Assembly (NCBI GenBank): GCA_023247195.1 | Contig: JAHFGY010000008.1 | Span: 1 to 33,561 of the forward strand | Source: Candidatus Omnitrophota bacterium | GTDB taxonomy: Bacteria; Omnitrophota; Gorgyraeia; Aquiviventales; Aquiviventaceae | Reading direction: 5' to 3' | Length of the DNA stretch: 33,561 nucleotides | Shown here: positions 1-33,561 of the stretch, one piece after another | How positions within the stretch are numbered: the stretch's first letter is position 1 | How the letters are laid out: each line of letters opens with the position of its first letter | Position numbers and translations under genes: made by a program | The notes under the pieces: generated by a model | The model's input: the letters and a program-made list of their open reading frames with translations, nothing else | Database searches by the model: none | Told to the model about the DNA's origin: nothing

Positions 1-1
1 G

Positions 2-823
2 TACCTCGGGATCCGGACAACTCTTCAGACGCTGCCCCCGTTCATTTCCGCCTCGCTGCGTTTCCTCGCGGCCGGCCCGTTGCTTTACGCATGGGCGCGG
101 TGGCGCGGCGCGCCGAAGCCGACCGCCCGGCAGTGGCGCTCGGCGTTCATCATCGGCGGTCTGATGCTGGTTGGCGGCAACGGCGGGGTCGTGTTCGCGC
201 AGCAACATGTGCCGTCGGGAGTGGCAGCGCTGGTGATCTCAACGATTCCGCTTTGGATGGTTTTGCTCGACTGGCGCCTGAACGGTAAAAATCCGACCGC
301 AGGCATGTGGATGGGGATGGCGCTGGGAGCGGCGGGAATCGGCGCGCTCATCGGCCCGGACGCTGCCCGGCATACGGGCGCGATCGAGCCGGTGTGGGCG
401 CTGGTGCTCTTAGGCGCCGCGTTGAGCTGGGCGATCGGCACGCTCTTGACGCGCCGTTTAGACCTGCCGGATTCTGGCCCGCTCATGACCGGCATGCAGA
501 TGATCGCGGGCGGAACGCTGCTCGGCGGCATCGCCGGGCTGCATGGCGAGCCGGCGCATTTTTCTTTCAGCCAAGTGTCGGCCGCGTCGTGGTGCGCTCT
601 GGCTTATCTGGTTATCGTCGGGTCCATTATCGGTTTCAGCGCCTATTTTTGGCTGCTGCGGCAAACGTCCATCGCGACGGTGTCCACCTACGCTTTCGTG
701 AATCCGCTTATAGCGGTGGCGCTCGGCTGTTTGCTCGCCGGCGAGCCGCTGACGCCTCGTACGTTGATCGCCGCCGCGCTGATCATTCCCGGCGTTGCGC
801 TGATCGTCCGATTCCGGCGGTAA
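2..823 (+). CDS. EamA/DMT-family transporter, 5' end outside the window
   Basis: Inner-membrane permease of the drug/metabolite transporter superfamily; the substrate cannot be told from sequence. The reading frame is open from base 2, so the N-terminus (about 20-40 residues of a usual 290-300) lies upstream; the TTG at 80 is internal to an ongoing hydrophobic segment (PPFISASLRFLAAGPLLYAW) and is not a real start. Family features are the two EamA halves: the first ends near GVVFAQQHVPSGVAALVIST and a helix with PLWMVLLDW, the second contains GSIIGFSAYFWLLRQTS and TYAFVNPLIAVALGCLLAGEP, the typical conserved end of the second repeat. It ends 16 bases before the TPR gene. What is seen is the two-repeat helical pattern; transport direction and cargo are unknown. 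Confidence 0.9.
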   Translation, partial: YLGIRTTLQTLPPFISASLRFLAAGPLLYAWARWRGAPKPTARQWRSAFIIGGLMLVGGNGGVVFAQQHVPSGVAALVISTIPLWMVLLDWRLNGKNPTAGMWMGMALGAAGIGALIGPDAARHTGAIEPVWALVLLGAALSWAIGTLLTRRLDLPDSGPLMTGMQMIAGGTLLGGIAGLHGEPAHFSFSQVSAASWCALAYLVIVGSIIGFSAYFWLLRQTSIATVSTYAFVNPLIAVALGCLLAGEPLTPRTLIAAALIIPGVALIVRFRR

Positions 824-824
824 G

Positions 825-833
825 TGTTAGAAT
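825..833 (+). promoter_or_regulatory. extended -10 element for the TPR gene, leaderless arrangement
   Basis: TGtTAGAAT is an extended -10 box whose last base lies 6 bases before the ATG at 840. Transcription would begin at or next to the start codon. No Shine-Dalgarno is visible upstream of 840 and no convincing -35 is seen, as expected for an extended -10 promoter. Confidence 0.45.
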
Positions 834-839
834 GTTTCG

Positions 840-2249
840 ATGCGCCGCTCCGCCTGTTTACCTGTTTTGCTAGCCGTTGCCCTGACCGGCTTTGGGCCGT
901 CCGCCCGGGCGGCCATGAAGGACGACGCCTACAGCTACTACGCTTTTGCGGTCGGCTACCACGACATGGACGACTTTGACCAAGCCATTTCGAACTACAC
1001 CAAGGCCATCGAACTGAACCCCAAATATGCCAAGGCGTATTACGGCCGCGCGCTGGCTTACGCGCAGCAGGGAAAGCTCGATGATGCGCAGAAAGATTTC
1101 GATCAGGCGATCGCGCTCGATCCGTCGCTTTCCAAGGCCTATATGAACCGCAGCATTCTGTCGATGAGCCAGGGAAAATCCGACGCGGCCATCGCCGATC
1201 TGGATAAGGCGGTCGCCATGAAGCCGAAGAACCCGGACGTCTACATCTTGCGGGCCGAGGCCCGCCGTCGAGCGGGCAATGGTGCAGGCGCTTTAGAGGA
1301 TTACGAGCACGCGCTCGCAATCGATCCGTATTCGGGCGAAGCGCACGCCGGCAGGGGAATTATCCGGTTGAACGCGGGCGAGACCGACGCAGCCATCGCG
1401 GATTTCACCGAGCAGATCGAGCTCAAGCACGACGTTTCTGAGGCGCACAATCACCTTGGCCTGGCGCATGAGAAGATCGGCGATATTCAGCGGGCGCTTG
1501 AATCCTATTCGACCGCGCTCTCGCTGGATCCGGCCAATAGCGGCGCGCGTCGTAACCGAGCCGCTCTTTATGTTGCGCAAGGAGAGACTGAGGCTGCGCT
1601 CAAAGAGTATGACATGCTGCTCGCGAAGACGCCGCAGGATGCCCAAGCGCTGCTGGGCCGGGTGCAAGCGTATGAAACCGCTGGAAACACGGACAAGGCT
1701 TTGGAAGATCTATCCCGGTTGATCGATCTGGCGGCCTCGGAGCCGACGGAGAAGCGGGAGAGCCTGCTTCGGCGGCGCGCTCAATTGCGGGAAAAGACCG
1801 GAGACACAGCCGGCGCGCTTCAAGACTATGCGGCCATCGTCGAGCTCCGGCCGGACGCGGCTGACGCGCATGCGCGGCGGGCGTTTCTTGCGTGGCGCGC
1901 GGGCTTGCCCGATGAGGCGCTGGAGAGCTACAACCGCGTGCTCGCGCTCAAACCGCAGGATGCCGACGCCTGGTATAACCGCGGGCTGCTGCGGCTCGAA
2001 ACCGGCGATCTGGACGGCAGCATCGCCGACAGCACGCGCGCCATTGAATTGAGGCCCAAAGAAAGCCGCGCGTATGCCAACCGCGCCAGCGCGCGCGGCC
2101 GCAAGGCCGACCTGGCAGGCGCGGCGGCCGATCTGCAGCAAGCGATCCACTTTGCCGACCCTTCCTTTAAGCAGAAGCTTGAGCCGCTCTTGCAGCAGGT
2201 TCAGAAGCAGCGCCAAACCGCGAAGCCCAGCGACGGTGCAGGCGGCTAA
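840..2249 (+). CDS. exported tetratricopeptide-repeat protein
   Basis: A 469-residue protein with an N-terminal Sec signal (residues 1 to about 24, ending SARAA) and then nearly continuous TPR units of 34 residues from about residue 30 to 450. Typical repeat cores are visible: AISNYTKAIELNPKYAKAYY, ALEDYEHALAIDPYSGEAHA, ALESYNRVLALKPQDADAWY, SIADSTRAIELRPKESRAYA. About twelve repeats can be traced. TPR solenoids are protein-protein docking surfaces; here it would act in the periplasm or at the envelope. No enzymatic domain is attached, so the partner is unknown. The start at 840 is supported by the signal peptide directly after it and by a -10 box 6 bases upstream. Confidence 0.9.
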   Translation: MRRSACLPVLLAVALTGFGPSARAAMKDDAYSYYAFAVGYHDMDDFDQAISNYTKAIELNPKYAKAYYGRALAYAQQGKLDDAQKDFDQAIALDPSLSKAYMNRSILSMSQGKSDAAIADLDKAVAMKPKNPDVYILRAEARRRAGNGAGALEDYEHALAIDPYSGEAHAGRGIIRLNAGETDAAIADFTEQIELKHDVSEAHNHLGLAHEKIGDIQRALESYSTALSLDPANSGARRNRAALYVAQGETEAALKEYDMLLAKTPQDAQALLGRVQAYETAGNTDKALEDLSRLIDLAASEPTEKRESLLRRRAQLREKTGDTAGALQDYAAIVELRPDAADAHARRAFLAWRAGLPDEALESYNRVLALKPQDADAWYNRGLLRLETGDLDGSIADSTRAIELRPKESRAYANRASARGRKADLAGAAADLQQAIHFADPSFKQKLEPLLQQVQKQRQTAKPSDGAGG

Positions 2250-2254
2250 ATCCG

Positions 2255-2263
2255 TGCTATGAT
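2255..2263 (+). promoter_or_regulatory. extended -10 element before the Cys-rich secreted protein gene
   Basis: TGcTATGAT is an extended -10 box ending 7 bases before the ATG at 2271, just after the stop of the TPR gene. It overlaps the earlier in-frame ATG at 2259, which therefore could not be translated from this transcript; this favours 2271 as the start. Confidence 0.45.
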
Positions 2264-2270
2264 CGCCGCC

Positions 2271-2705
2271 ATGCGGTGGCTCACCGGTTTTCTGGCGGTT
2301 GTTTACCTGGTGGTGGCGGTTGAGGTGCCTGTTTGGGCCCAAGCTCAGATTCAGTCCGCACCCCAAGCCGCGGCGGAAGACTACCCGTGCGCCAAGCACC
2401 GCTCTTGCGGCTGTCGCACCCGCGAACAATGTCTGCTGCACTGTTGCTGCAAAGGTCAGCATGGATCCCACGTAAAGGCTTCCGCGCAGCAACCGTCGCG
2501 CGTATCCTTTTTAGCGGCGCTGGCGTGCCAGGGCAAGCAGCCGGAAGCCGCATTGACCGTGGGACGTATCCTGGGCCCGCACCTGCCTCCTTCGGCCGCA
2601 GGATCCTATTCGCCACCGGCTTCGGTTTTTGACGCGTCAGGTGACAGTATTTCTCTTGATTCATTTCCCGCAGATCCTCCCGAGAAAGTCCCGCTGCTCG
2701 TTTGA
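2271..2705 (+). CDS. small secreted Cys-rich protein, possible metal binding
   Basis: 144 residues from the ATG at 2271 (an in-frame ATG at 2259 would add four). Residues 1 to about 24 form a signal peptide (hydrophobic FLAVVYLVVAVEVPVWA, then AQA). The mature N-terminus carries seven cysteines within about 22 residues (YPC, SCGC, QC, HCCC) with interspersed His and Lys, followed by a low-complexity Pro/Ala/Ser-rich tail. I do not recognise the family. The clustered Cys and the neighbours (a His-rich outer-membrane protein with a CDTCAC motif and a CPMHP...CPIC heavy-metal-binding protein) suggest an extracytoplasmic metal-binding role; this is inference. It ends 71 bases before the next start. 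Confidence 0.7.
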   Translation: MRWLTGFLAVVYLVVAVEVPVWAQAQIQSAPQAAAEDYPCAKHRSCGCRTREQCLLHCCCKGQHGSHVKASAQQPSRVSFLAALACQGKQPEAALTVGRILGPHLPPSAAGSYSPPASVFDASGDSISLDSFPADPPEKVPLLV

Positions 2706-2776
2706 TCGACTATTCCCCTTTGATCGGCTGTTCGGTTATTTATCGATCCTTTTTCATCCAAACTTCAGGAGAATCC

Positions 2777-3775
2777 ATGTCTCTTTCACGATTCTTTTCC
2801 GCCGTGCTTTTGGCGGCGGTGATCGGCTCAGCCGCCGCGGCGCCGCGCGTCGAGGCGTGCGACACATGCGCGTGCGCTTTTAATCCAAAAAAAGCCAAGT
2901 CGGGCGGCGCTTCGAGCGCTTTTATTACCACGCCGACCGCGTCGACCATGGGCAAGGGAAGCGCATCAGTCGGCTTTCTGTTCGAGCACCAGCGGTATAA
3001 CAAGATCCCGGCGGCCGACGCTCACGCGCTGCACCACGCCGGGCATGATGTTCATGGGAAGAACCACGAAGAGTCTTACCAGTTAAGTCTGGGTTACGGG
3101 CTCTTGGATAATCTGGATGTGTTCCTCGTGGCCCCGGTTGTGTCCCGCTCTTCGACCGAGATCCATAGCCACAGCGGACTCGGCGCGGATGAGCGCGCGA
3201 CTGGCATAGGCGATGCGCGCCTTGTGGGAAAATACCGACTTTGGGATCAAGGAGCGGATGCCGCGCTCTTACTGGGCGTTAAAGCGCCCACGGGCGAAAC
3301 GTCGGACAAGAGCGGGACGGGCGGAAAGTTCGAGCCCGAGCTGCAGCCCGGTTCCGGGGCTTGGGACGTGCAAACCGGCTTCGCCATATCGAAAGGGTTC
3401 AACCGTTATATCAGCGCATCCGGCGCATTCCAGTATATTTACCGCGGAGAGGGAGCCCAGGAGTTCGATGCGGGCGACCTTTTCCGGTTCGATGTTGGGA
3501 TCTCGCACGCGCTGCGGCCGCTGGGCGAGTATCCGAACGCCAGCCTGGTTCTTGAATTGCACAACCAATGGGCGTTGCGCGATCGCAGCCGCGAGAGTGA
3601 CAGCGTTTTGGACAGCGGAGGCACCACGATCCTGCTGAGTCCGGGCATCTCAGCCGATCTCACGCCGAACGTGTCGGCTTTCTTCGCCCTGCCGTTTCCG
3701 GTCTACCAGAACCTCGGCGGCCAGCATGAGGAGCTCGACTACGAAGCCATTGCCGGCTTCTCCTTGCACTTTTGA
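2777..3775 (+). CDS. outer-membrane barrel protein, MetA-like/putative transporter family
   Basis: 332 residues. The ATG at 2777 is preceded by AGGAGAA at about 2767-2773 and starts a clean signal peptide (MSLSRFFSAVLLAAVIGSAAAA). The frame is open upstream to 2702 but without a signal or ribosome site. The mature start has CDTCACAF, then a long alternating pattern of amphipathic strands with turn motifs (SYQLSLGYGLLDNLDVFLVAPVV, ARLVGKYRLWDQGADAALLLGVK, FAISKGFNRYISASGAFQYI) and a C-terminal Phe, as in outer-membrane barrels of the phenol-degradation MetA-like/Toluene_X-type class. A His-rich loop (HALHHAGHDVHGKNHEE) around residues 75-95 could bind metal. Function is inferred only: diffusion or export channel for a metal or small compound, with the neighbouring Cys- and Met-rich exported proteins. 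Confidence 0.75.
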   Translation: MSLSRFFSAVLLAAVIGSAAAAPRVEACDTCACAFNPKKAKSGGASSAFITTPTASTMGKGSASVGFLFEHQRYNKIPAADAHALHHAGHDVHGKNHEESYQLSLGYGLLDNLDVFLVAPVVSRSSTEIHSHSGLGADERATGIGDARLVGKYRLWDQGADAALLLGVKAPTGETSDKSGTGGKFEPELQPGSGAWDVQTGFAISKGFNRYISASGAFQYIYRGEGAQEFDAGDLFRFDVGISHALRPLGEYPNASLVLELHNQWALRDRSRESDSVLDSGGTTILLSPGISADLTPNVSAFFALPFPVYQNLGGQHEELDYEAIAGFSLHF

Positions 3776-3800
3776 GGTCCGGCCGTTAAGATTCAAAGGC

Positions 3801-4682
3801 GTGAGGCCTTTATCCATACGTCGCCTGATTATCGCAACGCTGAGCCTGTCGCTTGTTTGCGCAGGCTCGGCGTTTCTTTTTGCGCATTCGCAGATATTAA
3901 CGGATATCTCCTCGGGCCAGGAGCCTTCGGCATATGTTTGCCCCATGCACCCGCAGCAGCGCTCGGACAAGCCAGGCCGGTGCCCGATCTGCCAGATGGA
4001 ACTGAAGCCCATCACCATCGAAGACGGCATCACCGTGGGCGCCGGAGCGCATACCATGCACCAGCCTCTGCATGGGGGATTCCTTATGATGGTCGGCGAC
4101 TACCACTTGGAGCTGGTCGAGCTGGCGAGCACATTTCGTCTTTATGTTTCCGATGCCTTCAGCAATCCCGTATCCGTCGAAAAAATGACCGGTTCGCTTA
4201 CGGCGCGGCGGCAAGGCGAGGTGGCGGAATCCGGCGCAAAGCTCGCGCTTGTGCCGGCCGCCGAAGGAGCTTACCTTTCTGCGGAAAAGCCGCCGGAAGC
4301 GGAATTCATCGAAGTCGACGTTGCGGTCGATGTGAACGGCCTGCCGGTGCAAATCAGCATGCCCTTGAGAATGACAGCCGAGGGATGGATCACGGATCTT
4401 GGGTGCTTTGCCCGCGGCGCGCCTCTGGACGACTGGGAGTGCACGCGGAGCGGCATCCGAGCCGGCTCGCCCGTGGCGCTGCTGGTGGGCGATGAAGAGC
4501 ACCCCATGCTGTACGTGCTTGTTTCCGGAACCAAAGGCCGCTGGGTCGGGGCCATAGCCGCGGAAAAACTCCTGCCGTGGGTCGACCAGCGGGTTCGGGT
4601 CACGGGAAAGCCTGTGCAGCGCGGCTCGGTCGCTCTCATCCAGGTTGAAAGCATCCTACCGGCGGGTTCTCCGCAGCAATAG
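3801..4682 (+). CDS. membrane-anchored protein with heavy-metal-binding (HMBD) domain
   Basis: 293 residues from the GTG at 3801, 25 bases after the barrel gene; the frame is open to an ATG at 3726, but that would overlap the barrel gene by 50 bases and lacks a signal-like start. Residues about 6-30 form a signal anchor (RRLIIATLSLSLVCAGSAFLFA). Next comes a clear heavy-metal-binding domain (YVCPMHPQQ...PGRCPICQMELKP, about residues 45-70) with the CPMHP and CPxCxM ligands found in CusB- and CopA-associated domains. The rest (about 75-290) has TMHQPLHGGFLMMVGDYHLELV, a pattern seen in copper-resistance-linked exported proteins, and a long all-beta tail. Likely a periplasmic Cu(I) or similar metal-binding protein; the exact role is unknown. 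Confidence 0.75.
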   Translation: MRPLSIRRLIIATLSLSLVCAGSAFLFAHSQILTDISSGQEPSAYVCPMHPQQRSDKPGRCPICQMELKPITIEDGITVGAGAHTMHQPLHGGFLMMVGDYHLELVELASTFRLYVSDAFSNPVSVEKMTGSLTARRQGEVAESGAKLALVPAAEGAYLSAEKPPEAEFIEVDVAVDVNGLPVQISMPLRMTAEGWITDLGCFARGAPLDDWECTRSGIRAGSPVALLVGDEEHPMLYVLVSGTKGRWVGAIAAEKLLPWVDQRVRVTGKPVQRGSVALIQVESILPAGSPQQ

Positions 4683-4708
4683 GCTTCGTTCTTTCCCGCG
4701 GCAGCGGG

Positions 4709-4714
4709 TAAACT
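4709..4714 (+). promoter_or_regulatory. -10 box directly before the PHP lipoprotein gene
   Basis: TAAACT lies 6 bases before the ATG at 4721. No Shine-Dalgarno is present in those bases, fitting a leaderless start. The -35 region is weak. A small GC stem (CCCGC/GCGGG, 4695-4708) lies just upstream, without a U-tract. Confidence 0.35.
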
Positions 4715-4720
4715 TGAGCC

Positions 4721-5944
4721 ATGTTTCGCAAAATCATTTTCTTTTTATTTTTTGTTTTTCTGCACGCGGCGTTCGTATCCGGATGCGCGGTGCTCACGCC
4801 GATAAATCCGCCGAAACTGTCGAATCCCTCGGTGCGAGAGCCTGAGCAGCTGCGCATGGGCGAAACCGGCTCGGACGAGACGGTTGTCTTGACGCCTCGC
4901 TGGCACGACTACAACGGCGTGATGCATGTCCATACAACCTACTCGCACGACGCCCACGGGCAGTTCGAGCACGTCGTCGAAGTGGGGCAGCAGCAGCACC
5001 TGGATTTCGTCGCCGTCACGGATCACAACACGCTTGCTCCGCTGCGCGAGGGAAGAGGCGGCCGCTATGGCGATCTGCTCGTGCTGATCGGCATGGAGAT
5101 ATCCGCGCAGGGCGGCCACTACCTGACCCTCAACGTCAAATCCGAAGTGGACCGCGAGAACCTGACGACTCAGGAAGTCGTCGACGCGATCGCCGCGCAA
5201 GGGGGGCTTGGTTTTATCGCGCACCCCTATTTTAAGAAGCGCCGTTGGACGGATTGGAGCGTGCGAGGCTTTACCGGTATGGAAATATACAACGCCGCCC
5301 ACGACACCTTTGATGAGAATTTCACTCGGCTCGCTTTTTGGACCTTGAGCGCATCGCCGGTATCGCTCTACCTTTCGCTGGTCGATCGGCCGTACGATCC
5401 GCTTCGCACGTGGGACGAGCTGATCCGCCGGCATGGGCGCGTGGTCGGCATCGGCTCCGTGGATGCCCATGAGGTGCACGCTTTCGGCGTCCGCTTCGCG
5501 CCGTATGAAGCCATGTTTGCCATGGCGCGCACGCACGTGATCGCGCCCGAGTCTCCGCTCACCCCGGAGGTCGTTTACAGCGCGCTGGCCAGCGGGCACG
5601 CGTACGTGAGCCTGGACATGGTCGCGGAAACGCGCGGGTTCCTTTTCAGCGTTGAGAAGGATGGAGAACAGCTGGGCATTATGGGCGACGAGCTCATGTG
5701 GAAGCCGGGCATGGAGCTATTGGTGTATGCGCCCGCTCAAGCCACCGTGGGACTTTACCGCGACGGGGAGCTCGTCGAAGAAAAGGAAGGCGCGAACCTG
5801 CGCTGGAAAGCGGATAGACCCGGCGTATACCGGGTGGAGCTTGAGCGCGGCAAGAAGCCCTGGATCTATTCGAATCCCATTTACCTGCGCGTGGGTTCGG
5901 AAAAACCTTCGGGCGCGGGCTCGGATTTCGGCTCGGGCTGGTGA
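4721..5944 (+). CDS. PHP-domain metallo-phosphoesterase-like lipoprotein
   Basis: 407 residues. The N-terminus is a lipoprotein signal with lipobox VSGC (Cys22), so the protein is lipid-anchored outside the cytoplasm. The PHP (polymerase and histidinol phosphatase) fold shows its metal ligands: HVH (His69, His71), SHD (His76/Asp77), TDHN (Asp101/His102), GMEIS (Glu126), IAHP (His about 171) and GSVDAHE near residue 250. These cluster two or three metals and usually hydrolyse phosphoesters. A C-terminal beta domain (about 310-407; VGLYRDGELVEEKEG, YRVELERG) resembles the sandwich seen in surface PHP proteins. The substrate is unknown. It ends 4 bases before the -35 box of the tetR promoter. 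Confidence 0.88.
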   Translation: MFRKIIFFLFFVFLHAAFVSGCAVLTPINPPKLSNPSVREPEQLRMGETGSDETVVLTPRWHDYNGVMHVHTTYSHDAHGQFEHVVEVGQQQHLDFVAVTDHNTLAPLREGRGGRYGDLLVLIGMEISAQGGHYLTLNVKSEVDRENLTTQEVVDAIAAQGGLGFIAHPYFKKRRWTDWSVRGFTGMEIYNAAHDTFDENFTRLAFWTLSASPVSLYLSLVDRPYDPLRTWDELIRRHGRVVGIGSVDAHEVHAFGVRFAPYEAMFAMARTHVIAPESPLTPEVVYSALASGHAYVSLDMVAETRGFLFSVEKDGEQLGIMGDELMWKPGMELLVYAPAQATVGLYRDGELVEEKEGANLRWKADRPGVYRVELERGKKPWIYSNPIYLRVGSEKPSGAGSDFGSGW

Positions 5945-5947
5945 GGC

Positions 5948-5976
5948 TTGACAGGTTCTTTTTTTTCGGGCATAGT
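5948..5976 (+). promoter_or_regulatory. sigma-70 promoter of the TetR-family gene
   Basis: -35 TTGACA (5948-5953), 17-base spacer, -10 CATAGT (5971-5976). The start point would fall near 5983, inside the palindromic operator, so bound repressor would block initiation. Confidence 0.6.
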
Positions 5977-5977
5977 A

Positions 5978-5997
5978 CATACCAACTGGTAGGTATG
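5978..5997 (+). promoter_or_regulatory. palindromic operator 1 (autoregulatory) at the tetR start
   Basis: Inverted repeat with arms CATACC (5978-5983) and GGTATG (5992-5997) separated by 8 bases, starting one base after the -10 box and including the candidate start codon at 5995. Bases 5979-5990 (ATACCAACTGGT) recur exactly in a second palindrome at 6615-6640 in front of the next gene, with the same 8-base arm spacing. Placement and duplication are typical of a TetR regulator repressing itself and its neighbour. Confidence 0.75.
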
Positions 5998-6594
5998 ATG
6001 AAAGCAGACGCCGATCCCTCAACAAAAGATAAGCTGCTCAACGCCGCCGAGGCGTTGATGCTGGCTAAGGGTTTTACGGCCACCTCTGTCGACGAGATCT
6101 GCGAGGAGGCCGGCCTTACGAAAGGCAGCTTCTTTCATTATTTCGAGAGCAAGGATGAGCTGGCCCGGGTGGTGCTGGAGCGGTTTTGCTGCGAGATGGG
6201 CACGGCGCACGCGAGCTGTTGCGGCAGCGAGGACAAGGACCCGCTCAAACGCCTGTACGCGTACGTGGACGGCATGATCCGTTATTCAAAGGAAGGCAAG
6301 GGCGGCTGTTTGCTGGGAATGTTCTCGCAGGAGTTGGCGAGCGAAGACGCGGCCATGCGCCGCGTATGCGATAAAGCCTTTGACGGGTGGCGGTCGCAGC
6401 TTACCAAGGAAATAACGGATGCCAAACGGCTGCATGCACCGAAGGCGGCGTTCGACCCGCAGAGCGTGGCCGACCATTTGATCGCGGTGGTGGAAGGGTC
6501 GTGGATTTTGGCGAAAGTCAGGCAGGATCGCGGGGTCGTGGCGGCCAACCTCAAGCATTTCCGGAACTACTTGGAGAGCCTTTTTGGCAAGTAA
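5995..6594 (+). CDS. TetR/AcrR-family transcriptional regulator, Cys-rich
   Basis: About 199 residues from the ATG at 5995 (a second ATG at 5998 is equally possible); the in-frame start at 5941 lies upstream of the promoter and is rejected. The N-terminal helix-turn-helix is classic: KDKLLNAAEALMLAKGF, TSVDEICEEAGLTKGSFFHY, FESKDELARVVLE. The ligand domain has KGGCLLGMFSQELASED, like the GC-L-G segment of NemR/AcuR-type regulators that sense electrophiles with a Cys. It carries seven cysteines in all, including CC pairs near residues 64-65 and 74-75, unusual for the family, suggesting thiol- or metal-based sensing (inference). It is autoregulated through operator 1 and likely controls the Cys-rich gene at 6675 and perhaps genes to 9427. 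Confidence 0.9.
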   Translation: MMKADADPSTKDKLLNAAEALMLAKGFTATSVDEICEEAGLTKGSFFHYFESKDELARVVLERFCCEMGTAHASCCGSEDKDPLKRLYAYVDGMIRYSKEGKGGCLLGMFSQELASEDAAMRRVCDKAFDGWRSQLTKEITDAKRLHAPKAAFDPQSVADHLIAVVEGSWILAKVRQDRGVVAANLKHFRNYLESLFGK

Positions 6595-6614
6595 GCGGTC
6601 TTTTTAAAGAAATG

Positions 6615-6640
6615 GAGGATACCAACTGGTCGGTATCCTC
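6615..6640 (+). promoter_or_regulatory. palindromic operator 2 upstream of the Cys-rich protein gene
   Basis: Perfect 9-bp inverted repeat: GAGGATACC (6615-6623) and GGTATCCTC (6632-6640), separated by AACTGGTC. It shares 12 consecutive bases and identical arm spacing with operator 1. It lies between the tetR stop (6594) and the start at 6675. There is no U-tract, so it is not a terminator. The divergence from operator 1 outside the core argues against a simple recent duplication. Confidence 0.75.
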
Positions 6641-6674
6641 TGCGTAAGGTGAACGGCGCAACAAGGAGAGTGAA

Positions 6675-7037
6675 ATGTCGGGATCGTGTGAAGGCGAGAG
6701 CTGTGAGACAAGCAAGACAAGCTGCAGCAGCGAATCGTGTTGCGAGTCGTCGGGTTGTGAAGAGAAATGCGGCTGCGGCACGGCATGCGGCGGCGATCCG
6801 TTAGCGTGCGCCGAAGGTATGTGGAAGTCGGCGTTCTTTCCGGCGCTTAGAGCGGCACAGATTGAGACGTTGAAGGGCAAGATCCAGAAGGCATGGGGCC
6901 CGCGCTTGGACAAGGCTGCGGACATCATCCTGGAAGCCTTTGGCGCTAAGTGGCAGGAGATGCTGGCGGAAGCGGAAACCAAGAATGAAGTCCGAGAAAA
7001 ACTCCGGGCGCTTTACCGGGAGAGTCGTAAATCGTAA
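6675..7037 (+). CDS. Cys-rich metallothionein-like N-terminus fused to a helical domain
   Basis: 120 residues; start at 6675 with Shine-Dalgarno AAGGAGAG (6663-6670). The first 45 residues contain ten cysteines (5, 10, 17, 22, 23, 28, 32, 34, 38, 45), separated almost only by Gly, Ser, Glu, Lys and Thr, including CC and CGC motifs: metal- or thiol-buffer-like composition. Residues about 48-120 are predicted helical and charged (MWKSAFFPALRAAQIETLKG, AADIILEAFGAKWQEML, VREKLRALYRESRKS). I do not recognise the family. The palindromic operator 37 bases upstream ties it to the TetR regulator. Likely a cytoplasmic metal-binding or sulfur-trapping protein induced with that regulator; this is inference. 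Confidence 0.75.
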   Translation: MSGSCEGESCETSKTSCSSESCCESSGCEEKCGCGTACGGDPLACAEGMWKSAFFPALRAAQIETLKGKIQKAWGPRLDKAADIILEAFGAKWQEMLAEAETKNEVREKLRALYRESRKS

Positions 7038-7073
7038 TTGTTAGGAGCCGATTCAGCAAGAAGAGGAGATCGG

Positions 7074-7859
7074 ATGCGGTCCGACCGCCAACTTGGGCGG
7101 TCGGGCCGTTGTCCGGACAAGCCCATGAGCAACCGATTGAACACAACTCGGCAAGGCGTGGATATTCGGCGGGCGAACGAACGCTTCGTGACCCAGGCGG
7201 GCTGGCTGGACTCCAAGCACAGCTTCAGCTTCGGGCATCACCATGACGCCGAAAATATCAACCACGGGTTGCTGCTGGTGAGCAATGACGACATCATCCG
7301 GCCCGGCACAGGTTTCTCAACGCACCCGCATCGCGACATGGAAATTGTCACGTGGGTGCTCACCGGATCGCTGGAGCATAAAGATTCGCAAGGCAACAGC
7401 GGCATTATTTATCCCGGCCTTGCCCAGCGCATGAGCGCGGGCACGGGTATTCTTCATTCTGAAATGAACCCGTCGGACAACGAATCAGTCCGACTGGTGC
7501 AGATGTGGGTGTTCCCGGACACGCTTCGGGTAAAGCCCGGCTATGAGCAGCTCGACATCAACCGCGAGCTGGAAAAGGGCGGGCTGGTGCCGGTGGCATC
7601 CGGCCGCGGGCATGACGCGGCCATCTCGATTCGGCAGAAAGGCGCGGTCTTATGGGCCGGACGCATCAAGCCCGGTGAAGCGCTCACGCTGCCGGATGCG
7701 AAGTCGAGCCACTTGTTTATTGCGCGTGGCGCAGCAAACTTGGAAGCCGCCGGACGATTGGACGAAGGCGATGCGGTGCGATTGACCGCGGCGGGCGCTC
7801 GGCGCATGGTAGCTGACGCGCAACAAGGCGCGGAGGTGCTGGTATGGGAGATGAACTGA
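7074..7859 (+). CDS. pirin-family cupin protein
   Basis: Pirins are bicupin Fe-binding proteins; bacterial members include quercetinases and redox-sensing regulators. Diagnostic segments: GWLDSKHSFSFGHHHD, DDIIRPGTGFSTHPHRDMEI (His residues of the metal site), GSLEHKDSQGN, MSAGTGILHSEMN and LVQMWVFPD, followed by a second cupin half to the end. Start choice: the ATG at 7074 has a strong Shine-Dalgarno (AGAGGAG, 7062-7068) and gives 261 residues. The ATG at 7125 (MSNRLNTTRQG) gives 244 residues, closer to the conserved core, but has no ribosome site. A 13-bp hairpin (7077-7108) sits between the two starts. It overlaps the protease gene by 16 bases. Neighbouring thiol- and flavin-related genes suggest an oxidative or electrophile-stress role. 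Confidence 0.85.
   Translation: MRSDRQLGRSGRCPDKPMSNRLNTTRQGVDIRRANERFVTQAGWLDSKHSFSFGHHHDAENINHGLLLVSNDDIIRPGTGFSTHPHRDMEIVTWVLTGSLEHKDSQGNSGIIYPGLAQRMSAGTGILHSEMNPSDNESVRLVQMWVFPDTLRVKPGYEQLDINRELEKGGLVPVASGRGHDAAISIRQKGAVLWAGRIKPGEALTLPDAKSSHLFIARGAANLEAAGRLDEGDAVRLTAAGARRMVADAQQGAEVLVWEMN
7077..7108 (+). other. 13-bp hairpin between the Cys-rich gene and the pirin core
   Basis: Arms CGGTCCGACCGCC and GGCGGTCGGGCCG (one T-G wobble) close on the loop AACTTG. There is no U-tract, so it is not a standard intrinsic terminator. It would be the first codons of the pirin if the start is 7074, or leader RNA if the start is 7125. It could act as an mRNA processing or stability element. Confidence 0.55.
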
Positions 7860-8836
7860 TCCGAACAACCGATCCGCAGAGTTTGAAGGCTGTTCCGGAT
7901 GCGGATCTGCTCGACGCCTACTCAAGCGCTGTCATCGCCGTGGTCGACTCGACCGGGCCCGCGGTGGTCAGCATCGCCGCCGGGTGGAAGCAAGAGCAGG
8001 GCGGCGAGCGCGGCGGCGCGGGATCCGGCGTTATCTTCACGCCGGACGGCTATATCCTGACCAACAGCCACGTTGTGCACGCGGCCCATAAGCTGGTGGC
8101 GACGCTCACCGATGGGCGCAGCTTTGAGGCGCAGCATGTCGGCGACGATCCCGCGACGGATCTGGCGGTCATCCGCGTGGATAACCCCGCATGGCTGCCG
8201 CACGCGCCGCTCGGCAACTCGCGCGCGTTGCGCGTGGGGCAACTGGCGATCGCGATCGGCAACCCGCTGGGGTTTCAGTCGAGCGTTGCAACCGGAGTGA
8301 TCAGCTCGCTCGGCCGCCACTGGCGCATGGAGAACGGCCGGCTCGTCGAGGATATCATCCAGCATACGGCGCCGTTGAACCCCGGCAACTCCGGCGGGCC
8401 GCTGGTCGACAGCCGCGGTCGCGTGGTGGGCATCAATACCGCTATGATAGCGGGAGCGCAGGCGTTGAGTTTTGCGATTCCATCAGCGACAGCGGAATGG
8501 GTCGTGTCGCAACTCCTGATGCACGGGCGGGTGCGGCGCAGCTACCTGGGCATCGCGGGCCGCTCGCGGCTCTTGGACCGCCGCCTGACGCGGTTCCACC
8601 AGCTGCCGAACAAGAGCGCGGTGGAAGTGGCGGTGGCCGAGCCCGGAGGGCCGGCTTATCGCGCGGGCCTGCGGGTCAACGACTGGATCGTCGCGGTCGA
8701 GGACAAGCCGGTTGAGCAGGTGGATGATCTTCACCGCTTCCTGGCCGAGTGGCCGATCGCCCGGTCCGTGACATTGACCGTCGTGAGCGGGATTGATTTG
8801 AAACGGGTCACGGCGGTTCCAACCGAGGCGCCGTGA
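7844..8836 (+). CDS. HtrA/DegP-like trypsin-family serine protease with one PDZ domain
   Basis: 330 residues; ATG at 7844 preceded by GGAGG (7832-7836). The S1C protease domain (about 25-225) has the intact triad: His76 in TNSHVV, Asp106 in ATDLAVI, Ser183 in NPGNSGGPL. One PDZ domain follows (about 235-325; VAVAEPGGPAYRAGLRVNDWIVAVEDKPV). There is no signal peptide or membrane anchor at the N-terminus (MGDELIRTTDPQSLKAV), unlike periplasmic DegP/DegS, so it appears to be cytoplasmic unless exported by another route. It overlaps the pirin gene by 16 bases and is followed 18 bases later by the FMN reductase gene, so it is likely co-transcribed. Role: protein quality control or regulated proteolysis. 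Confidence 0.92.
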   Translation: MGDELIRTTDPQSLKAVPDADLLDAYSSAVIAVVDSTGPAVVSIAAGWKQEQGGERGGAGSGVIFTPDGYILTNSHVVHAAHKLVATLTDGRSFEAQHVGDDPATDLAVIRVDNPAWLPHAPLGNSRALRVGQLAIAIGNPLGFQSSVATGVISSLGRHWRMENGRLVEDIIQHTAPLNPGNSGGPLVDSRGRVVGINTAMIAGAQALSFAIPSATAEWVVSQLLMHGRVRRSYLGIAGRSRLLDRRLTRFHQLPNKSAVEVAVAEPGGPAYRAGLRVNDWIVAVEDKPVEQVDDLHRFLAEWPIARSVTLTVVSGIDLKRVTAVPTEAP

Positions 8837-8854
8837 GGCGCAAGACAGGAGAGC

Positions 8855-9427
8855 ATGGCGAACCAAGTGAAGCTCGCGGTATTCGCAGGCAGCCTGCGCG
8901 CAGGCTCGTACAACAAGCAGCTGGCGCGCGCGGCTGCGGTGGTCGCGGAAAAAGCCGGCGCATCGGTGACTTTGATGGATCTAAAAGACTACCCGATGCC
9001 GGTGTATAACCAGGACGACGAGACCGCCTCAGGCCTGCCGGAACACGCGAAGCGCTTCCAGGATGTGCTGCGCGCGAGCCACGGTTTTATCATCGCCTCG
9101 CCGGAATATAACAGTTCGATCCCCGGGGGACTCAAGAACGCGATCGATTGGGCTTCGCGCTCCGCGCCGACCGAGCCGCTGGTGGCTTTCCGAAAGAAAA
9201 CAGCGCTGCTCTTGAGCGCGTCTCCCGGAAATTTGGGCGGCATCCGCTCGCTGGCGACGCTGCGCTCAATTTTGAGCAACATTGGCACGCTCGTGCTGTC
9301 CGAACAGTTGGCAGTGCCGCGCGCGCACGAAGCGTTTGTGGACGGCGCGCTCAAGGACCCGAAGCAGCAGGCCACGCTCGAGCGCTTCGTAGCCGAATTG
9401 GTCCGAGTGACGTCCCGCCTGCTATAA
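8855..9427 (+). CDS. NADPH-dependent FMN reductase family protein
   Basis: 190 residues, flavodoxin-like fold. Start at 8855 with AGGAGAG just upstream. Signature segments are the phosphate-binding loop AGSLRAGSYNKQLARAA near the N-terminus and ASPEYNSSIPGGLKNAIDW, which contacts the isoalloxazine, as in ArsH/ChrR/Azr-type quinone, chromate or azo reductases. Reaction: NAD(P)H-driven reduction of FMN, quinones or related electrophiles. Its position at the end of the TetR/Cys-rich/pirin/HtrA run fits electrophile or metal stress defence. Substrate preference cannot be read from sequence. Confidence 0.92.
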   Translation: MANQVKLAVFAGSLRAGSYNKQLARAAAVVAEKAGASVTLMDLKDYPMPVYNQDDETASGLPEHAKRFQDVLRASHGFIIASPEYNSSIPGGLKNAIDWASRSAPTEPLVAFRKKTALLLSASPGNLGGIRSLATLRSILSNIGTLVLSEQLAVPRAHEAFVDGALKDPKQQATLERFVAELVRVTSRLL

Positions 9428-9432
9428 AGGTA

Positions 9433-9448
9433 CCGCCGTCCCCGGCGG
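9433..9448 (+). other. 6-bp GC hairpin after the FMN reductase gene
   Basis: CCGCCG-TCCC-CGGCGG lies just after the stop. On the + strand it is followed by an A-run (AAAAAA at 9451), not a U-run, so it is not a recognisable intrinsic terminator in this direction. It may still separate this transcript from the aldolase gene. Confidence 0.4.
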
Positions 9449-9484
9449 CCAAAAAATAGGCTGCCCTCCACCTTACTATTCGTT

Positions 9485-9512
9485 TAAAATATCCCGATTA
9501 CCCCACAGGAGG
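9485..9512 (+). promoter_or_regulatory. putative -10 box and strong Shine-Dalgarno of the aldolase gene
   Basis: TAAAAT (9485-9490) is a plausible -10 box with no strong -35. AGGAGG (9507-9512) is an ideal ribosome site 5 bases before the ATG at 9518. Unlike many neighbours, this highly expressed metabolic gene therefore has a normal leader. Confidence 0.4.
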
Positions 9513-9517
9513 CAGGA

Positions 9518-10591
<1,074 letters not shown>

Positions 10592-10598
10592 GGCGACC

Positions 10599-10991
10599 AT
10601 GCGAATCCAGCCGAATTTTCTTGTGCTGGCGGTTATTTGCTGCGGGTTAGTCTCTCCCACAGCTGAAGCGGCAACGGTCACGCATCGCGCCAACGCGCGC
10701 GGCGGCAGCAATTCAGGCCCGTGGCTGCGCGAGAAGGAATGGAGCGGACAGGCCGCCGGCAAGGCCGCTTATGGAGCCAAGAACATGCTCCTTGGCTGGA
10801 CGGAGCTGATCACCGAGCCTTACGCGGCCGCAACCGACAAAGGTAGGAACAGCAAGAGCTTTATTCAGGGCGTAGGCGAAGGCCTCTGGAATGCGACCGG
10901 CCAGACGATCGGCGGCGCGGCGGATGTTGTTACCTTCCCGTTTACGAAATCGGTCGTCCCTCTTCCTGAGGGCGGCACCAGCCTCTTCTAG
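10599..10991 (+). CDS. exosortase system-associated protein, TIGR04073-like
   Basis: 130 residues from the ATG at 10599 (GAGG 5 bases upstream; the TTG at 10584 lies inside the aldolase gene). A signal peptide (MRIQPNFLVLAVICCGLVSPTAEA) precedes a short conserved domain: AAYGAKNMLLGWTELITEPY, GVGEGLWNATGQTIGGAADVVTFPF, ending PLPEGGTSLF. The tGWxE and G...R/Q-TxxGxxDVVTFP pattern matches the family called TIGR04073, which co-occurs with exosortase/PEP-CTERM systems in several diderm groups. No exosortase or PEP-CTERM tail is visible in this window. The molecular function is not known. Confidence 0.7.
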   Translation: MRIQPNFLVLAVICCGLVSPTAEAATVTHRANARGGSNSGPWLREKEWSGQAAGKAAYGAKNMLLGWTELITEPYAAATDKGRNSKSFIQGVGEGLWNATGQTIGGAADVVTFPFTKSVVPLPEGGTSLF

Positions 10992-11039
10992 TTCGTTCTA
11001 ATCTTGCAGTAAATTAAGCGGGTTTACGCAGGATTTAGC

Positions 11040-11068
11040 TTGCCTAAGTAGAATTTCGGGTCTAGGAT
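11040..11068 (+). promoter_or_regulatory. putative promoter of the coiled-coil membrane protein gene
   Basis: -35 TTGCCT (11040-11045), 17-base spacer, -10 TAGGAT (11063-11068), 13 bases before the ATG at 11082. No Shine-Dalgarno is seen upstream of 11082. Confidence 0.4.
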
Positions 11069-11081
11069 AATTGCATTCCTC

Positions 11082-12044
11082 ATGGCCTTGACCCGTAACC
11101 CCAATGCTGAAATCAGCGTCGACGAAGTCCGCAAGGTGATGGCCCAGCACGCCAAGCAAAGCCAGGCGGAAGTCGAATCCGGCGGCCAGGTCCGCAAGCT
11201 GGACCAGGTTAACTCCAGCCTTGAGCGCGTCAGCGAAGAACTCGATCTGCTCAACGCCGGCGTCGCCGAGCTCCAAGAGGCTGTTCGACAAGCCCGCGAT
11301 TCTCATGAGATGCTTACCCGCTCTCTCCGCTTTTATGCCCGGACGGTGACAATCGGCTCCGTGCTCCTTTTGATCACCGCCGGCGCTGTTTTATGGATTC
11401 TTGGCGGCGAAGCGGGAATGCTGCCCAACCTGCCTTCATTCGGAGCTTCGGCGCGCGTGGAAGAGAAGCCGGCAATCACTGTTGAGCGCCCGTGGTGGGA
11501 ACAAGTCAAACCCGTGGTTCCGTCTGATGCGCGTCCGTTAATCGAGCAAGGGCATGCTCCGGTGCAGCCATCCACGAAGGCAGCCGCTCCGATCGCCACC
11601 ATGCAGATTGTGCCGACGCCGGTTGTTGCCCCTAAGCCCGGCGCCACGGCTGAGCCCGCGCCGGCCAACACCGCGAAGCCTCAACCGCTTAAGACAACCC
11701 ATGGCCTTCTTTTTGATTCGGTGCGACGTTGGCAATTAGCCAGCATGAACACGCCAATCGGCGACGTGCTCCGAATCGCGGGCGCATCGCCCGCGCCGAT
11801 TCGATCCGTCGCGCCGCAGGTATCGATTTCCGCGCAGGCGTTACAGAAGCCCGCGGGTCTATCAAGCGACGATCCGGCCGCTTGGTGGGATGAATTCATC
11901 CGCAATCACCGCGGCGCGGATTGGTGGACGCCGCTGACTCCCGAGTCCGAGCCTGTTTCGCCGATCAACTTGTCCAAAGAGAATTTATCCAACGATCATT
12001 TGTCCAAAGGCCGGCGCTCTGCGCTTCCGGCTAGATCCCGTTAG
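11082..12044 (+). CDS. coiled-coil, single-pass membrane protein of unknown function
   Basis: 320 residues; family not recognised. Residues about 10-75 are strongly helical and charged with heptad-like leucines (VRKLDQVNSSLERVSEELDL, AGVAELQEAVRQARDSHEML), probably a coiled coil. Residues about 87-107 (TVTIGSVLLLITAGAVLWIL) are a membrane segment. The remainder is a Pro/Ala-rich linker (about 120-210) ending in a patch with paired Trp residues (AAWWDEFIRNHRGADWWTPL, about 265-285). The last residues carry three five-residue repeats (NLSKE, NLSND, HLSKG). The topology suggests a cytoplasmic coiled coil and a long extracytoplasmic linker, as in envelope-spanning or division-linked proteins; no function is claimed. 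Confidence 0.7.
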   Translation: MALTRNPNAEISVDEVRKVMAQHAKQSQAEVESGGQVRKLDQVNSSLERVSEELDLLNAGVAELQEAVRQARDSHEMLTRSLRFYARTVTIGSVLLLITAGAVLWILGGEAGMLPNLPSFGASARVEEKPAITVERPWWEQVKPVVPSDARPLIEQGHAPVQPSTKAAAPIATMQIVPTPVVAPKPGATAEPAPANTAKPQPLKTTHGLLFDSVRRWQLASMNTPIGDVLRIAGASPAPIRSVAPQVSISAQALQKPAGLSSDDPAAWWDEFIRNHRGADWWTPLTPESEPVSPINLSKENLSNDHLSKGRRSALPARSR

Positions 12045-12096
12045 TCGTTTTGCTTCCGGGCTTCGGCTTGCCGCTTTTCTTCTCGTCTTTATCCCC

Positions 12097-12711
12097 ATGA
12101 CACTGCGCGCTCAGGAAAACCGCGTTATCGTCGGCCTCGGCGATTCCATCACCGCCGGGAATCCGGGTTTTCATTCGCCGGTGGAAGACCCGCCGGAGGG
12201 CTCCGGCAATCCCGAGAGCCAGTACGCTTACTGGATGATGCGGGCGCATCCGGAGTGGCGCGTGCTCAACCGCGGCGTCGGCGGGGAGCGCACGGACGAG
12301 ATCTTGGCGCGCTTTGACCAAGATGTTCTGGCAAACAAGCCTGATGCCGTTATCGTCCTTGCGGGGATCAATGATCTCTATCAAGGCAACTCCGCGCAGT
12401 CGGCGATCGACAACTTGAGCCGGATCTACGCCCGCGCGGAAGAAGCCGGCATCCGCATCGTCGCATGCACCGTCATGCCATACGCTGGCATGGGTCCGCG
12501 ACTGCGCGAGCGACTGGAGCAAGTGAACGACTGGATCCGCCAAACCAGCACCGCAAAGCACTACGGCTTCTGCGACTTGCACGCCGTGATGCAAGACCCT
12601 GGCCAGCCCGGTACGCTCGCTCACACCGAAGACGGCGTCCACCCGGACGTGGTCGGCTACCGAGAAATGGCCGCTGCGCTGAGCGGCGTGCTGGAAAAAA
12701 CGCTTCACTAA
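12097..12711 (+). CDS. SGNH/GDSL-family hydrolase, true start probably upstream and non-canonical
   Basis: 204 residues from the first ATG. SGNH blocks are intact: GLGDSITAG (Ser of block I), NRGVGGERT (Gly, block II), LAGINDLY (Asn, block III) and DGVHPDVVGY (Asp and His, block V). Such enzymes act as esterases, lysophospholipases or acyl hydrolases. The ATG at 12097 has no Shine-Dalgarno and lies inside a segment that reads, in frame, as a signal peptide (RLAAFLLVFIPMTLRA, then QEN) extending upstream to about 12019 with no ATG, GTG or TTG. A CTG at 12019 is preceded 8 bases earlier by AAAGG; it could be the real start, giving an exported enzyme of about 230 residues. Confidence 0.88.
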   Translation: MTLRAQENRVIVGLGDSITAGNPGFHSPVEDPPEGSGNPESQYAYWMMRAHPEWRVLNRGVGGERTDEILARFDQDVLANKPDAVIVLAGINDLYQGNSAQSAIDNLSRIYARAEEAGIRIVACTVMPYAGMGPRLRERLEQVNDWIRQTSTAKHYGFCDLHAVMQDPGQPGTLAHTEDGVHPDVVGYREMAAALSGVLEKTLH

Positions 12712-12741
12712 GTTCGCTCGCCGCTAAATTGCCCGGCTCCA

Positions 12742-12770
12742 TTGACGCTGCCTTCCGTCGAAGGTATTCT
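12742..12770 (+). promoter_or_regulatory. sigma-70 promoter of the TamB-domain gene
   Basis: -35 TTGACG (12742-12747), 17-base spacer, -10 TATTCT (12765-12770), ending 11 bases before the ATG at 12782; the leader would be only about 5 bases. The hexamers are identical to those of the promoter at 14523-14551. Confidence 0.6.
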
Positions 12771-12781
12771 GAATCGTTTCC

Positions 12782-14518
12782 ATGCGAAAGCGTTTCTGGA
12801 CCCCTTTTCGCGTTTTTCTCCTGGTGCTCGCGCTGGCGGTATCGTCGGCGCTGGCGGCGCTCCTCTTTACTCCTCAAGGCTCTGAGCTGGCGGTGCGCGT
12901 GGCCGCTCAGCATGCGCTCCAACCGGCAGCTTTGTCGATCGGCGGTGTCAGCGGCCGGCTGATCGACGTCCTTATTATCCGGGACGTCTACTTGGATTCG
13001 CCGCGTTTTGCGCCGAAAGCCAGCCGCATTTCCGCGCATGATGTCCGGCTCCGGACAAACGGCAGTCCGAATTTCCGCCGTTGGCAGCTGCAGGTCGGCG
13101 AACTCCAAGTGGCGCTACCGGCGCATGCGCGTCAGGTGAGCTGCGCGTATCTCGAAGGTTCTCTGGTCTCAGGCTTGCGGCTGTACGGTTTATCCATCGA
13201 CGATCTTGCCCGCCTTCCGGCCGGCTCGCGCGTCGAGATGCGCAGCATCGACATGGGAGCGCCGGCGCTGGCCGGACCCAAGCGCTGGCCGGTTCAGATT
13301 TACGGCATCAAAGCCCAAGCCCCGGGCTATGTTGATTTTCTCTGGGCGGAAAGAGCCGAAGGCAACTGGAACGAAGGCCTTGTTCTTCACGAGATCGAAA
13401 CCACGGGCTTGCGCTGGCTGCCTGAGGGCAGCGTGGTCCGGCTCCAGCGCCTGGTGCTGGCCCCGGGCCAAGAGCGCTTCAAGCCTGTTCGTGCGCTTAA
13501 CGGCCGCCTGCAGCTGCCCGACGCGGATCCTATTCTTTTTTCCGGCGGCCTGGATCCGCAGAAGCCGGACCTGCAGCTCTATGCCAAGCACATCGATATT
13601 GAAACCGCGGCCGCTGTTTTCCCCAAATGGCAGGCGATCCAGATCATGAACGGTACGTTGGGTGAGGTGCACTCAACGCTCACGGGGAACTGGCGCGAGC
13701 CCACGTTCACGGGACGGGGCATAGCCGAGCGGCTCTATCGCCGTGGCGTTACGATTTACAACAGCACCGTCGCGTTTGAGCTGACGCTCTCGAACATCGG
13801 CAAAGGCATTCGGCTGAAGGGCACGGTTGCCATCCAAAACGGCACTTTGAAGTCCAAGACAACGACGGTGGCGCTGCACCCGGGGCGCATCGTTTTCTCG
13901 GGCGATCCGAGGAATCCCGAGTACGACCTCAAAGGCTCTTCAGTCATTGAGGGCGTGAAGATAAACATCGCCATCAAGGGCACGCATCTCCTGCCGGATC
14001 TTCGCCTGAGCTCGGATCCGCCTATCCCCGAGGAATGGCTGCTCCTCATGCTGGCAAGCGGCCGCCGTTGGCGAGGCGCGGAAACAAGCGCTTCGGAAGG
14101 ACAGATTTCTCCGGACTTGGCACGGGACTTCATCGACTTCTTTATCTTTGGAGGGTTGGGCAGCCGCATCGCCCAGCGTTTCGGCATCAGCGACGTTTCG
14201 CTGATCTTCAATCCGGATGAAGGCCGCATGGGCGTTTCAACAACCATCGCCGACAAAGTGGAGGTGCGCTATGAAACCGATCAGCCGCACGTCCAGCAAC
14301 GCTCCGACCCGTCGCTTTCCAACACCGATCCCACCACCGTCTACCGCGTCGGTGCCGGCTACAAGATCACGGACACCAGCACCGTGAAAATCGAAGGTGA
14401 GCGGCAGCTACCCTCAACGGTTTCGCCGGCCGGGCAGGCGGCGGATACGCCCACCGATCTTTCGCCCGCCGCGAAGCCGAAGGATAGTATTTTTTTGAAG
14501 TTTCAAAAGAAATTCTAA
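12782..14518 (+). CDS. TamB-domain (DUF490) envelope protein, short form
   Basis: 578 residues, much shorter than E. coli TamB (about 1,260). It has an N-terminal membrane anchor (about 10-30, VFLLVLALAVSSALAALLF), an AsmA/TamB-like early region (LSIGGVSGRLIDVLIIRDVYL), then beta-rich repeats and a C-terminal TamB domain (about 330-578): VAIQNGTLKSKTTTVALHPG, PRNPEYDLKGSSVIEGVKIN, SSDPPIPEEWLLLMLASGR, a helical dip with FIDFFIFGGLGSRIAQRFG, and the final amphipathic strands ending in Phe. TamB-like proteins span the periplasm and help outer-membrane insertion or phospholipid transport. It has its own promoter; no TamA/BamA gene is adjacent in this window. Confidence 0.82.
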   Translation: MRKRFWTPFRVFLLVLALAVSSALAALLFTPQGSELAVRVAAQHALQPAALSIGGVSGRLIDVLIIRDVYLDSPRFAPKASRISAHDVRLRTNGSPNFRRWQLQVGELQVALPAHARQVSCAYLEGSLVSGLRLYGLSIDDLARLPAGSRVEMRSIDMGAPALAGPKRWPVQIYGIKAQAPGYVDFLWAERAEGNWNEGLVLHEIETTGLRWLPEGSVVRLQRLVLAPGQERFKPVRALNGRLQLPDADPILFSGGLDPQKPDLQLYAKHIDIETAAAVFPKWQAIQIMNGTLGEVHSTLTGNWREPTFTGRGIAERLYRRGVTIYNSTVAFELTLSNIGKGIRLKGTVAIQNGTLKSKTTTVALHPGRIVFSGDPRNPEYDLKGSSVIEGVKINIAIKGTHLLPDLRLSSDPPIPEEWLLLMLASGRRWRGAETSASEGQISPDLARDFIDFFIFGGLGSRIAQRFGISDVSLIFNPDEGRMGVSTTIADKVEVRYETDQPHVQQRSDPSLSNTDPTTVYRVGAGYKITDTSTVKIEGERQLPSTVSPAGQAADTPTDLSPAAKPKDSIFLKFQKKF

Positions 14519-14522
14519 CTTC

Positions 14523-14551
14523 TTGACGCTGAAAGACTTCTTGTTTATTCT
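14523..14551 (+). promoter_or_regulatory. sigma-70 promoter of the XRE-cupin regulator
   Basis: -35 TTGACG (14523-14528), 17-base spacer, -10 TATTCT (14546-14551), followed after 8 bases by the ATG at 14560. There is no Shine-Dalgarno in the 8 bases, so the transcript would be effectively leaderless. Confidence 0.65.
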
Positions 14552-14559
14552 GACCTGAC

Positions 14560-15117
14560 ATGAATCCTCTGGGCACGCGCATCCGGTGGATCCGTGGCAG
14601 CCAGCGGATGACGCTTAAGCAATTAAGCCGCAGTACCGCCCTTACCATCAGCTTCCTTTCCCAGGTTGAACGCGGCGCGGTCTTGCCGTCGGTTGACTCA
14701 CTTCGGAAAATCGCGCACTCCCTGGGTGTTCCGGTCGGACAGCTCTTCGACGAGGGCCTGGCCGCGGACAAGCCGCTCACGCTATTAAGAAAGTCCGAAC
14801 TCAAACAAGACCACGTGCGCAGCAAGGCGCCGATCGTTGAAGCTTTGGCCGGTGGTCTCTTGCACACGCGTATCGAGCCCCGTTTGATCACGCTGCGCCC
14901 GAAGATGATTTACCGTCCCGATTTACGCGACCAAGGTTGCGAGGCTTTCGGCATGGTCTGGCAAGGGCAGGTCGAGTTAGCGTGGGAGCCGGGAGAGACT
15001 ATCGCGCTCTCTTCAGGCGACAGTATCTATGTGCAGCCGCGCGGAGCGTATCGCATTACTTCTACAGGTACCGGCGAAGCATCCATCCTCTGGATCACCT
15101 TTTCAGCAGAACGGTGA
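14560..15117 (+). CDS. XRE-family regulator with C-terminal cupin domain
   Basis: 185 residues. The N-terminal helix-turn-helix (about 5-62: LGTRIRWIRGSQRMTLKQLS, ALTISFLSQVERGAVLPSVD, SLRKIAHSLGVPVGQLF) is a textbook XRE/Cro-like domain. The C-terminal half (about 110-182) is a cupin barrel: CEAFGMVWQGQVELAWEPGE, ALSSGDSIYVQPRGAYRIT. HTH-cupin regulators (SutR/PuuR type) sense small metabolites in the barrel. The typical His metal ligands of cupins are not obvious. Target and ligand are unknown. The following small gene begins 9 bases after its stop, so the two are likely co-transcribed. Confidence 0.92.
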   Translation: MNPLGTRIRWIRGSQRMTLKQLSRSTALTISFLSQVERGAVLPSVDSLRKIAHSLGVPVGQLFDEGLAADKPLTLLRKSELKQDHVRSKAPIVEALAGGLLHTRIEPRLITLRPKMIYRPDLRDQGCEAFGMVWQGQVELAWEPGETIALSSGDSIYVQPRGAYRITSTGTGEASILWITFSAER

Positions 15118-15126
15118 GGTGAAGCC

Positions 15127-15507
15127 ATGCCATCCAAACGCAAGCATGCAGTACCATCGATAGGTCCGCGGCTAGCCTGGTGCTGGATCATCGATCGGGG
15201 CGAAGGATTTCCCGTGGTGCTGGCTGCCTCCCGCGGCGACAGCACATTGCTTTACTCGGACGTTTCGCCCCCCTATTCATCGGCCGTTATCATCCAGTTT
15301 TATGCATCGAGCGAGGGGACGTCATCGTTTCAGAAACTGGTGCGCTTGCAGGGCTACATTGCTTCCATTGAACCGATTGCAAAGCGCCGCCGGGGCTGGA
15401 GCATCGGTACTTTTCGCTTAGTCGTCAAGAAACTGCCTGCCCGAGAACCGGCTTTTGCCGCCGCCAGCCGTCCTACAACTGCACGCCGCCGCGCGTCCTC
15501 AACCTAA
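15127..15507 (+). CDS. small basic protein of unknown function, weakly PilZ-like
   Basis: 126 residues, start at 15127 preceded by a GGTGAGG-type ribosome site. The body is beta-rich: LAWCWIIDRGEGFPVVLAAS, a SDVSPPYSS turn, SAVIIQFYAS, QKLVRLQGYIASIEPIAKRR, GWSIGTFRLV. The order of an S-turn, a strand, a strand with GxIxxIEP and a final G-x-F strand vaguely resembles a PilZ barrel, but the N-terminal RxxxR motif and the canonical D/NxSxxG are not present, so c-di-GMP binding is not claimed. The tail is Ala/Arg/Pro-rich and basic. Tandem with the XRE-cupin gene. Confidence 0.55.
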   Translation: MPSKRKHAVPSIGPRLAWCWIIDRGEGFPVVLAASRGDSTLLYSDVSPPYSSAVIIQFYASSEGTSSFQKLVRLQGYIASIEPIAKRRRGWSIGTFRLVVKKLPAREPAFAAASRPTTARRRASST

Positions 15508-15514
15508 CGGATTT

Positions 15515-15542
15515 TTTACTGCCTGCAAATTGCAGCTATACG
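15515..15542 (+). promoter_or_regulatory. putative promoter with internal palindrome before the histidine kinase gene
   Basis: TTTACT (15515-15520), 16-base spacer, TATACG (15537-15542) form a weak promoter. The spacer holds the inverted repeat CTGCAA-A-TTGCAG (15523-15535), a possible operator. The kinase ATG follows at 15573 without a clear Shine-Dalgarno. Confidence 0.3.
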
Positions 15543-15572
15543 TTACTGAATTGCATTGGTAGCACATAAAAC

Positions 15573-17342
15573 ATGCCCCCGATCCCAACCAGGCCTACGA
15601 CGATCACCTGGACGGTTTTACTCTTATGCGCGGCGGCAACGGGTTGGGCTTGGCAGACCGCGCGGTCCGACGAACTCAGCGACCTGCAATCGGTTTTCGG
15701 TCACGAAGCGGTCAGGGTTGCGGATGGCGCCCGCAATCGGATCGAGATTTACTCCGACATGCTGCATGGCGCGCGCGGTCTCTTTGCCGCAAGTAAATCG
15801 GTCGAGAGGCACGAGTGGCACGCTTATGCCGCCAGCCTCAGGATAGCCGAGCGATTCCCAGGCATCCGGGCGATGGGTTTTTTGGCAGCTGTGCCCAGGC
15901 AAAATCTGGACGCTTTTCTGAATGAAACGCGCGCAGACGGAGCGCCGGACTTCGCCATCCAGGGCGAGTCTGAGGGAGACGTTCTCTACGTTCTTAAATA
16001 TGAAGAAGTGTTTGAGCATATACCTTCGCCCCTGGGATTCAACATAGCTTCGGAGCCGAATCGGAGAGCCACCGCTGAGCAGGCCCGGGATACCGGCAAG
16101 CTGGCCGCAACGGCCCCCATCACTCTTATTGCCGATCAATCAAAAGGTTTTGTGCTTTTTCTTCCCGTTTACCGCGTCGGAATGCCGACGGCAACGGTGA
16201 ATGAGCGCCGGGCAGCCATCGAAGGTTTTGTCTGCGGCGTTTTTCGGGCCACGGACTTCATGCAAGAAGTGACGTCAGGGCAAGAGCCATCGCTCGTTTT
16301 TTTTGAGGTATTTGACGGGCCAATCATTGATTGCGGGCACCAGCTTCACGGCTCATGGACATGCGGTTATTCTGATGCCGGCTCCGGGGGCTCGCCGGCC
16401 GCTTTGGAAAAGAGCTTCTCGGTGCCGATCGGCGGAAGAATTTGGACGATCCTGGTCCGGCCAACGGTTGGATTTCTCCATAGCCGCAGCCCGGTCAAAA
16501 GCCTGTGGGTGCTGCTTAGTGGTAGCCTGATATCGCTCCTGTTGATCGCGGCTGTCTGGTCGCTGGTGAATACTCAAACAAGGGCCGTGACGATCGCCGA
16601 GACCATGACAAAAGAGCTGCGGGAAGCCCAGATGCAATTGACGCGGGCCGCTAAGCTCGAATCAACCGGCCGTTTGGCCGCGGGCGTGGCCCACGAAGTG
16701 AAGAACCCGCTGGCCATTGTAGTGATGGGGTTGGATTATCTGGAAACGCACCTCGAGCACCACACCAATCCGCAGGTCATCCAAGTTCTGCGCGACATGC
16801 GCGCCGCGATACACCGGGCGGATTTTATCGTCAAGGGATTGCTCAATTTTTCTAGCCAGCGGGAACTGGTTTTGAAGCCGCACAATTTGAACGAGATCGT
16901 TGAGCAGTCGCTGGTACTGGTCAAGCATGAGCTTCAACGCGCGCATATCCAGGTAGAGGCCCGCCTTTCGCCGCAGGTGCCGCAACTCAACCTGGATTGG
17001 ACGCGGCTGGAGCAGGTGTTCATCAATCTTTTCATGAATGCGATCCAGGCGATGAACCGCGAGGGCCAGTTGATCGTCACAACAGGCTTGCGGACGGAGT
17101 CCGGCCAAGAGCCTTCCGTATTCGTGAGCGTTGAGGACACGGGATCCGGAATTCCCGAGAAGCTCATTGGAAAGATCTTCGATCCTTTTTTCACGACAAA
17201 GCCGACGGGGCAAGGGACAGGTCTTGGACTCACCGTCACCCAGAAGATCATTGAGTTGCATGGCGGTAACATCATGGTCGCGAATCGTCCCGAGGGAGGA
17301 GCGATCATTACCATCCTGTTCGGTGCGCCGAAAGCGCGTTAG
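15573..17342 (+). CDS. CHASE-domain sensor histidine kinase
   Basis: 589 residues. One membrane segment near the N-terminus (about 10-27) and a second at about 309-330 (LWVLLSGSLISLLLIAAVWS) enclose a periplasmic CHASE domain (about 75-250: RIEIYSDMLHGARGLFAAS, ERFPGIRAMGFLAAVPR, VLYVLKYEEVFE, GFVLFLPVYR). The cytoplasmic kinase has an H-box with His374 (GRLAAGVAHEVKNPLAI), N-box NLFMNAIQAM, G1 DTGSGIP, F-box FDPFFTTK and G2 GTGLGL. It autophosphorylates on His374 in response to an external small ligand; CHASE ligands include adenine- and peptide-like compounds, but the ligand here is unknown. The partner regulator starts 9 bases after its stop. Confidence 0.95.
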   Translation: MPPIPTRPTTITWTVLLLCAAATGWAWQTARSDELSDLQSVFGHEAVRVADGARNRIEIYSDMLHGARGLFAASKSVERHEWHAYAASLRIAERFPGIRAMGFLAAVPRQNLDAFLNETRADGAPDFAIQGESEGDVLYVLKYEEVFEHIPSPLGFNIASEPNRRATAEQARDTGKLAATAPITLIADQSKGFVLFLPVYRVGMPTATVNERRAAIEGFVCGVFRATDFMQEVTSGQEPSLVFFEVFDGPIIDCGHQLHGSWTCGYSDAGSGGSPAALEKSFSVPIGGRIWTILVRPTVGFLHSRSPVKSLWVLLSGSLISLLLIAAVWSLVNTQTRAVTIAETMTKELREAQMQLTRAAKLESTGRLAAGVAHEVKNPLAIVVMGLDYLETHLEHHTNPQVIQVLRDMRAAIHRADFIVKGLLNFSSQRELVLKPHNLNEIVEQSLVLVKHELQRAHIQVEARLSPQVPQLNLDWTRLEQVFINLFMNAIQAMNREGQLIVTTGLRTESGQEPSVFVSVEDTGSGIPEKLIGKIFDPFFTTKPTGQGTGLGLTVTQKIIELHGGNIMVANRPEGGAIITILFGAPKAR

Positions 17343-17351
17343 GAGCCAAGC

Positions 17352-17735
17352 ATGGCGAGTGCCGCTAAGCACCGTATCCTCGTTGTCGACGATGAAACCA
17401 CCTTTATCCGAATGGTGAAACTCAACTTGGAGGGCACCGGGCGTTTCGAGGTTCTTGGCGAAGCGAACGGCCTTCAAGCCGTGCGCACGGCGCAAACGTT
17501 CAAGCCGGACCTCATTTTGTTGGACGTGGTGATGCCGGACGCCGACGGGGGAGATGTCGCCAAGAAATTGCGCGAGGATCCATTGTTGAAGGATGTGCCC
17601 ATCATCTTCCTCACGGCTACGGTTTCACGGGAAGACGCCGGGCAAGAGCTCCGTCGGATAGGCGATTACCTCTATTTGGCTAAGCCTATCCCTTTGGAAG
17701 AGCTCTTGGCCTGCATCGAGCGCAACCTCAAGTAG
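17352..17735 (+). CDS. single-domain response regulator (REC)
   Basis: 127 residues, only a receiver domain: acidic pocket Asp13/Asp14, phospho-acceptor Asp58 (ILLDVVMPD), switch Thr88 (IIFLTAT) and Lys111 (LAKPI). The start at 17352 has a TAGGAG ribosome site overlapping the kinase stop region. With no output domain it acts through protein contacts, as CheY- or Spo0F-like proteins do, or as a phosphorelay intermediate. Paired with the CHASE kinase directly upstream. Confidence 0.93.
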   Translation: MASAAKHRILVVDDETTFIRMVKLNLEGTGRFEVLGEANGLQAVRTAQTFKPDLILLDVVMPDADGGDVAKKLREDPLLKDVPIIFLTATVSREDAGQELRRIGDYLYLAKPIPLEELLACIERNLK

Positions 17736-17745
17736 CGCTTGACTG

Positions 17746-17751
17746 TATAAT
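17746..17751 (+). promoter_or_regulatory. consensus -10 box directly before the GH13 gene
   Basis: Perfect TATAAT ending 8 bases before the ATG at 17760, with no Shine-Dalgarno between. TTGACT immediately upstream (17739-17744) is too close to serve as a -35. This points to a leaderless transcript. Confidence 0.45.
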
Positions 17752-17759
17752 GGCGCGTT

Positions 17760-19196
17760 ATGCGCCGGCACCCGCTTGTCATAGAGTTTCACGCCGCTCA
17801 CTTGCTGAGCGGGATCGCCGGCTTGGGCAAACGCCTGGCGGGGTCTGGATTCGACGCGGTATGGCTCATGGGCATTTGGGAGCGAAGCCCGGCGGGACGC
17901 CGCAAAGCGGTTGAAGAGCCTTCGTTGAAGCGCCGGTATGCCGAACTGATCCCCAATTGGTCCGAAGCGGACATCGCCGGCTCGCCCTATGCGGTCCATG
18001 ATTACCGGCCGGACGCGCGATTCGGGGGAGAGAAGGCGCTCGCCGAATGCCGAATGGGCCTTAAGAAACATGGCCTGGGCTTGATCGTTGATTTTGTTCC
18101 GAATCACCTTGCCATCGACCACCCCTGGACAAGCTTGCACCCCGATCGCTTCATCGAGCTCACGGCCGAGCAGCGCAAGAAGCATCCGGAGTGGGGATTC
18201 AGCACGGCGGCGGGCCGCTGGCTCGCGCACGGCCGCGATCCCTACTTTGCGCCGTGGACCGACACCGTGCAGCTGAACGTGCTGTCGCCGCAAACGCGCG
18301 CGGCCATGATCGACGAGCTTTTACGAATCGCGGGTTGGGCCGACGGCGTGCGGTGCGACATGGCCATGCTCTGCTTGAACCGCATTTTCGCCCAAACCTG
18401 GCGCGACGCGCTTCCGCCCGGACCGTTGCCGCAGACGGAATTTTGGCAGGACGTCATCGCCGCGGTACGGCAGGAACACCCGGATTTCATTTTTATCGCC
18501 GAAGCGTATTGGGATTTGGAATGGGAATTGCAGCAGATCGGTTTTGATTTTACCTACGATAAGATTCTGTATGACCGACTGCGCAACGCAGGTTCGCAGC
18601 AAGTCCGCGCGCATCTGCTCGCGGATATCGCCTACCAGGAAAAATCCGTGCGCTTTATTGAGAACCACGATGAACCGCGCGCCGTCGCGGCGTTCGGTAA
18701 AGAGCGGTCGCTGGCCGCCGCGGCGGTGGTTGCCACGCTGCCCGGCATGCGCTTCTTCCATCAAGGCCAAATGGAAGGGTATGCGCAACACGTGCCGGTG
18801 CAGCTAGGCCGATCGGTAAAGGAAATCACCGACCCCGATGTGCAGGCGTACTATGCCCGGCTGCTGCCGATCGCTTCCGACGCTGTTTTGCATGAAGGCA
18901 CCTGGACGCTGCTTCGGCCCTCGCCGGCTTGGGAAGGAAACGCCGCGCATCGCGAGCTGCTGGCCTGGCTGTGGCGCAAGGCGAATCAATGGGTCTTGGT
19001 CGTTGTGAACTATTCCGGCACCGAGGCTCAAGGGCGCATCCCGCTGCCGGTCCCCGATCGCGCGGCTTCTTCGATAGAGCTGAAAGACAAGCTGCAGGGT
19101 TCGACGTACGCGCGCGACTCGCATGACATGCGCTCGCCGGGTCTCTACGTGTCGTTGCCCCCGTGGGGCGTCCACATTTTTTCTTTTACCGCATGA
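17760..19196 (+). CDS. GH13 alpha-amylase-family glycoside hydrolase, cytoplasmic
   Basis: 478 residues, no signal peptide. Four GH13 regions are intact: I DFVPNH (about residue 112-117), II GVRCDMA with nucleophile Asp200, III FIAEAYW with acid/base Glu248, IV FIENHDE with Asp304. The TIM barrel begins at LVIEFHAAHLL, and a small C-terminal beta domain (about 400-478; ELLAWLWRKANQWVLVVVNY, WGVHIFSF) ends the protein. Compact cytoplasmic GH13 enzymes of this type act on alpha-glucans, trehalose/maltose or sugar phosphates; the exact subfamily cannot be fixed by eye. Its stop overlaps the start of the HTTM gene (ATGA), so the two are translationally coupled. Confidence 0.92.
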   Translation: MRRHPLVIEFHAAHLLSGIAGLGKRLAGSGFDAVWLMGIWERSPAGRRKAVEEPSLKRRYAELIPNWSEADIAGSPYAVHDYRPDARFGGEKALAECRMGLKKHGLGLIVDFVPNHLAIDHPWTSLHPDRFIELTAEQRKKHPEWGFSTAAGRWLAHGRDPYFAPWTDTVQLNVLSPQTRAAMIDELLRIAGWADGVRCDMAMLCLNRIFAQTWRDALPPGPLPQTEFWQDVIAAVRQEHPDFIFIAEAYWDLEWELQQIGFDFTYDKILYDRLRNAGSQQVRAHLLADIAYQEKSVRFIENHDEPRAVAAFGKERSLAAAAVVATLPGMRFFHQGQMEGYAQHVPVQLGRSVKEITDPDVQAYYARLLPIASDAVLHEGTWTLLRPSPAWEGNAAHRELLAWLWRKANQWVLVVVNYSGTEAQGRIPLPVPDRAASSIELKDKLQGSTYARDSHDMRSPGLYVSLPPWGVHIFSFTA

Positions 19197-20458
19197 GCCG
19201 GAGCCATCCGGTAGACAATGCTTCGCTTGCGGGTTTCCGCGTTGTATTTGCGGCGCTCATGCTGGCGGACTTATGGCCTTACTGGCGGCACGATTGGATC
19301 GCTTCGGACTACATTCAGCCTGCGTTCCGGTTTTCCTACTTCGGGTTCGAGTGGCTCAAACCGCTTCCTGGCATCGGCATGTACGTTGTTTTCGCGATTC
19401 TCACCGTTGCGGCGGTTTGCATGCTTTTGGGATTGGCCTACCGTTTCAGCGCTGCTGTTTTCTTTGTCGGCCGGACATACGTTTTCCTTTTAAATGAGCT
19501 GGAATATCAGAATCACCTGTATCTGATCTGCCTGCTGAGCCTGTTGCTAGCCGCGCTGCCGGCGCACCGCGCCTTCTCTTTGGATGCGCTCAGCAAGCCG
19601 TCGCTTCGCTCCTCAACCCTGCCGGCGTGGCAGCTGGATCTGCTTCGCTTCCAGATTGCGGTGGTCTATGTTTTTGCGGGGATCGCGAAGCTGAACGGAG
19701 ACTGGCTTCACGCGCTTCCGCTGCGATTGTGGATGCCCGATCAAACCCTTGCTTGGCTGTTCAGTTGTGGAGGGCTTTTTTTGGATCTTTTCATCGTTCC
19801 TTTTCTTCTCTACAAACCCACGCGGTTGGCGGCTTTTGTTCTCGGAATGCTTTTTCATCTGACCAATGCAGGGTGGTTCGGGCTGGGCGTTTTCCCCTGG
19901 CTCATGATCGCGGCGACCGCACTCTTTTTCGAGCCGGACTGGCCGCGCCGCCCGCTGAGGTTGAGTCCCACGCGGGCAGCCGCTCCGAACCCCCCTTCGG
20001 TTCCGGTGTCGCCCTTGGCGGCTGCGCTTGTCGGAACCTATGTTCTGATCCAGTGCCTGGTGCCGCTGCGGCATCTCCTTTATCCGGGCAACGTCTTGTG
20101 GACGGATGAAGGCTCGCGGTTTTCCTGGCGCATGAAAATACTTGATAAGCGGGGGCCGGTGCCGGTTTTCACCGCCAAAGATCCGGACACGGGAGAAACG
20201 GCGCGCGTGCCGCTCACGGATTATTTCACCGAACGCCAAGCGCAGTTGATCCAGGGAAGTACCGACCGGTTGCTTCAAGCGGCGCATTATATTGCCCGGC
20301 GATTCAGGGAAAAGGGACACGACAAGGCGGAGATTCGGGCGGATGTCTGGCTGTCGCTTAACGGCCGGAAGCTTCAACAGCTCATCGATCCGACGATTGA
20401 CTTAGCCGCTCAGCCGAGGACGCTGCGGCATGCTAAGTGGATCTTGCCGCTTCGCTAA
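19193..20458 (+). CDS. HTTM-domain (vitamin K-dependent gamma-carboxylase-like) membrane protein
   Basis: 421 residues from the ATG at 19193, overlapping the GH13 stop by 4 bases. Several transmembrane helices fill residues about 10-290, with HTTM-family segments: ASLAGFRVVFAALMLADLWP, PAFRFSYFGFEWLKPLPG, LLNELEYQNHLYLICLLSLL, FQIAVVYVFAGIAKLNGDWL and EGSRFSWRMKI. The last matches the conserved strand just after the membrane region of vertebrate gamma-glutamyl carboxylase and its bacterial relatives. The C-terminal soluble part (about 310-421) is shorter than in true carboxylases. Whether it carboxylates anything is unknown. The pairing with a GH13 enzyme is unusual. Confidence 0.85.
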   Translation: MSRSHPVDNASLAGFRVVFAALMLADLWPYWRHDWIASDYIQPAFRFSYFGFEWLKPLPGIGMYVVFAILTVAAVCMLLGLAYRFSAAVFFVGRTYVFLLNELEYQNHLYLICLLSLLLAALPAHRAFSLDALSKPSLRSSTLPAWQLDLLRFQIAVVYVFAGIAKLNGDWLHALPLRLWMPDQTLAWLFSCGGLFLDLFIVPFLLYKPTRLAAFVLGMLFHLTNAGWFGLGVFPWLMIAATALFFEPDWPRRPLRLSPTRAAAPNPPSVPVSPLAAALVGTYVLIQCLVPLRHLLYPGNVLWTDEGSRFSWRMKILDKRGPVPVFTAKDPDTGETARVPLTDYFTERQAQLIQGSTDRLLQAAHYIARRFREKGHDKAEIRADVWLSLNGRKLQQLIDPTIDLAAQPRTLRHAKWILPLR

Positions 20459-20472
20459 CCCCCTGTTATTCT
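20444..20472 (+). promoter_or_regulatory. promoter before the leader ORF and fumC
   Basis: -35 TTGCCG (20444-20449), 17-base spacer, -10 TATTCT (20467-20472), overlapping the end of the HTTM gene. The -10 ends 6 bases before an ATG at 20479. Confidence 0.5.
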
Positions 20473-20478
20473 GTCTGG

Positions 20479-20510
20479 ATGAAAATTATCCGAGGATCGA
20501 CGGATCACTC

Positions 20511-20514
<4 letters not shown>
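20479..20514 (+). CDS. putative 11-codon leader peptide ORF coupled to fumC
   Basis: ATG at 20479 opens an ORF of 11 residues (MKIIRGSTDHS) whose TGA overlaps the fumC ATG (ATGA at 20511-20514). The -10 box ends 6 bases upstream, so the transcript would start at or next to this ATG, and leaderless translation would deliver ribosomes to fumC by termination-reinitiation. There is no run of one amino acid typical of attenuators. It is too short for any protein-level evidence. Confidence 0.35.
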
Positions 20515-21902
<1,388 letters not shown>

Positions 21903-21905
21903 GAA

Positions 21906-23696
21906 CTATGTCCTGCGAAACTGGCGCTCCAGCTCCTGGAGCGTTTGCAGGATCAGGGTGGGCCGGCCGTGCGGGCAGTTGAACGGGTTTTCGCACCGGG
22001 CGAGCCGCTCAAGCAGAGAAGCCACCGCTTGCGGCGCCAACGCCTCGTTGGCTTTGACCGATTTGCGTTTGCACGCGATGAGCGCTGCAATTTCCGATAG
22101 CTCTCGATCTTCGCCGGTTTCGATTCCTTCCTCTTTCTTGTCCAGAAAATCCCGCAGAAAACTTGCCGGATCGGCATGACGCAATACCGTCGGCAGGCTG
22201 CGAATCACGACGCTGCGCTCGCCAAAAGCTTCCGTCTCCATGCCCAGGCGCCGCAGCAAAGGCCGCGACTCATCCAACAGCGCTCGCTGGCCAGGAGAAA
22301 GTTCCAGCACAGCCTCGTGCAGGAGCACCTGGCGCTCAGGCTTGCCCGATCGAAGCTGGGCAAGCAGCTCTTCGAACACCACGCGCTCATGCGCGGCGTG
22401 CTGATCCACCATCGCAAAGCCGTCATCCGTTTCCGCGACAATGTATGTGCCATGCGCCTGCCCAAGCACGCGCACAAAGCGCAGCTTGTTTCGGAGAGAA
22501 ACCGGCGGGGCTGATGCGGCAGGGGATACCGCATAAGGAACCCGGGCCTCTTGCACGGAAAAGAGCGCTTCATTTGGGCCTGCTGTCGACGATCCGCCGG
22601 CCGAAGGCCCGCCGGACGACGATGCCTGCGCTGTGACGCGCGCGCTCGGCCACGCGGGGCGCATTGCAACGGGCTCCGGACGCGGGGCCCAATGGGGCGC
22701 CATGTCCGGCTCGCGCCGCAGCCTCAGGCGCACGCCGCTGAGCAATTGCGCTTTGACGTCTTGCTCGTTCGAAAGCTTCACCTGCTGCTTGGTCGGGTGC
22801 ACGTTCACGTCCACTTCGCGCGTGTCCACGTCGATAAAGATGAAGGCGGAAGGAAATCGCGCGTGCATGAGCAAGCCGCTGAACGCCTCTTGCAGCGTGT
22901 AGCTCAGCGCGGGCGCGCGCACCCAGCGCCGGTTGACGAAGAAGCTTTGCCCGGCGCGCGTGGCGCGGGCGAGCGACGGCTTGCCGAGGAGTCCTTGCAG
23001 CCGGATGCCGGCGCCGTCATGCGCAAAATCGATGAGCTGTTTCGCCGCATCCTCGCCGTATAGGGAGCTTGCGCGCTCGCGCAAATTCCGGGCCGGCCGG
23101 GCGTCGATGAGCGTCGAATTTCCTGAAATGAAAACAAAATGGACTTCCGGATGCGCAAGCGCCAGCTGGAAGACCGCTTCGGCGCAGTGCGCGGCTTCCG
23201 TCTGATCGGACTTGAGAAACTTGCGGCGCGCCGGCGTATTAAAGAAGAGGTCTTTTACTTCAACGGAAGTGCCGCGCAGCGGGGCGGCCGGCTGCGGCGC
23301 GGAACCGATGCCGCCATCGAGCTGTACCTCCGCGGCCGGGTCGCGGTCGTTCGTTCCCGTTGTCAGACGCGTGCGCGAAACAGCGGCGATGCTCGGCAGC
23401 GCCTCGCCGCGGAATCCAAAAGACGCCACGGTCCACAAGTCTTCGGCGCTGGCGATCTTGCTCGTGGCATGGCGTTCGAAGGCCAAGACCGCGTCTTCCG
23501 GCATCATGCCATGGCCGTTGTCCGCAACGCGGATCAAACTCTTGCCGCCGTGCTGAATGCGGACCTCGATCCGGCTCGCGGCGGCGTCCAACGCGTTCTC
23601 GACAAGCTCCTTGACGATGGACGCCGGCCGGTCAACCACTTCTCCGGCGGCGATCTTGTTCGCGATGTGTTCAGGCAAGACGCGGATGCGGCCCAT
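21906..23696 (-). CDS. mutL: DNA mismatch repair protein MutL, endonuclease type
   Basis: 596 residues, starting at the ATG at 23696 (MGRIRVLPEHIANKIAAGEV); an in-frame ATG at 23723 would overlap mutS by 28 bases. The N-terminal GHKL ATPase shows Glu33 in ENALDA, DNGHGM and FGFRGEAL. After a Pro/Ala/Ser-rich linker (about 335-395) the C-terminal dimerisation domain carries DQHAAHERVVFEE (431-443), which matches the endonuclease motif DQHA(X)2E(X)4E, plus ACKRKSVKANE and a CPHGRP end motif. This MutL can therefore nick DNA itself, as in bacteria lacking MutH. The start overlaps the mutS stop by one base (TGATG), so translation is coupled. Confidence 0.95.
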   Translation of the reverse strand: MGRIRVLPEHIANKIAAGEVVDRPASIVKELVENALDAAASRIEVRIQHGGKSLIRVADNGHGMMPEDAVLAFERHATSKIASAEDLWTVASFGFRGEALPSIAAVSRTRLTTGTNDRDPAAEVQLDGGIGSAPQPAAPLRGTSVEVKDLFFNTPARRKFLKSDQTEAAHCAEAVFQLALAHPEVHFVFISGNSTLIDARPARNLRERASSLYGEDAAKQLIDFAHDGAGIRLQGLLGKPSLARATRAGQSFFVNRRWVRAPALSYTLQEAFSGLLMHARFPSAFIFIDVDTREVDVNVHPTKQQVKLSNEQDVKAQLLSGVRLRLRREPDMAPHWAPRPEPVAMRPAWPSARVTAQASSSGGPSAGGSSTAGPNEALFSVQEARVPYAVSPAASAPPVSLRNKLRFVRVLGQAHGTYIVAETDDGFAMVDQHAAHERVVFEELLAQLRSGKPERQVLLHEAVLELSPGQRALLDESRPLLRRLGMETEAFGERSVVIRSLPTVLRHADPASFLRDFLDKKEEGIETGEDRELSEIAALIACKRKSVKANEALAPQAVASLLERLARCENPFNCPHGRPTLILQTLQELERQFRRT

Positions 23697-26323
23697 CAGG
23701 GATTTTCCAATCGTTTTTTCCATTCGGCTAAGAGGGTGAGCGCCTGCAGCGGCGTGAGCTGATTGAGATCCATGCCGCGCAATTCTTGCGCCAGGCTTTG
23801 CGCGCCGGGATCACGGTTCGCGCCGGCTGGCCGAGTCTCCGCCGCTGGGTTTTCCTGTGGCTCAATGATCTGGCTCGCGTGCCGGTTCTCGGCTTCCAAG
23901 ATGCGCAGGATCGCTTCAGCTCGCTGCGTGACCGAAGAAGGGATGCCGGCCAGCGCCGCGACATGCAAGCCGTAGCTCTTGTCCGATGCTCCCCGCGCCA
24001 CCTTTCGCAGGAAAACAATGCCTCCGTTAGTCTCCTTGACCGCCATGGTGTAGTTGCGCACGCGCTCGAGCCGCTCTTCCAACTGCGTCAGCTCGTGGTA
24101 GTGGGTGGCAAAGAGCGTGCGCGGCCTCACGCGCCCCTGGATCAGGTGCTCGCAGATCGCCCACGCGATGCTCACGCCGTCGAACGTGGACGTGCCGCGC
24201 CCGACCTCATCCAATATCAGCAGGCTGCGCGACGTGGCGCTGTGAAGGATCTGCGCGGTCTCGATCATTTCCACCATGAACGTGCTTTCGCCCGCGGCCA
24301 AATTATCGGACGCGCCGATGCGGGTGAAGATGCGGTCCACCAGGCCGATGCGCGCGCGCTTGGCGGGCACGAAGGAACCGATCTGAGCCAGGAGCACGAT
24401 CAGCCCGACCTGTCGGATGTACGTCGACTTACCGGCCATGTTCGGGCCTGTGAGGATCACGAGCTGCTGTGTTTGCGTGTCGAGCTCGGTATCGTTTGCT
24501 ACGAACTCGCCCAAGCCCAGCGCGTTTTCAACAACCGGGTGGCGGCCGGACTCGATGCAGAGTTCGGTGCTGTCGCTCACCGTCGGGCGCGTCCACTGCC
24601 GCTGCGACGCGGTTTGCGCCAGCGCATGGAGCGCGTCCACGCAGCCGATCGCCGCGGCCATATCCTGCAGCGGCCGCAGCTTCGCCAGGATCGTCTCGCG
24701 CAATTGCTGGAAAAGCGCGTACTCCTGCGCTTTGATCCGCTCTTCCGCGCCGGAAATCCGCTGGTCCCACTCGCGCAGTTCCGGTGTGATGAAGCGCTCG
24801 GCATTGGCCAAGGTCTGCCGGCGCACGTAGTCTGCCGGCACCAGCGGCAAATTCGGCGTAGTCACCTCGAGGGCATAGCCAAAGACGTTGGAGTATTTCA
24901 CGCGCAGCGACTTGATGCCTGTGCGCGCGGCCTCGCGCTGCTGGAATTCGACAAGCCAAGACTGGCCTTTGCGTACTAATTCGCGCAGCGCGTCGAGGTG
25001 CGCGTCGCAGCCGTCGCGGATCAACCCGCCGTCTTTCAGTCCCAGAGGCGGCTCATCCGTGATGGTTCGCGCAATAGCATCCCGCAGCTCAGGGAAGGCG
25101 TTCAGCGTGCCGGCTGATTCGCGCAAGAGTTCGCTTCGGCAAGCGCGCAGGAGCGCGTCCAATTCCGGGACGCGTTCCAAGAAAAGCTTGAGGTTCAGCA
25201 AGTCGCGGGCGTTGGCCACGCCGTAGTTCAAGCGGCTGAGCGTGCGCTCGATATCGCGTATGCCGTCAAGGAGCCGGCGAAGCGTTTGCGTGACCAATGG
25301 CTGCTCCGCGAGTTCCTCCACCGCGTCTTGCCGGCGAACAATCAGCGGAATTGAAAGCAGAGGGTGGGTGACCCACTGGTGAAGCGCGCGCGATCCCATG
25401 GCGGTGCGCGTGACGTCGAGGCACGCGAGGAGCGAATGCGCGCCGTTGCTTTCTTGGTTCGCGACAAGGTCCAGGCTGCGCTGCGTTTGCCGGTCCAGCA
25501 CCATGCCGGCTTCGCCGTCGACGAGGCGGGGCAGCCGCACGTGATCCAGCGCCGCGTGCAAGTGGTCGCGCAGGTAATACACGATCGCGCCGGCCGCGGA
25601 TGTGGCCAGCGGCAGCTCGGCGCAACCCAGAACCCGCTCAGAGCCCAGCCGGAAGGTTTCACGAAGCCGGTTCAGCGCCTCGCCTGCATCGAAGATCCAA
25701 TCGTCGTACGTGGTGATCGCGGCCCGGAGCTGTTGGCGGAACAGCGGCTGCAGCGACGCGTCCTCCGCGAGCGACCGCGGAAGGATGAGCTCCTTTGGAT
25801 CAATCAGCGGCAGCTCGTGCGGCAGCGCGTCAGGCCCGATCTCGCGCACGCAGAATTCGCCCGTTCCCAGGTCCAGCCACGCGAGGCCAAAGGCGTCTTT
25901 GCCACGAGCAACCGCCACCATGTATTCCGCGGCGTTCGATTTGGTTTCTTCATCCAGGTACGTGGCCGGCGTGATGATCCGGGTCACTTTGCGCTCAACC
26001 AAGCCGCGGCTTGCCTTGGGATCGCCGATTTGCTCGCAGATAGCGACTTTCACGCGGTGGTCAAGGAGCGTCTTCACGTAGCTCTGAAACGCATGGTAGG
26101 GGATGCCGCACATGGGAATCCGGCCGGCTTCGCCGCCGTCGCGGCCCGTTAAGGTGATGTCGAGTATTTCCGAGCCCCGCAGCGCGTCTTCGAAGAACAT
26201 CTCGTAGAAGTCGCCCAGGCGAAAGAAAAGAATCGTCTCTGGAGGCAGCGTGCGCTTGATCGCGCGGTACTGCTCCATCATGGGAGTCAGTTTGGGGATT
26301 GTAGCCGCCGCAGGTGAGGTCAT
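23696..26323 (-). CDS. mutS: DNA mismatch repair protein MutS
   Basis: 875 residues, close to E. coli MutS (853). Domain order is complete: mismatch-recognition domain with the Phe-X-Glu wedge (RLGDFYEMF), connector, lever and clamp (about 270-570), then the ATPase with Walker A GPNMAGKSTYIRQ (Lys632), Walker B LLILDEVGRGTSTFDG, and signature ATHYHEL. The C-terminal tail (about 800-875) ends LQALTLLAEWKKRLENP, the usual helix-turn-helix tetramer region. It binds mismatches and recruits MutL, encoded directly downstream. The start at 26323 is chosen because it follows a -10 box by 9 bases; a later ATG pair (MMEQYRA) is less likely. Confidence 0.96.
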   Translation of the reverse strand: MTSPAAATIPKLTPMMEQYRAIKRTLPPETILFFRLGDFYEMFFEDALRGSEILDITLTGRDGGEAGRIPMCGIPYHAFQSYVKTLLDHRVKVAICEQIGDPKASRGLVERKVTRIITPATYLDEETKSNAAEYMVAVARGKDAFGLAWLDLGTGEFCVREIGPDALPHELPLIDPKELILPRSLAEDASLQPLFRQQLRAAITTYDDWIFDAGEALNRLRETFRLGSERVLGCAELPLATSAAGAIVYYLRDHLHAALDHVRLPRLVDGEAGMVLDRQTQRSLDLVANQESNGAHSLLACLDVTRTAMGSRALHQWVTHPLLSIPLIVRRQDAVEELAEQPLVTQTLRRLLDGIRDIERTLSRLNYGVANARDLLNLKLFLERVPELDALLRACRSELLRESAGTLNAFPELRDAIARTITDEPPLGLKDGGLIRDGCDAHLDALRELVRKGQSWLVEFQQREAARTGIKSLRVKYSNVFGYALEVTTPNLPLVPADYVRRQTLANAERFITPELREWDQRISGAEERIKAQEYALFQQLRETILAKLRPLQDMAAAIGCVDALHALAQTASQRQWTRPTVSDSTELCIESGRHPVVENALGLGEFVANDTELDTQTQQLVILTGPNMAGKSTYIRQVGLIVLLAQIGSFVPAKRARIGLVDRIFTRIGASDNLAAGESTFMVEMIETAQILHSATSRSLLILDEVGRGTSTFDGVSIAWAICEHLIQGRVRPRTLFATHYHELTQLEERLERVRNYTMAVKETNGGIVFLRKVARGASDKSYGLHVAALAGIPSSVTQRAEAILRILEAENRHASQIIEPQENPAAETRPAGANRDPGAQSLAQELRGMDLNQLTPLQALTLLAEWKKRLENP

Positions 26324-26332
26324 GAAGACCTC

Positions 26333-26338
26333 ATTATA
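26333..26338 (-). promoter_or_regulatory. consensus -10 box of the mutSL operon
   Basis: Perfect TATAAT on the minus strand, 9 bases before the mutS ATG, in the same CTGTATAAT context as the GH13 gene. A GAGG between the box and the ATG could be a ribosome site only if transcription starts further upstream; otherwise the message is nearly leaderless. Confidence 0.45.
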
Positions 26339-26428
26339 CAGGGAGCATCTTCTGGTATCATCATTGGAACTGGATCGCTTCGTATGGTACCGTTTTTAGG
26401 AGTTTAATCGCTTTAACCGAGAGGGCAC

Positions 26429-26854
26429 ATGCCGCAACCCGCTTTAGCCGGAACGGTCCTGCTTATTGAAGATGAGGCCGATTTCCGCAACGTAATGCGT
26501 TGGCGTCTTGAAAAAGAGGGCCACTACAAAGTCTTGGACGCTGCAGACGGCCAATCCGGCATTGCCATGGCGATCCAGCACCATCCGGATGTTATTCTGA
26601 CCGACTATACGATGCCGCGCATGAACGGCCACGAGGTGCTGCAGGCGCTGCGCGCCAATCAGCAGACCGAGCACATCCCGGTCATTCTGCTGACATCGCT
26701 CGGTTCGGAACAGAAGGTGGCGGATTCGCTCGCGTTCGGCGCCGCCTGCCACGTCGAAAAATGGGCTGACAGCAAGATACTCTTAAAGGAAGTTCAGGTA
26801 GCGATCGTCAAGCATCGGCAATTTCACCCTTCACCGAGCAACCGCCCGTCGTAG
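26429..26854 (+). CDS. single-domain response regulator (REC)
   Basis: 141 residues; receiver only, with Glu14/Asp15 acidic pocket, Asp59 phospho-acceptor (ILTDYTMPRMNGHEV), Thr89 and Lys111. The Pro that normally follows the Lys is replaced by Trp (EKW). The short C-terminal tail carries no output domain. The start has a GAGAGGG ribosome site. Divergent from mutS; no kinase gene is adjacent, so its partner is elsewhere. The 105-base region to mutS holds the mutS -10 box; I see no strong + strand promoter in it. Confidence 0.9.
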   Translation: MPQPALAGTVLLIEDEADFRNVMRWRLEKEGHYKVLDAADGQSGIAMAIQHHPDVILTDYTMPRMNGHEVLQALRANQQTEHIPVILLTSLGSEQKVADSLAFGAACHVEKWADSKILLKEVQVAIVKHRQFHPSPSNRPS

Positions 26855-26862
26855 GAACCCGC

Positions 26863-27801
26863 ATGCAGGTATTGGTGTCCGGATCGCATGGCTTGCTCGG
26901 ATCGGCTCTGCTCCCATCTCTTGCCAATGCAAACCACCGCGTTATTCGTCTTGTGCGCTCACGTCCTTCTCCGTCCGGATCCGAAGTCCTGTGGGATCCG
27001 GAAACACAGGCGATCGATGAAGCGGGGCTCAAGGGAGTCGAAGCGGTCATCCACCTGGCCGGAGAGTCGATTGCCAGCGGCCGGTGGACGGCGTCTCGCC
27101 GTCGACGCATCCAAGACAGCCGGGTGAATTCCACGCGATTGCTGTGCCGGGCTTTAAGCCGCATGAGCCGTCCGCCCAAGGTATTGGTTTGCGCGTCCGC
27201 CGTGGGTTTTTACGGGGATCGCGGCAATGAAACGCTCACCGAGTCAAGCCCGGCCGGGCAGGGGTTTTTGCCGGTCGTTTGCCAGCGTTGGGAAGCGTCG
27301 GCGGAACCCGCGGTCGAGCATGGCATCCGGGTGGTTTGGCTGCGTTTCGGCATAATCCTCAGCACGGCCGGCGGCGCGCTTGCACGGCTGCTCCCTGTTT
27401 TCCGTTTGGGATTGGGCGGCCGTCTGGGCTCCGGGAACCAGTACATGAGTTGGATTTCCATTTATGACGCGGTTGGCATCGTGCGCACCGTCTTGGAGCA
27501 GCCCTTGGCAGGGCCCTTAAACGCGGTCTCGCCAAATCCGGTGACGAACCGTGAATTCACCGCTACACTGGCGGGAGTGTTGCGTCGTCCCGCCTTCCTG
27601 CCGGTTCCGGCAACCGTGTTGCGTCTTGCATTGGGTGAGATGGCGGACGCGCTCTTGCTTTCCAGCGCGCGCGCGGTGCCTCAGCGGCTCGCGCAGGCCG
27701 GATTCGAGTTTCAGGACGCGGATCTTGTCTCCGCGTTGCGTGTATTGGTTTCGGGCGGACAACGGAAGATGAAGGAGAAAGTGCATGCACCCTTGGCATG
27801 A
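26863..27801 (+). CDS. TIGR01777/SDR39U1-type NAD-dependent epimerase-like protein
   Basis: 312 residues of the extended short-chain dehydrogenase fold, YfcH-type. Nucleotide-binding motif GSHGLLGSAL at the N-terminus, then VIHLAGESIASGRW, CASAVGFYGDRG (with YGD of the family), and the C-terminal DUF1731-like end (LARLLPVFRLGLGGRLGSG, MSWISIYDAVGIV, NAVSPNPVTNREF). In this family the catalytic Tyr-X-X-X-Lys is usually degenerate, as here. Bacterial members have been linked to cell-division or envelope phenotypes; the substrate is unknown. It overlaps ppa by 17 bases. Confidence 0.88.
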   Translation: MQVLVSGSHGLLGSALLPSLANANHRVIRLVRSRPSPSGSEVLWDPETQAIDEAGLKGVEAVIHLAGESIASGRWTASRRRRIQDSRVNSTRLLCRALSRMSRPPKVLVCASAVGFYGDRGNETLTESSPAGQGFLPVVCQRWEASAEPAVEHGIRVVWLRFGIILSTAGGALARLLPVFRLGLGGRLGSGNQYMSWISIYDAVGIVRTVLEQPLAGPLNAVSPNPVTNREFTATLAGVLRRPAFLPVPATVLRLALGEMADALLLSSARAVPQRLAQAGFEFQDADLVSALRVLVSGGQRKMKEKVHAPLA

Positions 27802-28345
27802 CGTGCCGTTAGGGTCAAGACCCACTGAGCGCTTCCAGTGCGTGATCGAGATCCCGCGCGGCAATAAAACAAAGTATGAAGTGGACAAAGAGACCGGCAT
27901 GCTCCGCATGGACCGCGTGCTCTACAGTGCGGTGCATTACCCGGCTAATTACGGCTTTTTACCGCGTACCTTTTGCGAGGACGGCGACCCGCTCGACGTG
28001 CTGGTGCTGGCTCAAGAGTCTTTTGTGCCGCTGTGCCTCGTTTGGGCGCGTCCGATCGGCGTGATCACTATGATCGACGAGAAGGGCAAGGACGACAAAG
28101 TAATCGCGGTGGCGGAAAGCGACCCTGAGTTCAGCCGCTACGAAGAGATCTCCCAGCTGCCTCCGCACCGCCTTAAAGAGGTCAAGCGCTTCTTCCAGGA
28201 CTACAAAGTGCTGGAGAAGAAAGTCGTGAACGTCGATAAGATCCGCGGGCACCGCGATGCCTCGCAAGCGATCCGGCGCGCGGTCCGCTTGTACCAGAAA
28301 GTTATTCTTCCCAAATTGACGCGGCAGAACTGCGGTTGTGACTGA
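27785..28345 (+). CDS. ppa: inorganic pyrophosphatase, family I
   Basis: 186 residues. Hydrolyses pyrophosphate to two phosphates and so drives biosynthetic reactions; soluble, Mg2+-dependent. Visible active-site elements: IEIPRGNKTKYEVDK, LYSAVHYPANYGFLPRT, the signature DGDPLDVLV (Asp66, Asp68, Asp71), ARPIGVITMIDEKGKDDKVI and HRLKEVKRFFQDYKVLE. The C-terminus (LPKLTRQNCGCD) has two close Cys. It begins inside the end of the upstream epimerase gene and its stop overlaps the next ORF by 8 bases: a compact operon. Confidence 0.95.
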   Translation: MHPWHDVPLGSRPTERFQCVIEIPRGNKTKYEVDKETGMLRMDRVLYSAVHYPANYGFLPRTFCEDGDPLDVLVLAQESFVPLCLVWARPIGVITMIDEKGKDDKVIAVAESDPEFSRYEEISQLPPHRLKEVKRFFQDYKVLEKKVVNVDKIRGHRDASQAIRRAVRLYQKVILPKLTRQNCGCD

Positions 28346-29282
28346 CACCTCTTTCGCTGCTTATATTCAGGATCAGCTGAGCGCCTTGCCCAGCGTTTCA
28401 CTCCGGACGATGTTCGGCGGGCAAGGGATGTACTTTGGACACAATACCTGCTTTGGCATAGAATTCCGCAGCAGGCTCTATTTTAAAGTCGATACTCGAA
28501 ACCAGCCTGAGTATGAAGCCAAAGGAATGGCGCCGTTCCGGCCGTCTGCGCGGCAAACGCTGCGGAGTTTTTACGAGGTTCCTTCAAGCGTAATTGAAGA
28601 TGCGGATGAGCTTGTTTCTTGGGCGCGCAAAGCGATTGCCGCGGCTCAGGCCAATCCTCACAAACCGGTAAATAGGGAGGCACGGATGCGACGAGCGACA
28701 GGGTTGGTGTTCGCATGCGCGTTGGCTTGGTGTGGCGCTGTCTCCGCGGCGGAAGCCGAAAGCCAAGGGGCCGGGGGTGGGAAACAAGAACCAAGCCCCC
28801 AGTACATCATTCTCGCTCGCCGCTACGGTTATATTGACCAGAAGGGGAAAGTAGTCATTGAGCCGCAGTTCGAGTGGGGCGATCGTTTCGCGGAAGACCG
28901 CGCTGCGATCAAACTCGAAGGCCATTACGGGTATATCGACAAGACGGGCAAGATCATCGCGAAGCCGGAGTACGAAGCGGGGTGGGAGTTTTCTCAGGGG
29001 CTGGCGTCTGTGAAGAAGAACGGGAAGTACGGCTATATCGATACCAACGGCACCCTTGCCATCGCTCCGCAATATGATTTCGGCGGGCGTTTCGCCGAAG
29101 ACCGCGCCCGCGTCAAGGTCGGCGATTTCTGGGGATTCATCGACAAGACCGGCAAGATGGTTGTGCAGCCTGCTTATGATGAGGCCTGGGATTTTCAGGA
29201 TGGTCTTGGCCGCATCCAGTCGGCGGGAGCTATCGGCTATGTTAATGCCGAGGGTCAGGTAGTTTGGAAGCCCACGGAGTAA
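28338..29282 (+). CDS. TfoX N-terminal-domain protein read through in frame into a WG-repeat protein
   Basis: One uninterrupted frame of 314 residues from a GTG at 28338 that overlaps the ppa stop. Residues 1-108 form a complete TfoX N-terminal domain (LRTMFGGQGMYFGHNTCFGI, RLYFKVDTRNQPEYEAKGM, DELVSWARKAIAAAQ), a small cytoplasmic fold related to competence regulators. A short linker and then Met117 begin a signal peptide and WG repeats with their own ribosome site. No stop separates them. TAA and TAG occur one base out of frame just after the TfoX domain (within gtaaatag at 28668-28675), so a one-base change could have fused two genes. Either a real dual-start fusion or an assembly/sequencing indel. 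Confidence 0.7.
   Translation: MTDTSFAAYIQDQLSALPSVSLRTMFGGQGMYFGHNTCFGIEFRSRLYFKVDTRNQPEYEAKGMAPFRPSARQTLRSFYEVPSSVIEDADELVSWARKAIAAAQANPHKPVNREARMRRATGLVFACALAWCGAVSAAEAESQGAGGGKQEPSPQYIILARRYGYIDQKGKVVIEPQFEWGDRFAEDRAAIKLEGHYGYIDKTGKIIAKPEYEAGWEFSQGLASVKKNGKYGYIDTNGTLAIAPQYDFGGRFAEDRARVKVGDFWGFIDKTGKMVVQPAYDEAWDFQDGLGRIQSAGAIGYVNAEGQVVWKPTE
28686..29282 (+). CDS. exported WG-repeat protein, internal start
   Basis: 198 residues from the ATG at 28686, preceded by a strong Shine-Dalgarno AGGGAGG (28674-28680). MRRATGLVFACALAWCGAVSA is a clean signal peptide, which makes sense only if translation starts here. Five WG repeats of about 36 residues follow: RYGYIDQKGKVVIEPQFEW, HYGYIDKTGKIIAKPEYEAG, KYGYIDTNGTLAIAPQYDF, FWGFIDKTGKMVVQPAYDEA, and a last degenerate one (IGYVNAEGQVVWKP). 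WG repeats are common in surface and periplasmic proteins; their ligand is unknown. It probably represents the true second gene of the region, nested in frame with the TfoX ORF. Its end overlaps pdxH by 19 bases. Confidence 0.75.
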   Translation: MRRATGLVFACALAWCGAVSAAEAESQGAGGGKQEPSPQYIILARRYGYIDQKGKVVIEPQFEWGDRFAEDRAAIKLEGHYGYIDKTGKIIAKPEYEAGWEFSQGLASVKKNGKYGYIDTNGTLAIAPQYDFGGRFAEDRARVKVGDFWGFIDKTGKMVVQPAYDEAWDFQDGLGRIQSAGAIGYVNAEGQVVWKPTE

Positions 29283-29875
29283 CTCACGGCGAGCTTTACC
29301 TGGAAGCGCTCAAACGCTTCCAGGGCGCGCTGGAGCGCGTCCGGGAAAGCGGAGTGCTCAAAGAGCCAACCGCCGGGACGCTGGCTACCGCTGATAAGGT
29401 CGGCTGGCCTTCCGTGCGGACGGTTTTGCTGAAGGAAGCCGGGCTCGACGGCTTCGTGTTTTATACGAATAGCCGTAGCCGCAAGGGCCGACAGATCGCG
29501 CAGAATCCCCGAGCCGCGCTCGGTTTCTACTGGGATGCCGCCGGCGAGCAGGCGCTCATCGAAGGGCGCATTGAGCCGGTGAGCGCGGCGGAGTCCGATG
29601 CTTATTGGCGCACCCGTCCTCGGCAAAGCCAAATCGCGGCATGGGCTTCGAACCAGTCGTCTTCTTTGAAAAACCGCGAGGAGCTGCTGGCAAAAGTCGA
29701 GAGCATGACGGAAAAATTTGAAGGCAAGGTTGTGCCGCGCCCGCCGCATTGGCATGGCTATCGCCTGGTGCCGGATCGGATCGAGTTCTGGACAGCCAAA
29801 CCCCATCGCCTTCATGACCGCCTCGCTTACACCTACCACGCGGGGCGCTGGACTAAAACGTTTCTCTATCCCTGA
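29264..29875 (+). CDS. pdxH: pyridoxamine/pyridoxine 5'-phosphate oxidase
   Basis: 203 residues from the TTG at 29264, the only plausible start; AGGG/CAGG lies upstream within the WG gene. FMN-dependent oxidation of PNP or PMP to pyridoxal 5'-phosphate, the last step of vitamin B6 salvage. Motifs: EPTAGTLATADKVGWPSVRT, VFYTNSRSRKGRQIAQNPRA (FMN phosphate contacts), RIEPVSAAESDAYWRTRPR, ASNQSSSLKNREEL, PPHWHGYRLVPDRIEFW, and the terminal RLHDRLAYTYHAGRW...LYP, all standard for PdxH. It converges with the trmB-like gene and overlaps it by 10 bases. Confidence 0.94.
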   Translation: MEAHGVTHGELYLEALKRFQGALERVRESGVLKEPTAGTLATADKVGWPSVRTVLLKEAGLDGFVFYTNSRSRKGRQIAQNPRAALGFYWDAAGEQALIEGRIEPVSAAESDAYWRTRPRQSQIAAWASNQSSSLKNREELLAKVESMTEKFEGKVVPRPPHWHGYRLVPDRIEFWTAKPHRLHDRLAYTYHAGRWTKTFLYP

Positions 29876-30801
29876 GTCGACGCGGTTGCCGCGGCATACA
29901 CCTGATCCAGCGCTTGCTGGACGCCGCGGGTTGGCACCATGCGGCATCCCCAGGCCGGCCGGATGTGCCAAGATTGCTCGACGCGCGCGATATCGATCCA
30001 AAAATCCTGCATGAGCGGCTCCTCGACCACCATCACCCGCACCATGGCCCGTTCACGCTTCGGGTCGTATAAATAGTCTTTGAATTCAATGGCGCAGGGC
30101 ATGCGCGCATTTTCAGGTTGGAACCGCTCCGGATCGAATCGGTCAATGTGGTGAGTGTTCAATTCACTATCCTCCTCTAAAGGGATGGCCCAGTTGTTTT
30201 CCTTAATTAGACGCAGCTCATGAAAAGCTTCTTGCCCTTGCGCGTGCCAGCGTCGCGCATAGAGCGTTTTTAAATTAGCCTCCGCCGGAAGGGCCGCGTC
30301 CTCCAATCGAAAGCCCGTGTCCAGGTGTTGCTCGGCGATCCAGTTCCGATAAGCTGAGGAATCCGTTACGATGCGCGCTTGCGCTCCTGGCATGAGCCGG
30401 CTGTTCAATAACCGCAAAAACGGGGCGGCGAACAAGCGGTGGCGCAGGTGAGGTGTTTTCGGCCAGGGGCAGGGAAACAAGGCGTAGGCATGCGCAAGGC
30501 TTTCCGGGCGGAAGCAACGCTGCAGGACCACGCGCGTGTCGCCGTAGAGGACGCGGATATTCGGCGGTCCGCCGGCTGCGATGCGCCGCAGCACGCGCAA
30601 AACCGCTGTCCAGGCTTGGTCAATCGCCACGATGTTCTGGTTCGGGTGCTCCCGGGCATACTCAAGCAGGTATTCGCCGTTCCCGCAGCCAATCTCAAAG
30701 GCAAGCGGCTGCTGGCGGCCAAAGGCCTGGCCCCAGTCGATCGGGCGGCCTACGGCTTGCCACTGGATAAGTGGATAGAGGGAGCGGTAGCGTCCTTTCA
30801 T
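29866..30801 (-). CDS. trmB: TrmB-like (tRNA guanine-N7) methyltransferase, divergent, with C-terminal extension
   Basis: 311 residues, about 70 longer than E. coli TrmB. The SAM-binding motif FEIGCGNGEYLLEYAREHP, AIDQAW and the family block LFPCPWPKTPHLRHRL are recognisable, as is VTDSSAYRNWI in place of the usual TDxxxY. Two conserved family positions differ: the catalytic Asp of PDPWPK is Cys111, and the Glu of the usual TxYE motif is Ala (TLYARRW). Residues about 210-311 are an extra beta-rich domain (IEFKDYLYDPKRERAMVRVM, EQSWHIRPAWGCRMVP) not found in standard TrmB. Either a lineage-specific m7G46 methyltransferase or a paralogue with changed activity. Confidence 0.8.
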   Translation of the reverse strand: MKGRYRSLYPLIQWQAVGRPIDWGQAFGRQQPLAFEIGCGNGEYLLEYAREHPNQNIVAIDQAWTAVLRVLRRIAAGGPPNIRVLYGDTRVVLQRCFRPESLAHAYALFPCPWPKTPHLRHRLFAAPFLRLLNSRLMPGAQARIVTDSSAYRNWIAEQHLDTGFRLEDAALPAEANLKTLYARRWHAQGQEAFHELRLIKENNWAIPLEEDSELNTHHIDRFDPERFQPENARMPCAIEFKDYLYDPKRERAMVRVMVVEEPLMQDFWIDIARVEQSWHIRPAWGCRMVPTRGVQQALDQVYAAATASTQG

Positions 30802-30815
30802 GCCTGCAAATATTA

Positions 30816-30844
30816 TGTATACAGCGTCTTGACAGCAGAGTCGA
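30816..30844 (-). promoter_or_regulatory. putative promoter of the trmB-like gene
   Basis: On the minus strand TCGACT (30844-30839), 17-base spacer, TATACA (30821-30816), then 14 bases to the ATG. A second AT-rich box TAATAT (30815-30810) is 8 bases from the ATG. It overlaps the divergent strong promoter at 30829-30858, so the two may compete. Confidence 0.3.
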
Positions 30845-30858
30845 TGATCGGGTATAGT
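30829..30858 (+). promoter_or_regulatory. strong sigma-70 promoter of the riboswitch-pilus operon
   Basis: -35 TTGACA (30829-30834), 18-base spacer, -10 TATAGT (30853-30858). Start expected near 30865, giving a leader of about 250 bases before the ATG at 31115. A weaker second set, TTGTAG (30864-30869) and TTTAGT (30887-30892) with 17-base spacing, follows. Confidence 0.7.
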
Positions 30859-30910
30859 TTTTATTGTAGTTGCTTTTTATAAACAATTTAGTAAGTTTAA
30901 GTTCAACCCG

Positions 30911-31017
30911 AAAAGGCACACCCACTGTAAGGTGGGGTCGGGCGCGAAACCCGCGCCACTTGGGTGAAATGCCCAAGCGCAAAGCCACGGGTCCCTTCCA
31001 GGGATAGCCGGGCTGCC
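30911..31017 (+). ncRNA. cyclic-di-GMP-I (GEMM)-like riboswitch aptamer, atypical
   Basis: The 5' part has AAGGCACACC followed by a 6-bp stem capped with a GUAA (GNRA) tetraloop (30921-30936), like P1b of GEMM. The 3' part has CGCAAAGCCACGGGTC (30978-30993), a short stem, then AGCCGGGCTGCCG (31006-31018), the most recognisable GEMM block. Between them lie about 40 extra bases with two hairpins (GGCGCG/CGCGCC at 30941-30957 and CTTGGG/CCCAAG at 30959-30977), where the standard aptamer runs directly from GG to ACGCAAAGCC. So it is GEMM-like with an insertion, or a related but different class. Position upstream of pilus genes is typical for GEMM. Identity rests on motif recognition only. Confidence 0.55.
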
Positions 31018-31041
31018 GAAGAGGCAGCCCGGCTTTATTTT
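31006..31041 (+). terminator. intrinsic terminator overlapping the riboswitch 3' strand
   Basis: Perfect 12-bp stem AGCCGGGCTGCC (31006-31017) / GGCAGCCCGGCT (31023-31034) with loop GAAGA, followed by TTATTTT. The 5' arm is the same AGCCGGG strand the aptamer needs, so aptamer and terminator exclude each other. Ligand binding would therefore prevent termination, an ON switch. Confidence 0.85.
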
Positions 31042-31065
31042 GCAAGCGCTTGCGGAAGCGCTTGC
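31042..31065 (+). repeat. perfect 10-bp hairpin made of twin palindromes after the terminator
   Basis: GCAAGCGCTT-GCGG-AAGCGCTTGC: a perfect 10-bp inverted repeat directly after the terminator U-tract. It also contains AAGCGCTT, itself palindromic, twice (31044-31051 and 31056-31063), 12 bases apart centre to centre. It could be a tandem operator on DNA or an mRNA stability hairpin protecting the pilin message. No U-tract follows. Confidence 0.6.
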
Positions 31066-31114
31066 GTTACAAGGGGAAAGGGAGTAAATTGTGGCTTTGC
31101 AACAGGAGGCGGGT

Positions 31115-31729
31115 ATGAAGGTACGCATCGCGATTTTGAGCTTGAGTCTCGCGGCGTTTAGCGCGCCGTTAATCGCGCAGGCGGCTACGGTCACCAGCGG
31201 TCCGGTTCAGGTAAGCGCGAGCGTCAATGCGCTGCAGCAGTTCAACTGCACGATTTTGCAGCACAACACGCCCACGGACGCGGGTACGCTTGTGACGACG
31301 ATGAACTTCGGGCAGTTGGCACGACCGGTTGATGCGACAGGCACGCCGTTGGCATTGGCCTCGACATCGTTCTTCCAGGTGTCTTGCGCGATCAACACGT
31401 CAGGCAAGGGCTACACGCTGACGCAGACCGGTACGGCTCTGACCGCCGGCACGGCCACGCTTCCTGCCGGTGCTTACGTTTTCACCCCCCTGAACATCAC
31501 CACGGGCCCGGGCGCTTACCCCGCGGGTGGCACGGTTTCCGCGCGTGGTTCCGCGGTCCGCACCGCAGCTGGTTGGTACGCACACCCGACCGGCGCTGCC
31601 GGCGTGATTCAGGCTACCTACGGCATCACCAATGACGCTGCCAACGGTGCTACGCAGTTCATCGCCCCCGATCAGGCGGCCGGTGCGTACACTGGTCAGG
31701 TGACTTGGACGTTGACCATCAACCCGTAA
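31115..31729 (+). CDS. secreted pilin-like subunit, spore-coat-U/CsuA-like
   Basis: 204 residues from the ATG at 31115 with ideal Shine-Dalgarno AGGAGG (31104-31109); the GTG at 31091 lies upstream of that site. Signal peptide MKVRIAILSLSLAAFSAPLIAQA. The mature part is Ala/Gly/Thr-rich and all-beta, with FNCTI, then MNFGQLARP, FFQVSCAIN and GYTLTQTG, and ends GAYTGQVTWTLTINP. A Cys, an FG strand, a second Cys and a terminal G-Y-x-G-x-V-x-WTL strand match the layout of spore-coat-protein-U/CsuA-type subunits of archaic chaperone-usher pili. The next two genes encode a chaperone and an outer-membrane protein. It is probably the major fibre subunit, switched by the leader riboswitch. Confidence 0.72.
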   Translation: MKVRIAILSLSLAAFSAPLIAQAATVTSGPVQVSASVNALQQFNCTILQHNTPTDAGTLVTTMNFGQLARPVDATGTPLALASTSFFQVSCAINTSGKGYTLTQTGTALTAGTATLPAGAYVFTPLNITTGPGAYPAGGTVSARGSAVRTAAGWYAHPTGAAGVIQATYGITNDAANGATQFIAPDQAAGAYTGQVTWTLTINP

Positions 31730-31744
31730 GGGTAAAAATACTGA

Positions 31745-32572
31745 ATGAGTCGCGGTCTGGCAAGTAAACGACTCATCGCGATCGTGGGCCTGGCCTCCAG
31801 CCTGTTGCTGGGGGCCAGGCCTGTTTTTGCCATTAACCTGAGCGCTAGCCAGCCGGTTGTGCGCGAGACCTTGAAGCCCGGCGCGGCGATTCAAGGCAGC
31901 ATTGAGTTGACCAATTCCGGCCAGGAGCCGGTGCAAGTGAAGCTGTATTTGGAAGATTGGCGATACACCGAAGCGGGCGATGGGAACAAAGACTTCGGTC
32001 CGCCCGGAACCTTTCCGCGATCCGCGGCTGATTGGATCCGGTTTCGCCCCCAGCAGGTGGAAATAGCACCCGGCAAGACGGCGATCGTTGATTACACGAT
32101 TACGGTTCCTCAAGACACAACGCTCGACGGCGGCTATTATGCGGTTCTCTTCTTCGAATCCATGATCGCCGATCCCACGCAGGCCGACCAGGATTCCGTT
32201 GCCGTGAAGTACGCGGCTCGGCTCGGGAGCCTTTTTCTGGTAGAAATTGATAACACCGTTCGACGAGAGGCGACCCTGAAGGATGTTCAAGTGACCGCTG
32301 CCGCGGCAACGCCGCTGCGGATACAGGGCAGCCTGTCGAATGAAGGCAACGTGTCTCTGAAATGCTCAGGCACCTTCCATGTGATGAGCGCTCAGGGAAT
32401 GGTAACCGCGCGAGGCGAACTGCCGCTCCGCTACGTTTGGCCAGGCAATCAAGTGCCCTTTGAGGCTGAATGGCCCGGAAAGTTGGCATCCGGGGCCTAT
32501 TCCACGGTTGCTACCTACGATTGCGGAGACGACCTCGTGCTTGTTGAGGAGGTAGCGGCGTCCGTGCCGTGA
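31745..32572 (+). CDS. periplasmic PapD-like pilus chaperone
   Basis: 275 residues with signal peptide (about 1-29, LIAIVGLASSLLLGARPVFA). The first Ig-like domain has ASQPVVRETLKPGAAIQGSI, LTNSGQEPVQVKLYLEDWRY, and WIRFRPQQVEIAPGKTAIVDY, the pattern of FimC/PapD and related chaperone domains, in which a Gly/Lys-containing F-G turn follows. YAVLFFESM completes the domain. The second domain (about 170-270) is beta-rich with LSNEGNVSLKCSGTFHVMSA and a Cys pair (KC, YDCGDD). Such chaperones complete pilin folds by donor-strand complementation. It lies 15 bases after the pilin gene, and its stop overlaps the next start (TGATG), indicating coupled translation. Confidence 0.75.
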   Translation: MSRGLASKRLIAIVGLASSLLLGARPVFAINLSASQPVVRETLKPGAAIQGSIELTNSGQEPVQVKLYLEDWRYTEAGDGNKDFGPPGTFPRSAADWIRFRPQQVEIAPGKTAIVDYTITVPQDTTLDGGYYAVLFFESMIADPTQADQDSVAVKYAARLGSLFLVEIDNTVRREATLKDVQVTAAAATPLRIQGSLSNEGNVSLKCSGTFHVMSAQGMVTARGELPLRYVWPGNQVPFEAEWPGKLASGAYSTVATYDCGDDLVLVEEVAASVP

Positions 32573-33561
32573 TGGCACGCGGACGCTCGTGCCTCGCTCT
32601 TCTGTTTGCGGCAGCTTGGATGCTCGTTCAGGCTGCTGCAGCCTCCGCTCAAACCCCTGCTTCGCCTCCAGGCGCCGCTCCTCGATCGCTCGAACTTATC
32701 GTCGGAGAGCCCGCGGACGTCAGTTTCGGCTCGGTTGAACGATTCCTCGTCGGCGATCCCGCCGTGCTCGATGCCGAGCAGTTGAATCCGTCGACGCTCC
32801 GTCTTACCCCTCTGGCCCCCGGAAAAACATTTGTCCTTGTGTGGGGCCCCGAAGGCCGCCGCACATCCGTCGTGCGCGTCATGCCCTTTCGGTTGGGCCC
32901 GATCTTGCCTGAGCCGGCGGTTGAGGAGGCTGTTAAGCATGCGCGGGCTCTAAAGGTCGGTTACACGTTTGATTACGAGACGGATCGAAGAGGCTCAACC
33001 TTTCGCGACACGCGCCTGGATACCACCAACCGGTTCAATCAACAGCTGAACACGGACATGGAAACGCCGTACGGTGATTTTACGTCCCAGTTCCAGATGC
33101 AGCGCGTCAACAGCGTCGAGGATCTCACTTTCTGGCAAACGCGTCTTGCCCACGGCCATTTAGGCCCTGTGGATGACTTCGACGCGATCGCAGGAGATTC
33201 CTACATTCCCTTTGCCCGCGGGTTCGCGGTTCCGTCCGTGGGCTATCGAGGCGCGACCCTGAGGCTCGATGACTTGGGCCCGTTTCATGCTGCCGGGCTC
33301 TGGGGGCGTGAGCGGTCATCCATCTACAGCTTGTCGAGCCAGGGCGGGTTTGGGGTGAAGCGGGACTCGTTTGTTTCCGGACTCAACGTCGGCTATGAAG
33401 ACCCGGCGAATCCTTGGCAGGTCGAAGCGTCCACGCTTTTCGGCCAAGGAGACGAGCGCCAGGCCAACACCAGCGACGAAATGGTCGATCTCAGCAGCGC
33501 TTATCGCGTGACGGAAGTTTGGTCGCTCAAGCAGGAGCTCGCGATGAGCGATGAAAGCTTT
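32572..33561 (+). CDS. outer-membrane barrel protein with pilus-formation N-terminal domain, 3' end outside the window
   Basis: Open from the ATG at 32572 to the window end (330 codons, no stop). Signal peptide (MARGRSCLALLFAAAWMLVQ, then AAAASAQ). Residues about 40-105 (ELIVGEPADVSFGSVERFLV, GDPAVLDAEQLNPSTLRLTP, GKTFVLVWGPEGRRTSVVRV) match the pilus-formation N-terminal domain of secretin-type proteins (T2SS-T3SS_pil_N), including the GDP-x-V and G-x-T-x-L-x-VW patterns. From about residue 125 on, amphipathic strands of a barrel begin (LKVGYTFDYETDR, SQFQMQRVNS, GLNVGYEDPANPWQVEAST). No FimD-usher N-domain or plug is seen. By position it should export or anchor the fibre subunit. Confidence 0.72.
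   Translation, partial: MARGRSCLALLFAAAWMLVQAAAASAQTPASPPGAAPRSLELIVGEPADVSFGSVERFLVGDPAVLDAEQLNPSTLRLTPLAPGKTFVLVWGPEGRRTSVVRVMPFRLGPILPEPAVEEAVKHARALKVGYTFDYETDRRGSTFRDTRLDTTNRFNQQLNTDMETPYGDFTSQFQMQRVNSVEDLTFWQTRLAHGHLGPVDDFDAIAGDSYIPFARGFAVPSVGYRGATLRLDDLGPFHAAGLWGRERSSIYSLSSQGGFGVKRDSFVSGLNVGYEDPANPWQVEASTLFGQGDERQANTSDEMVDLSSAYRVTEVWSLKQELAMSDESF

Follow-up and report, generated by a model that had tools for sequence, protein, structure and literature searches.

An operon of three closely packed genes from a MAG of the phylum Omnitrophota is likely to encode a surface fibre of the chaperone-usher type, controlled by a c-di-GMP-I riboswitch and belonging to a lineage specific to Omnitrophota and their near relatives. 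The product of the gene set is probably a thread-like fibre on the cell surface, exported through an unusual pore; the fibre, the function of the pore and assembly by donor strands are what we infer.

The operon and its promoter

The operon lies at the end of the window, i.e. the 33,561-nt stretch of DNA that was analysed, which is an entire contig (G000:C34) of a 2.16 Mb assembly, assigned to Candidatus Omnitrophota through its named relatives. Read 5' to 3', it comprises a promoter, a c-di-GMP-I aptamer, a terminator and the three genes, and it is divergent to a gene for a trmB-like methyltransferase on the - strand (29866-30801; PF02390). The sigma-70-type promoter TTGACA-18-TATAGT (30829..30858, + strand) agrees with the consensus at 11 of 12 positions and is strong. 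The first gene (31115..31729, +), delimited by its ORF and a family alignment, encodes a pilin-like secreted subunit of 204 aa; the second (31745..32572, +) a periplasmic chaperone of 275 aa with a PapD/EcpB/WxLIP fold, assigned by profile, hhalign, AF2 and Foldseek; and the third (32572..33561, +) an usher-like outer-membrane barrel. All three start with ATG, and the chaperone and barrel genes overlap in TGATG. Thus, both the strong promoter and the coupling of three genes (ORFs 31115-31729, 31745-32572 and 32572 to the contig end), as proposed in a first-pass annotation of this DNA, are borne out. Because the window is the whole contig, the barrel gene is truncated at 33561, and its missing part was not found elsewhere in its own assembly. 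A candidate for this part on contig C233 was rejected as an unrelated NHL-repeat/SdrD-like protein.

The three-gene set is real, widely conserved and common in the phylum. Of 237 genomes sampled across the phylum, 91 have chaperone homologues (E <= 1e-6), and one further homologue lies on a contig labelled Acidobacteriota (L073); among GTDB contigs, relatives were found with an alignment as the query, and a search for close ones with the single window chaperone sequence found none. The pilin-chaperone-barrel order is kept in most loci with long enough contigs, so that the recurrence in other genomes that the first-pass annotation had suggested looking for is indeed seen.

An usher-like outer-membrane barrel

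The third protein had been described as a barrel with a secretin-type N-terminal domain, and this description holds. The T2SS-T3SS pilus-formation N-terminal domain PF13629 is encoded at 32680..32880 (+), scores 39.3 bits against a cut-off of 23 and is present in 21 of 24 barrel homologues. Full-length homologues are mostly 904-1028 aa long and consist of a signal peptide, sometimes TPR, PF13629, the barrel and two or three SdrD_B domains; a secretin domain is absent from them. The usher family PF00577 gave no match in the 24 barrel homologues, and continuation of the truncated gene as an ordinary FimD usher, the outcome named beforehand as speaking against the proposal, is therefore not what its full-length relatives point to. 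PF00577 is also absent from 40 related genomes and, hence, there is no competing usher in them. A comparison with EcpC by hhalign was negative, at only 1.4%. A search with CooC_C gave one sub-threshold match, which was rejected.

The AF2 model of the homologue in locus L048 (pLDDT 80.8, pTM 0.52) shows a run of about 27 barrel strands and then three C-terminal sandwiches; an inserted Ig-like plug was not seen in this model, in which the longest gap between strands is about 18 aa. In Foldseek, its top 12 PDB matches are all FimD/PapC (E 3.8e-18 to 2.7e-11) and the next are unrelated barrels, starting from E 1.7e-8. The E-values of these comparisons are to be read with the caveat that long all-beta proteins inflate Foldseek scores and that the usher match may be due in part to the C-terminal sandwiches, and TMt of the usher matches is only 0.30-0.39, with 0.49 for the barrel alone. 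Because the TM-scores are low, we name the protein usher-like and not an usher. The earlier statement that a barrel of this kind stands where an usher would be expected is correct in that no FimD sequence is recognisable, but it understates the likeness because the fold appears usher-like.

The barrel might instead be a generic large porin or protein exporter that has replaced the usher, its likeness to FimD arising only from a barrel with beta-sandwich tails. Such an origin would agree with the low TM-scores, the plug that was not seen, about 27 strands versus 24 and the negative comparison with EcpC; however, the position of the barrel after the chaperone is fixed across the phylum, and in Foldseek E the best ushers are ten orders of magnitude ahead of the barrels that come next, and we regard it as unlikely.

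A two-Ig-domain chaperone and a pilin-like protein

Several lines of evidence bear out the PapD-like fold that had been proposed for the second protein. Its profile found EcpB as the best match among PDB sequences (E 0.0017), and in hhalign the match to K-12 EcpB reached 72% and covered parts of both domains. A RIG motif beside the donor strand is common to the two proteins, and V154/Y156/A158/L160 of the window protein align with A111/A113/A115/I117 of EcpB (numbering transferred from the 222-aa precursor), which are the EcpB donor residues (PMC4654587). By contrast, the carboxylate anchor Arg89 in strand F1, which is conserved in non-classical (archaic/alternative) chaperones (PMC4654587), is absent from the window chaperone, in which Ala133 takes its place (YYR of EcpB aligns with YYA133). 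The AF2 model of the window chaperone is confident (pLDDT 92.3). Its best Foldseek match is WxLIP of E. faecium, followed by RbmA of V. cholerae, ciliary Ig-domain proteins and many chaperones of chaperone-usher systems, among them YadV, CfaA, CsuC, Caf1M and FimC, and for these chaperones TMq is about equal to that of WxLIP and TMt is higher. The PapD-like two-Ig-domain fold was thus found in the model and by Foldseek and, by sequence, through EcpB. Among Pfam models, PapD_N gave no match in the chaperone family and WxLIP_PGBD gave weak matches in 7 of 23 members; a C-terminal transmembrane helix was not seen in the chaperone model. An NCBIfam match to UpsA (17.9 bits against a cut-off of 130) was rejected as chance. 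Judged from the model, the fold of the chaperone appears as close to the Gram-positive WxLIP as to PapD/CsuC.

The pilin-like protein has a signal-peptide-like start, an N-terminus with alternating hydrophobics (VQVSASV) and the C-terminal AYTGQVTWTLTINP; its C-terminus and its alternating N-terminal strand look pilin-like in sequence. Its proposed identity as a CsuA/spore-coat-U protein did not hold up, as family searches with PF00419 and PF05229 (CsuA/spore coat U) gave no match and the only family signal is a weak DUF4402, present in 4 of 20 relatives. The WxL family had no match among 20 pilins, and hhalign against EcpA was negative. Matches of the pilin profiles to PDB sequences were rejected as chance matches only.

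The likeness to WxLIP raises a different reading, namely that the genes encode a secreted surface coat or matrix and not a pilus, with protein 2 stabilising protein 1 on the cell surface, in the manner of WxLIP with WxL, and the barrel exporting or anchoring it without ordered polymerisation. WxLIP structures as the top chaperone matches, the scattered WxLIP_PGBD matches and the WxL-like VTWTL...P motif at the end of the window pilin are what such a coat would lead one to expect; nevertheless, it is quite unlikely, given that none of the 20 pilins matches the WxL family, that the model of protein 2 is without a C-terminal transmembrane helix, that the chaperone-usher chaperones equal WxLIP in TMq and surpass it in TMt, and that the fold of the barrel is closest to ushers.

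A predicted c-di-GMP-I riboswitch in the leader

The first-pass annotation had read the leader as a GEMM-like aptamer followed by a mutually exclusive 12-bp intrinsic terminator, and our analyses support both elements. The c-di-GMP-I (GEMM-I) aptamer, with an expanded P2 arm, lies at 30905..31020 (+), where RF01051, the model proposed for checking it, gives 37.7 bits against a gathering score of 35 (E 4.7e-4). Because this margin is small, we built an independent covariance model (R1) from 22 other GEMM copies of the window genome and Omnitrophota relatives, with the window excluded. Among these copies, 17 of 20 base pairs have two-sided changes, i.e. they covary, and R1 gives the window aptamer 45.1 bits (E 2e-11). 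The low RF01051 score results from the enlarged P2 arm, in which two extra hairpins stand between a GUAA-capped P2 and CGCAAAGCC; this expansion was read from the sequence and from a local end of 57 nt in the alignment to Rfam. As read from the sequence, the GGCA...CGCAAAGCC...AGCC core and the GNRA-type GUAA loop of P2 are retained. On these sequence criteria, we infer that the leader is a c-di-GMP-I riboswitch, and it is predicted to bind the ligand.

The terminator (31006..31034, +) consists of a perfect 12-bp stem with the loop GAAGA and is followed by TTATTTT. The 3' strand of aptamer P3 lies within the terminator's 5' arm, AGCCGGGCTGCC, and, because the segment AGCCGGGC is common to both, the aptamer and terminator folds are mutually exclusive. 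When folded, RNAs ending at 31017-31025, before the 3' arm of the terminator is complete, favour the aptamer pairs, and the complete leader favours the terminator (-75.2 kcal/mol versus -61.9 with P3 forced); the z-score of whole-leader folding is -5.3. Since no other antiterminator is visible, the simplest reading is that the ligand blocks termination, and the leader would accordingly be ON at high c-di-GMP. Between the terminator and the first gene, tandem palindromes AAGCGCTTGCGGAAGCGCTTGCG (31044..31066, +), which are exact and of which none are expected in shuffles, form a candidate operator. While the expanded P2 arm, the modest Rfam margin and the tandem palindromes downstream of the aptamer could suggest a degenerate GEMM without switching and either constitutive expression or expression governed by the AAGCGCTT palindromes, the GGCA/CGCAAAGCC/AGCC core and GUAA loop are kept, the independent model gives 45.1 bits and the same terminator geometry precedes the operon in other genera (L032, L037, L038, L041, L042), which makes this very unlikely.

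A second riboswitch position beyond the barrel gene

The window genome has 15 GEMMs over the cut-off and one below it. By ORF inspection, genes that follow the other GEMMs include those for type IV pilins, pilM-Q, a Flp-type pilin, TadB/C-like genes and a sugar transferase, so that a surface fibre is a target one would expect. Same-strand GEMMs lie before the operon in the window and in L032, L037 (two in tandem), L038, L041, L042 and L129, with a weak one in L050; the 5' arm of the terminator overlaps the aptamer end in 7 of 8 of these operon-leading GEMMs (the window included and the weak L050 left out). In the closest relative compared (G012/L028), a riboswitch directly before the pilin was not found.

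A convergent position beyond the barrel is more frequent than the one before the pilin. Of the 40 loci in which the barrel is complete and at least 1.5 kb of sequence follows, 32 have an opposite-strand GEMM 256-874 nt past the barrel in a tail-to-tail arrangement, for which we estimate from GEMM densities less than one case in 40 by chance. Where a terminator was found with these convergent GEMMs, it stands apart from the aptamer in 30 of 31. The gene behind them usually encodes a secreted protein of 80-115 aa with a signal peptide, a strand like DSVTISMSCTIPAIPGVNAP and an acidic or Gln-rich tail, often with a (Y/F)SR end. L028 has a full pilin-like gene in place of the small protein. In alignments, the strand of the small proteins is similar to the N-terminus that mature pilins have in such loci (ADTKTINLTATIPSSSS), and in its sequence the small protein has the look of a pilin donor strand that lacks the Ig body. 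A strict regular-expression pattern matched 7 of 20 pilins, 20 of 30 small proteins and 7 of 130 other signal-peptide ORFs, but this test is weak, some of the small proteins having been picked by a related pattern, and the donor-strand likeness thus rests mainly on the alignments.

Discussion

We suggest the following model for the operon. At low c-di-GMP, the terminator would form and transcription would stop. Bound c-di-GMP would hold the 3' strand of the aptamer, thereby blocking the terminator and allowing the operon to be read, i.e. the leader would act as an ON switch. The pilin would then be exported to the periplasm, where the two-Ig-domain chaperone would complete it by donating its G1 strand. 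The PF13629-barrel-SdrD_B protein would act as the usher: its N-terminal domain would receive the complexes of chaperone and pilin, and the growing fibre would pass through the barrel with its subunits joined by donor-strand exchange. More tentatively, it is possible that a fibre system found across the phylum combines an usher unrelated in sequence with two differently built c-di-GMP-I riboswitches, of which the one before the pilin operon in this family is of the ON type, and the tail-to-tail one, beyond the barrel in most of the loci examined, controls a small secreted donor-strand protein without an Ig body that serves as a c-di-GMP-set terminator, cap or anchor of the fibre. In the last subunit, the groove could be occupied by such a bodiless donor strand, which could not itself accept a further subunit.

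The system appears fibre-like in the chaperone-usher manner, yet several features that mark members of that class are missing, and its pore would be unorthodox, though usher-like. With the alternative chaperone-usher pathway (EcpABCDE; CS1/CFA-I), it shares the pilin-chaperone-usher order, EcpB as the best match and a hydrophobic G1 strand with the RIG motif. By contrast, it lacks PF00577/CooC_C, has Ala for Arg89 and no plug was seen in the barrel model, while barrels of the window type have an N-terminal PF13629 and C-terminal SdrD_B repeats. The fold of the chaperone is also like that of archaic pili (Csu, CupE; TMt 0.50-0.55 for CsuC), and the C-terminal GxYxGxVTxTL strand of the pilin is like that of archaic pilins (Csu, CupE); however, the window pilin is not a PF05229 protein and no usher is recognisable by sequence. 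Gram-positive WxL-WxLIP clusters likewise have a two-Ig-domain partner, which is the best Foldseek match, and a small beta subunit, whose counterpart in the window genome has an end like that of WxL, whereas the window system is without a WxL family match or a membrane helix and has an outer-membrane barrel. Finally, the N-terminal PF13629 domain is common to type II/III and Tad secretins (CpaC/RcpA), but in the window-type protein a large single-chain barrel replaces the secretin domain.

The aptamer family, the terminator platform and the surface target are those of c-di-GMP-I riboswitches before pilin and surface genes; unlike in these, P2 of the window has extra hairpins and the relatives have a second, convergent copy. 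Among known c-di-GMP-I targets, no operon of this type was found in the literature searched. Omnitrophota are uncultured bacteria of ultra-small size for which host-dependent traits have been predicted (PMC10066038), and ushers and riboswitches are nowhere mentioned in the main text of that study. Searches for an usher or a riboswitch together with Omnitrophota or Omnitrophica found nothing relevant in the literature covered.

Knowledge of chaperone-usher pili comes mainly from Proteobacteria. A distant version in Omnitrophota would widen the known range of this machine and show how other domains can make up an outer-membrane pore. Because the chaperone is equally like the PapD-type chaperones and WxLIP, a common origin of both strand-donating systems becomes directly testable. 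Similarly, the paired riboswitches with their different terminator layouts would allow a test of opposite or combined control by c-di-GMP over the assembly of the fibre and its stop.

A convergent riboswitch beyond the barrel gene

Of the 40 complete loci, i.e. those with a complete barrel gene and at least 1.5 kb of sequence beyond it, 32 carry a convergent GEMM-I riboswitch 256-874 nt 3' of the barrel gene (e.g. L066:12701-13484 in a related genome; further examples are L058, L119, L109 and about 30 more loci). The gene behind this riboswitch usually encodes a small secreted, donor-strand-like protein. A short cytoplasmic ORF with RVVTFLNREEVDFLDKLGKDALFS.GLKLSRAKIISWLIDF is placed between the two (L069:5720-5989, L058:12854-13093 and L066:12984-13286, all on the minus strand); it matched no family in the Pfam comparison and, judged by eye from its sequence, appears ribbon-helix-helix-like.

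Leader and proteins of the pilin operon

In the window, the P2 arm of the aptamer is enlarged (30925-30980) by two extra hairpins adjoining the ligand junction, and tandem palindromes AAGCGCTTGCGGAAGCGCTTGCG (31044-31066), of which none are expected by chance, lie between the terminator and the pilin start. Comparably long aptamers are also present in the same genome (C235:2178-2323) and in the family, and at L037:7201-7562 two GEMM-I aptamers in tandem precede one pilin operon.

The barrel family includes a second subtype, without PF13629 (L037:10396-13128, L041:7018-9732); in the L041 barrel, a weak Cu_amine_oxidN1-like N-terminal domain takes its place. The predicted fold of the window chaperone (31745-32572) is equally near to Gram-positive WxLIP and to chaperone-usher chaperones, and the window pilin (31115-31729) likewise has a WxL-like terminal motif, VTWTL...P. 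Proteins of 445-503 aa adjoining the operon (L033:4895-7750, L028:7114-8535, L036:4866-7711) read as several pilin-like domains in tandem; those compared with Pfam matched no family, and they are possibly tip or stalk subunits.
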